A stretch of DNA of 64,000 nucleotides from Streptomyces sp. NBC_01224 (GTDB taxonomy: Bacteria; Actinomycetota; Actinomycetes; Streptomycetales; Streptomycetaceae): NCBI RefSeq assembly GCF_036002945.1, contig NZ_CP108529.1, forward strand, positions 8,303,001 through 8,367,000, in the 5' to 3' direction. Both the position numbers and the translations under genes were made by a program. This document shows, piece after piece, positions 1-64,000 of the stretch (its first letter is position 1; each line of letters starts with the position of its first letter). The notes beneath the pieces were generated by a model. It was not told where the DNA came from and made no database searches. It saw only the letters and a list, made by a program, of their open reading frames with translations.

Positions 1-1
1 C

Positions 2-3000
2 GACTACATGCGGTACCTGTCGATCAGCCGCAGGCGCATACGCAAGGTGATCACCCAGCAGCGGGAGGCGCAGGCGTGGTCGCATCCGGACCCGGCGTCC
101 CTGTGGAGTCTGGTGCCGACGGCCAGGCTGTGGGAGCGGCGGGCGGCGCACGCGGACTTCGCCGAGGTGCGGATCGCGGTGGGCGAACAGCAGTTGGCGA
201 CGAAGCTGACACCGCTGAGCACCAAGCCGGTCGAGGACCTGGAGCCGCTGTCCGCGCACGCCCTGCGGCGCTTCATCAAGGCGTACGGCACGGTGCCCGA
301 CCAGCCGGTCGCGGTCTATCTGCGTACCTACGCACGCGTCCTGCTCCAGTCCGAGGAGGCGCAGAAGGAGGCCGCGCACGCGATGGTGCGGGCTCTGCTG
401 GCGCAGCTGAGTGTGTTCCACGCGCCGCAGGACCTGCGGATCGTGGTGCTGGCGGACCACGACCGCCGGGACGCCTGGGAGTGGGTGAAGTGGCTGCCGC
501 ACGCCCAGCATCCGACGGACGTCGACGGCGGGGGCCCCGTGCGGCTGGTCACCGATTCCGTCCTGGGTCTCGAATCACTGCTCGGCGAGGAACTGACCGG
601 CCGGCCCGCCTTCGAGACGGACGCCGTCCCGAGCGCCGAGGAGCCCTACTGCGTCGTCGTCCTGGACAGCGCCCGGACGCCCGCCGACTCCCGGCTGGCC
701 ACCGACGGCTACCGCAACACGGTGACGCTGGAGGTGTCCGGTTCCCTGCCCTGGCGTCAGTCCCGCCACACGCTGCGGCTGCGGATCGCCGGGCAGCGGC
801 TCGAACTGGTCAGCACCGACCGGTCGGGGAAGGAGACCACGTCCGCGCTCGGCAGGCCCGATGTGCTGGGTCCCCGGCGGGCCAGGGCACTGGCCACGCT
901 GCTGTCCCCCTATCGGATGGGCATCACCACGGACAACGGTGAGGCGCTCACCTCGGACGTGCAGCTGACGACCCTGCTCGGCCTCCCCGACCTGCACACC
1001 GTCGATCTGGACGCCGTGCGCGACGACCGCAGCGAGCGTGCCAGGCTGCGGGTGCCACTGGGGCTCGCCGGTGACGGCACCCCGGTGGAACTGGACATCA
1101 AGGAGGCGGCGCAGGGCGGGATGGGCCCGCACGGCGTGCTGATCGGCGCGACGGGTTCCGGCAAGTCGGAGCTGCTGCGGACCCTGGTGCTGGCGCTGGC
1201 GCTCACCCACTCCTCGGAGAAGCTGAACTTCGTCCTGGTCGACTTCAAGGGCGGCGCCACGTTCCTGGGTCTGGACGGTCTGCCGCACACCTCGGCCGTG
1301 ATCACCAACCTCGCCGACGAGTCCTCCCTGGTGGACCGCATGCAGGATGCCCTGCACGGTGAGCTGATGCGCCGCCAGGAGCTGCTGCGCAGCGCCGGGA
1401 ACTACACGTCGGCGTTCGAGTACGAGACGGCGCGGGCGGCGGGGACCGACCTGGAGCCGCTGCCGACGCTCTTCGTGGTGGTCGACGAGTTCAGCGAACT
1501 CCTCTCCGCGCACCGCGACTTCATGGACCTGTTCGTGATGGTGGGGCGGCTGGGCCGCAGCCTGGGCGTGCATCTGCTGCTCGCCTCGCAGCGGCTGGAC
1601 GAGGGCCGGATGACCCAGCTGGAGTCGCATCTGTCGTACCGGATCGCGCTGCGGACGTTCTCCTCGATGGAGAGCCGTGGCGTCCTGGGTGTGCCGGACG
1701 CCTACCAGCTGCCCTCCGTACCCGGCAGCGCCATTCTCAAGAAGGACACCGGGACCCTGGTCCGGTTCAAGGCCGCGTACGTCTCCGGGCCCTATCAAGG
1801 GGTCCGCAGGGTCGGCGCGTCGGCTGTCGCGGGTCAGGTGGTCCCGTACCGCACGGAGTGGACCGCGCCCCGGCTCCCCGCGCCCGGCCCGGAGCCGCAG
1901 CCGGTGGCGGAGGAGGAGGCGAGCGAGGAGTCCCTGCTCGCGCTGGCCGTGTCCCGGATGCGGGAGGGCGGCAGGCCCGCGCACCGGGTCTGGCTGCCGC
2001 CGCTGGACAGCCCGCTGTCGCTGGACGTCCTGCTGATGGGCGTGGAGCCGCACACCGAGCGGGGTCTCACCACCATCGATCCCGAGCTGCACGGCCGGCT
2101 GACGGTGCCGGTGGGCATCATCGACCGGCCCTTCGACCAGAGCCGCGAACCCCTGGTGGCCGAGCTGTCCGGCGCGGGCGGGCACGTCGGTATCGCGGGC
2201 GGTCCGCAGAGCGGCAAGTCCACCCTCGTACGCGACCTGATCATGTCGCTCGCGCTCACGCACACTCCGCGCGAAGTCCAGTTCTACTGCCTGGACTTCG
2301 GCGGGGGTTCACTCGGTTCGCTCCGCGATCTGCCGCATGTGGGCGGTGTGACGGGCCGGCTGGACCTGGAGAGGGTGCAGCGCACACTGGCCGAGGTGCA
2401 CGGGCTGGTGGCCCGGCGCGAGAAGCAGTTCGCCGAGCTGGGCATCGACTCCATGGCGACGCTGCGCGCCCGCCGGGCCGCCGGTGAGATGCCCGACGAG
2501 CCGTACGGCGATGTGTTCCTCGTCGTCGACGGCTGGGGCACGATCCGCCAGGACTTCATGGACATCATGGACACCTTCACGGCGCTGGCGGCGCGGGGGC
2601 TCAACTACGGTGTGCACCTCATCGTGGCGGCGGGCCGCTGGTCGGAGATCCCCACCGCGCTGCGGGACCAGCTCGGCACCCGCTTCGAGCTGCGGCTCGG
2701 CGACAGCATGGACTCCATGATCAACATGCGGGCCGCCGCGACCATCCCCAAGTCGCCCGGCCGCGGCATGACCGATTCCAAGCACCACTTCCTCACGGCT
2801 CTGCCCCGGCTGGACGGCGGCGACAGTTCCTCGGACCTCGGGGCGGGCGTCGCCGACGCGGTGGCCCAGGTGGCCGAGCACTGGCAGGGCCCGCCCGCAC
2901 CCGCGGTCCGCACCCTGCCGGCGGTCCTGGAACCCTCCGAGCTGCCCGACGCCGAGGTCGGCGCGGACGGCGATCTGCGCCTGCCGCTGGGCCTGGAGGG

Positions 3001-3679
3001 CAACCAGCTCGACGTCATGTGGCACGACTTCGCACAGACGGCGCACCTGGTGGTGGTGGGCGATGCGGAGACCGGCAAGACCAACCTGCTGCGCTCGGTC
3101 TGCCAGGCGGTCACCGACCGCTACACCCCCGCCGAGGCGCGGGTACTGCTGATCGACTACCGGCGCGGGCTGCTGGAGAGCGTCCCCGAGTCGCACCGGC
3201 TGGGCTACGCCGTCTCCGTCGACGTACTCAAGCAGGCGGTGGACGGCGTCGCACGGGCCATGAAGGAGCGCCTGCCCGGCGCGGACATCTCGCCCGCCCA
3301 GCTGAAGCGGCGGGACTGGTGGAACGGCCCGCGGGTCTTCCTGGTCGTGGACGACTACGACATGGTGTCCGGCGGCAACATGAGCAACCACTTCGGGCCG
3401 CTGCTCGACTACCTCGCCCAGGGCGCGGAGCTCGGTCTGCACCTGATCGTGGCACGCAGCGCCAACGGCGCGGCGCGGGCGATGAACGACCCGCTGCTGC
3501 GCCGTCTGCTGGAGGTCAACACACCTGCCGCGCTGCTCTCCTGCCCGCCCTCGGAGGGATATCTGTTCAACGACACCAAGCCGAGGCAGCTGCCGCCCGG
3601 CCGGGCACAGCTGATCACGCGCAGGGGTGTGGTGCAGGTGCAGACCCCGCTGCTGCCGGACCCGGAGGGCGAGGCCTAG
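2..3679 (+). CDS. eccC: EccC-type T7SS FtsK/SpoIIIE ATPase, 5' end missing
   Basis: Membrane-anchored motor ATPase of a type VII (ESX-like) secretion system; EccC proteins engage WXG100-type substrates at the inner membrane. The reading frame is open to the left edge, so the N-terminal membrane segments lie outside the window; about 1,224 residues are visible of a usual 1,300 or so. Three ATPase modules follow one another. Counting from the ATG at base 8, their P-loops are GATGSGKS at 380, GPQSGKS at 732 and GDAETGKT at 1018; Walker B-like VVVDEFSEL, VFLVVDGWG and VFLVVDDYD follow them. The second and third P-loops diverge from the first, as is usual for EccC, where the first module is the main engine. 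It ends just before an esterase gene on the same strand and near a mycosin gene, which supports a T7SS locus. Family assignment is secure. Confidence 0.95.
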   Translation, partial: DYMRYLSISRRRIRKVITQQREAQAWSHPDPASLWSLVPTARLWERRAAHADFAEVRIAVGEQQLATKLTPLSTKPVEDLEPLSAHALRRFIKAYGTVPDQPVAVYLRTYARVLLQSEEAQKEAAHAMVRALLAQLSVFHAPQDLRIVVLADHDRRDAWEWVKWLPHAQHPTDVDGGGPVRLVTDSVLGLESLLGEELTGRPAFETDAVPSAEEPYCVVVLDSARTPADSRLATDGYRNTVTLEVSGSLPWRQSRHTLRLRIAGQRLELVSTDRSGKETTSALGRPDVLGPRRARALATLLSPYRMGITTDNGEALTSDVQLTTLLGLPDLHTVDLDAVRDDRSERARLRVPLGLAGDGTPVELDIKEAAQGGMGPHGVLIGATGSGKSELLRTLVLALALTHSSEKLNFVLVDFKGGATFLGLDGLPHTSAVITNLADESSLVDRMQDALHGELMRRQELLRSAGNYTSAFEYETARAAGTDLEPLPTLFVVVDEFSELLSAHRDFMDLFVMVGRLGRSLGVHLLLASQRLDEGRMTQLESHLSYRIALRTFSSMESRGVLGVPDAYQLPSVPGSAILKKDTGTLVRFKAAYVSGPYQGVRRVGASAVAGQVVPYRTEWTAPRLPAPGPEPQPVAEEEASEESLLALAVSRMREGGRPAHRVWLPPLDSPLSLDVLLMGVEPHTERGLTTIDPELHGRLTVPVGIIDRPFDQSREPLVAELSGAGGHVGIAGGPQSGKSTLVRDLIMSLALTHTPREVQFYCLDFGGGSLGSLRDLPHVGGVTGRLDLERVQRTLAEVHGLVARREKQFAELGIDSMATLRARRAAGEMPDEPYGDVFLVVDGWGTIRQDFMDIMDTFTALAARGLNYGVHLIVAAGRWSEIPTALRDQLGTRFELRLGDSMDSMINMRAAATIPKSPGRGMTDSKHHFLTALPRLDGGDSSSDLGAGVADAVAQVAEHWQGPPAPAVRTLPAVLEPSELPDAEVGADGDLRLPLGLEGNQLDVMWHDFAQTAHLVVVGDAETGKTNLLRSVCQAVTDRYTPAEARVLLIDYRRGLLESVPESHRLGYAVSVDVLKQAVDGVARAMKERLPGADISPAQLKRRDWWNGPRVFLVVDDYDMVSGGNMSNHFGPLLDYLAQGAELGLHLIVARSANGAARAMNDPLLRRLLEVNTPAALLSCPPSEGYLFNDTKPRQLPPGRAQLITRRGVVQVQTPLLPDPEGEA

Positions 3680-3860
3680 GCATGTACGCGATGTCCCGTC
3701 CCGCCCACTTCATCTACCGGGCGTACGACGGGACTTCGCGTGCACGGCCGGACGGGATTCGTCCGGCGCACTGCCCCCGGGTGCTGCCGGCGCGGTCGTG
3801 CTGGCAGGCTGTCCCGGTCGGGATGCCGCCGGGCATCCTGCGGTCCGGGGAGGTCCTGTC

Positions 3861-4880
3861 GTGGATACCGGTGGAAGGCCGTCGGAGCACCGCGTCGACT
3901 CGCCGGCGCGGCACGCGCCTCCGTTCGACCCGGAGTTGCGTGCCGCACTGGCGGCCATGGGGGCGGAGGCACGTGAGCCGCTGACGCCGGAAGGTCTCGC
4001 GGCCAGGCAGGAGCGGGATGCCGCCGCCCGCCCCAGACCGGACCTCGGCGAACTCCGGGCCGACGGCCGGTTCGAGGTGGAGGAGCTGCGGACGCCCGCG
4101 GACCGGGACGGGCGGGAGGTCAGGCTCGTCAGCGCAAGGCCCGCCGGTGCCGCCGGGCCCCTGCCGCTGCTGTACTACATGCACGGCGGCGGCATGATCA
4201 TGGGCAACGCCTGGTCCGTACTTCCCCGGCTGCTCCGGGAATGGGCTCTGCCGCTGGGGCTCGCCGTCATCTCCGTCGAGTACCGGCTGGCGCCGTGGGC
4301 GCCGTACCTCGGTCCCGTGGAGGACTGCTACGCCGGACTCGTCCGGGCGGCCGACGACGCGGCCGCACTGGGCCTCGACGCGGACCGCGTGATTCTCGGG
4401 GGCAAGAGCGCGGGCGGTGGCCTTGCCGCGGCACTCGCCCTGCTGACCCGCGACCGCGGCGGACCGGTCCCGATCGGTCAGCTGCTCCTGAGCCCGATGC
4501 TCGACGACCGCGGCACCACGTTCTCCAGCCACCAGATGGCCGGCCTCGACACCTGGGACCGGACCTCCAACGCGACTGCGTGGCAGGCGGTGCTCGGCGA
4601 CCGGTACGGCGCTGCCGGCCTGTCGCCCTACGCCGCACCCGCCCGCGCCACGGATCTGTCCGGGCTGCCCCCGGCCTACATCGAGGCCGGGTCGGCCGAG
4701 ACCTTCAGGGACGAGGCCGTGGCCTACGCCGACGCGATCTGGCGGGCCGGTGGTGAGGCCGAACTGCATGTGTGGCCCGGCGCCTTCCACGGGTTCGACA
4801 CCCTCGCGCCGCGGGCGGTCCTCAGCCAGGATGCCCGCGATGCCCGTTCCCGGTGGCTGCGGCGGATCGTCGGACGTTGA
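3861..4880 (+). CDS. HSL/GDXG-family alpha/beta-hydrolase (esterase)
   Basis: Predicted cytoplasmic carboxylesterase of the hormone-sensitive-lipase (GDXG) family, 339 residues, which hydrolyses short acyl esters; the natural substrate is unknown. It shows the oxyanion motif HGGG, the nucleophile elbow GGKSAGG and a C-terminal HGFD carrying the catalytic His. The start is a GTG at 3861, preceded by GGGGAGG at 3847-3853 with a 7-base gap. The frame is open further upstream, but no better start exists there. It lies between eccC and the mycosin gene, which it faces, so it may be an insertion in the T7SS locus. A degraded relative lies at about 39.2-39.6 kb on the other strand, with long blocks of near-identical residues such as YAAPARATDLS. 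The enzyme family is clear; a role in secretion is not shown. Confidence 0.88.
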   Translation: MDTGGRPSEHRVDSPARHAPPFDPELRAALAAMGAEAREPLTPEGLAARQERDAAARPRPDLGELRADGRFEVEELRTPADRDGREVRLVSARPAGAAGPLPLLYYMHGGGMIMGNAWSVLPRLLREWALPLGLAVISVEYRLAPWAPYLGPVEDCYAGLVRAADDAAALGLDADRVILGGKSAGGGLAAALALLTRDRGGPVPIGQLLLSPMLDDRGTTFSSHQMAGLDTWDRTSNATAWQAVLGDRYGAAGLSPYAAPARATDLSGLPPAYIEAGSAETFRDEAVAYADAIWRAGGEAELHVWPGAFHGFDTLAPRAVLSQDARDARSRWLRRIVGR

Positions 4881-4970
4881 GGCCGGCCGAGCGGGTCACC
4901 GGATGTCGAGACCGGCCGAAAGGATCGCCGGACGTTGACGCAGCTGCCGCCCAGCGGTGATGGCCGGGGC

Positions 4971-6257
4971 TCAGTCCGCTTCCGCGGCAGGACGACCTGC
5001 CGCCCGGCCCGCCCGCCATCCCCGGCGGCGCCCTCTGGGCAGCACGAACGCGAGGAAGGCGACCAGCAGCGTCACCCCTGTCGCCCCGCCGGCCACGGCC
5101 AGCGCCCGGTTGCGCGCCTCCGGCGGGTCGAGCGGCGGGACGGCCGGTGCGGAGGCGTTCTCCGTTACGGCCGGGGACTGCGTGTGTTCCTCGGGGAGTA
5201 CGGCGGAGAGCGCCCGCACCGGATCGACTATCCCCAGCCCGATGCCGGGGTCCGGCGTGTCACCCACGGCCCCGTAGGCGGTGGACTCCAGCCGGTGCGC
5301 GACCTGCTCGGCGGTCAGCCGGGGGTGGTAGGAGAGGACCAGGGCCGCCGTGCCGGCCACGAAGGCGCCGGCCACTGCCTCGCCGCGGCCGGTGAACTGG
5401 CCGCGGCCGCCCGGCCCCGGCCCCATCACCGAGACGCCGGGGGCGCTCAGCCTGGGCTGCGTACGCCGCCCCTTCTCCGTGCCCGGTGCTTCCGGTTCGC
5501 CGCCCGGCCCCACCGAGGAAACGGCGAGCACCCCGGGCAGCGCCGCCGGGTACGCGGGTCCGTTCACCGTCTGCGATGCCGCCGCGCCGCGCTCCCACTC
5601 CCGTGCCGAGGCGGGCGCCACCACCAGCGCACCGGCCTTCTGCGCGGCGAGGACGGCGTCCTTGAGCTGCTTCGGTGCGGAAGGGACGCTCAGCGCCACG
5701 TGGACGATCCGCGCCCCGGAGTCGGTGGCCGCCCTGATGCCCTTGGCCAGCGCCTCGGGTGTGGTCGCACCGTATTTGTCGGTGGCCCGCACCGCGATCA
5801 CCTCGGCCTCCGGGGCGACGCCGGCCGCCTTGACACCCTGCTGCTGCCCGCCCGCCACGATCCCGGCGAGGAACGTGCCGTATCCGACGCAGTCGTCCCG
5901 CACGGTGCCGCCCGCCACCACATCCGGGCCGCCGGTGACCCGGCCGTCCAGCGCCGGAACCCGCCGCAGGTCCGCTCCGGTGCTGATGACGGCGACCTTG
6001 ACCCCCGCGCCACGGCTGAGTTCCCAGGCCCTGTCGATCCCCAGGAAGCTCTGCGCCCAGGGGACTTGGGAAGATTTCTTGGCGGATCTCGGAGTGCACG
6101 GGCGGCCGTCGGCGACAGTGGCGGGCATTCCCGGCAACGAGGGGCTGTCCGCGTCCCCCGCCGCACCGGCGGGAGCCGCGGTGCCGGGTATCAGGAGCAG
6201 GGCGGCCAGTGCTGCCGGTCCGAGTGCGTGGGACACCGAGGACCTCGAAGATCGCAT
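4971..6257 (-). CDS. mycP: Mycosin-like subtilisin (MycP family) with all catalytic residues lost
   Basis: A 428-residue S8-family protein with T7SS mycosin layout: signal peptide (1-33), subtilisin-like domain (about 65-355), a Pro-rich linker, one C-terminal membrane helix (about 385-407) and an Arg-rich cytoplasmic tail. The start at 6257 was chosen because it gives a clean signal peptide; an upstream ATG at 6371 would add a basic, non-secretory leader. The triad motifs can all be aligned but are all changed. The Asp motif reads VAVISTGAD (Ser92 for Asp), the His motif GYGTFLAG (Tyr126 for His) and the Ser motif GEAVAGAFVAG (Ala294 for Ser). The oxyanion-hole AAGN is replaced by APAS. The fold-defining sequence is otherwise intact with no stops, so it looks maintained as a pseudoprotease. 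Mycosins are known to support ESX complex stability independently of proteolysis; a structural role here is inference. Confidence 0.88.
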   Translation of the reverse strand: MRSSRSSVSHALGPAALAALLLIPGTAAPAGAAGDADSPSLPGMPATVADGRPCTPRSAKKSSQVPWAQSFLGIDRAWELSRGAGVKVAVISTGADLRRVPALDGRVTGGPDVVAGGTVRDDCVGYGTFLAGIVAGGQQQGVKAAGVAPEAEVIAVRATDKYGATTPEALAKGIRAATDSGARIVHVALSVPSAPKQLKDAVLAAQKAGALVVAPASAREWERGAAASQTVNGPAYPAALPGVLAVSSVGPGGEPEAPGTEKGRRTQPRLSAPGVSVMGPGPGGRGQFTGRGEAVAGAFVAGTAALVLSYHPRLTAEQVAHRLESTAYGAVGDTPDPGIGLGIVDPVRALSAVLPEEHTQSPAVTENASAPAVPPLDPPEARNRALAVAGGATGVTLLVAFLAFVLPRGRRRGWRAGRAAGRPAAEAD

Positions 6258-6462
6258 GCGCCGATGGTAACGACGCTCCCCGCACCACCGGCACCTGCCC
6301 CGAAACACCCCCCGAACCGGTGCTCCGGCGGCCCCGGAACGCCGACCACCATGGCGGGCGACCTGCGGCAACAGGCATGATGGGCACAGCAGTTTCCCAC
6401 GCCCTACATGCCGCGCGTCTCCGCCCCGTACCTACGGCGCAGGGGTCCGGGAGGTCAGATAA

Positions 6463-9400
6463 GTGTCACGCCAGATGCTCACCGTCGCCGCAGACGGGAC
6501 GGGCGACCACCGCACCGTCGGGGAGGCCGTTGCACGGGCCCGTGCCGGAGCGGTCGTCAGGATCGCTCCGGGGCGGTACGAGGAGAGCCTGACGGTCTCG
6601 GCCGCGATCACCCTGACCGCCGCCGAGGGCGAGGGGACGGTGGAGCTGGCGCCCCGGCGCGGTACGGCGCTGACACTCACCGGGGACGCGGTGATGGTCA
6701 GGGATCTCGTGCTGCGCGGGCACGACGACGAACTGCCCGTGGTCGACGCGCCGCGGGGGCAGCTCGCGATGGACCGGTGCGACATCCACGGTTCGGCCTG
6801 GTCGGCGCTCTTCGCGCGGGACGGCGGGTCGCTGGCGCTGCGTCAGTGCCGGATCAGCAACCCGGTGGGCGCCGGTGTGGTGTCCACCTCCTCGGCCGAG
6901 AGCTTCCTCGAGAACTGCGTCGTCGAACACCTCGGTACATCCGCCGTGGTGGCCGGTGAGCAGGGCAGGATCACCGCGCGCTTCAGCCGGCTCAGGGACA
7001 CCAAGGGCAACGGTGTCCTCACCAACGGGCAGGCGCACGTCCTCCTGGAGGAATGCGCGATATCGGCGACCGGCAAGCCGGGCGTCGCCGTCGAGGAGGA
7101 GAGTTCGGTCAGGATGGTGCGCGGCACCGTCCGCAAGGCCGTCGTCGGCGTGTTCGTGAACAGCGCCGGGCCGGTCGTCCTGGAAGACGTAGCCGTCAGC
7201 GACGTCACCGGGCACGGATTCGTCCTGGGCGGCGGCAGCTCACCGACGCTGGCCCGGTGCAGTACCGAACGGACCGGCGGGCACGGCCTGTTGGTGACCG
7301 AGCGCAGCCGTGGCACGTTCGAGGAGTGCGTGTTCGCCACAGCCGAGGAACCCGGCGTACGCGTCACCGGCTTCTCCTCACCGGTGCTGACGGACACCGT
7401 CGTCCATGACGCCAAGGGCACCGGTGTGCTGCTCGACGAGGACTCGGCCGCCGAGTTCAACCGCCTTGAGGTACGGGACAGCGGCGGGCCCGGAATCGTG
7501 ATCCGCGGCGGCGCCAACCCGCTGCTGCTGCGGGCCACCGTCACCGGCGCCGGCACGCACGGCGTGGAGGTCGTCAAGGACGGCAGGGGGCGGCTGGAGG
7601 AGGGCGTCGTCGAGCGGTCGGGCGACTCGGCGGTCCATGTCTCGGGCCACGGCAACCTGTTCGTGGGCAAGGGCCGGCTGCGCTCCTCCGCCGGGGCCGG
7701 AATCCACATCGGGGCGCTCGGCACGCTCACGCTGCGGGACACCGAGGTGGAGGGGTCCGGCGGCGCGGGCATCCACATCGCGGCCGAGGGCGAACTGGCG
7801 GCCGTGCGTGCCGTGCTGACGGGGGCCGCTGAGTACGGCGTACTGGTGTCCGCGGGTGCCCGCGCCTCCCTCAACGGCTGCGAGGTGACCGGTTCGGGCG
7901 CCGACGGCATACGGGTGGAGGGCACCGACGCCGTGTCGCTGACCGGCTGCACCGTCCGCGCCAACCGGGGCAGCGGAGTGCGCCAGACGGTGCCCGGCGA
8001 CCGGCTCGCCATCGAGGGGCTGGCCAGTGCGGAGAACGGTGCCCCGGACGCCTGGGGCACTGCGGAGGACGCGGAGGCGGCGGGCGACGGGCGGCTGCCC
8101 GGCGGAGCGGCCCCGGCGGCGGCCGAAACCCGGTCCGGTACGGGCCCGGTGGCCGAGCTGGAGTCGCTGATCGGCCTCGACGAGGTCAAACAGCAGGTGC
8201 TGAGGCTGATCAACCTCAACCGGATGGCGCAGCGCAGGGCGAGCATCGGCATGCCCGCTCCGCCGATGAGCCGCCACCTGGTCTTCGCGGGCCCGCCCGG
8301 CACCGGCAAGACCACCGTCGCCCGGCTGTACGGCTCCATCCTCGCCTCGCTCGGCGTGCTGCGCTCCGGGCACCTGGTGGAGGTGTCGCGTGCGGACCTG
8401 GTGGCGCAGATCATCGGCGGGACGGCCATCAAGACCACCGAGACCTTCAACAAGGCGCTGGGCGGGGTGCTGTTCGTCGACGAGGCGTACACCCTGCTCT
8501 CCGACGGCGGCGGCAGCGGCGCCGACTTCGGGCGCGAGGCGATCGACACCCTGGTGAAGCTGATGGAGGACCACCGCGAGGACGTGGTGGTGGTGGCGGC
8601 CGGCTATCCGAAGGAGATGACGGACTTCCTGGCGTCCAACCCGGGTCTCGCCTCGCGTTTCACCCGCAGCGTCGAGTTCAGCGACTACACCTCGGACGAG
8701 CTGGTCACGATTGTGGAGCGGATGTGCACCGGCCACCACTACGAGCTGGATCCGGTGGCGCGGGCGGCACTGCTCACCCGCTTCGAGCGGATTCCCCGCG
8801 ACGCGGGCTTCGGCAACGGCCGTACCGCCCGCAAGGTCTTCGAGGAGATGGTGGACCGGCAGGCGTCCCGGCTGGCCGCCCTGCCGGAGGCCGGCGAGCG
8901 GGAGCTGGCCGTGCTGACCGCGGAGGACGTGGGCGTCCCGGCGGGCGGCGCGCAGGAGGACGGGCAGGACGAGGATCCGCTGCTGCGGCTGGACGCCCTG
9001 GTGGGCCTCGCGGCCGTCAAGCGCGAGGTGGGCGACCTGGTCAATCTGCTCTCCACCGCGCGCCGGAGGAAGGAGGCCGGGCTGCCCGTGCCCCGGATCA
9101 GCAACCATCTGGTCTTCGCGGGCCCGCCCGGCACCGGCAAGACGACGGTGGCGCGGCTCTACGGCGAACTGCTGGCCTCCCTGGGCGTGCTGCCGCGCGG
9201 CCAGCTCGTGGAGGTCTCGCGTGCGGACCTGGTGGGCCGCTATGTCGGGCACACCGCGCAGCTGACCCGGGAGGTGTTCGAACGGGCTTTGGGAGGCGTC
9301 CTGTTCATCGACGAGGCGTATACCCTGACGCCTCGCTCGGGCGCCGGTTCCTCAGACTTCGGTCAGGAGGCGGTGGAGACACTGCTGAAGCTGATGGAGG

Positions 9401-9774
9401 ACCACCGCGACGAGGTGGTGGTGATCGTGGCGGGGTACACCGCGGAGATGAAACGGTTCCTGGGCTCCAATCCGGGTCTCGACTCACGCTTCCCGCGGCG
9501 CATCGAGTTCCCCGACTACTCCTCGGACGAACTGGTCACGATCGTCCGCATGCACGCGGCCGACAACGGCTACGAGTGCGCGCCCGGCACGGCCAACGCG
9601 CTGCAGACCCACTTCGACGGCATCCCCAGGGGGGCGACGTTCGGCAACGCTCGGCTGGCCCGGCAGACGCTGGAGCAGATGATGACCCATCAGGCGGGAC
9701 GGCTGAGCACCGTCGCGGTACCGAGCCTGGACGACCTGCGGCTGCTCCTCCCCGAGGACCTCTCCCCGCGCTGA
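6463..9774 (+). CDS. Right-handed beta-helix protein fused to two CbxX/EccA-type AAA+ ATPases
   Basis: A protein of 1,103 residues. Residues 1 to about 525 form a pectate-lyase-like right-handed parallel beta-helix, with coil-by-coil repeats of about 22-24 residues rich in G-x-G-(V/I) and short beta strands. After a low-complexity linker (about 530-560) come two CbxX/CfqX-type AAA+ domains. Each has the P-loop [15 protein letters not shown] and Walker B GVLF(V/I)DEAYTL, and the two are strongly alike, so the second arose by tandem duplication. The GTG start at 6463 has GGGAGG eight bases upstream. The AAA module is the one found in EccA, the cytosolic chaperone ATPase of ESX systems, and the gene sits beside eccC and mycP. 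A role as an EccA-like remodeller with a beta-helix docking surface is inference. There is no signal peptide, so it should be cytosolic. Confidence 0.88.
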
Positions 9775-10646
9775 GATCAAACGCGGCACTCGCCGCTGGC
9801 GCGCACTACGTCGATATGGCGATGTCGCTGTCCGTGCCGCACCCGGCCGCCCCCTACGAACAGTGCGGGGTGAAGCTCGGCGACGAGCAGTTCGCGCTGG
9901 CCGAGGCCTGGGGGAGCGCCGACCGCCTGGCTCTGGTCGGCATGGGCGGAGCCGGGCCTGTCGGACGTGTTCGCCCGGTACGCGGCCGATGAACTCTTCG
10001 ACGAGATCGAGGAGATCGGCGTCCGTGACGGCGCGAACCTCACCGTCGAGGGCTACGACTTCGCGCCCTCCTTCAGCATCTGGACCACCATCGAGGAGTG
10101 CCTCAACCCGCCCGTCGTCTACGAGTGAACGTCGAGCACGAAGAGGTACTCCTCATGCCCCGCTGGCTGGACGCGCGCCGCGTGACGTTCAAGTACGGCC
10201 TCGGCGACGACTTCATCGCCAAGCTCAAGACCCTCCACGACCTGGGGCTCGACTCCACGGCGAAGGTCACCGTCCCGGGCGCGGACGGTCCGGTCCAGGT
10301 CTCCCCGCGCGACGTGGTCGCCGCGTGTCTGCCCGACCCGGCCACGCTGGGCGACCGAATGAAGGGAAAGACCTGCGCGGGCACCTGGGTCAAGGGGACA
10401 AAGGATGGTGTCGCGCGCGAGGTGTACCTGTACCACGTCGTCGACAACGAGTGGACGATGCGTGAGTACGGCTCCCAGGCCGTGGTCTGGCAGACCGCCC
10501 TCAACCCGGTGATCGCCCTCGAACTGATCGCGGACGGTACGTGGAAGGAAAGCGGCGTCCTCGGCCCCGAGGCACTGCCGCCCAGGCCGTTCCTCGACCT
10601 GCTCGGCGCGTACGGGGCTCCGTGGGGGCTGCGCGAGGGGCACTGA
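9775..10646 (+). pseudogene. Saccharopine dehydrogenase family pseudogene
   Basis: Decayed remnant of an NAD(P)-dependent saccharopine dehydrogenase/reductase. It starts abruptly inside the fold (AAGAHYVDM). It then runs through ALVGMG in one frame, continues as SDVFARYAADELFDEIEEIG and SIWTTIEECLNPPVVYE in a second, and resumes as VNVEHEEVLLMPRWLDARR in a third. That last block reads through to the natural C-terminus at 10646. It has therefore lost its 5' half, acquired a frameshift near 9955 and a deletion with frameshift near 10125. The last 180 codons are uninterrupted and well conserved, so decay is probably recent. No promoter or start is apparent. It abuts the end of the beta-helix/AAA gene. 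Confidence 0.8.
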
Positions 10647-11165
10647 CCCACCCGTTCCCGCAGCGAAGCGCCGCCACAGCGCGACGCCCGGGCGGGTATT
10701 GCCGGGCGACATATCGGCCCAGGGCAGGTGCTTTCTTCCAGGGCCTTCGACGAGAGTGACGTGGATGGGCTGACAACGGAGGACCACCGGGGCTTCTCGG
10801 ACGAGGAGGGCCCGGCGGTTCATGGCGTTGAGCAGCTCCGCATGTTTCCTCCGGAACTCTGCCCGGGCACCGAGAGAGCGCAGCGTCCCTGAGCATGGTT
10901 GGGCCCTGTCCGATGGGTCGTGTGGCTGGCCTGCCCGCGGATCGTTTCGGCGGACGTGGGGCGGGGCGATCTGTCGGGATGAAGAGTGGGCACGGTCGGA
11001 GTTGCACCTGCCGAGGAACACGGGCCGGGGCGGCCGCTGGAAGAGTCACCGTCGCGTGATCAACGGCACCCTCTGCCGGTTGAGGACCGGCATCCCCGTA
11101 GGGGGGCGGGGTCAGTGCTGCGATCATCGTGACAAAGACGGAAGGCGCGGCCGAGGGGGAGCAGG
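10647..11165. other. Gene-poor stretch
   Basis: About 520 bases between the saccharopine dehydrogenase relic and a membrane-protein gene. I see no frame with convincing protein character on either strand, no strong hairpin and no tRNA. It presumably holds the promoter of the gene at 11166. Confidence 0.4.
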
Positions 11166-11915
11166 ATGATTTCCGAGCCGGAGATGGCGGGGGAGTTCGG
11201 TGGGGTTGAAACCCGCGAGGTGATGGGCGACTTCGACCGGGAGTCCGTTGGGGAACCTCGGCAGCGAAGGCCGTGGCTGTGGGCGGTGGGCGGGATGGTA
11301 ATGGCGTCGGCCCTCTGGGCGGCGGCGCTGTTCCTGTATGGAGTAGGCGATGGGAAGCCGGACATGCATGGGTACCAGCTGGACCAAGACCCTTGCCCAT
11401 CTCTACAGCTGAAGTCGATCGGCGCCGCGATCGCACCGAGAGAGTCCACCACCAAGGTCGAATCACGGCTGTTGAACCATGCCGTCCTCGACCAGATCCA
11501 GTGCTTCGTTCCTCTTCGGTCTCGGGCCAGGGCGGAGCGGCCCGGTAACGGCTGGTCCATCGACTACACCGTCGGAATCGCGGTGGCACTGCACAAGAAG
11601 ACCGACCCCGGCGCGGAATTCGAGGCGCGGCGACGGGTGACCGATCTCGGCGTTGATCCTGAAGCGAAGCTGGAGAGGGTTCCGGACCTTGGCGACAAGG
11701 CGTATCTGCTGACCCGGGACGACGGCAACGCGGAGCTGCGGGTGCTGGAGGGCGGAGCGGTCCTTTCGCTGAGTCTCTCCGCCTTCACGCAGTACCAGAG
11801 CGACGACCACAACGAAGACGAGCCCGGTGATGAGCCGGACATCCCTGACCTGTCGCCCTACCAATCGGCCATGATCAGCGACATGCGTGACCTGATGTCA
11901 AGCCTCAAGCAGTGA
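11166..11915 (+). CDS. Single-pass membrane protein of unknown function
   Basis: A 249-residue protein that I do not recognise. Residues 1-36 are hydrophilic and probably cytosolic. One membrane helix follows at about 37-58 (tryptophan- and alanine-rich, ending LFLYGVG). The remaining 190 residues should be outside the membrane. The external part has two cysteines about 30 residues apart (DPCPSL and IQCFVPL) that could form a disulfide. Its C-terminus is acidic (DDHNEDEPGDEPD). The ATG at 11166 follows a GGGGGAG box at suitable distance. The layout resembles Streptomyces membrane-anchored sensor or lipoprotein-like proteins of unknown role. It faces the sigma-factor gene across a strong hairpin, so the two are separate transcription units. 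Confidence 0.7.
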   Translation: MISEPEMAGEFGGVETREVMGDFDRESVGEPRQRRPWLWAVGGMVMASALWAAALFLYGVGDGKPDMHGYQLDQDPCPSLQLKSIGAAIAPRESTTKVESRLLNHAVLDQIQCFVPLRSRARAERPGNGWSIDYTVGIAVALHKKTDPGAEFEARRRVTDLGVDPEAKLERVPDLGDKAYLLTRDDGNAELRVLEGGAVLSLSLSAFTQYQSDDHNEDEPGDEPDIPDLSPYQSAMISDMRDLMSSLKQ

Positions 11916-11982
11916 GCTTGAGATCCCATCCGGCACCGCGACAACGCGTATGCGCGTGCTGCCCGGATGAAGGGCGGCGCCG

Positions 11983-12022
11983 ACGGGCGCCGGCGCCGTT
12001 CATCTCTGCGCCGGCGACCCGT
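11983..12022. terminator. Bidirectional hairpin between convergent genes
   Basis: A long GC-rich stem with arms 11983-11996 and 12008-12022, complementary except for a single bulged T, and an 11-base loop. It lies exactly between the converging membrane-protein and sigma-factor genes. There is no U-tract, which is common for Streptomyces terminators. Confidence 0.65.
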
Positions 12023-12044
12023 GGAGCCTGTGGTCCTTGACTTC

Positions 12045-12725
12045 TCAGACAGCTGCGGCGAGGAGTGCCGGCACTCGGCCACGAGAGACCGGTCGCGCCG
12101 ACTCCCTGTGCGCGGCGGGAGTCTCTGCCTCCTTCAGCAGTTCGAGCAGGGCGCCGCGGGCCCGGGCCACACGTGAGCGGACGGTGCCGACAGGGCAACC
12201 TATGGCTGCCGCGGCCTCCGCGTAGGGGAGTCCCAGGAGTTGGGTGAGCAGGAACGATTCACGGCGTTCTGCCGGAAGGATCGCCAGGAGTTCGGCGAGT
12301 GCGATTCCGTCTTCGAAGCCGGGCAGGTCGCGTGGCTGTGTCCGCTCGGCGGCGGACTGCCAGTCGTCCCGGTCCGCGATTCTGGGTCGAGCGGCGGCAT
12401 GACGGAGGCTGTCCACGACGGTCCGGCGGGCGATCGAGAGTAGCCAGGTACGAGCGGATGAGCGTCCCTCGAACCGGTGAAGGCTGCCGAGCGCGCGCAA
12501 GAACGTGTCCTGAGTGAGGTCATCGGCCGCTTGGGGGTCGGCGCTGAGGTGGGCCACGTAGCGCCAGACGTCGCGGTGCAGGGCGCGTACGAACCGGTCG
12601 ACGGCGTCGGGGGAGCCGTCGCGTGCAGCCAGTGCCAGTCGTGTCACCGGTTCGTCGGCGCTATGGGTGTGACGTGATGTGCCGTCGTCGGCTGTGGCGT
12701 TGTGTGGCGGCAGGGCAGGGGGCAT
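12045..12725 (-). CDS. ECF RNA polymerase sigma factor
   Basis: A 226-residue extracytoplasmic-function sigma factor. The sigma-2 region runs from about 30 to 110, with the -10-recognising segment around DDLTQDTFLRA. The sigma-4 helix-turn-helix runs from about 140 to 200 and includes LPYAEAAAAIGCPVGTVRSR. A Thr/His-rich N-terminal extension and an Ala-rich tail flank the core. The gene lies 135 bases downstream of a Met/His-rich membrane-protein gene on the same strand, so the two may form an operon. No classical ZAS anti-sigma motif (HxxxCxxC) is visible nearby, so the membrane protein could instead be the partner or the target; that is inference. The resemblance is to SigC-like ECF factors, some of which are linked to copper, but the group assignment is not certain. 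Confidence 0.88.
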   Translation of the reverse strand: MPPALPPHNATADDGTSRHTHSADEPVTRLALAARDGSPDAVDRFVRALHRDVWRYVAHLSADPQAADDLTQDTFLRALGSLHRFEGRSSARTWLLSIARRTVVDSLRHAAARPRIADRDDWQSAAERTQPRDLPGFEDGIALAELLAILPAERRESFLLTQLLGLPYAEAAAAIGCPVGTVRSRVARARGALLELLKEAETPAAHRESARPVSRGRVPALLAAAV

Positions 12726-12860
12726 CGCCTGATGTCCTTCCGGGATCCGGGATCCGGTTCCGCGCGTGCGCGGGCCGGTGAGATGTACGGCACCGCTCGT
12801 GGGCGATGCCGAATCCCGAGGCGTGCGGTGGAGGACACCGGCACGTCGGGAAACCAGCTG

Positions 12861-13652
12861 TCAGACGACAGCGATCCCGGACGGTGGACCTCGCGAGGTG
12901 AGGGCGTGGATGAGGAAGAGTTGCCGCGGTGTGCGGGCTCCGTAGTCGCGGCGCGCACGGATGCGTGGCCGGTCAAGTGGTGTGGGTAGGCGGAAGAGCA
13001 GGTGCAGTGGGGCGGCGATCCACCCGGCGAAGGTGCGCAGCAGACGGAAGGTGGCTCGTTCTCCGTAGGCGAGCCAGAGGCCACACAGCAGGGCTGCCAG
13101 CAGGTGGGCGGCCAGCATCCCGGCCGGCGACATGCCTCCCGTGTAGTGCCCTGTGGGCATGACCGTTGAGGGGTCGGTCATCGTCTGCAGGCCGGCATGG
13201 GCGTGCTGCATTCCACCCGGCATGGTCATGTCCGTGGAACCGGGCGGTGGCTGGTGCAGGCGGCTGCCGAGCCCGGCGTCGGTGACGATGCGTACCGCTT
13301 CTGACTCCGAGATCGAGGTGGAGCTTGTCGGACCGCAGAGCAGAGACTGGGCCCATTGCCGGGCGAAGGACGGGGTGTCGGCCACCGAGGGGTGAACGGC
13401 TGTCTGAGCCAGTGAGAATCCGGTGTGCAGTGCGGCTTGGGCGGCAACCATCATCGAGGTCACCGCGAGAACGCCGCGCTCACTGCCACTGAGGAACCAG
13501 GCCGTGGCGGCAGTCGCCGCGAAGGCGGCGGCCATGGCCCACCAGGGGACGGCCGTTCCTGACATGAGGACGTGGCCGAGGGCAGCGAGCAGCACGCAGG
13601 TCGCTGCGAACACCGCAGCGCGTACCGCGCGACAACATCGGCCTGGAGTCAT
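12861..13652 (-). CDS. Met/His-rich polytopic membrane protein
   Basis: A 263-residue integral membrane protein with about four membrane helices. Two or three lie in the first 90 residues (VFAATCVLLAALGHVLM, then WWAMAAAFAATAATAWFL). Another lies near the C-terminal half (AGMLAAHLLAALLCGLWLAYG). Between them is a hydrophilic segment with many Met and His residues (TDMTMPGGMQHAHAG, MTDPSTVMPTGHYTGGM), a composition usual for Cu(I)/Ag(I) binding outside the membrane. The start at 13652 follows AAGGA and gives a helix directly after a short basic N-terminus. It is upstream of, and co-oriented with, an ECF sigma gene. A link to copper handling is inference from composition; the window also has a dedicated copper operon at 24-27 kb. 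Confidence 0.72.
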   Translation of the reverse strand: MTPGRCCRAVRAAVFAATCVLLAALGHVLMSGTAVPWWAMAAAFAATAATAWFLSGSERGVLAVTSMMVAAQAALHTGFSLAQTAVHPSVADTPSFARQWAQSLLCGPTSSTSISESEAVRIVTDAGLGSRLHQPPPGSTDMTMPGGMQHAHAGLQTMTDPSTVMPTGHYTGGMSPAGMLAAHLLAALLCGLWLAYGERATFRLLRTFAGWIAAPLHLLFRLPTPLDRPRIRARRDYGARTPRQLFLIHALTSRGPPSGIAVV

Positions 13653-13803
13653 GGCGGGCCCATCCTTGCATTCCTTCCTCGGTCGCCAAGGGTGGGTACG
13701 CAAAGTGCGGGTGGCGGCGCTCAACCTGACGCTTGTGGCGCGCGCCACATGAGTCGCCGGGAACTCCAGTGCCGTGCGGTCCGACTCCTGACCTGGCGAC
13801 AAG

Positions 13804-15039
13804 GTGAACCAGCAGCGCGGGACGGAGACACCGGTGCGGACAGGGCGGGGAACGTCGGCGGCCCCGGCGGCACGAGCTGACAGACCGCTGACGGCGCTGC
13901 TCACCTGCGCCATGGCATTTTCGATGCTGCAGCTTTTTCTCCTGGGAGCCCTCAGCCCGCGCCTTGTCGACGAACTGGGGATTTCGCCCTCGGTGCTCGG
14001 CCTGACGACGACGATCGGCTTCGGGACCGCGGCGGTTCTTTCCCCTGTGGGCGGACGCATCGTGGACCGGGTCGGCCCCAGGCGATCACTCGTTGCCCTG
14101 CTCTTCGTGTCCGCCGGTGCGCTCGCCCTGATCGCCGCGGCGCCCGACACGGGGTTTCTCCTCGGCGCCGTTGCACTTGGGGGTCTGCCGCAGGCGTTGG
14201 CCAACCCGGCTACGAACAAGGCGATCCTGGTTGCCGTTGTGCCGGCCCGGCGGGGTTGGGTGACCGGAATGAAGCAATCGGGCGTGCAGCTCGGGGCGTT
14301 CGTCGCCGGGCTGCCCCTGGCCGCGCTGGCCTCAGGGGTGGGTTGGCGTGGTGCGCTGTGGACGGCTTCCGGCACCGCTTTGGCCGTGGCTGTTTGGGCC
14401 ATGCGTGCGCTGCCTTCCGATCCACCGGCAAAGGGGGCGCCGCTCCGCGCCTCGCTGGTGCCGCAGGGTGCCATTGCATGGCTGGCGGGATTCTCGTTGC
14501 TGCTGGGCTGTGGCATTGCTTCGGTCAATACCTATCTGGCGCTCTTCGGCGCCCAGGAACTCGGAATGAGTCCCTCGACAGCCGGTGCACTGGTGGCCGT
14601 ACTGGGCGTGGCAGGGATTGCCGGCCGGGTGGGCTGGTCGAAGGCCGCCCGGCCCGGGCGGGCCGAGTGGCTGCCGGGGTGGCTGGCGGCCGGTGCGGTC
14701 GGAGCTGCCCTCTTGCTGGCCGGTGCGCTGTTCGTTCACCCGCTGGCGTGGGTGGCGGCGACAGCCGTCGGTGTGTTCGCCGTGTCGGGCAATGCCGTCT
14801 CCATGGTGCTGGTGATGCAGCGCGCCGCCCCCGACCGTGCGGGGCAGGAATCGGCACTCGTCTCCGCCGGGTTCTTCGCAGGCTTCGCCATAGGCCCACC
14901 GGTCTTCGGCGCGCTCGCGCAAGCCGGCCACTACGGGCCCGGGTGGCTGCTGGTGGCCGCGGAGTTCGCGGCGGCCTGCGCTGTCGCTTTCGTCTGGGCG
15001 GCGCAGGAGCGCAGGCAGCGTACGGCGGTTCAGGCGTGA
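13804..15039 (+). CDS. MFS transporter
   Basis: A 411-residue major facilitator superfamily carrier with twelve hydrophobic segments. It carries the loop 2-3 signature (GGRIVDRVGPRRSL) and a matching segment after helix 8. It should act as a proton-coupled exporter or importer of a small organic compound; the substrate is not evident. The GTG at 13804 is the first in-frame start, though its ribosome binding site is weak. Its stop overlaps the start of the next gene (GTGA at 15036-15039), so it is translationally coupled to a GH88-like hydrolase. That hints at a sugar or glycoside substrate, as a hypothesis only. Confidence 0.88.
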   Translation: MNQQRGTETPVRTGRGTSAAPAARADRPLTALLTCAMAFSMLQLFLLGALSPRLVDELGISPSVLGLTTTIGFGTAAVLSPVGGRIVDRVGPRRSLVALLFVSAGALALIAAAPDTGFLLGAVALGGLPQALANPATNKAILVAVVPARRGWVTGMKQSGVQLGAFVAGLPLAALASGVGWRGALWTASGTALAVAVWAMRALPSDPPAKGAPLRASLVPQGAIAWLAGFSLLLGCGIASVNTYLALFGAQELGMSPSTAGALVAVLGVAGIAGRVGWSKAARPGRAEWLPGWLAAGAVGAALLLAGALFVHPLAWVAATAVGVFAVSGNAVSMVLVMQRAAPDRAGQESALVSAGFFAGFAIGPPVFGALAQAGHYGPGWLLVAAEFAAACAVAFVWAAQERRQRTAVQA

Positions 15040-16115
15040 CGGTGGCGGGGGACTGGCCCGAACGCGCCCTCGCGGACATCCTGCACCGGGTAGACGTCAC
15101 CCGAGCCGAAGTCGGCGCAAGGTTCCCGCTGTTCGCCGACCCGGATACGGGCCGCTGGGAAACGACCGGTCGCGGATCGTGGACCGGCGGATTCTGGGCG
15201 GGTCTGCTGTGGCTGCGGGCCCGGTACACCGGTCACGAGGCCGACAGGGCCGTGGCCTCGGCCTGCACGGCGCGGCTGGCGGGATGGGTGGAGGCTGATA
15301 CTGCCACCCGCGGTCTGATCCTCTGGTACGGAACCGCCCTGGCCGTCAACGACCGGTCGGCGGAAGAGCTGCGAAACCGGGCTGCCCGTGCCTGCCTGGC
15401 CGCGCTGGAGCCCGAACTGTGTCTGGTTCCCTGGGGATCCGCGTTCGGTGGTCCCAGACTGCTGGCCCGTGTGGACGGAGTGCCCGGCACGGTGCCACTG
15501 CTGGCCTCGGCGGGCGTCGAGGGCGCCGCGGCAGCCGCGTCCCATCTCCACCGGCATATCGATCTGTGCCGCGTCGATGGTTCTGTTGTGCCCGCCCTGA
15601 GGTTCGAGCCGGACACGGGCTGGCAGCCGTGCGACGACCCACCGCCCGGTTGGAGCCGGGGGCGGCCGTGGCTCTTGCTGGCGGTGGCCGACGCCCTGCA
15701 TCAGCCCAGGACCACGCAGTGGAACCACCAGCGGCTGGAAGCGACGGCTGCAGGACTGGTTGCCGCCCGGACCGGGCTGCCACGATGGGGCGTTCCGCCG
15801 GCTGACGAGGGACAACCGGACGGCCCGCAGGACACCTCGGCTGCCGCGATCACAGCGGTAGCGCTGCTGAAGCTCGCGTGCGTCCCGGGACCCCGGGCAG
15901 CGGAGCACTCCTCCCGTGCACTCGCGATTCTGGACCACCTCGTGGCCTCGCATCTCACCGGGCCGATGGGCGCTCGCCCTGCCGGGATGCTGCTGAACGG
16001 CTGCTACGACGCCGGACGGTCGGTCGCTGTGCGCCACGAACTGATCTGGGGCGACTTCTTCCTGGCTCTCGGACTGGCAGCACTCACCGGACTGATCGAC
16101 ATCCGTACGGTGTAG
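15036..16115 (+). CDS. GH88-like unsaturated glucuronyl/rhamnogalacturonyl hydrolase family protein
   Basis: A 359-residue protein of the (alpha/alpha)6-barrel GH88/GH105 type. Such enzymes hydrate and cleave unsaturated uronyl oligosaccharides. The family-typical segment GSWTGGFWAGLLWL is near residue 50, and DTSAAAITAVALLKL, a typical helix of this fold, is near residue 265. No signal peptide is visible, so it would act in the cytoplasm on imported oligosaccharide. It starts at a GTG overlapping the stop of the MFS gene by four bases, and ends ten bases before the end of the convergent acyl-CoA dehydrogenase. The catalytic Asp pair was not verified by alignment, and a different substrate within the superfamily is possible. 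Confidence 0.75.
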   Translation: MTVAGDWPERALADILHRVDVTRAEVGARFPLFADPDTGRWETTGRGSWTGGFWAGLLWLRARYTGHEADRAVASACTARLAGWVEADTATRGLILWYGTALAVNDRSAEELRNRAARACLAALEPELCLVPWGSAFGGPRLLARVDGVPGTVPLLASAGVEGAAAAASHLHRHIDLCRVDGSVVPALRFEPDTGWQPCDDPPPGWSRGRPWLLLAVADALHQPRTTQWNHQRLEATAAGLVAARTGLPRWGVPPADEGQPDGPQDTSAAAITAVALLKLACVPGPRAAEHSSRALAILDHLVASHLTGPMGARPAGMLLNGCYDAGRSVAVRHELIWGDFFLALGLAALTGLIDIRTV

Positions 16116-16125
16116 ATATGGCCGC

Positions 16126-17304
16126 TCAGATCTCGTAGCCGCGCAGCACGCGGCGTGCGACGGACGTGACGTGCAGCTCGTCCGGGCCGTCCAGGATCCG
16201 GGCGGCGCGGCCGGTACGGAAAAGCGCGGGCAGAGGAGTGTCGGGTCCCAGGCCGGCCGCGCCGTGCACCTGAATGGCCGCGTCCGTCACCTGCTGGAGC
16301 ATGCGCGCGGCGGCGACCTTGGCCAGGCCCACCTCGACGTGCGCGTCCAGCCCGGCATCGATCCGGGTCACGGCCTCGTGGACCAGAGGACGGGTCGTAC
16401 GCAGCGCGAGCAGCGACTCGAAGACATGCTGCTGCACGAGCTGATGACCGCCGAGCGGACCACGGGAGCCGGCACGGTCGTTGACGCGCTCACACATCAG
16501 GTCGAAGGCCCGCTGCGCCTGACCGATCCAGCGCAGGCACCGCAGAGTACGGCCGAGCTGGAGCCGTTCCCCGGCAATGGCCAGAGCACTGCCCCGCCCG
16601 CCGATGAGATGGTCGCCGGGGACACGGACACCGTTCAGTTCTATCTCCCACTGGCCACCCGCGCCAAGGACCGGAAGCTCGCGTACGACGCGGAAGCCGG
16701 GCGCGCCGGCCGGTACCAGCAACAGGGAGAGCCCGCCGCGGTCCGCGGGGGCCCCGTCGGTGCGAGCCAGGACGGTCACCAGGTCGGCGCCGGCGGCTCC
16801 GGACGTGAACCACTTACGGCCACTGACCCTCCAGCTCCCGTCCGCTTCCTGTACCGCGCGGGTACGGGTCATGGAGGGGTCGGTACCCGGGACGTCCGGT
16901 TCGGTCATTGCGTAGCAGGTACGGAGTTCCCCGGCGGTGAGTCGCTTCGGATACTCCTCGCGTATGCGCGCGCTGGCGTGGCGGTGCAGCATCAGCACGT
17001 CCAGCAGCGGTGCCGACCCCAGGGCGGCAGGTCCGTGGTCGCTTGCTCCTTCCACCTCGGCCACCTGGGCGTACCCGGTCAGAGAGAGTCCACGACCACC
17101 CAGCTCGGCGGGCAACGGCAGGGCCCATAGACCCTCTTTCCGGGCTTGGTCGTGCAGGTCACGCATGGTGTCGGCGGAGGCCGGTCCGCCGGCCTCCAGG
17201 ACCTTTTCGCACGGCATTACCCGCTCGCGTATGAAGCGGTCGACCTGCCCCCTCAACTCAGCTGCTCCGTCTGCACCTTCAGAGACTTGGTCTCGGTCCT
17301 CCAC
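16126..17304 (-). CDS. Acyl-CoA dehydrogenase family protein
   Basis: A flavin-dependent acyl-CoA dehydrogenase of 392 residues, forming an alpha,beta double bond in an acyl-CoA thioester. The mid-domain signature YAMTEPDVPGTDPS and the following WRVSGRKWFTSGA strand are clear, as is the C-terminal IQVHGAAGLG helix. I place the start at the GTG of 17304, six bases after a GGAGG box (17310-17314 on the reverse strand). A longer frame continues upstream but would overlap the divergent CoA-transferase. It shares a 143-base divergent promoter region with that gene, which suggests one pathway: acid activation or CoA transfer followed by desaturation. The substrate is unknown. Confidence 0.9.
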   Translation of the reverse strand: MEDRDQVSEGADGAAELRGQVDRFIRERVMPCEKVLEAGGPASADTMRDLHDQARKEGLWALPLPAELGGRGLSLTGYAQVAEVEGASDHGPAALGSAPLLDVLMLHRHASARIREEYPKRLTAGELRTCYAMTEPDVPGTDPSMTRTRAVQEADGSWRVSGRKWFTSGAAGADLVTVLARTDGAPADRGGLSLLLVPAGAPGFRVVRELPVLGAGGQWEIELNGVRVPGDHLIGGRGSALAIAGERLQLGRTLRCLRWIGQAQRAFDLMCERVNDRAGSRGPLGGHQLVQQHVFESLLALRTTRPLVHEAVTRIDAGLDAHVEVGLAKVAAARMLQQVTDAAIQVHGAAGLGPDTPLPALFRTGRAARILDGPDELHVTSVARRVLRGYEI

Positions 17305-17447
17305 CACTTTCCTCCAGTCTGCCGGGAACCCGTGGGAGCGACAGCCCGACTGCCTCTCCACGGAACTGGTCGGGCGCGAAGGTGCCCTGGTTCCCGCGTT
17401 GAGGACATCCCCGGCGCCGGCCACCGCCGGGCCAGGAGAGGAGAGGC

Positions 17448-19229
17448 ATGGCGTCACCAGTCACCACGCAGACGGCCCGCCCACTGGACGGGCTTGACCT
17501 GGACACCTCGGGGCCGCCCGAGCTGACCTGCCTTGCTGCCCAGCACCTTCGGCTTCTGGGAGCCCGCACCCGCCCGGAACCGGCCGCGCCGCAACTCGCG
17601 ACAACTGCGCGGATAGCGCTGACCGGCGATGGAATTCTGCCCATCGAAGCCGAGGTGAACTGGGCGGATCCGGAGAGCGGCATCACCGACGAGGCCACCG
17701 TCCAGGCCGCCACCGGGATCATGGCCGTGCACGGGCGACGTGACGGCGGGCCGCGCGGCCTGGCCGTCGACTACGCCACCACCGCCGCCTCCGTTCTCAC
17801 GGTCCAGGGAATCCTGGCAGGGCTCTTGGGCCAGGCCCGCGGGGGAACAACCGCACGCGTCAGCACGAGCGTCGACCGAGCCGGACTGCTGACCGTTTCC
17901 CAGTACCTCGCCGCCGCCGGAGCCGACGAGGGTGAGGCCGCCGAACTCGCCCCGGGGGGACCGCCCTTCGCCGACGCCGACGGCACACTTTTCGAGCTGG
18001 AGACCCTGGACCCGGGGGCCTGGGCTGCGTTCTGGCGGGCCCTGGAGGCACCCCCCGAGGCGATACCGGCCGGCTGGCGGCCCTTCCAATTCCGGTACGC
18101 CACAGCCTGCGCTCCTTTCCCGCAGGCCCTGCATACGACGACGCGGGCCCACCCCTGGCAGCGCATCCTCCAGGCGGCAGCAGTCTCCGGCGCAGAGGTC
18201 TGCCCGCTGGGATCCCTGGCCGGGCGGGCAGCGGAACACGACGGTGCACCGCCCTGGTCACTCACCTCCCACAGGCCCGGCCACCGTACCCCCACAGTTC
18301 CCCCCACGGCCGAACGGCCGCTGGCAGGGCTGACCGTGCTGGAGGCCGGCCGCCGCATCCAGGCACCGCTCACCGCTCACCTCCTGGGACTGCTCGGCGC
18401 CGAAGTGATCCGGATCGAGCCGCCGGGCGGGGATCCGCTGCGCGGCATGCCACCGGCCTGCTCCGGCATCTCCGCCCGCTGGCTCGCGCTCAACCGCGCC
18501 AAGCAGGCCGTGGAGGTCGACATCAAGGCCGAGAGCGACCGGCGCCGGCTGCGAGAGATGGCGGCAGAGGCCGATGTCTTCCTCCACAACTGGGCCCCGG
18601 GAAAAGCCGCCCAGCTCGGTCTCGACGCCGACCACCTGGCCGCGGTGAACCCCGCACTGGTCTACGCGTACACCAGCGGATGGGCCGACCGGATCCCCGG
18701 CGCCCCGATGGGGACCGACTTCATGGTCCAGGCACGCACCGGAGTCGGAGAAGCGGTACACCCGGCAGGCGAAGCGCCCGCACCGTCCCTGATGACCCTT
18801 CTCGACGTCCTGGGCGGGCTCCTGGGAACGGAAGCAGTCCTCGCGGGCCTGCTGCTGCGTGAACGCAACCGACACGGCGTCCGGGTGGACTCCTCGCTGC
18901 TGGGGGCGGCCGATGTCCTCACCGCCCCCGCCCTGCGCCGGGCCGCAACGGGAGGGACCGCGCGAAAGCCGGCCGGGTTCCGTCACCCGCTGCGCACCGC
19001 GGACGGCTGGGTCGCTCCCACCGATGCCTCCGCCGAAGCAGCTCGTGCTTACGACCTGAGCGGTCTGTCCACCCACAACGCCCTGGCACAGCTGCGCACG
19101 CGCGGACTGCCCGCCACCGCGGTCACCAGCGACCTGGCCGCCCTGCCTCGTGATCCGCGCTTCGCCGACTCGATCAGCCGCGACGCGCACGGTGCCCCCG
19201 CTGTTCCCGACCCCTGGAGCTTCACGTGA
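17448..19229 (+). CDS. Family III CoA-transferase, double-length
   Basis: A 593-residue member of the CaiB/BaiF (formyl-CoA transferase type) family, which moves CoA from an acyl-CoA donor to a carboxylic acid. The usual length is about 400. The C-terminal two thirds, from about residue 285 (PLAGLTVLEAGRRIQAPL), is a typical domain. It contains the nucleotide-binding AEVIRIEPPGGDPLRG and the segment MGTDFMVQARTG, whose Asp fits the catalytic position. Residues 1-270 resemble a degenerate CoA-transferase fold lacking those motifs, so the protein may be a self-contained pseudodimer. ATG start with a good GAGAGG box. Its stop overlaps the ligase start (GTGA), so the two are coupled. Confidence 0.87.
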   Translation: MASPVTTQTARPLDGLDLDTSGPPELTCLAAQHLRLLGARTRPEPAAPQLATTARIALTGDGILPIEAEVNWADPESGITDEATVQAATGIMAVHGRRDGGPRGLAVDYATTAASVLTVQGILAGLLGQARGGTTARVSTSVDRAGLLTVSQYLAAAGADEGEAAELAPGGPPFADADGTLFELETLDPGAWAAFWRALEAPPEAIPAGWRPFQFRYATACAPFPQALHTTTRAHPWQRILQAAAVSGAEVCPLGSLAGRAAEHDGAPPWSLTSHRPGHRTPTVPPTAERPLAGLTVLEAGRRIQAPLTAHLLGLLGAEVIRIEPPGGDPLRGMPPACSGISARWLALNRAKQAVEVDIKAESDRRRLREMAAEADVFLHNWAPGKAAQLGLDADHLAAVNPALVYAYTSGWADRIPGAPMGTDFMVQARTGVGEAVHPAGEAPAPSLMTLLDVLGGLLGTEAVLAGLLLRERNRHGVRVDSSLLGAADVLTAPALRRAATGGTARKPAGFRHPLRTADGWVAPTDASAEAARAYDLSGLSTHNALAQLRTRGLPATAVTSDLAALPRDPRFADSISRDAHGAPAVPDPWSFT

Positions 19230-20872
19230 CCGTCGCCCTCTACGACCTGCTGCCCGCTGACCTCCGCCGCTCCTGGGTCATCGACGGGACCTGCCCCGAC
19301 CTCGACCTCTACAGCCTCTTTCGCGCCCGGCAGATCGCGGACCTCCACCGCACAGCGATCGTTGATGCCAAAGGCAAATTCTGTTACACCGCCCTCGACC
19401 GTAAGGTGCGATGTCTGGCCACCGGCCTGAGAGACCTCGGCATACGCCCGGGTGACGTGGTGGGTGTTCAGCTGCCCAACGGCCGCAACGCCGTCATCGC
19501 CGATCTCGCCCTGGCCGCCCTCGGCGCGGTGGCGCTGCCCTTCCCTGTCGGCCGCGGCAGCCTGGAAGCCGAATGCCTGCTCCGCCGCGCGGAGGCCGTC
19601 GCCGTCATCGCCGCCATCGAACACCGGGGCAACCACCACGCCGCCGACCTCCAGGCGTTGGCCCCGGCGCTTTCCTTCCTGCGCCACGTCATCGCCGTCG
19701 GCCCCGGCAACACACCGGAAGGAACGATTCCGCTCTCGCAGCTGCTGCGTTCCGACCCCAGCGGATTCGTTCCCGCACGGCCGGACCCCGACAGCGCCGC
19801 CCGCATCCTCGTCTCCTCCGGCTCCGAGGCCGAGCCGAAGATGGTCGCCTACTCCCACAACGCACTGGCCGGCGGACGCGGTAATTTCCTCGCCTCGCTC
19901 ATCCCCGACCGGACTCCGCCCCGCTGCCTGTTCCTCGTGCCGCTCGCCTCAGCCTTCGGTTCCAACGGCACGGCCGTCACCCTCGCCCGGCATGGCGGGA
20001 CTCTCATCCTCCTGGACCACTTCACGCCGGAGGCCGCGCTCGACGCCGTACGCGAACACCGGCCCACCCACATCCTGGGCGTTCCCACCATGGTGCGCAT
20101 GATGCTCGACCGCCTCGACACCACAGGCGAGAAGCTGCCCGCCCCAACGGCCCTGATCCTGGGTGGCTCCGCGCTGGACGTGACCACGGCGGAACTCGCC
20201 GCGAGTGTATTCGGCTGTCCTGTCGTCAACCTTTACGGATCGGCCGACGGCGTCAACTGCCACACCGGACTGACCAGTTCCACTCCGGACGCGGACGACC
20301 GGGGGGTCGTGGCCGGGCGCCCCGACCCGCGGGTGGCGGGCATACGCATCACCGACACCGGGACCCATGAACAGCTGCCGGACGGCGAGACCGGGGAGAT
20401 CGTGGCGCGGGGCCCCATGACCCCCATGTGTTACGTCGCCTCCCCGGAGCTGGACGCCCGCTACCGCACTCCCGACGGGTGGGTGCGCACCGGGGACCTC
20501 GGGTTCCTCGACGGCGACGGCGTCCTGCACATCGTCGGACGCCTCAAGGACGTCGTCATCCGCGGCGGCGCCAACATCAGCCCCGCCGAGGTCGAAAGGG
20601 AACTCGCCGCCCACCCCTTCGTACGTGATGTCGTGTGCGTCGGGATCCCGGATGCGTTGATGGGGGAGCGGCTGGCGGCGTGCGTCGTGTCCCGCGCCAC
20701 GGAGCCCCTGACGCTGCAGATGCTGTGCGAGCACCTGACCGAACGGGGACTGGAACAACGCAAGCACCCTGAGCGCCTCCTGGTCGTGGACGAATTGCCC
20801 CTCACCCCTGCGGGCAAGCCCGACCGGGCGGTACTGCGGGACCGTATGACCGAGATCAACCGCCCCGCGTGA
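19226..20872 (+). CDS. Class I adenylate-forming acyl-CoA synthetase
   Basis: A 548-residue ANL-superfamily ligase that activates a carboxylic acid as its AMP ester and then forms the CoA thioester. The A3-like loop is ILVSSGSEAEPKMVAYSH (Ser-rich rather than the common TSGTTG). The hinge and A8 region reads GDLGFLDGDGVLHIVGRLKD, followed by GGANISPAEVE, and the C-terminal catalytic Lys lies in LTPAGKPDRA. The GTG start overlaps the upstream CoA-transferase stop by four bases. With the divergent acyl-CoA dehydrogenase it makes a compact acid-activation and desaturation set. The acid used cannot be read from the sequence. Confidence 0.9.
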   Translation: MTVALYDLLPADLRRSWVIDGTCPDLDLYSLFRARQIADLHRTAIVDAKGKFCYTALDRKVRCLATGLRDLGIRPGDVVGVQLPNGRNAVIADLALAALGAVALPFPVGRGSLEAECLLRRAEAVAVIAAIEHRGNHHAADLQALAPALSFLRHVIAVGPGNTPEGTIPLSQLLRSDPSGFVPARPDPDSAARILVSSGSEAEPKMVAYSHNALAGGRGNFLASLIPDRTPPRCLFLVPLASAFGSNGTAVTLARHGGTLILLDHFTPEAALDAVREHRPTHILGVPTMVRMMLDRLDTTGEKLPAPTALILGGSALDVTTAELAASVFGCPVVNLYGSADGVNCHTGLTSSTPDADDRGVVAGRPDPRVAGIRITDTGTHEQLPDGETGEIVARGPMTPMCYVASPELDARYRTPDGWVRTGDLGFLDGDGVLHIVGRLKDVVIRGGANISPAEVERELAAHPFVRDVVCVGIPDALMGERLAACVVSRATEPLTLQMLCEHLTERGLEQRKHPERLLVVDELPLTPAGKPDRAVLRDRMTEINRPA

Positions 20873-20975
20873 AGAGGGAAGGCCCCCTCGCGCAGGCGAG
20901 CTGAACGGTGCCACAGCCGGGGGACCGGGACACTCAGCCGCCCGGTGACTCCTTCTCGGCACATGAACGAGCGAA

Positions 20976-21011
20976 CGTGGGGGCAGCCCGGCGCTCCGGA
21001 CCGCCCCCACG
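20976..21011. terminator. Strong hairpin between convergent genes
   Basis: Perfect outer stem of GTGGGGGC (20977-20984) with GCCCCCAC (21003-21010), plus an inner CCGG/CCGG stem. It separates the acyl-CoA ligase from the convergent metal-binding lipoprotein gene, so it can stop transcription from both sides. Confidence 0.7.
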
Positions 21012-21018
21012 CGGTGCT

Positions 21019-21831
21019 TCAGGATGCGGGCATGGCCTTCTTCAGCGCGGTTGCTGCGTTGCGGTATATCGGCAACAAGTCGAGGTCATCCCCTGGGTAG
21101 TTGACGATCTCGACCTGCTTGGCGCCGGAGTCGGGCAGGACCGTGCCGGTCGACATATGGGCGTTGTCCAGGACGAGGGCGGGCTTCTCCTTGCCCAGCT
21201 TCGCCAGCTGTGCAGGGGTGACGGCTTCGGGCCCGTAGGTGCCGACCAGTCTCGCGCCCGCCAGCTTTGCGGCCCAGATGGTGAAGACCTGGCTGACGAC
21301 CACCGGGCTCTTCCCGCCCGGCCACTGCGCCTTGAGATCCTTGGACAACTTGGCGTACTCGCTGTCGAAGGTCGTCTTCCACTTCGCTGCGGCGTCCTCG
21401 GTTCCGAACAACGTGCCCAGCTTGGCCACCTCGGCGTCGACCTTGTCCGCGTCGTTGTCGAGGTTCACCTCGACCAGTTCGGCCTTGGAACCGGCGGCAT
21501 CCTTGATCTCCCCGGCGTACGGCTCGAAGGGGGCGTAGAGCACGAAGTCGGCACCGGCTACGGCCGCGAGGTCGGAGGGCTTCGGGTCGTAGTCGGGTGC
21601 GTGCTGCACGGACTGGGGGACGATGACCTGCACGTCCTCGGCGCCCGCGGCTTTCGCCAAGGCCCCTTCCCAGGTCGTGGTGACGACCACCACCGGCTTC
21701 CCGTCGTGCTCGTGCTTGTCGCCGCCGCCGCCGCCTCCGGAGGACGACGAGCCGTTTTCGCAGCCGGCCACCAGGGCCAGTGCAGCACTCAGTGCGAGGA
21801 GGGAAGTGGTACGGCCGCGGGTGCGCGCCAT
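21019..21831 (-). CDS. Metal ABC transporter substrate-binding lipoprotein (ZnuA/TroA type)
   Basis: A 270-residue cluster-9 solute-binding protein that captures Zn or Mn outside the membrane for the adjacent ABC importer. A lipoprotein signal ends in the lipobox LVAGC (Cys near residue 24), followed by a Ser/Gly linker and a short His-bearing patch (DKHEHDG). The mature part has HAPDYDPKPSD, carrying a metal-ligand His, and later DNAHMSTG with a second His. The start at 21831 lies inside the permease gene, an overlap of 43 bases, so the two are probably translated together. Third and last gene of a minus-strand operon. Metal specificity cannot be settled from the sequence. Confidence 0.88.
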   Translation of the reverse strand: MARTRGRTTSLLALSAALALVAGCENGSSSSGGGGGGDKHEHDGKPVVVVTTTWEGALAKAAGAEDVQVIVPQSVQHAPDYDPKPSDLAAVAGADFVLYAPFEPYAGEIKDAAGSKAELVEVNLDNDADKVDAEVAKLGTLFGTEDAAAKWKTTFDSEYAKLSKDLKAQWPGGKSPVVVSQVFTIWAAKLAGARLVGTYGPEAVTPAQLAKLGKEKPALVLDNAHMSTGTVLPDSGAKQVEIVNYPGDDLDLLPIYRNAATALKKAMPAS

Positions 21832-22655
21832 GAGGCGATTCTCCGTTCGGGTATGAGATGGACGGCGAGGACGGCGGCCCCCGCGGTGAGGACGAGGACC
21901 GGCCCGGGAGGCCAGTCCAGCCACAGTGCGATGAGGAACCCGGTCAGGTTCACGACGATGCCGATGGCAACGGCCCAGAGAGTGATTGACTTCAGCGAGG
22001 TGCCCAGGCGGCGCGCGGCGAGAGCCGGCAGGAGGGTGAGGGCGTCGACCAGTAGCGCGCCCGTGAGCTTGATCGCGCCTGCGACGGCGACCGCGACCAG
22101 CACCAGCAGTACGAGGGTCAGCGCGCGCACGGCAACACCTGAGCACTGGGCGAGCTCCCGGTCGTGCAACAGCAGAGCGATATCGCGGCGCCGCCACAGG
22201 AACAGGCCCATGACGACGACGGCGAGCACGCCGAGCACGATCAGGTCGACGGTCCCAACAGACAGAATCGACCCCCAGAGCAGGGCGAACGCGCCAGATG
22301 CATTGATCCCTGAAACAGCGAGCACCAACAACGCTGCCGCGATCGCGATGCTCATGAGTAGCCCCATCGCTCCGGACAACCCGGCGGGCGTACGAGCGAG
22401 AGGAGCGACGGCGGCCCCGGACAGCGCACACGCCACAAGCGCGCACAGCATGGGGTCGAGGCCGGTCACGAGGCCGACCGCGATGCCGAGCAACGCGACG
22501 TGCATCATCGCGAACCGCACCGGCATGATGTCGAGACCCACGATGACCACACCGACCACCGGCAGGCCGATAGCAGCGAGCAGCAGCGCGAATCCCGCCC
22601 GTTGCACGGGGAGCAGTTGGAGAAGTTCACCGAGATCGGCGGTCACGAGCGTCAC
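21789..22655 (-). CDS. Metal ABC transporter permease (ZnuB/TroB type)
   Basis: A 288-residue integral membrane protein with eight or nine hydrophobic helices and the family-typical segment GAIKLTGALLVDALTLLPAL. It forms the transmembrane channel of a zinc/manganese-type ABC importer. Its start overlaps the stop of the ATPase gene by four bases (ATGA), and its 3' end overlaps the binding-protein gene. Gene order is ATPase, permease, binding protein. Confidence 0.9.
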   Translation of the reverse strand: MTLVTADLGELLQLLPVQRAGFALLLAAIGLPVVGVVIVGLDIMPVRFAMMHVALLGIAVGLVTGLDPMLCALVACALSGAAVAPLARTPAGLSGAMGLLMSIAIAAALLVLAVSGINASGAFALLWGSILSVGTVDLIVLGVLAVVVMGLFLWRRRDIALLLHDRELAQCSGVAVRALTLVLLVLVAVAVAGAIKLTGALLVDALTLLPALAARRLGTSLKSITLWAVAIGIVVNLTGFLIALWLDWPPGPVLVLTAGAAVLAVHLIPERRIASWRAPAAVPLPSSH

Positions 22656-23287
22656 CGGACCTCCCGCAAACGGCCTGCAGCCATTTCCAGCACCCGGTCG
22701 CAGCGTTCCGCCAGCGCCCGGTCGTGCGTCACCACGACGAGCGTCACCGGTAAGGAGGTGAGGACGTCGGCCGCTTCCTCCTGGCCCCCGAAGTCAAGAG
22801 CAGCGGTGGGCTCGTCGGCCAGCAGCACCTGCGCCCCGGCCGCGACACAGCCGATAGCCCGGGCGAGATACATCCGCTGCAACTGCCCGCCGGACAGGGT
22901 GTGCAGAGGCCGCTCGGTCAGAGCTTCCACACCGAGCTGTGCCGCTGCCGAGGCCGCCTTCACGTGAGCGCTGCTGCTGGCCAGCAGCTCGGTCGCGAGA
23001 AGAGGGAAGCGGCCTGCCGCCGGCTTCTGCGGAATCCAGGCGCAGACACGGCGGCGCCACGCCCAATCCGCGGGCGAGCGGGTGCCTCGCCCGCCGACCA
23101 GGATCGATCCCGTCACCTGTCGGTGCAGACCGAGCACCGCACGCAGCAGCGTCGTCTTGCCCGAGCCGTTGGTTCCGGTCAGCGCCACCCGTTCACCGGC
23201 GGCGATCTCCAGATCCACGTCGGCGACGGCCTCCAGCCGGCCATGTCGGCAGGTGACCTCCCGCATACGCACATCCAGCCCACCCAT
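22652..23287 (-). CDS. Metal ABC transporter ATP-binding protein (ZnuC/TroC type)
   Basis: A 211-residue ABC ATPase. Walker A is GTNGSGKTT, the signature LSGGQLQRMYLARAIG, Walker B VLLADEPTAALD, with a switch His in VVVTHDR. It energises import by the downstream permease and lipoprotein. An ATG at 23287 sits seven bases after GAAGG; a GTG three bases earlier is the alternative. As first gene of the operon it should carry the promoter, but I do not see a convincing Zur palindrome in the upstream 150 bases. Confidence 0.9.
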   Translation of the reverse strand: MGGLDVRMREVTCRHGRLEAVADVDLEIAAGERVALTGTNGSGKTTLLRAVLGLHRQVTGSILVGGRGTRSPADWAWRRRVCAWIPQKPAAGRFPLLATELLASSSAHVKAASAAAQLGVEALTERPLHTLSGGQLQRMYLARAIGCVAAGAQVLLADEPTAALDFGGQEEAADVLTSLPVTLVVVTHDRALAERCDRVLEMAAGRLREVR

Positions 23288-24040
23288 CACACGCCCTTCG
23301 ATCGTCAGCCACTGCCGCGCGGATCGGGTGGCTGGACAACTTCCCAGCCCCCGGCAGTAGTCGGATGACGGACGGATTCAGTTCCCAGGAGACGAATGCC
23401 GCTCGCGGACATGTTGGCGAACAGGCCATGTCGCCCCGGCACGGCAGGCAACCGGGTGACGGAACTGCGTGCGTGCTGTGCCGCCGGGGCTCCCGCACGG
23501 TGTTCGTTCGAACGACGTGGAGTGGGCGGGCGACGAGGAGCTGGTAGCGACCATTTCCGCTGGGTCCAGGTGGTCCCGGGAGCTGGCGGACGACGACGTT
23601 CCAGGCCGCCCCGAGCGGCGTTGGACCCTGTGACGGCCACACGGGGTCGAGCGAGACCTCCCTCAGGGAGCCGTTGGTGGTGGTCGTCTGGTTTCCACGC
23701 TTCACGCGTTGCTGGAGTCATTGGAAGCACGAGCCCATTGGGGCATGCTGCGAGGGCTTGCTTCCCCGGCGCTCGCGGGCTGCGGCGAGCGAGCATTTCC
23801 TTTGTGTCCGGTCCGCGGGAGCCGGCATTGCGGTGGGACGTACGGAGAGGGGGAGTCATGGCTGGTGCGGGTTCCTGGGAGCCTGCACGATCGTGATCAC
23901 CGACGACTTCGGTCAGCAGATCCAGATGAGCGCCGACCAGTTCGGCTCCACCGCCGAGGACGCCGAGGACGCCGAGGACGTCAAGGCCGGCAAGCTGGAC
24001 TCCGTTGTTGCAGGCGAAGTGGCCCTGGTCAGAGGCTGCT
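23288..24040. other. Gene-poor stretch upstream of the metal importer
   Basis: About 750 bases between two minus-strand operons. Several frames stay open but none resembles a protein I know. One plus-strand frame has a coding-like acidic run (TAEDAEDAEDVKAGKLDSVV, near 23955-24015) that could be a gene remnant. The promoter of the metal importer must lie in its left part. Confidence 0.35.
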
Positions 24041-24568
24041 TCAGCTACCGGGACGGACAACGACTGCCAGGGCTTCGACTGGATCGCTGTGGCGGAAGTG
24101 CAGGACGAAGGGAAGCATGTCGCCCACTTGCCGGCGGTCCTTCACTTTCACCATCACGTCCACCGTGCTTGCCGACATGGCCAGGGTCTCTCCCGCCGGC
24201 AGAGCGACTGAGCCGACCATGCTCATGGAGCCTGCACCGCTGTCGTGACGTACGTGCCGGCTGAGCATGGCGCTGTCCGCGGCCGTTGAAGTGACGGAGA
24301 CGAGCCGGTCGTCGGCTCCGCCGCTGTTGGTGATCCGGAAGAACGCTGCGGTGCCCACGTTGCCGTTGTAGGGCAGGAAGACCCGCCCGTCGCTGATCTC
24401 CAGTCGCGGTGGGGTCCCGGCGGCCCCCGATGCGGTCCAAGCGGTCAATCCGCCCAGGGCCACCGAGAAGGCTGCCAAGGGGGCGACCACGGCGAGCAGC
24501 CCGTCGTGCAGGCGACGGCGCGTCGGAATCCAGCCTTCGGCAGCGGTGCGTCGGGCGGGGTCCGTCAC
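24041..24568 (-). CDS. PCu(A)C-like copper chaperone, membrane-anchored
   Basis: A 175-residue protein with one N-terminal membrane helix (about 23-45) and an external PCu(A)C-type beta-barrel domain. It has the family-like stretch AAFFRITNSG, a His/Met-bearing strand (MLSRHVRHDSGAGSMSM), VALPAGETLAM and a final DVMVKVKD strand. Classical proteins carry His-x-Met at the last site; here the position reads Asp-Val-Met, so the copper site may differ. The GTG at 24568 follows GAGGAAGGA and overlaps the stop of copA by four bases. The family delivers Cu(I) to oxidases or buffers it outside the membrane; here it probably partners the CopA pump. Confidence 0.78.
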   Translation of the reverse strand: MTDPARRTAAEGWIPTRRRLHDGLLAVVAPLAAFSVALGGLTAWTASGAAGTPPRLEISDGRVFLPYNGNVGTAAFFRITNSGGADDRLVSVTSTAADSAMLSRHVRHDSGAGSMSMVGSVALPAGETLAMSASTVDVMVKVKDRRQVGDMLPFVLHFRHSDPVEALAVVVRPGS

Positions 24569-26862
24569 AGCGGCATCCTTCCTCGGTGGAGCGAAAGTCG
24601 CGACGCGCGTTGGCGCGCGGGCGACGGCTGCCAGGCCCGCAGGCGCAGGCTGTTGCCCACCACCAGAAGTGAACTGATGGACATGGCTGCGGCAGCGAAC
24701 ATCGGGTTGAGCCATCCGACCGCGGCCAGTGGCACGGTGACCGCGTTGTAACCGAACGCCCAGATCAGATTGATGCGGATCGTCCCCAGCGTGCGACGTG
24801 CGAGGCGGACGGCGTCGGTGACTGCCTCGATGTCACCGCGAACCAGCGTCACATCCGCGGCGCCGATGGCCACATCCGTTCCGGTGCCCATGGCGATTCC
24901 GAGATCCGCGCCGGCCAGGGCGGCGACGTCGTTCACACCGTCACCGATCACGGCGACCCGGCGGCCCTCACCTTTCAACTGCCGCACCAGATCCCCTTTG
25001 CTCTCGGGGCTGCATCGGGCGTGCACCTGGATGATGCCGAGTTCACCGGCTACGGCGTGGGCGGTGAACTCGTGGTCGCCGGTGGCAAGAACCGGTTCCA
25101 CGCCCAGGCGCCTGAGCTTGTGCACGGCCCGGTAACTCCCCGGCCGCAGCACATCCCCGACCGCGATGAGAGCCTCGTCGACGCCGTCCACGCGCACCAG
25201 GACCGGAGTGTGCGCGGCCGCCTCGGCTTCGGCCAAGGCCCGCGCCAGGGTCTCTGGGAGATCACCTTGCGCGGCGCACACCTCCACCTGACGTCCTTCG
25301 ACACAACCCGCGATGCCCACCCCGGGTGTCGCCCTGAAGGCGGAGACGTCCGGCAGGGGGCGCTCGGGCAGTGCGCGTTGCGCGTACGCGGTGACCGCTC
25401 GACCCACCGGGTGCTCCGATCCCTGCTCGGCCGCACCTGCCAGCCGCAGCACGGCCTCCCGCCCGATTCCCTCCGCTGCTACGGTGATGTGGGAGACGGT
25501 CATGTGACCGCTGGTGAGGGTGCCGGTCTTGTCCAGCACGACCGTGTCGATGTGGCGCAGCGTCTCCAGGGCCTGCGGCCCGTTCACCAGAACCCCGAGT
25601 TGAGCACCTCGGCCGGTAGCGGCGAGAAGGGCGGTCGGGGTTGCCAGCCCCAGTGCGCAAGGGCAGGCGACGACCAGGATCGCCACGCACGCGGTGATGG
25701 CCGTCTGCGGGTCTGCTCCAGCACCGAGCCAGAATCCGAGGACAGTGACGGCCAGCGCCAATACAGCCGGTACGAAAACGCCGGCCACCAGGTCCGCCAG
25801 ACGCTGAGCACGGGCCTTCCCTGCCTGAGCTTCGGTGACCATGCGCGTAATCCGGGCAAGCCGGGCGTCCGCGCCGACTGCCGTGGCACGCACGAGCAGC
25901 ATGCCGCCGGCGTTGACAGCGGCCCCGACCACGGCCTGGCCCGGGCCGACTTCGGCCGGGTCGCTTTCCCCGGTGACCAGAGACAGATCAAGAGCCGAGC
26001 TGCCGGAGACCACCACTCCGTCGGTGGCGACCCGCTCCCCGGGCCGGACGACGAACTCCTGCCCGACGCGGAGCTGTTCGACAGGAATCCTTCGCTCCTG
26101 GCCGCTGTCCCGTAGGGTCACGTCCTTGGCGGCCAGACCGGCCAGCGAGCGCAGAGCCTCACCTGTACCGTGCCGGGCACGCGCTTCGAGAAACCGGCCG
26201 GTGAGAACGAACAGCGGAACCGCGACAGCGGCTTCCAGATAGATGTGCGCAATGCCTCCGCCGACGGAGGGAACCAGGGTGAACGGCATGCGCATGTCCG
26301 CGGCGCCCGCCCCGCCGAGGAACAGGGCATACACCGACCAGGCGAAAGACGAGATGACGCCGAGCGAAACCAGAGTGTCCATGGTGGCGGACGACTGGCG
26401 GAGCCCGCGCAACGCGCGCAGGTGGAAGGGCCAGGCACTCCACAGGACCACCGGAGCGGACAGAGTGAAGCACAGCCACTGCCAGTTGCGGAACTGCAGA
26501 GAGGGCACCATGGAAAGCAGCACCACGGGGACTGCGAGCAGGGCGGTGATCACGAGCCGATTGCGTTCCGACGTGGTCTCGTCCCGTGTCCGATCCGACT
26601 GACCGGCCGCTTCGAGGGGTTCGGGCGCCGAGGGGAGTTCGGCTGTGTAGCCCGCGCGTTCGACAACGGCCACGAGAGCCTCCGCTGTGACCTCAGGGGG
26701 GTGGCTCACCCTCGCCTGTCCGGTGGCGAGGTTGACCGTGGCGGTCACCCCGTCGAGCTTGGCCAAGCGCTTCTCCACACGATTCACACAGGCCGCGCAG
26801 GTCATACCACCGACGGCCAGGTCGGTGGTCGCCGGCGCGCTCTCCGACTGTGCTGCCGTCAT
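24565..26862 (-). CDS. copA: Cu(I)-exporting P1B-type ATPase
   Basis: A 765-residue heavy-metal P-type ATPase. An N-terminal HMA domain carries the metal-binding MTCAACVNRV. Membrane helices follow, with the Cu(I)-type transmembrane motif CPCALGLATP, the phosphorylation site DKTGTLTSG, the HP dipeptide in SEHPVGRA and the hinge GDGVNDVAALAGADLG. The CPC motif together with a CxxC HMA domain points to P1B-1, Cu(I)/Ag(I) efflux. It is the middle gene of a three-gene operon: its ATG overlaps the stop of a small Met/His-rich membrane protein, and its stop overlaps the PCu(A)C-like gene. A copper-responsive repressor is expected, but no csoR gene is visible in the window. Confidence 0.95.
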   Translation of the reverse strand: MTAAQSESAPATTDLAVGGMTCAACVNRVEKRLAKLDGVTATVNLATGQARVSHPPEVTAEALVAVVERAGYTAELPSAPEPLEAAGQSDRTRDETTSERNRLVITALLAVPVVLLSMVPSLQFRNWQWLCFTLSAPVVLWSAWPFHLRALRGLRQSSATMDTLVSLGVISSFAWSVYALFLGGAGAADMRMPFTLVPSVGGGIAHIYLEAAVAVPLFVLTGRFLEARARHGTGEALRSLAGLAAKDVTLRDSGQERRIPVEQLRVGQEFVVRPGERVATDGVVVSGSSALDLSLVTGESDPAEVGPGQAVVGAAVNAGGMLLVRATAVGADARLARITRMVTEAQAGKARAQRLADLVAGVFVPAVLALAVTVLGFWLGAGADPQTAITACVAILVVACPCALGLATPTALLAATGRGAQLGVLVNGPQALETLRHIDTVVLDKTGTLTSGHMTVSHITVAAEGIGREAVLRLAGAAEQGSEHPVGRAVTAYAQRALPERPLPDVSAFRATPGVGIAGCVEGRQVEVCAAQGDLPETLARALAEAEAAAHTPVLVRVDGVDEALIAVGDVLRPGSYRAVHKLRRLGVEPVLATGDHEFTAHAVAGELGIIQVHARCSPESKGDLVRQLKGEGRRVAVIGDGVNDVAALAGADLGIAMGTGTDVAIGAADVTLVRGDIEAVTDAVRLARRTLGTIRINLIWAFGYNAVTVPLAAVGWLNPMFAAAAMSISSLLVVGNSLRLRAWQPSPARQRASRLSLHRGRMPL

Positions 26863-27101
26863 CCTGCACTACTCGAGTGCATGCCACCCATGCCACCGTC
26901 GTGCGGATCGGGCTGGCCGCCGCCACCGCCACCCGTACCGGTGGAGTGCATCCCGGGTGCTACCGGGCCGACGACATCACCGATCTTGTACGAGACGGCG
27001 AACATCGACACAAGCAGCACAAGGAAGCCGATCAGCCCGGGGGGCGGCACCCACCGGGGGAAACCCGCAACGGTGCGTGGGGATCGTTGCTGTACTTGCA
27101 T
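26859..27101 (-). CDS. Small Met/His-rich single-pass membrane protein of the cop operon
   Basis: An 80-residue protein with one membrane helix (about 22-40) and a short tail. The tail has MHSTGTGGGGGG, HDGGMGG and a C-terminal MHSSSAG, that is, MH pairs and a Gly-rich spacer. The start at 27101 follows GGAG; its stop overlaps the copA start as ATGA. It resembles no enzyme. Its position as first gene of a Cu(I)-efflux operon and its thioether/imidazole side chains suggest it binds Cu(I) at the outer face and either hands it to CopA or accepts it. That role is inference. Confidence 0.72.
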   Translation of the reverse strand: MQVQQRSPRTVAGFPRWVPPPGLIGFLVLLVSMFAVSYKIGDVVGPVAPGMHSTGTGGGGGGQPDPHDGGMGGMHSSSAG

Positions 27102-27559
27102 CGCCGCTCCAGACAGGGAATCACGCTGATGGCGCAGCGCGGGGCCGGAGAATTGCCAGAGGGTCCGGCAGTCGGTGTCGCTCGGCCCACAGCTCTCATG
27201 CTGGCACTGACAGAGCACCAGCAATCCCTATATAGGCGTCTGTTCACGCGTGACTCTTCTCGCGGCATTTCGTCGGAACTCAACCCATGGTTGCCACGAC
27301 TTCCTCAGGGCGGATCGCAGGGCGGAGGTGCCGACGGCGCCGCCGGATTTACGGGCCCGGGCGGCCGGCCGTCGCCCTGCACGACGGCCACCGGCTGCTG
27401 GTCCTCAGCGCGGACGCCACCACTCCCCGCCGTGGTCGGCGTGCTGCTGCGTGAACACGGCTTCGGGCCGAGTCTTATGCGCGTGCTGGAACAGCTCGGC
27501 GGCGAGAACGAAGCATGTGCCGACGGAACTGCGGGACACCTGGGCGCACCCGCCGGGCG
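27102..27559. other. Cop operon leader and unassigned DNA
   Basis: The first 130 bases should hold the cop operon promoter. The rest (27240-27559) has open frames without recognisable family character and borders the transposase relic; it may be debris linked to that element. Confidence 0.3.
27227..27236. promoter_or_regulatory. AT-rich palindrome upstream of the cop operon
   Basis: CCTATATAGG is a perfect 10-base palindrome in otherwise GC-rich DNA, about 125 bases before the first gene of the copper operon. It could be part of a promoter -10 region or an operator. It does not match the C/G-tract CsoR sites I know, so this is only a candidate. Confidence 0.25.
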
Positions 27560-28100
27560 ACCCGGATGGTGGCGCCGACGGTGCTTTTGGCTCCGGACTC
27601 TTCCCATGCCTTGCAGTCGTTGCGGTTGCCAGGAAGCGGCCGACCGACCCCGACGATCAGGCGGCTGTCGGCGTCGATGACAACCGGTGGTTGGTGGAGT
27701 ATCGGTAGTCCTTCGACTGCTCGGCAATCTCATGGTCACTGGTCGGGACAAGGGTGCCGTCCACGATGACCGCGGTGTCTTTCGCGAAGCGTCGCCTGGG
27801 CTTCAGCGCGAAAAGTGGACCGATCTGGCCGATGATGCGGTTGGCCGCCCGACTTCGAGATGCCGAACGGTGGGAGAAGTTGGCGCAGCGTCAAGTTCGC
27901 GCGCCAGTAGGTCGCAACGAGCAGGAGACGGTCCTCCAAGGAGAGCCCCCACGGCCGGCCCCGTCGCACCACCGCGTCGTCCTCGCGCAGGAGTACGGTC
28001 AGCAGCTTCCCATCCGGCGCGGGCTCAACCCGGTGAATGGGTTTGTCCAGGACGGTTCGGACGCCGTCATCACGCCAGTCGCAGCCAAACCTTCTCACCC
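27560..28100 (-). pseudogene. IS5-type transposase relic with frameshifts
   Basis: Read on the minus strand, the sequence gives LLLVATYWRANLTLRQL and PPFGISKS. After a frameshift it gives ALKPRRRFAKDTAVIVDG, TLVPTSDHEIAEQSKDYR and YSTNH. After another it gives VGRPLPGNRNDCKAWEESGA. These are successive blocks of an IS5-family (IS1647/IS4811-like) Streptomyces transposase with the DDE core split by at least two frameshifts. The N- and C-terminal ends and clear inverted repeats are missing. It cannot make an active enzyme. Confidence 0.8.
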
Positions 28101-28517
28101 ACGATCAGAGGTCACAGGGCAGCCCAAGGGTGAGCGGATGGCCGGACGAGATGCAGGGAAGATTCGGGCGGCGCTGCCTGCTCACGCGATCGAGGTCGGG
28201 TCAGATCCGCTGGACCGACCGACGCGGAACTTCCGTTGGCGGCTGGCCCTTCCTCGACAACGCACAAGAGTGGCCATCGTGTTTCTGCGGGGGAGCGGAT
28301 GGCCCTGTTCTTCCAGCTCGACGTGGCTCTGGACCTGGAGGCTTTTGGTGGAGACCATCTGCTGTTCATCCACTGCCGTGCGCACAACGACGCGTATCCC
28401 AGGAGACTCCCATGCTGCGCGACCGCGTTCGACCGTCGCCCCGACTGCTCACCGCCGATCGACGCGCTGGCGGAAATTCCTTGGCGTGGCGGCCGGGAAG
28501 GGTGGAAACTCGGCCTC
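28101..28517. other. Unassigned DNA before the TOPRIM gene
   Basis: About 415 bases. The frame of the TOPRIM gene is open upstream to 28236 and includes a somewhat protein-like run (MALFFQLDVALDLEAFGGDH), so the gene could start earlier or be fused to a remnant. Otherwise nothing recognisable. Confidence 0.3.
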
Positions 28518-29135
28518 ATGGCTGACATGAGGTCGTTCCTGGAGGCGGTCACCGCGTGGGCGGCCGGCGGCCCCAGCGACCCTCCGCGCGAGCTGGCCGC
28601 GCGGCTGCGCGTCCGGGCAGTCGTCCTGCTCGAAGGGCCGAGCGACGCCGCAGCGGTCAGCGCGCTGGCCGCTAGCCGCGGCAGGGACCTGGCGGCCGAA
28701 GGAGTCTGCGTCCTGCCGATGGGCGGTGCGATGAGCGTCGGGCGCTTCGCCCGCCTCCTCGGGCCACCCGGCCTGGGCCTCCGCCTCACGGGACTGTGCG
28801 ACGAGGCGGAGCGTCGCTACTACGCCCGCGGCTTGGAGCGGGCCGGCGCAGCACAGCAAGGGTTCTTCGTCTGCGCGGCGGATCTGGAGGACGAACTCAT
28901 CCGCGCGCTGGGTGTGACGCGGGTGAAGGAACTCGTCCGGGCGGAGGGCGACCTGCGCCCCTTGGAGACCTTCCTGTGCCAGCCCGCACAGCGGGACCGC
29001 ACCTCACAGCAGCAGTTGCGGCGCTTCCTCGGCACGAAGAAAGGGCGCAAGATCCACTACGGCCGCGTCCTCGTCGAGGCCCTCGACCCCCACCGCATAC
29101 CCGCCCCACTCGACGACCTCCTCAGCAGCCTCTGA
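28518..29135 (+). CDS. TOPRIM-domain (OLD-like) protein
   Basis: A 205-residue protein with a TOPRIM-type nucleotidyl-transferase/nuclease fold. The conserved Glu lies in VVLLEGPSDAAAVSAL (near 35-50). Next come MGGAMSVGRFARLL and an acidic LTGLCDEAERRYYARG segment in the DxD position. DLEDELIRALG, typical of OLD-family TOPRIM domains, follows. Full-length OLD nucleases carry an N-terminal ABC-type ATPase, absent here, so this is a stand-alone TOPRIM protein. OLD-like TOPRIMs occur in DNA repair and phage defence; no defence neighbours are visible. The ATG at 28518 is chosen because the homologous region starts there; its ribosome binding site is weak and upstream starts are possible. Confidence 0.65.
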   Translation: MADMRSFLEAVTAWAAGGPSDPPRELAARLRVRAVVLLEGPSDAAAVSALAASRGRDLAAEGVCVLPMGGAMSVGRFARLLGPPGLGLRLTGLCDEAERRYYARGLERAGAAQQGFFVCAADLEDELIRALGVTRVKELVRAEGDLRPLETFLCQPAQRDRTSQQQLRRFLGTKKGRKIHYGRVLVEALDPHRIPAPLDDLLSSL

Positions 29136-29294
29136 CCGCTGGGCGATGCCCGACATGTGTAGCGACAGTCAGGAGCACGCCACGGTATGAGCGTGTGTTA
29201 CTGATCATTCATCCTGGAACAGCGAGACCTGCCGCATGGCCGGCATCGTGCCGTCCCGGCTGATCGAGACCACACCGCCCCACTCTCTGACTCA

Positions 29295-29623
29295 ACGGCG
29301 AAAGAGTCCAAGCGTTCTCCAGCGTCGCGAAAGACATACTCGACGCCCTCGTCACCAGGAAAGAAACCGAGAAACCCGAGCAACACTCCGACGTCTCCGC
29401 TTGCCGACAACGGGTACCCGAGCGGAAGGCCAAGCGCCCCGGGACGTTCTGGGACCGAAAGGATGCGTGCTACAAGCTGCTGGGCGAGGAATTCGAGGGC
29501 ACGGATCATGTTCGCAGGTCCCCGCGCGAGCCCAGCTTGTTCAGCATCGCCGGCTCCGTGACGACCTGGCACAACCAGCACGAGGCTCGCCGGGGCGGTG
29601 GCGCGGCCGCCGGCCGCGACAGG
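29295..29623 (+). pseudogene. Possible gene remnant of unknown family
   Basis: A plus-strand frame with protein-like composition but no start codon (AFSSVAKDILDALVTRKETE, then FWDRKDACYKLLGEEFEG, then SIAGSVTTWHNQHEARRGG). It is opened by a stop just upstream and closed at about 29623. I do not recognise the family. It may be the 3' part of a lost gene. Confidence 0.25.
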
Positions 29624-29756
29624 TGACCCGGCGAGTGCTCCGCCCTCACTCCGGGGCCGGGGCGCTCACCGGTCCGGCCGCCCATACCGGGGCGGCCGGA
29701 CCGGCACGCTGATTCACCGGCAGGGACCGTCCCCAGCGCGCCAGGAGGTTCGCGCC

Positions 29757-29964
29757 GTGCGCCCTGCCCTCATATCCGGTGTCGTGGCCGCTTTGGCGGT
29801 AGCGGCGCTCGTGTCCACGGCGCTCGCCGCCCCGAACGCAACTGCCGCCCCGGCCCGCGCCGACTGCACCGCGCCGACCGGCCCGTACCAGCGGCTGATG
29901 GAGCCGGGGCCCGGAGCGGCGGCACTCATCGCCGGTGCCGCTCAAGTGCCGCGCCAGGGCGCCG
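29757..29964 (+). pseudogene. 5' remnant of a secreted protein
   Basis: GTG-started frame with a typical Sec signal peptide (ALISGVVAALAVAALVSTAL, AxA cleavage site) followed by ADCTAPTGPYQRLME. The CTxxTGPYQR start of the mature part is like that of some Streptomyces peptidoglycan-binding secreted proteins. The frame then runs without similarity into the convergent helR-like gene, so the rest of the protein appears to be lost. Confidence 0.35.
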
Positions 29965-32199
29965 TCAGCGCAGTGACTCGGGCAGCTCCTCCCGGTGGAC
30001 GATGCCCAGGCGCTGCGTGGCGCGGGTCAGAGCCACGTACAGGTCGCTTGTCCCGTACCTGGCGGGCTCCACGACCAGCACATGGTCGAATTCGAGCCCC
30101 TTCGCCTGCCGCGGGTCGAGCAGAACCACCGTGCGGGTCAGATCGGGTTCGCCACCGGCCCTGATTCCTTCCAGTGGAGCGGCGATCTCCTCGTGGAGCG
30201 CCCGTGGCGCGATCACCGCGAGGCGTCCCTCCTCGGGCATCAGCTCCGAGACCGCCTGCGCCACCGCCCCTGCCAGGTCCTCCCCGGCATCCCGCGTCCA
30301 CGGCACCTCGCCGGTGGACCGCACCGAGCCGGGCGGCTCGAAGGAGGGGTCGTCGGCGCGTACGACCCTGGCGGCCAGCTCCATGATCTCGGCGGGCGTG
30401 CGGTAGTTGACCTCGAGCCTGACGTGCTCGAAGCGATCACCGACGTACGGCTCCAGGATCTTCTCCCACGAGCCGACGCCCGCCTCCTCGGAGGTCTGCG
30501 CGGGGTCGCCGACCAGGGTCAGCGAACGGGTCGGCGAACGGCGCATCAGCAGCCGCCATGCCATCGGCGACAACTCCTGGGCCTCGTCGACGATGATGTG
30601 TCCGAACGCCCAGGAGCGGTCGGCGGCGGCCCGCTCGGCCGCGCTGCGGTGATCGGCCTCCTCCTGGCGCTCCGCCATCCGCTCGGCGTCGATGATGTCG
30701 TGGGCGGCCAGGACCTCGGACTCCTCGTCCTCGAACTCGTACGTCTCCGAGCCCCTCGACAGCGCCAGAACGCCCTGTGCGTACGCGATCCGCTCCTGGC
30801 GCTCGGCCTCGGCGGCGGCCCGCTCGGCGCTGTCGTCGACCCCGAGGAGTTCCGCCGCCTCGTCGAGCAGCGGAACGTCGGCGGGGGTCCACTTTCCGCC
30901 GCCGGGTGCGCGCCGGATGGCTTCGGCGTCCTCGTCCGGTACGTACACGGGGTCGGCCAGGTAGCCGGTGAGAAACCCCTCCGGGGTGAGCGCGGGCCAC
31001 AGTTCGTCGACGACCGAGTGCACCGCCTCGCTGACGGCGACACCTTTGCCGAGCTGGGCGATGTCGTCGGGGCCGAGGAAATTGGGACCGCCGTACGGGT
31101 CGGCCCCGATGCGCTCCGTGAGCTGCGCGGTGAGGGCATCGATGATCCGGAACGCGAAGTGCGGACGGGCGAGATTGTGCGGCAGGCGGGTGTCGCGGGC
31201 CGCCTGGCGAGCCTCGTAGGCGATTTCCCAGTCGAGGAGGAGGTCCCCGTCGTCGTGCGGGATGACCAGTGGGGCGCCGGGCTCGGGCAGCCGCTGCCGG
31301 TCGCGTACGGCGAGCGAGAGCGCCTCGGCCATCGGCTCACCGCCCTTTACGGCGGCGGCGCGGGGTGTGTCGGTGCCGTCGGCCTGGACCCCGGGGAAGA
31401 GTTCGGCCTGCGTGGCGAGCAGGACACCGGTCTCGCCGAGCGCGGGCAGCACCTCGCCGATGTAGCTCAGGAAGGCCGGGTTGGGGCCCACGATCAGGAC
31501 GGCGCGCTTGGCGAGCAGCTCACGGTGCTCGTACAGCAGGAAGGCAGCTCGGTGCAGCGCCACCGCCGTCTTGCCGGTACCGGGACCGCCCTCGACGACG
31601 AGCACACCGCGGTGCGGGGCGCGGATGATGCGGTCCTGCTCCGCCTGGATGGTCCGCACGATGTCGCCCATGCGGCCGGTGCGGGCGGAGTTCACGGCGG
31701 CGAGCAGCACCGCATCGCCGCTCGGGTCCTCGAAACCGGTGCGCTCGCGGTCCTCGACGTCGAGGATCTCGTCGTGCAGCTCGGTGACGACGCGGCCGTT
31801 GGTGGTGATGTGTCTGCGCCGGCGCAGACCCATCGGCATGTGACCGGTGGCGAGATAGAAGGGGCGGGCGACCGGCGCACGCCAGTCGATCAGAAGGGGC
31901 GTATGCGCGGTGTCGTCCTCGCGGATTCCGATACGGCCGATATGGTGCGCGGCGCCGTCGGAGAGATCGATGCGGCCGAAACACAGCGAGCCGTCCACCG
32001 CATTCAGAGCGGCCAGCAGACCCGAGCGTTCGGCGACGAGCACGTCGCGTTCGAGACGGGCCTGCAGTCCGGTCCCGACCGGCGTCAGCGCGTCCTCGAC
32101 GTGCTGTACGGCGACTCCGCGCAGCACGTCGACACGGTCATAGAGCCGGCCGATGAATTCCTGCTCCTTCTGCAATTCGGCACTTTCCCGAGTTGACAA
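29965..32199 (-). CDS. helR: HelR-like RNA polymerase recycling ATPase (HelD family)
   Basis: A 744-residue superfamily 1 helicase-like ATPase. Residues 1-60 or so form an N-terminal coiled coil (SAELQKEQEFIGRLYDRVDV). Walker A is VEGGPGTGKTAVALHRAAFL (near 206-225), Walker B HIIVDEAQELSPM, motif III SLTLVGDPAQT, with LEVNYRTPAEIM and a final YVALTRATQRLGI. HelD/HelR proteins bind RNA polymerase, wedge open its channels and release stalled or drug-bound complexes. Streptomyces and Mycobacterium HelR protect against rifamycins. The start is a TTG at 32199, five bases after GGGAG, a rare start that may limit expression. Two strong hairpins lie within 125 bases upstream. An AlkZ-like repair gene is divergent from it. 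The assignment is firm; a rifamycin-protective role here is inferred. Confidence 0.88.
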   Translation of the reverse strand: MSTRESAELQKEQEFIGRLYDRVDVLRGVAVQHVEDALTPVGTGLQARLERDVLVAERSGLLAALNAVDGSLCFGRIDLSDGAAHHIGRIGIREDDTAHTPLLIDWRAPVARPFYLATGHMPMGLRRRRHITTNGRVVTELHDEILDVEDRERTGFEDPSGDAVLLAAVNSARTGRMGDIVRTIQAEQDRIIRAPHRGVLVVEGGPGTGKTAVALHRAAFLLYEHRELLAKRAVLIVGPNPAFLSYIGEVLPALGETGVLLATQAELFPGVQADGTDTPRAAAVKGGEPMAEALSLAVRDRQRLPEPGAPLVIPHDDGDLLLDWEIAYEARQAARDTRLPHNLARPHFAFRIIDALTAQLTERIGADPYGGPNFLGPDDIAQLGKGVAVSEAVHSVVDELWPALTPEGFLTGYLADPVYVPDEDAEAIRRAPGGGKWTPADVPLLDEAAELLGVDDSAERAAAEAERQERIAYAQGVLALSRGSETYEFEDEESEVLAAHDIIDAERMAERQEEADHRSAAERAAADRSWAFGHIIVDEAQELSPMAWRLLMRRSPTRSLTLVGDPAQTSEEAGVGSWEKILEPYVGDRFEHVRLEVNYRTPAEIMELAARVVRADDPSFEPPGSVRSTGEVPWTRDAGEDLAGAVAQAVSELMPEEGRLAVIAPRALHEEIAAPLEGIRAGGEPDLTRTVVLLDPRQAKGLEFDHVLVVEPARYGTSDLYVALTRATQRLGIVHREELPESLR

Positions 32200-32229
32200 A
32201 ATGGCTCCCTGCCGGATATGGTGTTACTC

Positions 32230-32254
32230 AGAAGCCCCTTTGTGGGGCTTTTCT
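32230..32254 (+). terminator. Hairpin 31 bases upstream of the helR start
   Basis: Arms AAGCCCC (32232-32238) and GGGGCTT (32244-32250) around a TTTGT loop, followed on the plus strand by TTCT. It looks like an intrinsic terminator read on the plus strand. On the helR transcript it forms a stem about 16-20 bases before the ribosome binding site. As I recall it, the rifamycin-associated element has GGGGCTT-N5-AAG(G/C)CCC. Here the same half-sites are in the everted order with the same spacing. Confidence 0.55.
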
Positions 32255-32286
32255 GTGGGCACACAGAAACGCTCAATATACTCGGG

Positions 32287-32322
32287 AAAATCCCCGGTCC
32301 GCAATTGCGGACCGGGGATTTT
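32287..32322. terminator. Perfect 36-base palindrome upstream of helR
   Basis: Arms 32287-32304 and 32305-32322 are perfectly complementary, an 18-base-pair inverted repeat with no spacer. The ends are AAAA and TTTT, so on either strand a GC-rich stem is followed by four U. That makes it a bidirectional intrinsic terminator or attenuator. It lies 88 bases before the helR start and inside an open minus-strand frame. No gene ends here, so a simple end-of-operon role is unlikely. Confidence 0.75.
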
Positions 32323-32510
32323 CTTGTGTTGCCCGTACTACGGACCTCCGCATCGGGGCGACTCCTGCGAGAGGCTGAGCGCCTCGGCGCGTCGCCCGTC
32401 ACCCGGATGCCATCGGCGCGCAACAGCTTCGGACGGGCCAGCAGCGCCCATTCCTCACCCGTTCGCTCCAGGACGGTGCTGGACCGCCCGGCGATCACCA
32501 TGGCGATCAT

Positions 32511-32814
32511 GGCTTCCTCCTGATTCCCCATCGGGTCCCGGCGCTTGGCCACTGGATCCTCACACCCAGGCCCTCACGCCCGCTGATCTGCCGTGGCACA
32601 GCTTCCGGCAGTCGTCTGCCGAGGCTCTGCGCAGGCTTTGCAGGTCCGGCACCACCGGCTGGTCGAGAACGAGCTCATTGAAGTGGCGATGGAGTCCCCG
32701 GCCTCGTACTGGAAACGCTGTACTGCCTGCTGGAGGCCGCGGAGGCGTTGAGTGCGGCTGCTCAACACCGACCACTCAACTTGCCTGAGTTCCAAGGTTT
32801 TAGAGTGAGTCGGC
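32511..32814. other. Intergenic DNA before the AlkZ-like gene
   Basis: About 300 bases that should carry the promoter of the plus-strand AlkZ-like gene and possibly that of helR. One plus-strand frame reads RLVENELIEVAMESPASYW, which looks like a scrap of coding sequence without start or stop context. Nothing else recognised. Confidence 0.3.
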
Positions 32815-33897
32815 ATGCGGACAGTGGATGCGGAACAAGCCCGGCTGATGCGCGCTCGCGCGCAGGGCATCGGCGGCGGGCTGCGTGGCACCTCGGTGCC
32901 GGACGTAATGGAGCGGGCCTTCGCCGTGCAGGCGCAGGACGCGTCGGCCGCGGCGCTCGGGCTGAGGGCCAGGGCCGTCGACCTCACGGCCGAGGCCGTG
33001 GACAGCGCGACGAACGTCGAGCGGAGCGTCGTACGCGGCTGGTTCATGCGCGGCACGCTGTATCTCGTATCCGCAGCCGATCTGCACTGGCTGACCGTGC
33101 TGCTGGGCCCGGTCTTCCTGAAGCTCAGCGCCCGGCGCTACCGCGAGCTCGGCCTGGACGAGGACGCCCTCGCCCATGCCGAGCGCCTGATCACGTCCGC
33201 GCTGGCCGCCGACGGCCCGCTGACCCGCGCCGAGCTCGCCGAACGGCTGGCCGGGGCCGGACTGGACCCCCGCGGCCAGGTACCGTTCCACCTCGTACGG
33301 CGCTGCGCGCTACTGGGACAGATCTGCCACGGCCCCACCAAGGACGACGGCGAGGCCACGTTCGTCCTGCTCGATGACTGGCTGCCGGCGGGCGGCGGTC
33401 CCACCCTCGACGTGGAGTCGGCCGCTGTCGAGCTGGCCCGCCGCTATCTGGCCGCCCACGCGCCCGCCGCTCTGGAGGACTTCACGACGTGGTCGGGGCT
33501 GCCTGCCGCGATGACCCGAAGGGCCTGGCGGACGCTTGAGGACGCCGGCGAGTCCGTGGCGTGCGAGGTGGCGGGAGAGCGCTGCGCGCTGCCCGCGGAG
33601 CGCAGCGCGGAGACCGCTGAACCGGCGCTGGACGTCCGGCTGCTGCCGGCATACGACAATTACCTGGTCGGCTATCGGACCCGCGCGCTCTCCGTGGCCA
33701 TGCCTTACGAGCGGCAGGTCCGGCCCGGCGGCGGGCAGATCCGGCCGACGGTCACGGCGGACGGCCTGGCCTGTGCGACCTGGAGCAAGCGGAACCGGGG
33801 CAGGGCTGTGGCCCTCACCCCCGTCGGAGAGTTGACGGACGACGTGCTCGCGGGCATCGCCGCCGAGGAGGCGGACATCGCCCGGTTCCTCGGGTGA
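32815..33897 (+). CDS. AlkZ-like winged-helix DNA glycosylase (HTH_42 family)
   Basis: A 360-residue protein of the winged-helix DNA-binding (HTH_42/YcaQ-AlkZ) family. The family's catalytic Q-x-Q motif is present as Gln39-Ala-Gln41 in ERAFAVQAQDAS, followed by RGWFMRGTLYLVSAADLHWL. The C-terminal half carries the usual LPAYDNYLVGYR and RPTVTADGLACATWS. AlkZ from Streptomyces sahachiroi unhooks azinomycin crosslinks and other members remove alkylated bases, so this may be a DNA-repair or self-resistance glycosylase. The ATG at 32815 has a GAGTGAG upstream. It is divergent from helR. The family is clear, the substrate is not. Confidence 0.82.
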   Translation: MRTVDAEQARLMRARAQGIGGGLRGTSVPDVMERAFAVQAQDASAAALGLRARAVDLTAEAVDSATNVERSVVRGWFMRGTLYLVSAADLHWLTVLLGPVFLKLSARRYRELGLDEDALAHAERLITSALAADGPLTRAELAERLAGAGLDPRGQVPFHLVRRCALLGQICHGPTKDDGEATFVLLDDWLPAGGGPTLDVESAAVELARRYLAAHAPAALEDFTTWSGLPAAMTRRAWRTLEDAGESVACEVAGERCALPAERSAETAEPALDVRLLPAYDNYLVGYRTRALSVAMPYERQVRPGGGQIRPTVTADGLACATWSKRNRGRAVALTPVGELTDDVLAGIAAEEADIARFLG

Positions 33898-34200
33898 ACT
33901 GCTGCGCCGCACCAGGGACGCGCTGGTCGCCGACCACGCCCACAGCGGGCTGCCGTCCGATCTGCTCGTGGACCGGCTCCAGCCCCCTCGGACCGGCAAT
34001 CGGACTTCCTTCTTCCGAGTGCACGTCCAGATCGAGGAGAGTGCTGGAACGCTCACCAGCTACGAGCCCGAGTACCACGCCCTGTACGCCGAGGCCCTGG
34101 TGCCCGAGTTCGTGACCGCCGAGTTCGGCCTGGACTTCACGGTGCGCGCGGCCCAGGACGGTTCGGTGAAGGTCCGGGTGTTTCGCATCGGGCCGGGTCG
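33895..34200 (+). pseudogene. NRPS condensation-domain fragment
   Basis: Directly after the AlkZ-like stop, a frame opens with TRDALVADHAHSGLPSDLLV and DRLQPPRTGNRTSFFRVHVQ. It continues with EFVTAEFGLDFTVRAAQDGS. The pattern matches the acceptor-side lobe of an NRPS condensation domain (the helix ending in LPxxxLVxxLxPxR, followed by FFxV and the FDL-like strand). There is no HHxxxDG, start or stop of its own. It is a stray piece of an NRPS gene, left by deletion or recombination. Confidence 0.6.
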
Positions 34201-34289
34201 ATGCCGGCCGCCATGTGGCGACAGTCCTCGGCGCCGCCGGCCGAGCACACTCGAACTGATCGCCTTGGTTCCCGCCGGCAGTGTGCGGG

Positions 34290-35282
34290 TCACAACCATC
34301 CGCAGCGCTGTGCCTGCAAGGCCATCTGGAAGCGGTTCGCGGCCCCCAGCTGGGCCATCAGGATCTGCAGGCGGCGGAACAGCGTGCGGCGGCTGATTCC
34401 CATCTCGCGGGCGATGACGTCGTCGCTCGCGCCGCCCGCGAGGAGCCACAGCAGGCGGCGGTCGGCGGGTGGCAGACCGCCTGGGCGGGTGGTGCGGCCG
34501 TGGAACGGCAGGGCGTTCTGCCATGACTGCTCGAACAGTGCCACGAGCGCGGAGAGCAGGCCGCACGGCTGCACGACCAGCATGGTGTTGTGCACGTCGG
34601 CCTCTTTGATCGACAACGACACGAGTGCGTACGCCTCGTCGATGATCACGAGTTTGACCGGCACCGACGGCAGTACCCTGGCCTGTTCGCCGGCCTTGAT
34701 GCACGGTTCGATGACGTCCTTCAGGTGGCCCGGATGCTCCAGCGACTCCCGCGAGTACACGACACGCTGCGTCACACCGCGGGCGAGCGTGGCCAGTGCG
34801 TCGTCCGTGGCCCCGGACAAGGGGAAGTACGGTGGTGACTCGAACTGCCGGATCTGATCGCGGGCGCTCGCCCAAGCGTGACGAATCCTGGGGCCGATGG
34901 CGTCGCCGGTGACGACCTCGACGAGATTGTCGTTGTATGCGGCGAGCCGCTGTCGCCGGAACGACTCGAACGCGCCCCCGACGGTGATGCGCGACTCCTC
35001 GACCTCGGCCGCCCGACGCCGGGCGAGGATCTCCAGGCCCGCGGTGGGCGGAACCGGGGCCACCACCTCCCCGCCCTCCTCGGCGGCACTGGCCAGACCG
35101 GCGTCGACCAGTGCGCCGTACGCCGTGGCGAGTTCCGCAGCGCCCAGACCGGCCGCGGTTCCGATCGCACTCAGCGGAGCGGGGGCCAGCTCCAGCAACG
35201 TCAGATAGACCTGACCCGCCGCGTGATCGATTCCCAGAAGCCGAAGGGCCTCGCCGAGTTTCGCGTTCGTCATACGACGCAT
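34290..35282 (-). CDS. Transcriptional regulator, TrmB-like N-terminus and LuxR-type C-terminal HTH
   Basis: A 330-residue regulator. The N-terminal 70 residues fit a TrmB/MarR-type winged helix (EALRLLGIDHAAGQVYLTLL). A central domain of about 180 residues includes LVIIDEAYALVSL and TMLVVQPCGLLSALVALFEQ, like the PLDc-type sensor of related Streptomyces regulators. The C-terminal 60 residues form a LuxR-like helix-turn-helix (LLAGGASDDVIAREMGISRR). I use the ATG at 35282 with GGAG nine bases upstream; an ATG at 35273 is an alternative. Such proteins are common Streptomyces regulators. It is divergent from the aminopeptidase P gene, a possible target. Confidence 0.85.
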   Translation of the reverse strand: MRRMTNAKLGEALRLLGIDHAAGQVYLTLLELAPAPLSAIGTAAGLGAAELATAYGALVDAGLASAAEEGGEVVAPVPPTAGLEILARRRAAEVEESRITVGGAFESFRRQRLAAYNDNLVEVVTGDAIGPRIRHAWASARDQIRQFESPPYFPLSGATDDALATLARGVTQRVVYSRESLEHPGHLKDVIEPCIKAGEQARVLPSVPVKLVIIDEAYALVSLSIKEADVHNTMLVVQPCGLLSALVALFEQSWQNALPFHGRTTRPGGLPPADRRLLWLLAGGASDDVIAREMGISRRTLFRRLQILMAQLGAANRFQMALQAQRCGWL

Positions 35283-35491
35283 TATCGACGGCTCCGGTCG
35301 GGGCTGTGGCCGATCTGTGCCAGTGGCAGTCTTCGGCACCAAGAGCGCGCGGTGCGGGATACCGTCCGGGAGCCGCCATCGACCGGCGGCAGCGAGGGCG
35401 CCCCGGCCGCACCGGGAGGGAGCTCGGCCTGTCCGTAGGGCCTCCTCTGCCCCTCGCCGCTGAGGAACCCACCCAGAAGAAGGTGTATGAC

Positions 35492-36904
35492 GTGGCGAAA
35501 GGCCGGAAGAACGGTCTCTACTCAGGGATCTCCGAGGAACTGTCCGCTCTGATGCGGACGGGGTGGGCGGACACCGAGCGGCACGACCTGCGGCTCGGCG
35601 AGCAGGCTCCGTACGCGGCCCGCCGCCGTGCCGCGCTCTCCGCGCGCTTCCCCGGCGAACGCCTCGTGATCCCCGCGGGGAATCTCAAGGTCCGTTCGAA
35701 CGACGACACCTACCCGTTCCGCCCGTACTCGGGCTACGTGCACATGACCGGAGACCAGGCCCGGGACGGCGCGCTCGTCCTCGAACCCCGTGCGGACGGC
35801 GGCCATGACGCCTACTGCTACCAGCTGCCGCGGGACAGCAGGGACAACGACGAGTTCTGGACCGGCGCCACGGCGGAGCTGTGGATGGGCCGGCGCCGCT
35901 CCCTCGCCGAGTCGGAGCTCGTGCTCGGCCTGTCCTGCCGCGATGTCCGCACGGCGGCCGGTGACCTGGCCGCCGCCTCCGGTGCGCCGACCCGGATCGT
36001 CCGGGGTCTCGACCCGTCCCTGGAGGCCGCCGTCACCACAGATGAGGAGCGCGACGCCGGACTGGAAGAGGCACTCAGCGATCTCCGCCTCGTCAAGGAC
36101 GACTGGGAGATCGCCGAGCTCCGCAAGGCCGTGGACTCCACGGTGCGCGGATTCACCGATGTGATCGGTGAGCTCTCCCGGGCGATCGCGTCGTCCGAGC
36201 GGTGGATCGAGGGCACGTTCTTCCGCCGTGCACGCCTCGAGGGCAATGCCGTCGGCTACGGCTCGATCTGCGCCGCGGGCGAGCACGCCACGATCATGCA
36301 CTGGACGGACAACGACGGTCCGGTGCGCCCGGGGGACCTGCTCCTGCTCGACGCCGGAGTGGAGACGCACACCCTCTACACCGCCGACGTCACGCGCACG
36401 CTTCCGATCAGCGGGACCTTTACGCCCGTGCAGCGCAAGGTCTACGACGCGGTGTACGAGGCCCAGGAGGCCGGCATGGCCGCCGTCAAGCCCGGCGCCG
36501 CGTACCGCGACTTCCATGAGGCGTCCCAGCGCCACCTGGCGGCCCGGCTGGTCGAGTGGGGCTTCATCGAAGGCCCGGCCGACCGCGCGTACGAACTCGG
36601 CCTCCAACGCCGCTTCACCATGGCGGGCACCGGTCACATGCTCGGTCTGGACGTCCATGACTGCGCGCAGGCCCGGCACGAGGAGTACGTCGACGGCGTG
36701 CTGGAGCCGGGCATGGCGCTCACCGTCGAGCCCGGCCTGTACTTCCAGCCGGACGATCTCACCGTGCCCGAGGAGTGGCGCGGCATCGGCGTCCGGATCG
36801 AGGACGACCTGGTCGTCACCGACGACGGTCACGAGAACCTGTCAGCGGGCCTGCCGCGGTCGGCGGACGACGTCGAGGCGTGGATGGCCCGGTTCGCGGG
36901 TTGA
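35492..36904 (+). CDS. Xaa-Pro aminopeptidase (aminopeptidase P, M24B)
   Basis: A 470-residue cytosolic metallopeptidase that removes an N-terminal residue ahead of proline. The N-terminal domain has the family-typical ALSARFPGERLVIPAGNLK and SNDDTYPFRPYSGYVH. The C-terminal pita-bread domain carries the dinuclear metal ligands: Asp in LLLDAGVE, Asp in YTADVTRT, His in GTGHMLGLDVHD, Glu in TVEPGLYF and Glu in GVRIEDDL. The start is a GTG at 35492 after AGAAGG. Streptomyces relatives usually have about 15-20 more N-terminal residues, and the frame is open upstream without a better start, so the 5' end may have been trimmed or the true start is non-canonical. Confidence 0.92.
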   Translation: MAKGRKNGLYSGISEELSALMRTGWADTERHDLRLGEQAPYAARRRAALSARFPGERLVIPAGNLKVRSNDDTYPFRPYSGYVHMTGDQARDGALVLEPRADGGHDAYCYQLPRDSRDNDEFWTGATAELWMGRRRSLAESELVLGLSCRDVRTAAGDLAAASGAPTRIVRGLDPSLEAAVTTDEERDAGLEEALSDLRLVKDDWEIAELRKAVDSTVRGFTDVIGELSRAIASSERWIEGTFFRRARLEGNAVGYGSICAAGEHATIMHWTDNDGPVRPGDLLLLDAGVETHTLYTADVTRTLPISGTFTPVQRKVYDAVYEAQEAGMAAVKPGAAYRDFHEASQRHLAARLVEWGFIEGPADRAYELGLQRRFTMAGTGHMLGLDVHDCAQARHEEYVDGVLEPGMALTVEPGLYFQPDDLTVPEEWRGIGVRIEDDLVVTDDGHENLSAGLPRSADDVEAWMARFAG

Positions 36905-36939
36905 GTGCGTCGAAGAAGGGGCCTGGTGCCGGATCCCCC

Positions 36940-37383
36940 GGATCGAACGGGTGCCGACCGGCAACGCCTGGGCCTGCCGCGGGGGCCCGGCCCGGAAAGC
37001 CGTCCTCGGCGGCCTCGTCGATACCGGCGACCCGGCCCCGGCCCACCGGGCCCCTGGTCAAAGGCGCAGCCGCACGTCTGCCCTGCACTCGCAGGATGGC
37101 CACTGGCCGGCCGCGTCGACAACCCCGCGGGCCGACGCGCCCGGGCCGTGGCCGCGCTGGTCGGGCCACTTCGTGACCGTCCGAGAGCGGGGTCACGAAG
37201 CCCCCTCTTCGCGCCCCGGCAGCATGCTGGTGGGCCTGCACGACGGGAGTGACGGGACACCAGCCACTGGATGTCCCCGGCCCCGTCCGCCTGCGCCTGG
37301 GCGTCCTCGACCATCCGCTCGAAGGTGCCGTCCAGAGCCCGGCGGCGAAACCGGGTGTGGAGCGTGGCTCACGGAGGCACCGC
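36940..37383 (-). pseudogene. IS5-family transposase relic
   Basis: On the minus strand the sequence reads ALDGTFERMVEDAQAQADGA, then GDIQWLVSRHSRR, with VQAHQHAAGAR in a neighbouring frame and ALGRSRSGPTS further on. These correspond to the middle of an IS1647-type (IS5 group) transposase (canonical DWLVSVDSTIVRAHQHAAGA). A small insertion or deletion splits the DDE motif. Both ends of the element are missing. It abuts the stop of the flavin disulfide reductase gene. Confidence 0.75.
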
Positions 37384-38835
37384 CTAGTTTCGGTGGTAGG
37401 CGGCGAGGAGGAAGAGCCAGATCTCGCTGACGGTCGGGAAGGGGGCGACCGCGTGCCGCAGTCGTTTGAGCGGGACCTCGCCGGCGACGGCAATGGTCGC
37501 GGAGTGCAGCAGTTCGCTGATTCCGTAGCCGACGAAGGTCACCCCGAGCAGGACCTCCCGGTCGAGGTCGACCACCATCCGGGCGTGGCCCTGGTAGCCG
37601 TCGGCGTAGAGGTCGGCGCCCTGCGCGGCGTTGAAGTCAAGGTCGACCACCTTGGTGCGGTGGCCGGCCCGGGCTGCTTCCTCGGCGGACAGGCCCACCG
37701 CGCCCGCCTCGGGGTCGGTGAAGAAGACCTGCGGCACGGCGTGCTGATCGGCGGTGGTGGCGTGGTCGCCCCAGGGGGCGTCGTCCAGCGGGAGGCCGGC
37801 GGCGCGCGCGCCGATCGCGTCGCCCGCTGTCCGGGCCTGGTACTTGCCCTGGTGGGTGAGGAGAGCGCGGTGGTTGACGTCGCCAAGGGCGTACAGCCAG
37901 TCGCCTGCGACGCCGCGGACCAGGCAGGTTGTGTCCACGTCCAGCCAGGAGCCCGGGGTGAGGCCGACCGTGTCCAGGCCGATGTCGTCGGTGTGGGGCG
38001 CGCGGCCGGTGGCGAACATGACTTCGTCGGCCTCCAGCTCGCTGCCGTCGTCGAGGGTGAGGGTGACCGGCCCGGCGGGGTCGGGGCGGCGCAGGGCGGT
38101 CACCTGCACTCCGATCCGCACGTCCGTGCCCGCCTGGGTCAGGCCGTGTGCGATGAGTTCGCCCGCGAAGGGTTCCATCCGGGTCAGCAAGGAGCGGCGG
38201 GCGAGCAGAGTGACCTGGGAGCCGAGGCCCTGCCAGAGGGTGGCCATCTCGACGCCGACCCCGCCGCCACCGACGACGGCGAGCCGGGCGGGGACAGTGC
38301 TGGAGTCGGTGCCGTGCCGGTTCGTCCAGGGGCGAACATCTTTGACGCCCGGGATGTCGGGCAGCACCGGCCGGCTGCCGGTGGCGATGGCCACGGCGTG
38401 CCGAGCGGTGAGCGTCTGGCTTGCGCCGTCGTCCCGCGTGACCGTGACCCGGCGGGGGCCGTCGATACGGCCTTGGCCACGGAAGAGATCGGCGCCGATG
38501 GACTTGACCCACTTGGCCTGTCCGCTGTCGTCCCAGTCGGCGACGTAGTGGTTGCGGCGGGCGAAGACCCGGTCGGTGTCGAGCCGGCCGGTGACGGCCT
38601 GCCGGGCGCCGTCCACCCGCTGGGTGTCGGCGACGGCGACGACCGGCCGTAGCAGCGCCTTGCTGGGGACGCACGCCCAGTAGGAGCATTCACCGCCGAC
38701 GAGCTCACACTCCACGACGGCGACGGTGAGGCCGGCGGCACGGGCGTGGTCGGCGACGTTCTGCCCGACCGGGCCTGCGCCCAGCACGACCACATCATAC
38801 GTTCCGTTTGTGCGGTTTTTTAGTGATTCATTCAT
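37384..38835 (-). CDS. Flavin disulfide reductase family oxidoreductase
   Basis: A 483-residue FAD/NAD(P)-dependent class I pyridine nucleotide-disulfide oxidoreductase. The FAD fold is DVVVLGAGPVGQNVADHA. The redox motif is GGECSYWACVPSKALLRP, so the two cysteines sit in CxxxxC as in lipoamide or mercuric reductases. The NAD(P) fold is VVGGGGVGVEMA, followed by the FAD-binding YALGDVNHRALLTH. The C-terminal dimerisation segment ends PFPTVSEIW, where canonical members have HxHPTxSE; the catalytic His is thus replaced by Pro or displaced, so the disulfide substrate may be unusual. No C-terminal Cys pair (not MerA). It is flanked on both sides by transposase relics, which suggests acquisition or rearrangement. 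Confidence 0.85.
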   Translation of the reverse strand: MNESLKNRTNGTYDVVVLGAGPVGQNVADHARAAGLTVAVVECELVGGECSYWACVPSKALLRPVVAVADTQRVDGARQAVTGRLDTDRVFARRNHYVADWDDSGQAKWVKSIGADLFRGQGRIDGPRRVTVTRDDGASQTLTARHAVAIATGSRPVLPDIPGVKDVRPWTNRHGTDSSTVPARLAVVGGGGVGVEMATLWQGLGSQVTLLARRSLLTRMEPFAGELIAHGLTQAGTDVRIGVQVTALRRPDPAGPVTLTLDDGSELEADEVMFATGRAPHTDDIGLDTVGLTPGSWLDVDTTCLVRGVAGDWLYALGDVNHRALLTHQGKYQARTAGDAIGARAAGLPLDDAPWGDHATTADQHAVPQVFFTDPEAGAVGLSAEEAARAGHRTKVVDLDFNAAQGADLYADGYQGHARMVVDLDREVLLGVTFVGYGISELLHSATIAVAGEVPLKRLRHAVAPFPTVSEIWLFLLAAYHRN

Positions 38836-38879
38836 TTATCCATCGCATCACGATCAGCGGTCGATCGCTCAGCCATGGG

Positions 38880-39130
38880 TTGCGTTGCTTGACGACAGTC
38901 CTCCGTCCGCGCCGGCGGACAAGCTCTCCCAGCGGCCGGATGAGCTTTCGTTCCTGCCGCAGCCGGCACGCCCGGGCCTCGGACCGGGGCGGCGTGCGGC
39001 GCGGTGTTGCGTGGGGTCGGTTGGAACGGTCGTGCAGGCCCTCGTCACTTTCGTCGCGCCACCGCCGGACCAAGTGGTGGGCGGTGGCACGCGAGATGCC
39101 CGTCTCGGCAGCGACACCAGTGCAGTCAGT
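38880..39130 (-). pseudogene. IS481-family transposase N-terminal relic
   Basis: The minus strand reads ETGISRATAHHLVRRWRDES, then DEGLHDRSNRPHATPRRTPP, then RLRQERKLIRPLGELVRRRG. This is the helix-turn-helix N-terminus of an IS481-type transposase (canonical VSRxTxYKWxxRWR, GLxDRSSRP). The catalytic DDE part is absent and the frame runs into the start of the reductase gene. Confidence 0.75.
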
Positions 39131-39169
39131 TGTTCAGGGGTCTGGTGCTCAGCAGGCAGGTCCGCTGCT

Positions 39170-39610
39170 CGCATCGGACTGTGTGAGGATGCGCCGAAGC
39201 CGGCGGGAACGGGCGTTGCGGGCGTCCTGGCTGATAGCTGCTCATGGTGCGATGGTGTCGAAACCGTGGAAGGAACCGTGCCATACGTGCAGTTCGGCTT
39301 GGCCACCGGCCCGCCAGATCGCATGGGCATAGGCCACATCCTCGTCCCTGAAGGTCTCGGCCGACCCGACCTCGATGTAGGCCGGGGGTAGCTCGGACAG
39401 ATCCGTAGCGCGGGCGGGAGCCGCGTAGGGCGGCAGGTCCGCAGCGCCGTACTGGTTGCCCAGCAGCGCCTGCCACGCGGCTGCTGGAGACGGTGTTGTT
39501 GCGGTCTTCGAGCATGAGGTACAGGAGCAGTTGCCCGATCGGTGCGGGCCCGTCTCGGTCGCGGGGGAGCAGGGCGAGTGCCGCGGCGAGTCCGCCGCCG
39601 GTCCTCGGCG
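39170..39610 (-). pseudogene. Degraded HSL-type esterase, paralogue of the gene at 3.9 kb
   Basis: It begins at GGGLAAALALLPRDRDGPAP inside the nucleophile region. It lacks about 25 residues after SSS, shifts frame, continues with AWQALLGNQYGAADL and YAAPARATDLSELPPAYIE, and passes HVWHGSFHGFDT. It then hits a stop, with the tail LSQDARNARSR-like in another frame. Most blocks match the intact esterase at 3861-4880 almost residue for residue, so the two share a recent origin. The 5' half is absent. Confidence 0.8.
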
Positions 39611-39911
39611 TCCGCCGCGCCCGGTGCCACCAGCCATGTGACGACCACGTACCACTGGTGACGCCCACGGCTGGTGGCACCGGGCGCGGCCCGGGGACGG
39701 CGACGTGCTCGACCGCTACCGCTCTGCCACCTCACCCGCGCCGGCCTGCTGCGCGATCTGGGCCGCTGTCAGGAGGCCATACAGGCCGACGAACACGCCC
39801 TGCACGGGCCGTCAACCCGCCCCAACAGGCGCTGCTGAAAGCGGATCGGGTGGGGCCAGATCGCCAGGCGAACCAACGCGGCGCTGGAAACGCGTTGCGG
39901 ATCACCTGAGG
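39611..39911. other. Debris between relics and the mycothiol-type enzyme gene
   Basis: About 300 bases. One plus-strand frame (near 39715-39810) reads LCHLTRAGLLRDLGRCQEAI followed by QADEHAL, reminiscent of the C-terminal helical repeat of some sigma-70-like regulators. It is too short for a firm call. Confidence 0.25.
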
Positions 39912-40673
39912 CTAGAGCACCGTGTGGGCCAGCCAGTGGTCCAGCAACGCGCGGTCGCCCGTCACCGGCACCCGGTTGTCCTTTGGAGCGACGCGGTGGG
40001 AAAACACCAGCATGAGGTCCGCCACGGCCCCCGACACCACCACGTCGGCCTCGGCCGACCCGCGCTCCCACCGCACCGACTCAGGCGTCCTGGTGATCAC
40101 CCAGCCCTCCATGGACCTCGGCCGGAACCCGATCCGCTCGCCCCGGCCACGCAGCCCGGCGACCGCCGGCCTGGCCGTCTCAAAGGCCGGCGTGGACAGC
40201 AGGTCCAAGTTCTCGCTGATCACGTCGGCCGCGAGGTCGTCGGCGATCTCGAACGCGGTGTCCGTCGCAAACGCCGCGTCGTAGTGGTGGACACAGGTGT
40301 CGCTCAGCACCCTGCGCAGCCAGAAGGCCGCCGGCCGCGGCCCGAAGAACGTGTGCATATCGGTGTCCGTGCCGGTCTCCTGGATCGCGCGGATCAACTC
40401 CTCCGCGCCCTCGCGCAGCCACCGGGCCCACTCGTCCGGCGCACCGGGATCGGCCTGCCGCGGGTCAGGGACGGGCAGCTGTTCGCCCTTGCGTACGAGT
40501 TCGGCCGCCCACCGGTGCTCCTGGCCGATGTGCCCGACAAGGGTACGCAGCGGCCATTCCGGGCAGGTGGGCACCCGAGTGTCCGGGTCCCTTCCGGCGA
40601 CCGCGCGGGTGAACCCTCCGGTCTGCTCCCGCAGGCCCTCCACGAGCCGTGCGGTGTCCAGCGTCGACGTCAT
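39912..40673 (-). CDS. Maleylpyruvate isomerase-family, mycothiol-dependent-type enzyme
   Basis: A 253-residue protein of the DinB-like MDMPI family. The N-terminal four-helix domain carries metal-ligand His residues (LVGHIGQEHRWAAEL and, later, DTCVHHYDAAFA). Actinobacterial members use mycothiol for isomerisation, transfer or detoxification, but many are uncharacterised. The start at 40673 has GAGAGGAG upstream; an ATG at 40691 is possible. A promoter with the long spacer typical of MerR control is positioned to drive it, with the MerR gene divergent. It is therefore probably induced by the ligand of that MerR protein. Confidence 0.82.
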   Translation of the reverse strand: MTSTLDTARLVEGLREQTGGFTRAVAGRDPDTRVPTCPEWPLRTLVGHIGQEHRWAAELVRKGEQLPVPDPRQADPGAPDEWARWLREGAEELIRAIQETGTDTDMHTFFGPRPAAFWLRRVLSDTCVHHYDAAFATDTAFEIADDLAADVISENLDLLSTPAFETARPAVAGLRGRGERIGFRPRSMEGWVITRTPESVRWERGSAEADVVVSGAVADLMLVFSHRVAPKDNRVPVTGDRALLDHWLAHTVL

Positions 40674-40705
40674 CACGAAAGCTCCTCTCACGGGGTAACG
40701 CCGGT

Positions 40706-40737
40706 ACGGTAGGAACTCCAGTCCAGTGGAGGTTCAA
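40706..40737 (-). promoter_or_regulatory. MerR-type promoter/operator for the mycothiol-type enzyme gene
   Basis: On the minus strand, a TTGAAC -35 box (40732-40737) is separated by 20 bases from a TACCGT -10 box (40706-40711). The long spacer contains the dyad CTCCA-N6-TGGAG (40716-40731). Overlong 19-20 base spacers with a centred dyad are the hallmark of promoters that MerR proteins activate by DNA distortion. The dyad also overlaps the GGAGG ribosome binding site of the divergent merR gene, so autoregulation is likely. Confidence 0.72.
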
Positions 40738-41697
40738 GTGCCTTTGCTCGATGAGACGCTTGGGATCGGCGACCTGGCGCGGCTGACTGGCGTGCCGGTA
40801 CGGACCATTCGCTTCTACTGCGACGAAGGCATCGTCGACTCGGTGCGCAGCACGGGCGGGCACCGCAGGTTCGACCAGGCGGCCGTGGAGCGGCTCGGCC
40901 TGGTCAGACGGCTGCGCGGGCTCGGGATCGGCCTGATCTCCATCAGGCACGTGCTCGCCGGCGAACGCTCCGTGGCCGAGGTCGTCGCGGCCGAGCGGGC
41001 CGCGCTCGATGTGCAGCTCGCGGACCTGGCCTGGCGGCGCGCCTCGCTGCGAGCGGTCGAGGAGGCCGGACCGGCCGACCGGGCCGCCAGGCTGGAGCTG
41101 CTGGCCGCCGTGGAGAGCGGGGGTGCCGCCCGCAACGCGCTGATCGACTTCTGGAGACGCACGATGGTCGCCCCGGTGTCTGAGCTGATGCTCACCGCGT
41201 TCGTGACCATGGCCGTGCCCGAGCCGCCCACCGACCCGACCCCGCCGCAGGTCGTCGCATTCGCTGAACTGTTCGCCCTGGCCGGCGACCGGGCACTGAC
41301 ACGCGGCCTGCTGGCCATGGCGCGGGCCAACGCCGAACTGATCGCTGACGAGGCCGAGCTGATGAACGGGATCAGTGAGGCGTGCGCGCTGGCCCGGCCC
41401 ATGGTGCAGGCGGGCGAGCCTCCCCGCGTGGGCCCCGAACTCGATCGGTTCGTCGCGGCACACGCCTCGGTGCGCGGCGGCAGCGACACCCCGCAGTTCA
41501 GAGGCCGGCTGCTGGCCCACGTGGCTGCCGACCGTGACCCGCGGATGCGCCGCTATTGGCGGCTCGTGGCCGAGGCCGGCGGCGACCCGGCCACACTCGG
41601 CGCGTCCCACCTGTGGCTGACCGACTCCCTCGAACGCTCCGTAAGTCCCGACGGCGCCGCTGAGGCGTGCCCAGCAGACCGGGGCGGTCCGGGGTGA
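40738..41697 (+). CDS. MerR-family transcriptional regulator
   Basis: A 319-residue MerR regulator. The N-terminal winged helix is LGIGDLARLTGVPVRTIRFY, with CDEGIVDSVRSTGGHRRFD, followed by a coiled-coil dimerisation helix (to about 130) and a large effector domain of roughly 190 residues. The GTG at 40738 follows GGAGG by five bases; an earlier in-frame GTG at 40726 would lie inside the operator. It is divergent from the mycothiol-type enzyme gene, whose promoter contains a MerR-type dyad. The effector domain has no Cys-rich metal loop, so the inducer is probably an organic compound. Confidence 0.9.
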   Translation: MPLLDETLGIGDLARLTGVPVRTIRFYCDEGIVDSVRSTGGHRRFDQAAVERLGLVRRLRGLGIGLISIRHVLAGERSVAEVVAAERAALDVQLADLAWRRASLRAVEEAGPADRAARLELLAAVESGGAARNALIDFWRRTMVAPVSELMLTAFVTMAVPEPPTDPTPPQVVAFAELFALAGDRALTRGLLAMARANAELIADEAELMNGISEACALARPMVQAGEPPRVGPELDRFVAAHASVRGGSDTPQFRGRLLAHVAADRDPRMRRYWRLVAEAGGDPATLGASHLWLTDSLERSVSPDGAAEACPADRGGPG

Positions 41698-42282
41698 CGT
41701 CGGGGGCCGGAGGATGTGCAGTCGCTGTCGGCCAGTTGCTCGATGATGGAACAACTCCGGGAGGGTTCCGTGGGCACGCCGGGCCTGCTGTCGGCTGTGA
41801 TGTGTGACGGTCTGTGAGCGGACGCCGCCGTAACGACCTCGCCCGCGATTGTCAGCGGCGTCGCGGTGTCCGGGACCTCCGTCTCCGGCGTTGTCGTCAG
41901 TCGCCGACGCTCCGCGTCGACTCCCTCCTCCGCCCTGGATTCGAAGGCCCCGGACGCCGCTCCTTCCCCCACTGCCAATCGTGGGCGAGGTCGTAAGAAA
42001 CTGCGGTGAAGTAACACCCATGACGAAACTCCCCGCTGTGAGATATGCGGTGAGCTCCTGTCGTCCCGCGCGGTTCTGCGGAGCGCGTGCCGGCAGAAGG
42101 CCCACCGCCCGCACAGATCCTGGTGCCGACTCGTCCTGGATACCGCGGAGTTGTGGTGCGCTGGGCCTCGATCAGATGGACGGGGCTCGCCGAGGGGACA
42201 GCCGAGTGGGACATCCCGGCGGGACACAGGCTGAGACGGTCTCAGGAGTCGCAGATGGGCAGCGGAACCGGCCGGACGAGCT
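41698..42282. other. Intergenic stretch without recognised genes
   Basis: About 585 bases between merR and the PhzF-like gene, whose 3' ends face each other. Frames are open on both strands but show no recognisable protein character. No strong terminator was noticed. Confidence 0.35.
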
Positions 42283-43110
42283 CTAGGCGTGCAGGGTGCC
42301 GTCCATGACCGTGACGGCGTTTCCTGTGAGGTGGACGCGGTCGCTGTGCACAGCAGTGTGGACCAGACCAGGACGCGCGGACGCCTGGAGGCCGGTGAGT
42401 TCGTCACGGCCAAGTCGCGTCGACCAGTACGGGGCGAGCGCGGTGTGGGCGCTGCCCGTGACCGGGTCTTCGAGAATACCCTCGGCCGGTGAGAAGAAGC
42501 GGGACACAAAGTCGTACTTCAGACCGGTCTCAGCCGCCGGGGCCGTGATGATGACGCCGCGCAGGCCCTCGTGGCGCGTCAGGGCGGCTACCGCGTCCAG
42601 GTCGGGAGTCACGGCCCGAACGGTGGCTTCGTCGGGCAGGACTGTCAGCAGATCGCCGAGCGCGCCGGTATGGAAGGTGGCTTCAGGCCTGACCGCCAGT
42701 GCCTCGGCCAGTCCTTTCGGTGCGGGGACTTCGGTGCCGGGCGCGGCCGGAAAGTCCAGAGTGACGCTGCCTCCCTCGTGGGCGTGGCTGACCAGGACGC
42801 CACTCCGCCGACTGCTGAACCGTACGGTGCCCAGGAGACCCCGCTCCTCGCGCAGGATGTGCGCCGTAGCCAATGTGGCATGGCCGCACAGATTGGTCTC
42901 GACGAGCGGTGCGAACCAACGGATCGCCCAGTCGGCCTCGGACTCAACAGGCAGCGGGAGAGCGAATGCGGTCTCTGAGTAGTTCATTTCGGCTGCAACC
43001 TGCTGCATCCAGGTGTCTTGCGGCCACTCTCCGGCGGGCAGGAGACACACACCTGCCGGGTTCCCGGAGAACGGACGATCAGTGAACGCGTTGACAACAT
43101 GGAATCTCAT
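42283..43110 (-). CDS. PhzF-family isomerase/epimerase-like protein
   Basis: A 275-residue protein of the diaminopimelate-epimerase-like PhzF family. The N-terminus has VVNAFTDRPFSGNPAGVCLL. The catalytic Glu lies in MNYSETAF. FAPLVETNLCGHATLATA is followed in the C-terminal half by EDPVTGSAHTALAPYW. PhzF proteins use a Glu for proton shuttling, but most members have unknown substrates. The ATG at 43110 is chosen because the family always starts at this strand; the frame is open upstream. No functional link to the neighbouring CBS gene is evident. Confidence 0.9.
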   Translation of the reverse strand: MRFHVVNAFTDRPFSGNPAGVCLLPAGEWPQDTWMQQVAAEMNYSETAFALPLPVESEADWAIRWFAPLVETNLCGHATLATAHILREERGLLGTVRFSSRRSGVLVSHAHEGGSVTLDFPAAPGTEVPAPKGLAEALAVRPEATFHTGALGDLLTVLPDEATVRAVTPDLDAVAALTRHEGLRGVIITAPAAETGLKYDFVSRFFSPAEGILEDPVTGSAHTALAPYWSTRLGRDELTGLQASARPGLVHTAVHSDRVHLTGNAVTVMDGTLHA

Positions 43111-43376
43111 GCGAGGACCGTAGCAATGCCATTTGGCGCCCAACCAAGTCCAATCTGAGATAAGTGGACTGGCTATGAATGGGCGCAGATGACGGCCCAG
43201 GGGTCGTCCCATGAAATCTTCGATGAGTGGAGGCGCGGTCCGGCATGGTCCGTGCATGCATCGCGGATCATGCGTTCTGTGCATGCGGCATCTACCAGCT
43301 CATAGGCGCGGCGGCCGAACGCCGTGCGGACCGGACACCCGGTCGGCGACTGTCTTCCGGGGTTCGAGGAGACGAC

Positions 43377-43835
43377 TCAGTGCGCGGACCGTCCGGACAC
43401 TCCAGCGCTCGCATATACGCGGCTCGCAAACTCGGCAATCTGTTCGTCGCTCAGATTCTTCGCAAGGTTGGCCTCCGTGATCATGCCGACCAGACGGTGG
43501 CCGCTCTGGACGTCGATCACCGGCAACCGCTTGATCTGATGTTCCTCCATGGTCGTCAGGACATCGGTGGCGTCCGCTTCGGCATCGATCCAGTGCACCC
43601 TGGCATTGAGCGATCCGGCCTGCACGGTTGCCGGGTCGACGCCCTCGGCGCAGCACTTGACGATGATGTCACGGTCGGTGATCAAGCCTGTGAGCTTGTT
43701 GTTGTCGCCGCAGATGGGCAGGCAACCGACGTCCAGATCGCGCATCATCTTCGCCACGTCGAACAGCGACTGGTGCGCGCCGACGCACTGTACGCCGCCG
43801 GACATGATGTCTCGCGCTCGCAGCTTCTCAGCCAT
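43377..43835 (-). CDS. Tandem CBS-domain protein
   Basis: A 152-residue protein consisting of two CBS domains, with DIMSGGVQCVGAHQSLFDVA and VGCLPICGDNNKLTGLITDR in the first and IKRLPVID with LVGMITEANLA in the second. Such small proteins bind adenine nucleotides and act as sensors; mycobacterial hypoxic response protein 1 has the same build. The ATG at 43835 follows GGGAGGAAATC. No partner enzyme is adjacent. Confidence 0.88.
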   Translation of the reverse strand: MAEKLRARDIMSGGVQCVGAHQSLFDVAKMMRDLDVGCLPICGDNNKLTGLITDRDIIVKCCAEGVDPATVQAGSLNARVHWIDAEADATDVLTTMEEHQIKRLPVIDVQSGHRLVGMITEANLAKNLSDEQIAEFASRVYASAGVSGRSAH

Positions 43836-44051
43836 GATTTCCTCCCGTTCTCGACAGCGTTTGTGTCCCCCGCCATCGATCACAACACGAATGGCTCAAC
43901 ACCGCCCCCCGACAGCGTCAGCAAGACAGGGAAACCGAGGCCGGCCGCGATCGCGCACGGATCCAGGCGCTCGTACAATCCTTTTGGCGCCATCGGCCGT
44001 GACTTCGGCCCGCCGACCCCATGGTGCCGTCAGCATGCGGAACGATGACTG

Positions 44052-44351
44052 CTATGGCTCCAGGTGACTGAACCCCACCTCGAAGCGCTCGATCGAGACA
44101 ACCCGTTGGCCTTCCCTCTTTGCGATTTCTTCGCGGAGCCGGGTCGTCCTTTCCTCGCTGGCCTGCATGGTCTGCTCGTCATCCCACAAGGTCAGCGACT
44201 TGGCCTTCCCAGAGGCTCGGTCGACGAGGTAGTACACGCCCCGGAAGCCGGAGACCTCCCGGACCTGCTCGAGAGTCTCCTCCCAGTTCGCGGTCAGGCC
44301 TCCCTGCGCAGGAACCGGTGATCCCTCATAGGTGCTCAGCCTCGCGAACAT
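44052..44351 (-). CDS. ABM-like small protein
   Basis: A 99-residue protein with ferredoxin-like character, as in antibiotic biosynthesis monooxygenase (ABM) and related dimeric alpha+beta barrels. It begins MFARLSTYEGSP, has SGFRGVYYLVDRASGKAKSL and ends with an AKREGQRVVSIERFEV strand. The ATG at 44351 follows a purine-rich GGAAGGGG. It lies 190 bases downstream of sbnA on the same strand. It could be the tail of that operon, but nothing ties it to the pathway. Catalysis cannot be claimed; many members are non-enzymatic. Confidence 0.7.
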   Translation of the reverse strand: MFARLSTYEGSPVPAQGGLTANWEETLEQVREVSGFRGVYYLVDRASGKAKSLTLWDDEQTMQASEERTTRLREEIAKREGQRVVSIERFEVGFSHLEP

Positions 44352-44541
44352 AGCTGCCACCCCTTCCTGGCCGGCTGCCGGTCGAGGGACAGGCAGCTTC
44401 ACGATCAGAGTGCTCCGGCATGGCGCACGTCGCATGCCGAGCAGCCGTTCCGTCCATCCACCGACCTCGGTGGCACGCGGGTTGCAGCAGCCAGGAGGGC
44501 CTTGTCGGGGCTGCCGGCTCCGTGGACAGAACACCCAGGTC

Positions 44542-45618
44542 TTACGATCCTGGGGCTGACGGTGCGGGTTGCCATTGCGGTTGCCGGTCTGCAGGGTCCA
44601 GCCGCCGGCCCCACCGTGGTGCTGGCGCGGGGGTGGCCGCCCAGGCACCGGCGGCCACCTCGTCGGAGTCGAGCACGTCCTCGCCGTAGAGATCCTGCAG
44701 CCAGTTCGTCTGGTAAATGGTGTCGAGGTAGCGCTCGCCGAGGTCCGGGCCGATGGCCACCGCGGTGAGTTCGCGGGCGTCATGTCGGGCCAACCAGTCC
44801 GATGCTCCGCTGACCACCGTGCCGGTGGAGCCGCCGAACAGGAATCCGCGCCTGGCCAGACGGTGACAGGTACGGATGGTGTCCGCCTCCTCGATATATA
44901 TCACCTCATCCACATAGGACTCGTCGAGCAGCGGCGGGCGCATGCTCATCCCCAGGCCGGGAATCATCCGGCGGCCGGGCGGACCGCCGAAGGACACCGA
45001 CCCGGCGCTGTCCACCGCGATGATCCGCACCGGCCGGTGCCACTCCCGGAAGTAGCGCGCGCAGCCCATCAGGGTCCCGGTGGTGCCGGCCCCGACGAAC
45101 AACACGTCCAGCTGCGGGAACTGGCGGGCGATCTCCGGCGCCGTCTTGCGGTAGTGCGCCTTCCAGTTGCTCGGATTGGTGTACTGGCTGAGCCACACGT
45201 ACCGGTCGTCGGAGGCGCACAGCGCGCGGATGTACTCGATCCGCGCGCCGAGAAAGCCGCCGTTGGCCTCCTGATCGGCGATCACGTGCACCTGGCTGCC
45301 CAACGCCTCCATCATCAACCTGGTCGACAGGTTGCCGCGGGAGTCCGTCACACACAGGAACCGGTAGCCTTTGCTCGCCGCGATCATGCTCAGCGCCACG
45401 CCGAGGTTCCCAGATGAGGACTCGACCAGGATCGATTCCGGCGTCAGGACTCCATCCCGCTCAGCGGCCTCCACCATCTCGGTCGCGGCCTTCAACTTGA
45501 TCGAGCCGGCGAAGTTGAAGCCCTCACACTTCAGGAAGAGCGAGTGCCCGATGATCGACCGAAGGTCGACATAGAGCTCCTCTTCGTTGAAGGCGTAGGG
45601 AACGGATACGACGGGCAC
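44542..45618 (-). CDS. sbnA: SbnA-type PLP enzyme (O-phosphoserine to ACEGA), Dap biosynthesis
   Basis: A 358-residue fold-type II PLP enzyme of the cysteine-synthase family. The PLP lysine is Lys41 in FNFAGSIKLKAA. The substrate loop is VESSSGNLGVAL and the phosphate-binding loop GAGTTGTLMG. SbnA condenses O-phospho-L-serine with L-glutamate to N-(1-amino-1-carboxyl-2-ethyl)-glutamate (ACEGA), which SbnB then cleaves oxidatively to L-2,3-diaminopropionate. The context (SbnB upstream, NRPS in the same operon) favours SbnA over a cysteine synthase. The start is a GTG at 45618 after GAGGAGA. The last 30 residues are Pro/Ala/Gln-rich and not part of the fold. Last biosynthetic gene of the operon. 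Confidence 0.87.
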   Translation of the reverse strand: MPVVSVPYAFNEEELYVDLRSIIGHSLFLKCEGFNFAGSIKLKAATEMVEAAERDGVLTPESILVESSSGNLGVALSMIAASKGYRFLCVTDSRGNLSTRLMMEALGSQVHVIADQEANGGFLGARIEYIRALCASDDRYVWLSQYTNPSNWKAHYRKTAPEIARQFPQLDVLFVGAGTTGTLMGCARYFREWHRPVRIIAVDSAGSVSFGGPPGRRMIPGLGMSMRPPLLDESYVDEVIYIEEADTIRTCHRLARRGFLFGGSTGTVVSGASDWLARHDARELTAVAIGPDLGERYLDTIYQTNWLQDLYGEDVLDSDEVAAGAWAATPAPAPRWGRRLDPADRQPQWQPAPSAPGS

Positions 45619-45829
45619 GATGGTCTCCTCTTATCTGGAGCAGAGCACTTTCGGAACGTCCATCCGACCGTGGGCGGGCTTCTCGCTTTGCGGGCGGGAG
45701 CCTGTGCCCGACCGAGCCGGACGGGGCCCTGCGTCAGCGGCCGCTGTCTCGTGCGTCAGGGCCTGCTGAGACTTGAGTGGTGATCTCCTGGGATCAGCCG
45801 TGGGTTGGCCTCCTGGGCTCTCGGCCGGC

Positions 45830-46900
45830 TCATCCGTACCGGCTCAGTTCGTGGAAGAAGTCGTCGACGACGTGCAACTCTCCGCGGCGGACCACTTCGG
45901 TGTAGACGTACTTGCCCACCGCGAGATCGAGCACCCCGAGGCCGAAGGGCGAGAACACCACCGGCCGGTCCGCCGGTACCGTCACCCGCCCGGCCATCAC
46001 GTCATCCAGCGTGCCGTGCAGGAAGTCCCGGTTGCCCGTGAGCTGCTCGGCCAGATGCGGCGAGGTGTCGGCCTTCAGGCAGTGCTCGATGTCATCGACG
46101 ACGTTGGTCGAGGCGAGCAGGATCTCCGGCGCGAGGTCGCGCAGCGACACGTGCAGCACCAGCGGATTGTGTGCGAACCACGACAGGTCGCTGACATGCG
46201 GCTGACCGGCGACGGTGGCGAAGACCAGCAGGTCGCTGTTGCGGATCAACTGCTCGGCGCTGTCGTGCACGGTGATCCGGCCGGCGCTGCCCGACTGCTC
46301 CAGGTAGCAACGGAAGCCTGCCGCGCTGTCGGCGGACAGGTCGTGCACGCCGATCTCGTCGAACGACCAGCCGGTGCCGGCCAGGAAGGTGTGGATGTAG
46401 CGGGCGATCAAGCCCACCCCGAAGAACCCGACACGCGTCGGTCGCGGCCGGTCGCGGCTGAGCCAGTCGGCCGCCGACGCCGCCGACGCTGCCGTCCTGG
46501 TGGCGCTGATGATCGAGCTTTCCAGACAGGCGAACGGGTAACCGGTGTCGTGGTCGTTGAGGATCAGCACAGCCGAGGCCCTCGGGATGCCGGCCGTCAC
46601 GTTCTCCGGGAAGCTGGAGATCCACTTCAGGCCGTCCACCCGCACCTCCCCGCCGATCGAGGCGGGCAGCGCGATGATGCGGGAGGACGGGCGGTCGGGG
46701 AAACGCAGGAAGTACGACGGCGGGTTCACCGAATCACCGGCGCCGTGCACCCGGTAGGTGGCCTCCACCAACTCCACGATCTTCTTCTCGCATCCGTGCA
46801 GCGCGCGCTGGACCTGGGCACCGGAGATCACCGCGAACGGTGGCACGGTGATCGGCGCGGCCGTCGCGGACTGTGTTGCGGTGGAACTGATGGTGGTCAT
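45830..46900 (-). CDS. sbnB: SbnB-type ACEGA dehydrogenase, Dap biosynthesis
   Basis: A 356-residue member of the ornithine cyclodeaminase/mu-crystallin family. The Rossmann motif is GFFGVGLIARYIHTFLAG. The N-terminal half has FAVISGAQVQRALHG and GLKWISSFPENV, and the C-terminal half has FSPFGLGVLDLAVGKYVY. SbnB is an NAD+-dependent enzyme that splits ACEGA into alpha-ketoglutarate and L-2,3-diaminopropionate (Dap). Pairing with SbnA two genes' width away makes this assignment far more likely than ornithine cyclodeamination. The ATG at 46900 overlaps the stop of the dioxygenase gene by four bases, so the two are translationally coupled; a 211-base gap separates it from sbnA. Confidence 0.87.
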   Translation of the reverse strand: MTTISSTATQSATAAPITVPPFAVISGAQVQRALHGCEKKIVELVEATYRVHGAGDSVNPPSYFLRFPDRPSSRIIALPASIGGEVRVDGLKWISSFPENVTAGIPRASAVLILNDHDTGYPFACLESSIISATRTAASAASAADWLSRDRPRPTRVGFFGVGLIARYIHTFLAGTGWSFDEIGVHDLSADSAAGFRCYLEQSGSAGRITVHDSAEQLIRNSDLLVFATVAGQPHVSDLSWFAHNPLVLHVSLRDLAPEILLASTNVVDDIEHCLKADTSPHLAEQLTGNRDFLHGTLDDVMAGRVTVPADRPVVFSPFGLGVLDLAVGKYVYTEVVRRGELHVVDDFFHELSRYG

Positions 46901-47901
46901 CCTGCGGTCACCTCGATGGTTGGCGAGCAATCGGCCAGATGCACCGGGTCGGCCATGGCGACGAGCACTTCGCGCGGTCCCTCGAAGGGCTCCCTGCTGT
47001 GCGCGGTGCGGATGTTGTCGACGAGCATCAGGTCGCCGGCCTGCCACGGCTCGCGTGCGGTGTTGGCCTCGTAGACGCTGTTGAGCAGCTGCACGACGTC
47101 CTCGCCGATCGGGTCGCCGTTGCCGAAGCGGGTATTGAACGGCAGCCCGTCGGCGCCGTAGACGTCCACCAGGTACTCGCGCACCTCGGGGGCCATCGTC
47201 CACTCGTTGAGGAACGCAATCTGGTTGAACCAGCAGCGCCGACCGCTGACCGGGTGACGCACCACGGCGCTGCGGCGCTGTCTGGTGCGCAGTCCACCGT
47301 CGGGCTGCCACTCGAACGTGATCGCGTTGGCGCGGCAGTAACTCTCGACGGCACCACGGTCCTCGGTGCCGAACGCTTCGGCGATGGACGCCCCGATCTC
47401 TTCATTGTAACTGCGGTTGAGCAGCCAGCCCTCCCGCTCGAACCGCTCTGTCAACTCGGCGGGCAGCGCGTCGAGCACGGCCGGTGAGTCGGCCACCGCG
47501 GTCGCCCCGCCGTCGGTGGGTGCGCTGAGGCAGGCGAACATCATCAGGCCGGGGAACTCAAGCGTGTAGCTAAGTTCATGGTGCATGCACATTGGCTGGT
47601 TCGGCGGCCATTTCGATGAGGAGTACACGCCGTCGGAGTAGGTCCGTCGGGGCGCGAAGACCTCCTTCTCGGTCATCAGACCGGTGGCCAGCTTCGAGAA
47701 GACGGCGCCGGTCTCGGCCGCATTGCGCAGCCCGAGGCCGCGGACCAGGACCGAACCGTGCTCGGCGACGACAGCGCGCAGCGCGTCCCGGTGCTCGGCC
47801 GCCCAGCTCAGCGCGCCGTCGGTGGCACCGGTCCGCAGCAGCGGAGGTTTGCCGGGTTCCAGTTCCACGTCTTCCAGCGACGCCGTGGGCATGAACGACA
47901 T
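46897..47901 (-). CDS. TauD/SyrP-like Fe(II)/alpha-ketoglutarate dioxygenase
   Basis: A 334-residue non-haem iron oxygenase. The facial triad is visible as His107-x-Glu109 in PMCMHHELSYT and a distal His301 in DNIRTAHSREPFEG, with the 2-oxoglutarate-binding Arg expected about 11 residues further (EGPREVLVAM). The nearest class by motif is the TauD/clavaminate-synthase group that includes SyrP and related beta-hydroxylases, which act on amino acids held on NRPS carrier domains. It is therefore a candidate to hydroxylate Dap, or the precursor, free or carrier-bound. ATGA coupling to sbnB and a 23-base gap after the NRPS gene place it firmly in the operon. An alternative is epoxidation or desaturation, also known in this superfamily. 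Confidence 0.88.
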   Translation of the reverse strand: MSFMPTASLEDVELEPGKPPLLRTGATDGALSWAAEHRDALRAVVAEHGSVLVRGLGLRNAAETGAVFSKLATGLMTEKEVFAPRRTYSDGVYSSSKWPPNQPMCMHHELSYTLEFPGLMMFACLSAPTDGGATAVADSPAVLDALPAELTERFEREGWLLNRSYNEEIGASIAEAFGTEDRGAVESYCRANAITFEWQPDGGLRTRQRRSAVVRHPVSGRRCWFNQIAFLNEWTMAPEVREYLVDVYGADGLPFNTRFGNGDPIGEDVVQLLNSVYEANTAREPWQAGDLMLVDNIRTAHSREPFEGPREVLVAMADPVHLADCSPTIEVTAG

Positions 47902-47924
47902 CTCGATTTCCTTTCAGTTGCCAC

Positions 47925-50900
47925 TCAGAAAGAAGCGAACAAGTCGGCGGCGCGCAGCACGGCCTGTGCCGCCTCGGTCGGACGGGTGTGCAGGAAGTGG
48001 TGGCCGCCGTCGGCGAGCTCGTGCAGGTCGACCTGCTCGGCCAGGAGCTGCCAGTCGCGGTACCGGTGCGGGTACTCCGCTGTGCTCGGGTCGTCGGCGG
48101 CAACGACCACGGTGACCGGAGCGGACAGCTTCGGCGCAGGCGGGCCGTCCAGGGCGTCGGCGAAATAGCGGTGTGCGGACACACAGTCGTGCCGGTAGGC
48201 GGCACCGACGTGCTCGGCGTGCTGCGGGTCCAGCTCAACGAGCTCTGTGTACCCGCCGTCCGCGCTCAGCTCTGCGGCGATCTCGGCGTTGCTCAGCCCG
48301 GTCAGCTCGGTGATGGTGGCGCGCCGGTGGGCGGCGTCGCCGAGCAGCTGCGCGCCGAGGAACACCCGTTGGACGTCCACCCCGCGCTCCTGCAGCTTTC
48401 TGGCCGTCTCGACGGCCAACGCGGTGCCCGAGGAATGGCCCCACAGCAGGACCCTGGTCAGGCCGCGTTGGATGATTTCGACGACGACCTGCTCGACCAC
48501 CTGTGCCATCGGCGTGATCGGCTCGCTTTCGGCGGCCACGTCGTGACCGGGCAGCTCGACGGCGTAGACCGCCGGCCCCCCGCCCGCCAGCGCCCTGGCC
48601 ATCGGCTGGAAGTTCACCGCGTTGCCGCCGGCGTAGGGGAAGCACACCAGGGCAGCGGCCTGCGCACCGTCCGATTCCGACAGTGGCTGAAGCAGCCCGG
48701 AGGGCCGCTCGGACCTGCCGTCGACCGGTCCGGAGCGCCGCTCGGACCTGCCGTCGACCAACCCGGCCAGATCGGCGAGGATCGGGTGACGGGTGACGTC
48801 CTTGAGGGACACCGCACGGTCCAGGGTGATCGCCAGCTTCACTGCCGACAGCGACGTGCCGCCCCGGTCGAAGAAGTGGTCCCGCCGTCCGATCTGGTTC
48901 TGCGGGATGCCGAGCACCTTCGCCCATGCGGCTGCCAACTGCTGTTCGGTCGGCGTATTCGGCGCGCGGTAGTCGTCCTGGACGACGTCGAGTTCTTCGG
49001 CGAGCGCCCGCAAAGTTTTCCTGTCGATCTTGCTGTTGGCCGTCAGCGGCAGATTTTCCCGCCAGTGGAAGGCCGACGGGACCATGTACTCGGGCAGCGA
49101 CTCACCGAGCCGGTCCAGCAGGACGTCGGCATCGAGTGGCTGCAGACCGGAGTAGAACGCCACCAGGTGTTTGCTCTGGTCGGCCCGCTCGGTGACCACC
49201 ACTGCACCGTCGCGAACGCCGGGCACTCGCACCAGGGTGTTCTCGATCTCGCCGATCTCGATCCGGAAGCCACGAATCTTCACCTGGGTGTCCCGGCGTC
49301 CGAGGAACTCCAGCTTGCCCTCGGGCTGCCAGCGGCCGTAGTCGCCGCCCCGGTAGAGCCGGGCGCCCTCACGGTGCGGATCGGCCAGGTAGGCCTGCCG
49401 GGTGCGCTCGGGGTCGTTGACGTATCCGCGGCCGACGCAGACGCCGGAGAAGACGATCAGACCGGGTGCACCGAGCGGCACCGGGGTCAGGTGCTCATCG
49501 ACGACATAGACGTGCACGTTGTTGACCGGGGGACCCAGCGGGACCCCGTCCCCGTCCGGCACGTGGTCCATGACCTCGTGGTTGGTGTCGTCCGAAGTCT
49601 CGGTCAGCCCATAGGCGTTGACCAGCTTGATCCCGGGCTGGGCGGCGAACCAGCGCTGCGTGAGCTCCTTCTTCAGCGCCTCGCCGGTGACCGACACGCA
49701 GCGCAGGTCCGGCAGCTCGCGGGGGTACTGCTGCAGACAGGACACGACGACGTCCAGGTAGGAGGGTACGACCTGGAGGACGGCGACCCGGCCGTCAACG
49801 ATCTTGTCGACGAATTGCTGGACGTCCAGGATCACTTCCTGCTCCACCAGCAGGGTCCGCCCCCCGACGAGGAGCCCGGACACCAATTGCCACAGCGAGA
49901 TGTCGAAGCACTGGGGTGCGGTCTGGGCGACCACCTGTCCCTCGCTGATCTCGAGGTCATCGATCTTGGCGTAGAGGTGGTTGAGCATGCCCGCGTGCTC
50001 GCACATCGCGCCCTTGGGCTCACCTGTGGAGCCGGAGGTGAAATAGATGTAGGCGAGCTGGTCCGGTGCGACGCGGAGGCCCAGATCGTCGTCGGCATGG
50101 TCTTCCTCGTAGGCTGCGCCGACGAATAGCTTCCGGACCCCGGACAGCGAGTCGAGGGCCTGGTCGAGCGTGGAGGTGCTGCCGGGTTCGGTCAGCACGA
50201 GCCCGCATGCGGCACGGGAGAGCATGGCCGCGAGGCGATCGGCCGGGAAGGTCGGCTCGATGGGCAGGTACACGCCGCCGGCCTTGAAGACCGCGAGGAC
50301 GGCGGCCATCCAGTCCAGGTTGCGCTCCGTCACCACCGCGACCACACCCTCGGGGCGCAGCCCCCGCGCCAGCAGGGCTCGTCCCAACCGGTTGGCACGC
50401 GCGTTGAGTTCCCGATAGGTCAGCTGCCGTTCCCCATGCACCGCCGCGATGGCGTCCGGGTGTGCCGCCACCCGCTGCTCGAACAGCTCGTGGAACCGGC
50501 GGTCCGGCAGCTCCCGGCGCGGACCGGCGAGCCCTTCGAGCTGGAAGCGGATTTCCTCGGCGGAGAGCAGGCTCTGCCGCCCGTGCTCGGCGTCGGGATC
50601 GGCGGCGATCAGCGCAAGTGCGGTCAGGTGGTAACCGGCGATTCTGACGGCGCAGTCCGCGTCGAGTGCGTCGGTCCGGTACCGCAGCCGCAGCACGAGG
50701 CGGCCTTCGCGTTGCGAAGAACCCACCCACAGCACGGTGTCACCGGCGAGTTCGCCACCCAAGCCGTGCGGATCGAAAACGGCCTCGATCGACGGTTCGG
50801 CCAGACCCAGCTCGCGCCTGAGCTCATCGACCGGAAAGTCCTTGTGCAACAGCAGATCGGACGCGACTCGATGGGTGTTCAGCAACAGCGTCCGCCACGA

Positions 50901-51212
50901 GTCGGGTTCGGTCGTCAGTCGGCAGGGCAGCAGCGGGCCGCCCTCCGCAGTGACGTAGCCGGTCGCGACCTCGTGCTCGCCGGACAGCGCGGCGAGCACC
51001 TTGGCGTGCGCGGCCAGCAGCACCGAGTCGAGCGGCACGGCCAGGTCCTCGGTCAACCGGCCCAACGCCGCCACGACGTCGTCCGGGACCGTCGCCTCGT
51101 GTTCGCCGACGCCCGTCACCGGTTCGAGCGTCCACCGCGGGATTGCGGTGAATCCACCGGCGACGAGCACAGCGCGCCAGAACTCCCGGTCGGCCTGCAC
51201 TTGCATTTCCAT
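47925..51212 (-). CDS. NRPS: partial condensation lobe, adenylation, carrier, thioesterase
   Basis: A 1,095-residue single-module synthetase. Residues 1-215 look like only the second lobe of a condensation domain (ending in a TALALIAADPDAE helix); no HHxxxDG is present. Adenylation (about 240-735) has YFTSGSTGEPKGAMCEH, NAYGLTETSDD, YRGGDYGRW, GRRDTQVKIRGFRIE and NSKIDRKTL. By eye the specificity positions are D I W Q S T A D D plus the Lys. The carrier site is RGGTSLSA (about 790). The C-terminal thioesterase has CFPYAGGNA, nucleophile GHSSGTA and His in GGHHFLH, more like a stand-alone type II thioesterase than a release domain. I use the ATG at 51212, preceded by GGAGAGAG; an ATG at 51230 lacks a binding site. 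With SbnA/SbnB beside it, Dap is the likely substrate. Confidence 0.9.
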   Translation of the reverse strand: MEMQVQADREFWRAVLVAGGFTAIPRWTLEPVTGVGEHEATVPDDVVAALGRLTEDLAVPLDSVLLAAHAKVLAALSGEHEVATGYVTAEGGPLLPCRLTTEPDSWRTLLLNTHRVASDLLLHKDFPVDELRRELGLAEPSIEAVFDPHGLGGELAGDTVLWVGSSQREGRLVLRLRYRTDALDADCAVRIAGYHLTALALIAADPDAEHGRQSLLSAEEIRFQLEGLAGPRRELPDRRFHELFEQRVAAHPDAIAAVHGERQLTYRELNARANRLGRALLARGLRPEGVVAVVTERNLDWMAAVLAVFKAGGVYLPIEPTFPADRLAAMLSRAACGLVLTEPGSTSTLDQALDSLSGVRKLFVGAAYEEDHADDDLGLRVAPDQLAYIYFTSGSTGEPKGAMCEHAGMLNHLYAKIDDLEISEGQVVAQTAPQCFDISLWQLVSGLLVGGRTLLVEQEVILDVQQFVDKIVDGRVAVLQVVPSYLDVVVSCLQQYPRELPDLRCVSVTGEALKKELTQRWFAAQPGIKLVNAYGLTETSDDTNHEVMDHVPDGDGVPLGPPVNNVHVYVVDEHLTPVPLGAPGLIVFSGVCVGRGYVNDPERTRQAYLADPHREGARLYRGGDYGRWQPEGKLEFLGRRDTQVKIRGFRIEIGEIENTLVRVPGVRDGAVVVTERADQSKHLVAFYSGLQPLDADVLLDRLGESLPEYMVPSAFHWRENLPLTANSKIDRKTLRALAEELDVVQDDYRAPNTPTEQQLAAAWAKVLGIPQNQIGRRDHFFDRGGTSLSAVKLAITLDRAVSLKDVTRHPILADLAGLVDGRSERRSGPVDGRSERPSGLLQPLSESDGAQAAALVCFPYAGGNAVNFQPMARALAGGGPAVYAVELPGHDVAAESEPITPMAQVVEQVVVEIIQRGLTRVLLWGHSSGTALAVETARKLQERGVDVQRVFLGAQLLGDAAHRRATITELTGLSNAEIAAELSADGGYTELVELDPQHAEHVGAAYRHDCVSAHRYFADALDGPPAPKLSAPVTVVVAADDPSTAEYPHRYRDWQLLAEQVDLHELADGGHHFLHTRPTEAAQAVLRAADLFASF

Positions 51213-51274
51213 CTCGTCGTCTCTCTCCATTCACTGTCGCGACTGTGCTGTCCAGCGCCGACAGGGCGGCGCTG

Positions 51275-53809
51275 CTACCTCTTCCGCGTCAGTGCCTCGG
51301 GCTGATAAGGGGCTTCTCGCGTTTCCGTGGCGGGGTTTCCTCCCCAGCGTGCGTGCTGTGGGACTTCCTCGCCCTTCATGAGAAAGGAGTCGGGGGCGAG
51401 CACCGCGCCGTCGCCCATCGTCACGCCGTAATGGACGTGGGATCCCACACCGAGGGTGCAGCCGACGCCGAGGGTGCTGCGATCGGACTTGAAGGTGCCG
51501 TCCTCCTGCGAGTGACACTGGATCTTGCTTCCCGCATTGAGCGTGCAGTCGTCCCCGATGGTGGTGAGCGTCCGCTCCGTCAGATAGCAGCCGTCGTCGA
51601 AAACCCTGCTGCCGATACGAACACCCAGCATCCGCCAGATCACGTTCTTGAAAGGGGTGCCGTTGAATACGTTGAGGTACGTGTCAGGCACCTTCCAGAG
51701 GCGCTCGTGCCACCAGAAGTACGGGTCGTAGATGGAACACAACTGCGGTCGCAGCGCACGGAATGCCGCGATGCCGCGCTCCACCAGTACAAAGTAGACG
51801 GCGGTGAACCCAAGGCTGAACACCAGGAACGCGGCGATCAGCACGTGCCCGTAAGTACCGTACAGATCGACGTTCGCCAGGCCGATCACCGTGAGCACGA
51901 AGAAATGCAGCCAGCGCACGAGCAGGAAGAAGACCATCGAGCGGATGTTGTAGCGGTTCTTTGCGGCGAGGCTGCTGTGCAACTCGTCGCCGGTCCGGAG
52001 ATGGTCGAACCGGGAGTCGCGCTCGACCGACCGGGGAATCTCGAAGCACGGCGAGCCGAGCAGGCCCACGCCCTCGCGAACCTCACCGTCGAGCGGAACC
52101 ATCACCTTCGTCGCGAGGAGGCAGTTCTCGCCCGTCCTGGCTCCTGAGGGAAAGGCGATGTTGTTCCCGATGAAGTTGTGTGGCCCGATCGAGGCCCGGG
52201 ACACCCGGAAGGACGTACTCGAAAAGTCGGCATTGACGATGGAGAGCCCGTCGGCGACCATCGTTCCGCTGCCGACAGAGCACAGGTACGGGGTCTCGTG
52301 CTGCACTTCCGTGCCGAAGTTCGACCCGGTCTGCTCGACCCGGGACAAGTCGTATCCGAGGCCGCGCAAATAGTGGACGATGCAGGAGCTGTCACCGAAC
52401 AGCCATTTGAAAAACTTGATGTTGGTCATGCGCCCGATCGCCCGGTGTGCCGAGTAATGCAACCCGTACAGCGGATAGACCTTGTCCGGTTTGACGACCA
52501 GGTTCAGCAGCCGTGGAACAGTGAACAGTACGGCCAGGCCCACGACGACGAAGCCGAAGAACAGCACGAAGGAAAGGATCAGCGCGTCGATGTAGAGGTC
52601 CGGAGATGTGAACCCGACCGTGCCCGGGCCCAGCCGGTTGTGCAGCGCCGGAACCAGGGTAAACAGCATGTACGTGCCCCCGACGGCCAGCGGCACGTAG
52701 AGGAAGAACAGCTGAAGCACGGTGACGAGGCCGAAGCCGGCCCGGCGCAGCGTGCCGCACTCGGCCGGCCCGATCCTCAGGTAGTCATGCTCCGTGAGCT
52801 GTGCCGGGGATCCGTGCCAGCGCTGGCCGTCCGGGACCACCTGGCCGCTGTACAGCGTGGACGTGTGGCCGAGTTGCGCCCCGTCGCCCATCGACGTGTC
52901 GATGTCGAGCACGGTCTTCTCGCCGATGAACACGTCCCGGCCAAGGGTGATTCGGCCGGTCTGGATACGGCCGGCGTGCGCCCGGTAGCAGAGGAAGAAC
53001 GAGTCTTTGCGGATCACCGTGCCTGCGCCGATCGTGAGCAGGTCGGGGCAGGCCGGAACGTTGCGGGAGAGGATCGTGACTCCCTTGCCGATCCGTGCGC
53101 CCAGGGCTCGCAGGTACAGCACGTACAGGGGATTGCCGACGAAGAAAATCATCGGATTGGCGTGGATCAGCACCTTGACGGTCCAGAAGCGCAGATACGT
53201 CAGGCCCCAGACCGGGAACTCGCGCGATTTCCACCGGCCGACGAGGAGCCATTTGGCCACGATCGGGAAGGTGCACAGACCGACGAAGCCGACGCCGCCG
53301 AAGACGAACGATCGCAGGTAGATGCCGATCAAATCCGAGCCGGCGGAGACCCATGCATAGCCCAGGTCGGCAACAAGTCCGGCGAGGAACGAATATCCCA
53401 GGAAAAGCAGGAACTGCAGCGTTCCGCACAGGGCGTACTGCACCGTGCCGGCCGGAGTCACCATTTCGGCCGGTGCCGGGACCGACGACTTGGCAGGGGC
53501 GGGCGCGGCGTCCGCGAGCCCCGTCGCCAGGCTTCGGATCGTCGGGTGCCGGTAGATGTCCTTCATCGAAGCCGATGGGAGGTCCGCCCGCTTCCTGACC
53601 CGTGCGCAGAAATGGGCCATCACCAACGAATTGGCGCCGAGGTCGTCGAAGAAGTTGCTGTCGACCGACACCTGTTCGACACACATGACGTCAGCCAGCA
53701 CCTTGGCGAGGTCTGTCTCGATGCCGGTCCCCGGGTCGGAGTACCTGCGCGTGTTGATCGCAGATTCATCCGGCCCGGACATCAAGACCTCGACGGATTT
53801 CTCCTCCAT
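51275..53809 (-). CDS. Carrier-domain membrane protein with three acetyltransferase-like beta-helix domains (Pls-like, lacking the A domain)
   Basis: An 844-residue protein. A carrier domain fills residues 30-112, with the phosphopantetheine Ser61 in DDLGANSLVM. Six or so membrane helices are grouped as pairs (about 128-197, 355-435 and 625-685). Between and after them are three soluble left-handed beta-helix (hexapeptide) domains; examples are IGKGVTILSRNV, RASIGPHNFIGNNIAF and RSTLGVGCTLGVGSHVHYGV. This is the layout of epsilon-poly-lysine synthetase (Pls) downstream of its adenylation domain. In Pls the membrane-embedded tandem C domains link amino acids iteratively. Here the adenylation domain is missing, so the next gene's A domain must supply the aminoacyl group in trans. 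The ATG follows AAGGAG. It is the first gene of the Dap operon. Confidence 0.88.
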   Translation of the reverse strand: MEEKSVEVLMSGPDESAINTRRYSDPGTGIETDLAKVLADVMCVEQVSVDSNFFDDLGANSLVMAHFCARVRKRADLPSASMKDIYRHPTIRSLATGLADAAPAPAKSSVPAPAEMVTPAGTVQYALCGTLQFLLFLGYSFLAGLVADLGYAWVSAGSDLIGIYLRSFVFGGVGFVGLCTFPIVAKWLLVGRWKSREFPVWGLTYLRFWTVKVLIHANPMIFFVGNPLYVLYLRALGARIGKGVTILSRNVPACPDLLTIGAGTVIRKDSFFLCYRAHAGRIQTGRITLGRDVFIGEKTVLDIDTSMGDGAQLGHTSTLYSGQVVPDGQRWHGSPAQLTEHDYLRIGPAECGTLRRAGFGLVTVLQLFFLYVPLAVGGTYMLFTLVPALHNRLGPGTVGFTSPDLYIDALILSFVLFFGFVVVGLAVLFTVPRLLNLVVKPDKVYPLYGLHYSAHRAIGRMTNIKFFKWLFGDSSCIVHYLRGLGYDLSRVEQTGSNFGTEVQHETPYLCSVGSGTMVADGLSIVNADFSSTSFRVSRASIGPHNFIGNNIAFPSGARTGENCLLATKVMVPLDGEVREGVGLLGSPCFEIPRSVERDSRFDHLRTGDELHSSLAAKNRYNIRSMVFFLLVRWLHFFVLTVIGLANVDLYGTYGHVLIAAFLVFSLGFTAVYFVLVERGIAAFRALRPQLCSIYDPYFWWHERLWKVPDTYLNVFNGTPFKNVIWRMLGVRIGSRVFDDGCYLTERTLTTIGDDCTLNAGSKIQCHSQEDGTFKSDRSTLGVGCTLGVGSHVHYGVTMGDGAVLAPDSFLMKGEEVPQHARWGGNPATETREAPYQPEALTRKR

Positions 53810-54089
53810 GCGGGCTCCTTGAAGCGAACTTTCGAGTGCCGTCGGCCATTACGGTCGGCGCCCCGTACTCGCGCTTTTTCGGTGGCCGGAGCGAGTAGTC
53901 CGGAAGTCACGAGGCCGGGATCCGTTGTCCGATTCCCAAACCGTCGCCTTAGTCTCAACTGTCCACCGTCGGGTTGCCACCCGAACATCCGCCAAAAGAG
54001 GGGGACCGGTTCGCGGGGGCGCGTGGATATGGCCAAGGCGGTCGGGAGCGATGCTGAATGCGCCCGCCTTCTCCGGACGGGCGCCGCCT
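53810..54089. promoter_or_regulatory. Upstream region of the Dap operon
   Basis: Expected to hold the operon promoter. The only dyad I noticed is TACTCGC (53866-53872) with GCGAGTA (53891-53897), an 18-base gap between arms, 57 bases before the start codon, a plausible but unproven operator. No iron-box (DmdR1/IdeR-type) palindrome is seen, which argues against a siderophore role. No pathway regulator gene adjoins. Confidence 0.35.
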
Positions 54090-54602
54090 TGTGGACGGGC
54101 GTGACCGTCCGGGTCAGCGATCGGCCCGTAGCGCCGCGTCGTACGGAGACGACTTCGGCTGTGATGGAGAACGCGGTGTCCTCCGGGGTGACGGCGCCCA
54201 GGTCGAGGCCGATCGGGTGGTGCAGGCAGGCGAGCAGGTTCGCGTACAGGCGTTGGTGAAGGTGGCGCGGGCATCGCACACGGTGACGTGGAACCCCGGG
54301 AATCGGTCGGCCCCGGAGAACGAGGTGGCATGGTCCCGCGCGCGGAAGATCGGCTGTCGGGGTGGTGCCGTCCAAGGTTCGGGACCGGGCGGACGGGGTG
54401 TTCTCGTGAACACGACCTCCAGGTCCGGCCCGTGGTTCGCGCTCTCGGCGCGGCCGCTGCCGAGCACAGTACTGTCGGCGCGCGCGGCGAGGGTTGTCCC
54501 GACCTGGGCTGGCGCATTGCCGCGTACGGCGACAGAGCCGGCCATGGCGAAGGGATCGCCGTGGTTCCGGCGGCACAGCAGCTCTGCCGCCAGGTCGCGC
54601 AA
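54090..54602 (-). pseudogene. XdhC-family pseudogene
   Basis: Begins as a proper XdhC (MRDLAAELLCRR, then FAMAGSVAVRGNAPAQVGT and TVLGSG). It loses large parts of the middle, continues with ADRFPGFHVTVCDARATFTN and ends in another frame with IGLDLGAVTPEDTAFSITAE. XdhC inserts and protects the molybdenum cofactor of xanthine dehydrogenase. At least two deletions and a frameshift make it non-functional. It is the downstream member of the decayed xdh operon. Confidence 0.78.
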
Positions 54603-54647
54603 GGGTTGCCTCCTCAGCAGTGGGTGTACAGCGGCTGACGGCCCGGG

Positions 54648-55124
54648 TCACATGTTCTTCGCGCCTGTCTTGGTGGCCTCCCGGATACGCGTGTACGTGC
54701 CGCAGCGGCAGATGTTGCGGATCTCGTGGAGGTCACGGTCCTCGATCTCGCGCCCATCGGCAGTGGCCTGCCGGACCTTGGCGACGGCGGCCAGGATCTG
54801 GCCTGGCTGGCAGTAGTCGCACTGTGCGACGTCCGGGTCCAGCCAGGCCTCCTGCATCGGATGCAGGTCCTTGCCGACGGTGGCGGGCAGCCCCTCGATC
54901 GTGGTGATCTCGTCGTCCGGCGTGATCTTCGACACGGGGACCGAACACGGGTTGAATGCCTTGCCGTTGATGTGCGACGTGCAGGCCTGGCGCACGCCGA
55001 GACCGCAGCCGTACTTGGGTCCCGTGACGCCGAGCAGATCGCGCAGCACCCACAACAGTCGTACGTCGTCCTCGGCCTCGACGGTGATCTGCTCGCCGTT
55101 GAGCTCGAAAGTGTGGCTTGCCAT
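54648..55124 (-). CDS. 2Fe-2S subunit of a xanthine dehydrogenase/aldehyde oxidase-type enzyme, with a mutated ligand
   Basis: A 158-residue two-cluster iron-sulfur subunit of the xanthine oxidase family. The plant-ferredoxin-type N-terminal half should carry C-x4-C-x2-C and a fourth Cys. The sequence has Cys40 in YGCGLG, Cys48 and Cys60 (NPCSVP), but the second ligand is Arg45 (GLGVRQACT). CGC replaces the expected TGC, a single transition. The C-terminal helical half keeps its ligands (CDYCQPGQ and ICRCGTY). The frame is otherwise intact. Neighbouring genes of the same complex (molybdenum subunit, XdhC) are broken, so this gene is probably no longer under selection. In a functional operon it would pass electrons from the molybdenum site. 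Confidence 0.85.
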   Translation of the reverse strand: MASHTFELNGEQITVEAEDDVRLLWVLRDLLGVTGPKYGCGLGVRQACTSHINGKAFNPCSVPVSKITPDDEITTIEGLPATVGKDLHPMQEAWLDPDVAQCDYCQPGQILAAVAKVRQATADGREIEDRDLHEIRNICRCGTYTRIREATKTGAKNM

Positions 55125-55142
55125 GGCTGGACTCAGGGCTCC

Positions 55143-56095
55143 TCAGTAGGCGCGGTCAAGACCGTCGGTGGGGGACTGGGGTGTGGACGGTTCGATGGGC
55201 AATGGTTCGAAGCCGAGGGTGCCATGGTTGATCGGGAAGCTCGTCGGCATGCTGCCCGTCGCGCGTGCGTACGCGCAGGCGATGGCGGCGAACGCGGGCG
55301 CGACCCCCAACTCGCTTGCTCCGGAGGGCTTGTCGCTGGTGCCCGGCATGACGACAACCCGTAGTTCGGGCGGGGTGTTCCACTGCCGTGTGTAGAAGTA
55401 GTTGTCCCAACTGCCCTCCAGCGGTATGCCGTCCTTGATGTGCAGGCTGGAGGTGAGTGCCATGGCGGGAGCGTCGTTGAGACCGCCCATCATCCGGGCG
55501 TCCAGGCGACGGGGGTTGATGGCGAATCCCGCGTCGACGACCACCAGGGCCTTTGTGACGCGCGGTCCCGTCACCGCGTCCCGGATCTTCCGGTTGACGG
55601 TCTCCGGACGACAGTCGATCTCGACGAGCGTGGCGACCGCGCCCGGTACCCCGAGTGCGGGCCGATGCCCTGGGCCACCCCCGGGGGCAGTGACCTGCCC
55701 CAGTCGTCCTCGTCAACCGCCTTGTCCAGGACGGCGCGCAACTGCTCGTCCTTGAGGAACTCGCGACGGAACCCCACGGGGTCTTTGCCCATCCTCGCGG
55801 CGAGCTGATCGACGACCAGCTCCCGCGCGCACGCCACATTCGGGGAGTAGATGTTGCGCATGCTGCCGGTGTTGAGCTTCAGCGGCACCTCGTTGAGCAG
55901 CTGGGTGGTGACACCGAAGTTGTACGGCGAGGACTGAGTCAGCCCGAAGATCGTCTCGGCGAACGTCAGGTTGCCGGCGACGGGCAACTTCGCCGCCGTC
56001 GACGTGATCGTCTCGCCGAGACCGTGGCCGAAGTCGGTCTGCGAACTGGTGTGCCGCTGCTCATAACTGAGGACGTTGCCGAGCGCGTATGTCGC
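55143..56095 (-). pseudogene. Molybdenum-binding subunit of a xanthine dehydrogenase-type enzyme, truncated and frameshifted
   Basis: C-terminal part only. One frame gives TSSQTDFGHGLGETITSTAA, then NTGSMRNIYSPNVACARELV and AVDEDDWGRSLPPGVAQGIG. A frameshift near 55655 moves the reading to VPGAVATLVEIDCRPETVNR, then FAINPRRLDARMMGGLNDAP, then the active-site SGASELGVAPAFAAIACAYA near the C-terminus. The catalytic Glu region is therefore present, but the protein is split and its N-terminal 400 or more residues are gone. Upstream it is fused to a PucR fragment. Confidence 0.82.
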
Positions 56096-56109
56096 GCGTA
56101 CACGTGAGA

Positions 56110-56510
56110 CGCACATTGGATGCGTACGGCGAGGGAGAGTTCCACATGGTCGCCACAGTTCGTGATGTCGTGTCCGGTGATGGTGTGGATCCTGAGGAGG
56201 CGGCTGAGGACGGTCTCGCGGTGACGGAGCAGCAACTAGGCCGTCCGGACCACGGATCCGGCTGTAGTGACCCAGGCCTTCAGGGTGTCGAGCAGCGTTT
56301 GGTGCTCCGCGTCGGCCAGGTCGCGCTCGGCCATCGCATGCTCGTGACGCGCCTCCTCGCCATCCGGAGCCCGACGCCACCCGAGCACTGGCTGAACAAT
56401 TGGCTGTTCTCACCGCGCGAGCACGCGGTGACAGCCCTGGCCGCCGAGGGCAGGCCCATGGACCTGGTAGGTGGCGAGGCCGGTCGGCGCGGTGCGGGAA
56501 CATGCCCGAG
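56110..56510 (-). pseudogene. PucR/CdaR-family regulator C-terminal relic
   Basis: On the minus strand the sequence reads LLDTLKAWVTTAGSVVRTA, then an in-frame stop, then LLLRHRETVLSRLLRIHTIT, GHDITNCGDHVELSLAVRI. This is the helix-turn-helix end of a PucR-type regulator (canonical HRNTLRYRLxRIxELTGxDL). PucR proteins often control purine catabolism, which fits the adjacent xdh remains. The stop and missing N-terminus show it is dead. Confidence 0.65.
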
Positions 56511-56612
56511 TTCCGTCCACCGAACCTTGATCACGTTTCGACGGACAGCGAGTAAGGAACAGATGGGTGTCTTACGTTGGTTGTCCCGCAGTCATCATGA
56601 AGGAGTGCGTAC

Positions 56613-57542
56613 ATGACGATCTCGCTCGGTCTCGGTCTCCCGCAGATGAAGCAGTACGACATCGGCCGCGATGTGGCCACCGTGGCACGTGCGGCGGAGG
56701 AGGCCGGATACGCGAGTCTTTGGGTCTTCGAGCGTGTCCTTTTTCCTGAGCCCGCCACCCAGGGGCTGTACGGCGTACCGGGGCTGCCGTGGCCCGACCA
56801 GTACCGTAGTGTCGCCGACCCACTCGTCACGCTCGCGCTGGCCGCCGCGGCCACCGGCCGGGCCCGGCTCGGCACCAGCGTCCTGGTCGCGCCTTTGCAC
56901 GTGCCGTTCCAGCTGGCCCGTTCGCTCGCCTCGCTGGACGTCGCGAGTGGTGGGCGAGTGATCGCGGGCCTCGGCACGGGATGGTCTCTGGACGAGTATG
57001 CGGCCGCCTCCGTCGCGCCTTTCGAGAAGCGTGGTGCGGTCCTGGACGAGCTGCTGGACGTGTGTGCGGCCGTCTGGGGCCCGGACCCCGTCTCCTACGA
57101 GGGCGAGCTGACCACCATCGCCCCGTCCGAGGTCGGCCCCAAGCCGGTGCGCCCCATTCCGGTCTACCTGCCCGCGAACAGCCCGCGCGCCACCCGCCGT
57201 CTGATCGACCGGGCGGATGGCTGGATGCCCGTGGCCATGGGCGCCGACCGGCTGGCCGAGGAGTGGCAGCGGGTACGGGACGTGGCCGCCGAGCGCGGTC
57301 GGGAGCGTCCGATCGGTGTCTGCGCCCGTGCCAATGCGCGGTACAGCCCCAAGCCGTTCGAGGGTGCGGGCCGACAGCCCTTCCACGGGAGCGTGGCGCA
57401 GATCGTCGAGGACCTGGTGGCACATGCCGAAACGGGCGTACCGGAGTTCCTGCTGGATCTCCAGGGCGCGACGCGCGACGCCGCGGAGCTGATCGACGTG
57501 GCGGCCGAGGTGTACGAGGCAGCGCGAGCCGCGGGCGTCTGA
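56613..57542 (+). CDS. LLM-class flavin/F420-dependent oxidoreductase
   Basis: A 309-residue luciferase-like monooxygenase-family enzyme with an (alpha/beta)8 barrel that binds FMN or F420. It shows the N-terminal GLGLPQMKQYDIGRDVATVA, the ASLWVFERVLFP strand, RARLGTSVLVAPLHVP and the GRVIAGLGTGWSLDEY segment typical of the group. The ATG at 56613 follows AAGGAG at ideal distance. It appears intact amid pseudogenes and reads away from them. The substrate is unknown; actinobacterial members of this group more often use F420. Confidence 0.9.
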   Translation: MTISLGLGLPQMKQYDIGRDVATVARAAEEAGYASLWVFERVLFPEPATQGLYGVPGLPWPDQYRSVADPLVTLALAAAATGRARLGTSVLVAPLHVPFQLARSLASLDVASGGRVIAGLGTGWSLDEYAAASVAPFEKRGAVLDELLDVCAAVWGPDPVSYEGELTTIAPSEVGPKPVRPIPVYLPANSPRATRRLIDRADGWMPVAMGADRLAEEWQRVRDVAAERGRERPIGVCARANARYSPKPFEGAGRQPFHGSVAQIVEDLVAHAETGVPEFLLDLQGATRDAAELIDVAAEVYEAARAAGV

Positions 57543-57663
57543 CGATCGCGCGATGGTGTCCGGGCCCGCTGCCCTGCGCGGACGGATCGCGGACGTCGTC
57601 TTGCGGCCGGCCTGTTGATGCGTCCCGGTCGTGCGTCGGCGTAAGTCGCAGCCGCAGCTCGAA

Positions 57664-57698
57664 GGGGAGCTGGGACGATGTTTTTGTCCCAGCACCCC
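57664..57698. terminator. Hairpin downstream of the LLM gene
   Basis: Arms 57664-57676 and 57686-57698 pair with one mismatch, including the perfect GCTGGGAC/GTCCCAGC core, around a loop ending in five T. It lies about 120 bases after the LLM stop codon and could end that transcript. Confidence 0.5.
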
Positions 57699-57834
57699 TC
57701 CGGCCCGCACGGGCTGTCCGCATCCCGCTCAGCCGGGCATCCTCCAACGAGGCGACCGACGCTTGCGTCAAGGCCCCGCCCAGTGGGCGGTGTTCCGGGC
57801 CGGAGCCCTTCGGACCGATTCTTGAGCAATCGGC

Positions 57835-58020
57835 TCACTTCCGTTCCACCAGCCGCGCGGTCGCGGACAGTGCCATGCGCAGCGCGCTGTCTCGGTCCGT
57901 CCCGTGCTGGCCGAGGACGACGCGCGTACTCAACCCGTCGAGCAGGGCCAGGAGTTCGGAAGCGCGCGCCTGCGTATCCAGGTCCGCTGCGAAGCGGCCC
58001 TGCCGCGCCACCGTCCAGTT
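57835..58020 (-). pseudogene. TetR-family regulator C-terminal relic
   Basis: The minus strand encodes GRFAADLDTQARASELLALL, then DGLSTRVVLGQHGTDRDSAL, then RMALSATARLVERK and a stop. That is the ligand-domain end of a TetR regulator of the type found beside Streptomyces transporters. It has no N-terminal HTH; upstream it is fused to a permease fragment on the opposite strand. Confidence 0.6.
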
Positions 58021-58367
58021 CGCCGAGCGCTGGATCGCGTACGCTCTCGCCATCGGCTTCGCCGCGCTCCTGGTTTTCCTGCTGGCCGGCGCCGACACGG
58101 GCAAATCAGCCGCGCTGCCCGGTGCGTCCGGGTGGAGCCTGGCATGCGTCGTGATGCCGGCCGGTCCGTTCTCGTACGTTCCGATGCCCGCTGACTACAC
58201 GCGCTACCTCCCGAGGGCGACCTCGCTGCGGTCGCTCACCTGGTACGGCGCCCTCGGCGGCTTCGCGTCGTCGGTCGCTCAGGGCGTGGCGGGGGTGGCC
58301 GCAGCCACGCAGACGGACATGACCGACGCCGTGGCGGGCACGGAGCAGCTGCTGCCGGAGTGGGTGC
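58021..58367 (+). pseudogene. NCS1 purine/cytosine permease fragment
   Basis: The plus strand reads WIAYALAIGFAALLVFLLAG, then WSLACVVMPAGPFSYVPMPA, DYTRYLPRATSLRSLTWYGA, LGGFASSVAQGVAGVAAATQ. This is an internal piece of an NCS1 nucleobase permease, with the typical PAxPFSYxPxAADYTRYLP loop. Both ends are missing. It fits the purine-catabolism theme of the decayed xdh and pucR genes nearby. Confidence 0.72.
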
Positions 58368-58379
58368 GATCGTTTCGCC

Positions 58380-58527
58380 CTGCAAAGGTCGCGGCGAGCA
58401 CGACACCGGCCGAGGTGATGACGCCACCGGTGCCGGCCAGGCCCTCCAGGACGCCACGGGCATGGCCGAGCCGCTCGCTCTCCTCACGTACGCGATGCAT
58501 CAGGAAGATGGTGTAGCCATACCCAGA
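58380..58527 (-). pseudogene. MMPL-family transporter fragment
   Basis: The minus strand reads GYTIFLMHRVREESERLGHA, RGVLEGLAGTGGVITSAGVV, LAATFAG. This is the conserved D-Y-x-I-F-L-x-R-x-R-E-E to GVITSAG segment of an MMPL/RND-type lipid or drug exporter. Only about 49 residues remain, joined tail to tail with the permease fragment. Confidence 0.7.
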
Positions 58528-58568
58528 GGATCATTTGGAGCAAGCGCCTTCCGCTCAACGGCTCGCTG

Positions 58569-59450
58569 TCAAGCGGCACCCGTCAGGTCACGATGGATGA
58601 TGCGGGCCGCTCCTTCGACTGTGCCGACGCCATAGTCCATCGTGCGATTGCCGGTCGAGAGCACAGCCATGCCGTAGTCGTGACCACCGCCGGTGAAGGC
58701 GCCCACGCTGTTCACCCGCCATCCGCCGGTGGTGCGCGGCAGCCAGCCATTCTTGACGTGCACGGATGCCGTAGCGGGTGATCCGGCGGGCACCCCCCAC
58801 CTCTGGTCGGGGGCGACGTGATTCATCAGATCGAGAGCGTAGCTGCGCGAGGAGGGGGTCAGCACCGCATTCTCCGTTGTCAGCAGTTGCATGAGCCGGA
58901 GCTGGTCGCCGGCGGTGATCTGGGTGAGGCCCCAGCTCTTACCTGCAGCGGGAACAGTGTGCCGCATCTGTGCCAGAGTCAGGAACTTCTTGTAGCCGGC
59001 GGAACCGATCTGGTGCCAGAGGGCGGAGGTCGAGTCGTTGTCCGACTTGGTGATCATGGCAGTGGCCAGCTTCACCTCCCGCGGAGTCAGCTCCCGGTGT
59101 GCCTCCTCGGCCTGCCGCAGCAGTGCTCCGAGCACCGAAACCTTCACCACGCTGGCGGAGTCGAAATACGTGTCGGCCTTGAGCTCACAGGTGGTTTCGG
59201 TGACCCGGTCGTAGAGGGCCAGCGACCATGTGCCCTGTCGCCCGTTCAGAGCCCCGGCTATGTCGTGGGACAGTTCGGAGGCCAGTCCTGGCTTCTTAGA
59301 GGTACAGACGACCTTCGAACCACCCGCCGTGGCACTGACGGTGCCGGCCGACGCCGGGGTTGCCAAGGCGAATACGGTGAGCAATGAGCTTGCGGCCAGA
59401 GCAGTGGCCAGACCGCGCCGCGAGCAGGTCAATATGTGTGATCCGTGCAT
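58569..59450 (-). CDS. Secreted class A beta-lactamase-like serine hydrolase
   Basis: A 293-residue exported protein. A signal peptide of about 35 residues (LATALAASSLLTVFALATPA, SAG) is followed by a penicillin-recognising fold. The SxxK motif is Ser100-Val-Val-Lys103, the SDN loop is ITKSDNDSTSALW, and a KxG motif is present as VKNGWLP. Instead of the usual KTG it reads KNG, and I could not confirm the omega-loop Glu166. It may therefore be a true beta-lactamase of unusual type or a cell-wall peptidase-like relative. The ATG at 59450 gives a twin-Arg-like SRRGLAT before the hydrophobic stretch, so Tat export is possible. It is monocistronic. Confidence 0.82.
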   Translation of the reverse strand: MHGSHILTCSRRGLATALAASSLLTVFALATPASAGTVSATAGGSKVVCTSKKPGLASELSHDIAGALNGRQGTWSLALYDRVTETTCELKADTYFDSASVVKVSVLGALLRQAEEAHRELTPREVKLATAMITKSDNDSTSALWHQIGSAGYKKFLTLAQMRHTVPAAGKSWGLTQITAGDQLRLMQLLTTENAVLTPSSRSYALDLMNHVAPDQRWGVPAGSPATASVHVKNGWLPRTTGGWRVNSVGAFTGGGHDYGMAVLSTGNRTMDYGVGTVEGAARIIHRDLTGAA

Positions 59451-60083
59451 GAAGGCTGTGTCCTGTCTCGCTGTGTGCCGTAGGTCATCTCGCCAGACCT
59501 CGCGCGACCGGCTGAGAGTCGGGCTCCCGCTGCGCTTGCTTACATCCGCTCAGCGAAGCGGGCTGCAGCAGGTGGCCGCCCTGGCATCTGTTCGGGCCGC
59601 GGAGAATCGGTGAATGGGGATCGGGGCTCAGCGATACCGGATCGGATCCCAATTCATAGGCCACGGCGACCATACGTGGCCCCGAATCCGGGATCTTGAA
59701 TTTTTGGGGCGAAATGTCCGATATGGGGACTTTGTCGATATGTGATGTTCGCCAAATCGGCAGCCCCTGAAGCGGCGCCATCGAACGCCGAGGCGGCAGG
59801 GTGACCCACGTCCTGCCCGGGGATGCGCGGACGCGCCGAGGGGGCGCATCTTGACGCTCGGCCCGCTCCTGGAGCGTCGGATCCCGCGGCCGGCTCGTCG
59901 CCGATTCCGCCGGAGGGCTCCTGCCGGACATCCCCGGCTCGCTGTTCCGTAGGTCCGGAGTCTGTTCCGGCCCGGCGCATCCCGCGCCTGGGCGCCGTGC
60001 CGACGGAGGCTGTGGTGACGGCTGCCGTCACCGCGCAGTGAACCGGGGGGTCTGATCGTGGCATCCCGCTCGGGAGGCACCGA
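59451..60083. other. Intergenic stretch
   Basis: About 630 bases between two divergent genes. No frame is convincing. It includes an AT-richer patch (59695-59750) unlike its surroundings that may be a promoter or relic. It must hold the beta-lactamase promoter at its left end. Confidence 0.35.
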
Positions 60084-60114
60084 TTGAATGATCAAAGTGG
60101 CGTGGGGTTAGCAT
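60084..60114 (+). promoter_or_regulatory. Candidate promoter of the GAPDH gene
   Basis: TTGAAT (60084-60089) and TAGCAT (60109-60114) are separated by 19 bases, about 32 bases before the GTG start. The boxes resemble the housekeeping sigma consensus, though the spacer is one or two bases long. Confidence 0.4.
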
Positions 60115-60145
60115 ATGAGCGCCGCCTAGCTCGAAAGATAAACCT

Positions 60146-61600
60146 GTGACTGTCAATGACGACTCGTTCACCAACTGGAAGAACCGCGAGGAGATCGCGG
60201 AGTCGATGATCCCCATCATCGGGAAGCTGCACCGGGAGCGGGACGTCACAGTCCTGCTTCACAGCCGCTCCTTGGTGAACAAGTCGGTGGTCAGCATTCT
60301 CAAGACCCACCGATTCGCCCGGCAGATTGCCGGTGAGGAACTCTCGGTCACCGAGACGCTGCCGTTCCTGCAGGCTCTTGCCGCGCTCGATCTCGGTCCT
60401 TCCCAGATCGACATCGGCATGCTCGCTGCGACGTACAAGACCGACGGACGCGGTCTCTCGGTGGCGGAGTTCACCGCCGAGGCCGTCATCGGTGCCACGG
60501 GTGCCGACAAGATCGAGCGCCGCGAGCCGCGCGACGTCGTTCTCTACGGGTTCGGCCGCATCGGCCGCCTCGTCGCCCGCCTGCTCATCGAGAAGGCCGG
60601 CTCGGGCAACGGCCTGCGCCTGCGCGCCATCGTCGTCCGCGGGGGCGGCGGCCGGGCCGACGAGGATCTCGTCAAGCGCGCCTCGCTGCTGCGCCGCGAC
60701 TCCATCCACGGCCAGTTCCAGGGCACGATCACGGTCGACGAGGCGAACAGCACGATCATCGCCAACGGCAACGAGATCAAGGTGATCTACGCCAACGACC
60801 CGTCGGAGGTCGACTACACGGCGCACGGCATCAAGGGCGCCATCCTCATCGACAACACCGGCAAGTGGCGCGACCGCGAGGGCCTGTCCAAGCACCTGCG
60901 CCCCGGCATCGACAAGGTCGTCCTGACCGCGCCGGGCAAGGGCGACGTCCCCAACATCGTGCACGGCGTCAACCACGACACGATCAAGCCGGATGAGCAG
61001 ATCCTGTCCTGCGCGTCCTGCACCACCAACGCGATCGTCCCGCCGCTGAAGGCGATGGCGGACGAGTACGGCGTCCTGCGCGGCCACGTGGAGACCGTCC
61101 ACTCGTTCACCAACGACCAGAACCTGCTGGACAATTACCACAGCTCCGACCGCCGCGGCCGCTCGGCGCCGCTCAATATGGTCATCACCGAGACCGGTGC
61201 CGCCTCCGCCGTCGCCAAGGCGCTGCCCGGCCTCAAGGCGCCGATCACCGGCAGCTCGATCCGCGTCCCGGTGCCGGACGTCTCGATCGCGATCCTCAGC
61301 CTGCGGCTCGGGCGCGAGACCACCCGCGAGGAGGTTCTCGACTACCTCCGCAACGTGTCGCTGACCTCGCCGCTCAAGCGCCAGATCGACTTCACAACTG
61401 CCCCCGACGCGGTGTCGAGCGACTTCATCGGCTCGCGCCACGCCTCGATCGTCGACGCCGGCGCCACCAAGGTCGACGGCGACAACGCGATCCTCTACCT
61501 GTGGTACGACAACGAGTTCGGCTACTCCTGCCAGGTCATCCGCGTCGTCCAGCACGTCTCCGGGGTGGAGTACCCGACCTACCCGGCCCCGGCGGTCTGA
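60146..61600 (+). CDS. Long-form glyceraldehyde-3-phosphate dehydrogenase
   Basis: A 484-residue GAPDH. The NAD(P)-binding fold starts near residue 130 (DVVLYGFGRIGRLVARLL). The catalytic cysteine is in ILSCASCTTNAIVPPL, and the C-terminal WYDNEFGYSCQV is canonical. Classical GAPDH is about 335 residues. Here about 125 extra N-terminal residues (THRFARQIAGEELSVTETLP and DIGMLAATYKTDGRGLSVAE) form an added domain seen in a distinct actinobacterial group that is encoded apart from the glycolytic operon, and may serve gluconeogenesis or NADP use. GTG start at 60146 with AAAGAT upstream. It is followed by a long hairpin. Confidence 0.93.
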   Translation: MTVNDDSFTNWKNREEIAESMIPIIGKLHRERDVTVLLHSRSLVNKSVVSILKTHRFARQIAGEELSVTETLPFLQALAALDLGPSQIDIGMLAATYKTDGRGLSVAEFTAEAVIGATGADKIERREPRDVVLYGFGRIGRLVARLLIEKAGSGNGLRLRAIVVRGGGGRADEDLVKRASLLRRDSIHGQFQGTITVDEANSTIIANGNEIKVIYANDPSEVDYTAHGIKGAILIDNTGKWRDREGLSKHLRPGIDKVVLTAPGKGDVPNIVHGVNHDTIKPDEQILSCASCTTNAIVPPLKAMADEYGVLRGHVETVHSFTNDQNLLDNYHSSDRRGRSAPLNMVITETGAASAVAKALPGLKAPITGSSIRVPVPDVSIAILSLRLGRETTREEVLDYLRNVSLTSPLKRQIDFTTAPDAVSSDFIGSRHASIVDAGATKVDGDNAILYLWYDNEFGYSCQVIRVVQHVSGVEYPTYPAPAV

Positions 61601-61636
61601 TCTCGGCAGACTGCCCGATCCGGCGTCCCGGCAGGC

Positions 61637-61676
61637 GGGGCGGCAACCGATGCCGATCGGTATCGGTGGCCGCCCC
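61637..61676. terminator. Terminator hairpin after the GAPDH gene
   Basis: Fifteen-base arms (61637-61651 and 61662-61676) pair with a single mismatch around a 10-base loop, 36 bases after the GAPDH stop. GC-rich, no U-tract. Confidence 0.65.
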
Positions 61677-62040
61677 ACCGCCCCCGCCGATCGCCACCGG
61701 CAGCGGAATTGGCCGTGGGCCGGGTCACCCGACGCATCACACCGTTTCCGCCACGAACGAGTCGGCGAGTGGTTCATACCCTGGCCGCAAGCCGCCCCGC
61801 ACGACTACCTACGTTCCTCCCGGCGACGCTGCGGCCGTAAGACGCACCCGCCGGTCTTGCCTTGTCCGAGGCAGCGAGAGCCGGCAGTACGTCACGTCAG
61901 GGGGCAGGCGCTCGCGCACGCCCTGTCGATTCACGCAGCGCGGATGGCGCCTCTTCGCAGCCCGCCGGGCAGGGCGCGGCCGACCTCGCGATCGACGCCG
62001 ACGGCTCGACCGACAGCACTCCCGGCCAAGCCTGGGCAGC
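61677..62040. other. Intergenic stretch
   Basis: About 365 bases between the GAPDH terminator and the end of the convergent secreted-protein gene. No recognised coding or RNA feature. Confidence 0.35.
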
Positions 62041-62400
62041 TCACTTCGGATACGGGTCGTAGCAGTCCAGTGCGGGGTGGTAAAGCACCTGCCAGGTGTC
62101 CTCCTCGACAACCCCGGTTCTGTCCAGACCGTGGCACCCCTGAATCCAGCTGATCTTCTTCGACGTGGCTGAGTCGAAGACCCCGTCGACCGCGAGTTTC
62201 GGAACGCCGCCCCACACATTGCTCAGACACTGCGCCTGCTTTACGGACGGACCGGTGTTCACGTACGTGAGCGCGGGACGATCGGTGGAGGACGTGTAGG
62301 AGCATGTCTCCTCAGCGGCGGCCACATCGTGCGTCGTCGTCGCCAAAGCCCCGGCGGTCAGCAGTGCTGTGCCGAGGGCCGCACACTTGCGACGGATCAT
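62041..62400 (-). CDS. Secreted peptidoglycan-binding-domain protein
   Basis: A 119-residue exported protein. A signal peptide of about 28 residues (KCAALGTALLTAGALATTTH, cleavage after AAA) precedes a single PG_binding_1-type domain with QAQCLSNVWGG, LAVDGVFDSATSKKISWIQG and TGVVEEDTWQVLYH. Several cysteines (ETCSY, AQCLS, QGCHG, LDCYD) could make two disulfides, suited to the cell exterior. There is no catalytic domain. The ATG at 62400 follows GAGGAG. Such short secreted proteins are common in Streptomyces and probably bind cell wall; the function is unknown. Confidence 0.85.
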   Translation of the reverse strand: MIRRKCAALGTALLTAGALATTTHDVAAAEETCSYTSSTDRPALTYVNTGPSVKQAQCLSNVWGGVPKLAVDGVFDSATSKKISWIQGCHGLDRTGVVEEDTWQVLYHPALDCYDPYPK

Positions 62401-63062
62401 GTCGGGCACTCCTCTTCGTATGGGCATCTGCGCGTCCATCAAGCATGGGGCGCAAGCGTCGTCCCGCGCATTCGGACCGCCGCGCCCGCGCGAGGTGCAC
62501 CGGCCGGTCCGGAGGCCGGTCGGCCGGTACGCGGACGACCGCTCGGTAGGGCCAGGGGCCTTCGGGGCGGTTGTGGCCCGGGTGCCCGGCCGGGCGGCGC
62601 CGACCGTGGACCTCGGGGAGGCAGACGTCGGCGGGGGAGGGGGCGGGAGGCATCGCAGCTCGGAGCGGCCGCTGCCACCGTGCTGCTCACATGCCACGGC
62701 TTTCAGCGTGTGCCGCCCTGACCTGGGAGGCAGACGTGTGGAGGGGTCGTGTCACACCGTGGAACGCCGCTCCCCGGCACATCACGGTCGGCCGGGGAGC
62801 GGGTGCGGACAGCAGACTGGATGGTCGTTGAAGATCTTCTTCCTTTCGCGGGAGCATTTCTGTCCCTGTCACCCTGGCCCGGCAACTTGTCGGCGACGTT
62901 CCGGGGCATCGCCCCGCCGACGTCGGCGGAGCGCCGGCTACGGCCGTGCTCGACTTCTTCGTGATCACGCTCGACGCCCTGCAGGCCTCGCGGCGGGGCA
63001 TGCAGCGAGCCCCCTCCGGCGCGAGCCGGCGAGGAGCCGCCACCGGACAGCTGCTGTCTCTG
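62401..63062. other. Mostly unassigned region
   Basis: About 660 bases. A plus-strand frame near 62870-63090 is somewhat protein-like (TAVLDFFVITLDALQASRRG) but lacks a good start and I do not recognise it. The left part should contain the promoter of the secreted protein. Confidence 0.3.
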
Positions 63063-63218
63063 TCAGGTCTCCGTGTCCTCAGCGCGGCGCTCACCCTCCG
63101 CCTGGGACGGCTGGGTTCGCGTCGTGGCGGGGTGCCGCTCCTCGGCCGGATTCATGTCCTCTTCCAGCCTCTCGCCCTCGGCCTGCGACGGCGTCGGGTA
63201 CTCGTCGTTCTCGCTCAC
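63063..63218 (-). CDS. Small acidic repeat protein (PSQAEGER motif)
   Basis: A 51-residue soluble, strongly hydrophilic protein in which the motif PSQAEGER occurs twice (TPSQAEGERLEED and QPSQAEGERRAED), about 25 residues apart. The GTG at 63218 follows GGAGG by five bases, much better than the upstream ATGs. I recall similar tiny TPSQAEGER proteins scattered in Streptomyces genomes; no function is known to me. The composition suggests an intrinsically disordered peptide. It lies divergent from the membrane phosphatase gene. Confidence 0.6.
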   Translation of the reverse strand: MSENDEYPTPSQAEGERLEEDMNPAEERHPATTRTQPSQAEGERRAEDTET

Positions 63219-63403
63219 GGCCGCCTCCATAGTCGGAACGAATGCATACAAAATGAGCCTAACGCTTCGTCCAGTCGGGCAGCACGTCCACGACGCGTCA
63301 CGGGAGTTCCGCGCTCAGCCCCCAGCAGGTGGCGAGGAGCTCACCGGGCCCGACCGCACCTGGCCGACTCGTCAGCCGCCGGGCGGCGGTGCACTGTGGA
63401 GAC

Positions 63404-64000
63404 GTGGGCCTCAGTGGACGTTTTGCGGGTCTGTGGGAGTCATGGCGGCCGAGCCACGCCCTGCTGGCGATTCCCGTTGTGCTCATCATCGTGATCACAA
63501 TCGTGGACATCTTCGTGCCGGAGGACGTTCATCTGGGACCACTGCTGGTCATCGCGCCCGCGATCACTGCCTCATTCGCCGGCCCTCTGCTGACCGGAGT
63601 GATCGGACTCCTCGCCGTGGCGGCCCAGGCATACATAGGCCTGCAGCTCGGCGTGCTGTCCTCCCGGAACTGGGTGGTGCAGATCGCCGCCCTCGCTGGG
63701 CTCTCGGCCCTGATCGTGTTCTTCTGCGTGGTACGAGAGCGGCGAAGACGGGAGCTCGCCCAGGTGCGGTCGGTGGCCGAAGCCGCGCAGCACGTTCTGC
63801 TGTGGCCGCTCCCGGACCGTATCGGCCCGCTACGGATCGCCTGCCTGTACCTGGCTGCCGAGGACGAGGCCCAGATCGGCGGGGACCTGTACGCAACCAC
63901 CCGCATCGAAGGCGGAACGCGGGTGCTGATCGGTGACGTGAGAGGCAAGGGCCTGGCCGCCATCGGAGAAGCCGCCCTTCTGCTCGGCGCCTTCCGCGAA
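63404..64000 (+). CDS. Membrane-anchored SpoIIE/PP2C-type phosphatase, 3' end missing
   Basis: The first 199 residues of a protein that runs off the window. Three or four membrane helices come first (LLAIPVVLIIVITIVDIFV, then LLVIAPAITASFAGPLL, then WVVQIAALAGLSALIVFFCV). After RERRRRELAQ a linker helix (VRSVAEAAQHVLL) leads into the phosphatase core start (IACLYLAAEDEAQIGGDLYA and VLIGDVRGKGLAAI). These are the metal-binding GGDxY and GDVxGxG motifs of PP2C/SpoIIE phosphatases, which in Streptomyces reset anti-sigma-factor antagonists. The start is uncertain: the GTG at 63404 has a close GGAG; one at 63389 is also in frame. Confidence 0.85.
   Translation, partial: MGLSGRFAGLWESWRPSHALLAIPVVLIIVITIVDIFVPEDVHLGPLLVIAPAITASFAGPLLTGVIGLLAVAAQAYIGLQLGVLSSRNWVVQIAALAGLSALIVFFCVVRERRRRELAQVRSVAEAAQHVLLWPLPDRIGPLRIACLYLAAEDEAQIGGDLYATTRIEGGTRVLIGDVRGKGLAAIGEAALLLGAFRE

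Follow-up and report, generated by a model that had tools for sequence, protein, structure and literature searches.

The window, a 64,000-nucleotide stretch of DNA from Streptomyces sp. NBC_01224, carries on its minus strand a five-gene operon encoding, in this order, a membrane polymerase, an A-T-TE protein, a TauD-family oxygenase, SbnB and SbnA (Table 1). Successive genes are separated by 44, 23, −4 and 211 bases, the 4-base overlap between the oxygenase and SbnB genes following from the likely SbnB start at 46900. An earlier reading of the sequence alone (hereafter, the sequence-only reading) had described five co-oriented genes, and all five were recovered with the expected domains. The complete set was found in the same order and on the same strand in 75 of 80 homologous loci, and contig ends cut four of the remaining five. 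Such conservation indicates an arrangement beyond chance. Almost all named related loci (79/80) belong to Streptomyces. In two loci (L151, L152) the gene set stays together despite a rearrangement that places SbnA upstream and divergent. A decayed operon was ruled out: ≥97% of 75–81 aligned rows retain the motifs central to SbnA, SbnB, the oxygenase and the two carriers. Within ~9 kb upstream and only ~2 kb downstream, and with crude ORF calling, no flanking ORF family occurred in more than 13 of the 80 loci.

Table 1 Features of the operon and its upstream region
Feature	Coordinates	Strand	Evidence
SbnA, PLP enzyme of Dap synthesis, 358 aa; Lys of GSIK present	44542..45618	-	TIGR03945, motif
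SbnB, partner in Dap synthesis, 356 aa	45830..46900	-	TIGR03944
Fe(II)/2-oxoglutarate oxygenase, TauD family, 334 aa; H107-x-E109, H301, R310	46897..47901	-	PF02668, 151.8 bits
A-T-TE protein, 1101 aa, with N-terminal condensation-domain remnant	47925..51230	-	Pfam, pocket, motifs
Membrane polymerase, 844 aa; N-terminal carrier (Ser61) and Pls/PosA terminal domain, without A domain	51275..53809	-	PF00550, TIGR02353
Candidate regulatory element GTGGCARCY-N15-GARACT, upstream of the membrane protein gene	53951..53980	-	Motif versus shuffles

A split Pls-type synthetase

The membrane protein matched the Pls/PosA terminal-domain model TIGR02353 (NRPS_term_dom) from position 1 to 695 of 695 (884.3 bits, cut-off 423.1), and its carrier serine is invariant in all 39 sequences of alignment A1, hand-picked for spread from 81 membrane proteins. 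Pls-type synthetases, as far as the available text of the papers cited below describes them, hold the A, carrier and membrane domains in one chain. Here the 844-aa protein begins with the carrier and the A domain is encoded by the next gene, so that the proposal of a Pls-type membrane protein equipped with a carrier of its own and served by an A domain in trans agrees with both Pfam and TIGR02353. The best AlphaFold model (mean pLDDT 70.8, pTM 0.72; the other four models average 46.6–52.0) shows three transmembrane hairpins alternating with beta-helical segments, with residues 494–602 largely below pLDDT 50. Foldseek matches to it were mostly beta-helix acyltransferases and carbonic anhydrases, at domain level only (TMq 0.06–0.16). 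By sequence grouping, the protein falls with fused Pls enzymes of D-F-E and D-L-E pocket, some of them near ectB, and away from most fused enzymes of D-A-E type, although the terminal domain of one fused D-A-E enzyme (L170) shares 56% identity with that in the window. Four membrane genes (L060, L127, L128, L148) were found without an A-T protein nearby.

The A-T-TE protein scored 256.7 (AMP-binding), 32.9 (PP-binding) and 61.7 bits (Thioesterase), and carries the motifs GGTSL in the carrier and GHSSG in the TE. Its residues 7–95 resemble a piece of a condensation domain below threshold (20.2 bits, cut-off 30.6; profile positions 187–279 of 456), and no HHxxxDG motif lies within the first 240 residues. 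A TE match was obtained in 67 of 78 loci; at least 8 of the 78 relatives leave no room for it, and we therefore read it as a probable proofreading or accessory domain.

At the presumed pocket positions, assigned by convention, the A domain reads DIWQSTADDK, as do 77 of 79 relatives. The same pocket was found in ten proteins of A-T or A-T-TE build (L180–L186, L188, L189, L192) that lie next to SbnB/SbnA but not in a Pls operon, and in three proteins (L134, L187, L191) with cysteine-synthase-like, argH-like and ATP-grasp genes as neighbours, so that proteins with this pocket adjoin 2,3-diamino-acid genes of two kinds. Gausemycin contains 2,3-diaminobutyrate, yet its original cluster lacks cysteine-synthase-like and argH-like genes (PMC12471526), which weakens a link between these two genes and that amino acid. 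A literature search on the pocket string, covering open-access PMC, returned no assayed domain with this signature. The available text of PMC10522769 assigns Pls/PosA A-domain pockets an Asp at position 1 and a Glu at position 3; fused relatives examined here have D-F-E, D-L-E or D-A-E, whereas the trans A domain lacks the Glu and, judged by its pocket residues, is not of Pls type. The pocket and its genomic company thus lend support to the Dap-type A domain proposed earlier, as a predicted 2,3-diamino-acid A domain.

Both Sbn proteins, encoded next to each other, exceed their equivalog cut-offs (SbnA, 386.8 bits against 349.95 for TIGR03945; SbnB, 419.1 against 326.9 for TIGR03944), which bears out a predicted complete route to L-2,3-diaminopropionate (L-Dap). 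The staphylococcal SbnA/SbnB scheme releases 2-oxoglutarate. Their S. albulus counterparts NjxA and NjxB are reported to build Dap out of serine and ornithine instead of O-phosphoserine and glutamate (PMC4668381, available text), making 2-oxoglutarate release at this step uncertain. At one cassette locus (L185), SbnA is followed by a 3-phosphoglycerate dehydrogenase gene, fitting a serine-derived precursor.

The oxygenase and its association with the A-T protein

The H-x-E, H and R residues of the oxygenase, presumably its Fe and 2-oxoglutarate ligands, are invariant in 35 of 35 oxygenases hand-picked for spread (alignment A2). The predicted structure (pLDDT 80.5) is closest to At3g21360 among solved folds (Z 28.3, rmsd 2.6, 295 residues aligned), and the protein combines the TauD fold with the ligand residues of carrier-tethered oxygenases of the SyrP/DdaC type. 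Further structure matches, including TauD, ScoE, SfaA, Rv0097 and PvcB, followed at Z 18.1–20.6 (rmsd 3.0–4.5); with several oxygenases in this range, the fold does not pick out a reaction. The entry 9yut was also listed in a sequence search against solved structures.

Across 150 Streptomyces genomes, an oxygenase of ≥55% identity lay within 9 kb of 50 of the 60 short-frame polymerases and of none of the 57 long-frame ones, these classes denoting open-frame length only (1200 aa), some short ones being contig-end fragments. The count rests on 117 Pls rows over cut-off and 68 TauD rows, with 19 weaker TauD rows omitted. It stood at 49/59 versus 1/58 before the sole long-frame exception (G105, L137) was moved to the short-frame class, inspection having shown its A domain to lie in another match. 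Ten short-frame matches had no oxygenase nearby, some of them at contig ends. The combination of Pls and oxygenase was present in 45 of the 150 genomes, and is thus common yet apparently uncharacterised: our literature search, covering open-access PMC, returned no description of the split system or its genes, and none of an oxidised Dap residue. Outside Streptomyces, a fused Pls in Pseudonocardia alni adjoins a TauD gene, against the short-frame-only pattern.

The oxygenase also recurs away from Pls operons. Ten of 16 loci retrieved carry an A-T/TauD/SbnB/SbnA cassette, in which the pocket is that of the window and the oxygenase is 55–65% identical, but no Pls match lies within the 19.5 kb examined; oxidised Dap alone would therefore not imply a polymer. 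Three further loci (L187, L190, L191) pair A-T/TauD with cysteine-synthase-like and lyase genes, one (L179) has TauD and SbnB only, and two (L193, L194) lack both the DIW pocket and Sbn genes. In two genomes, the A-T protein and the oxygenase are fused into one chain (L188, 1116 aa; L190, 1073 aa).

These cassettes and fusions suggest that the oxygenase most likely acts on carrier-bound Dap. The dioxygenase, which the sequence-only reading could not match to any system, is thereby placed with such A-T proteins. That reading had also allowed for a "possibly hydroxylated" product; an oxidised monomer now becomes the default reading where it had been an option. A point against it is that Dap bearing a free beta-amine, if hydroxylated at C3, would yield an unstable carbinolamine. 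The C-3 hydroxylation that SulO carries out for sulfazecin was rejected as a direct parallel and serves as precedent only (PMC6097109, available text).

Comparison with characterised systems

The S. albulus PD-1 pathway, which the sequence-only reading had suggested might be the one encoded here, shares with the window cysteine-synthase-like and ornithine-cyclodeaminase-like Dap enzymes and a Pls-type membrane domain with a carrier. Its synthetase PDAPs (EXU85975.1) is, however, described as a single 4,338-bp ORF with its own A, PCP and membrane domains, with the Dap genes not nearby and no dioxygenase reported in the available text (PMC4668381), whereas the window has a split synthetase, with Dap genes and an oxygenase in the operon. 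Identity of the two pathways was rejected on this differing architecture, taken from the published description.

The same TIGR02353 terminal domain is found in epsilon-Pls and PosA (PMC10522769, available text), and going by the best model the window may also share the layout expected of such enzymes, three pairs of transmembrane helices alternating with left-handed beta-helices; the window differs from these in its separate A protein, in the absence of Glu at pocket position 3, and in an operon that includes an oxygenase gene and Sbn genes. That study limited its sequence network to lengths of 1100 to 1800, as given in the same text, which leaves the 844-aa form outside it. As described there, the beta-lysine oligomer of streptothricin likewise has a stand-alone A domain serving a diamino-acid homo-oligomer, with no mention of a Pls membrane domain; this likeness is drawn from that description.

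Two Pseudonocardia plasmid loci (L089, L093) combine a Pls polymerase 50–51% identical to that of the window with a TauD oxygenase 54–56% identical. They differ in that a cysteine-synthase-like gene lies further away and no SbnB match was found in the stretch examined. The P. alni enzyme is A-T-T-T-membrane in one chain with a D-L-E pocket, while the annotation of L093 lists two genes, one AMP-binding and one Pls.

Proposed pathway and alternatives

Taken together, we somewhat favour the view that the operon makes and polymerises oxidised Dap. SbnA and SbnB, going by their equivalog-level families, would supply L-Dap, which the A domain of the A-T-TE protein, on the evidence of pocket and context, would load onto its own carrier. 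The TauD-family enzyme would then oxidise the carrier-bound Dap with 2-oxoglutarate, as gene fusion and co-occurrence suggest. The monomer may next be loaded on, or handed to, the carrier of the membrane protein, whose membrane domain, by homology to Pls/PosA, would link monomers iteratively via an amine. We infer the oxidation product, the chain length and the polymerisation itself. The route proposed in the sequence-only reading thus survives in outline, with oxidised Dap units, in a polymer or an oligomer, being likelier than plain poly-Dap.

Plain poly(L-Dap), with the A domain acting in trans and the oxygenase confined to chain ends, some molecules or another substrate, appears unlikely. 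The Pls-type polymerase groups with PDAP/PDAB-type enzymes, for which Phe at pocket position 2 is described as a signature (PMC10522769, available text), a full Dap route is present, and a single-chain Pls-like enzyme is known to produce PDAP (PMC4668381, available text). Against this stand the oxygenase in all 75 complete loci, its fusion to the A-T protein elsewhere, which ties it to the monomer, and two fused Pls loci of D-F-E pocket (L138, L139) without such an oxygenase in the several-kb flanks examined. We regard as rather improbable a short Dap-derived molecule, for which the membrane protein would form one or a few amide bonds or transfer a residue to a membrane acceptor. The known PDAP is itself only 0.5–1.5 kDa (PMC4668381, available text), the cassette is also seen without Pls, several times next to other A domains, and the TE is widespread among the loci; yet the terminal domain is complete by profile, and its characterised relatives are described as polymer synthetases (PMC10522769 and PMC4668381, available text).

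SbnA and SbnB were first known from staphyloferrin B, and their homology could point to a siderophore; we rejected this as highly improbable, given that no conserved neighbour lies beside the operon within the limited flanks and that an iron box fitted shuffled sequences at least as well as the 81 upstream regions (mean mismatches 9.4 in the regions, 9.0 in shuffles). A dapdiamide-like epoxy- or fumaramoyl-Dap peptide is similarly far-fetched, even though a Pantoea dapdiamide locus (L153) has sbnA, sbnB, a TauD gene in the DdaC position and an A-T gene in the DdaD position in a row, and DdaC acts on a carrier-bound Dap derivative (PMC12451424, available text). The Pantoea oxygenase is only 32% identical and groups apart, the A-T pocket reads DSEDIGVINK, no Pls gene is annotated in the 18.8 kb of this locus, and its ddaF, ddaG and asnB are absent from the five genes of the window; on pocket and partner genes, a dapdiamide-type product was rejected.

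More tentatively than the oxidised-Dap pathway itself, we propose a two-protein synthetase in which the monomer is oxidised on one carrier and polymerised by a second, membrane-bound carrier protein, a plug-in A-T/oxygenase/Dap cassette having possibly replaced the A domain of the polymerase, to give what might be a common Streptomyces polymer. If so, Pls-type polymerases would accept monomers supplied, and modified, in trans, so that the range of substrates taken by the membrane domain could be tested directly and a route to new cationic polymers would open. Four natural homopolyamino acids were counted in 2015 (PMC4668381), and six diamino-acid homopolymers plus the authors' own poly-ornithine in 2023 (PMC10522769); the monomer would be new among the homopolymers named in the available text of both papers.

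Upstream region

Of 81 upstream regions, 21 contain the complete 30-base candidate regulatory element (0.0 expected from shuffles) and 43 contain its first half (0.9 expected); shared ancestry accounts for some of this recurrence. A Zur box fitted slightly better than shuffles (6.5 versus 7.0 mismatches).

Operon organisation and conservation

The window covers 8.30–8.37 Mb of a 9.66-Mb contig (genome size 10.0 Mb) and carries five genes separated, in operon order, by 44, 23, −4, and 211 bases. The sequence-only reading had described them as a membrane protein resembling poly-lysine synthetase (Pls), an adenylation–carrier–thioesterase (A-T-TE) protein, a TauD-type oxygenase, and the L-2,3-diaminopropionate (Dap) enzymes SbnB and SbnA. 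These assignments held: SbnA, SbnB, and the Pls/PosA terminal domain scored over the cut-offs of curated models, and the A, T, TE, and TauD domains were borne out by Pfam. Together, the five genes form a genuine and compact operon.

Relatives of the membrane protein were scanned in one genome per species, and the best 80 of 185 were retained. These best 80 ranged down to 66% identity, and all but one came from Streptomyces (79/80; one Kutzneria). All five genes kept the same order and strand in 75/80 loci; contig ends cut four of the remaining five, and the last (L060) is a lone membrane gene. No further ORF family in the flanks exceeded 13/80 loci, as judged by crude ORF calling and only ~2 kb of downstream sequence. 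In L151 and L152, SbnA lies upstream and reversed, with the gene set still complete. The membrane genes of L060, L127, L128, and L148 have no A-T protein nearby. Across the class, a close membrane-protein relative occurs in 17/394 genomes and 4/137 genera. A bipartite element upstream of the operon is a possible promoter or operator.

Features of the window and of compared loci in other genomes (L-numbers)
Feature	Position	Strand	Details
Operon: membrane protein, A-T-TE, TauD, SbnB, SbnA	53809 to 44542	minus	five genes
Candidate bipartite element	53951-53980		30 bases; upstream of operon; in 21/81 upstream regions
PhzF-family isomerase	42283-43284	minus	downstream of operon
Xanthine/aldehyde oxidoreductase small (2Fe-2S) subunit	within 54648-56503	minus	full-length match
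Class A beta-lactamase-like secreted protein	58569-59450	minus	upstream of operon; by eye only
A-T/TauD fusion	L188:7135-10485		one polypeptide, 1116 aa; genome of window's genus; pocket DIWQSTADDK
A-T/TauD fusion	L190:3341-6562		one polypeptide, 1073 aa; genome of window's genus; pocket DIWQATCDDK
Second oxygenase, clavaminate synthase/VioC/GntD-like	L181:12141-13139		just downstream of SbnA; cassette without Pls
Second oxygenase, clavaminate synthase/VioC/GntD-like	L188:12705-13823		just downstream of SbnA; cassette without Pls

Predicted substrate of the A domain

The A pocket of the A-T-TE protein reads DIWQSTADDK at positions that we take from the GrsA-based convention, and is identical in 77/79 loci, the exceptions being cut short (L017) or broken (L081). 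All ten A-T or A-T-TE proteins that accompany SbnB and SbnA in loci other than Pls operons (L180–L186, L188, L189, L192) share these ten residues, whereas Kitasatospora (L090) and L190 have a variant, DIWQATCDDK. The identical pocket recurs in a Streptomyces plasmid A-T-TE protein ~47% identical to that of the window (L134), whose neighbours are cysteine-synthase-like, argininosuccinate-lyase-like, ATP-grasp, and kinase genes, and again in L187 and L191, next to genes related to the first three. As far as the consulted part of one report goes (PMC12471526), a gausemycin-type cluster carries cysteine-synthase and argininosuccinate-lyase-like genes and gausemycin contains 2,3-diaminobutyrate, but the original gausemycin cluster has neither gene, so their link to this residue is only suggestive. 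That a single pocket accompanies 2,3-diamino-acid genes of two kinds favours a 2,3-diamino acid as the predicted substrate, and SbnA and SbnB in the operon point to Dap in the window.

Homopolymer synthetases have Glu at pocket position 3 (PMC10522769, in part); since the window's A domain does not, it is probably not merely excised from a Pls. The N-terminal ~240 residues of the A-T-TE protein are in part similar to the C-terminal half of a condensation domain, with a match below the Pfam cut-off and no HHxxxDG motif found in this stretch. A TE was matched in 67/78 loci; 8 of the other 11 leave no room for one (gap to the next gene 21–245 bases), which suggests that the TE is not essential.

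The oxygenase and its probable carrier-bound substrate

All 35 aligned oxygenases carry the H-x-E...H...R set. The clade of the window's enzyme unites Pls-operon enzymes, Pseudonocardia enzymes beside Pls, partners of DIW-pocket A-T proteins, and a few members from NRPS clusters without this pocket (L193, L194, Burkholderia); several inner nodes are poorly supported, and the placement of the Pseudonocardia branch as sister to that of the operons is not firm. The strongest evidence that the oxygenase would act on the residue held by the A-T carrier comes from the two A-T/TauD fusions. A precedent is DdaC, described in the part of PMC12451424 consulted as working on a carrier-bound Dap derivative. 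The Pantoea locus has consecutive sbnA, sbnB, TauD, and A-T genes, and its DdaC-position enzyme falls outside the operon-oxygenase clade.

In 150 genomes of the window's genus, a Pls match is close to 48/52 oxygenases with ≥65% identity, and 45/150 genomes have a Pls/PosA match with this oxygenase within 9 kb. An oxygenase (≥55%) accompanies 49/59 Pls frames shorter than 1200 aa versus 1/58 longer ones. The A domain of that sole long frame (G105, locus L137) is a separate match, and recounting it as split (A domain on another protein) gives 50/60 versus 0/57. Outside this sample, a fused, single-chain Pls is paired with an oxygenase in Pseudonocardia alni; a P. alni Pls (L089:4622-9133) has three consecutive carrier domains between its A and membrane domains.

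The membrane protein

The membrane protein groups with fused synthetases whose A pockets begin D-F-E or D-L-E, with low branch supports within the split group; ectB (diaminobutyrate transaminase) is annotated beside one fused synthetase (L131), with a weaker match near L138. Identity to the D-A-E (lysine-like) type is only ~24–30%. The exception, L170, is a fused Pls with a D-A-E pocket, yet its terminal domain is 56% identical to the window's, suggesting A-domain exchange. The best AlphaFold model (mean pLDDT 70.8, pTM 0.72) contains a carrier, three transmembrane hairpins, and beta-helical segments, with a poor middle segment; the other four models average 46.6–52.0, and Foldseek matches were at domain level only. 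A threefold beta-helix arrangement was published earlier as a PosA model (PMC10522769, in part).

Proposed pathway and known systems

Most likely, Dap would be made by SbnA/SbnB, loaded by the A-T protein, altered by the oxygenase while on that carrier, and polymerised by the membrane protein from its own carrier. Serine motifs are kept in both carriers, which fits such a relay. The oxidation would be C3 hydroxylation or desaturation, between which we make no choice: hydroxylation would produce a carbinolamine that is unstable without acylation of the beta-nitrogen, and desaturation would retain both nitrogens. As related oxygenases occur with both cassette kinds, the reaction should be possible on Dap and other 2,3-diamino acids. 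The staphylococcal SbnA/SbnB scheme releases 2-oxoglutarate, which could feed the oxygenase. This coupling is only a possibility, because the homologues in S. albulus instead used serine and ornithine for Dap synthesis (PMC4668381, in part).

Polymer formation here is a proposal from sequence comparison, and some observations speak against it. The A-T/TauD/SbnB/SbnA cassette is also found without Pls, in ten cases, five of which (L183, L184, L188, L189, L192) carry additional A domains within the stretch, and the membrane genes of four loci named above have no A-T protein nearby. Other contrary findings do not touch the main steps directly: the substrates of the S. albulus enzymes NjxA/NjxB, the original gausemycin cluster, the four weaker structure models, the streptothricin precedent, and the Pseudonocardia exception. 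The second oxygenase of two such cassettes may take the next step on oxidised Dap.

In S. albulus PD-1, the poly-Dap synthetase is a single chain and the Dap genes lie elsewhere, whereas the window's system is split with Dap genes in the operon; the pathway account, in the part of PMC4668381 consulted, has no dioxygenase, unlike the window. Homo-oligomers offer a precedent for an A domain in trans, since streptothricin beta-lysine polymers use a stand-alone one; the 844-aa form falls outside the sequence network of the same paper because of its 1100–1800 length cut-off (both from part of PMC10522769). We found no description of the split system in the open-access literature, most subscription papers lying outside the search.

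Plasmid Pls-type genes (L127, L129, L130) have metal transport, copper resistance, or DUF305 genes close by, and a metal-tolerance role for their polymer is conceivable. In the window, fragments in different frames after the oxidoreductase small subunit resemble, by eye, its large subunit, and together they look like a decayed oxidoreductase operon.
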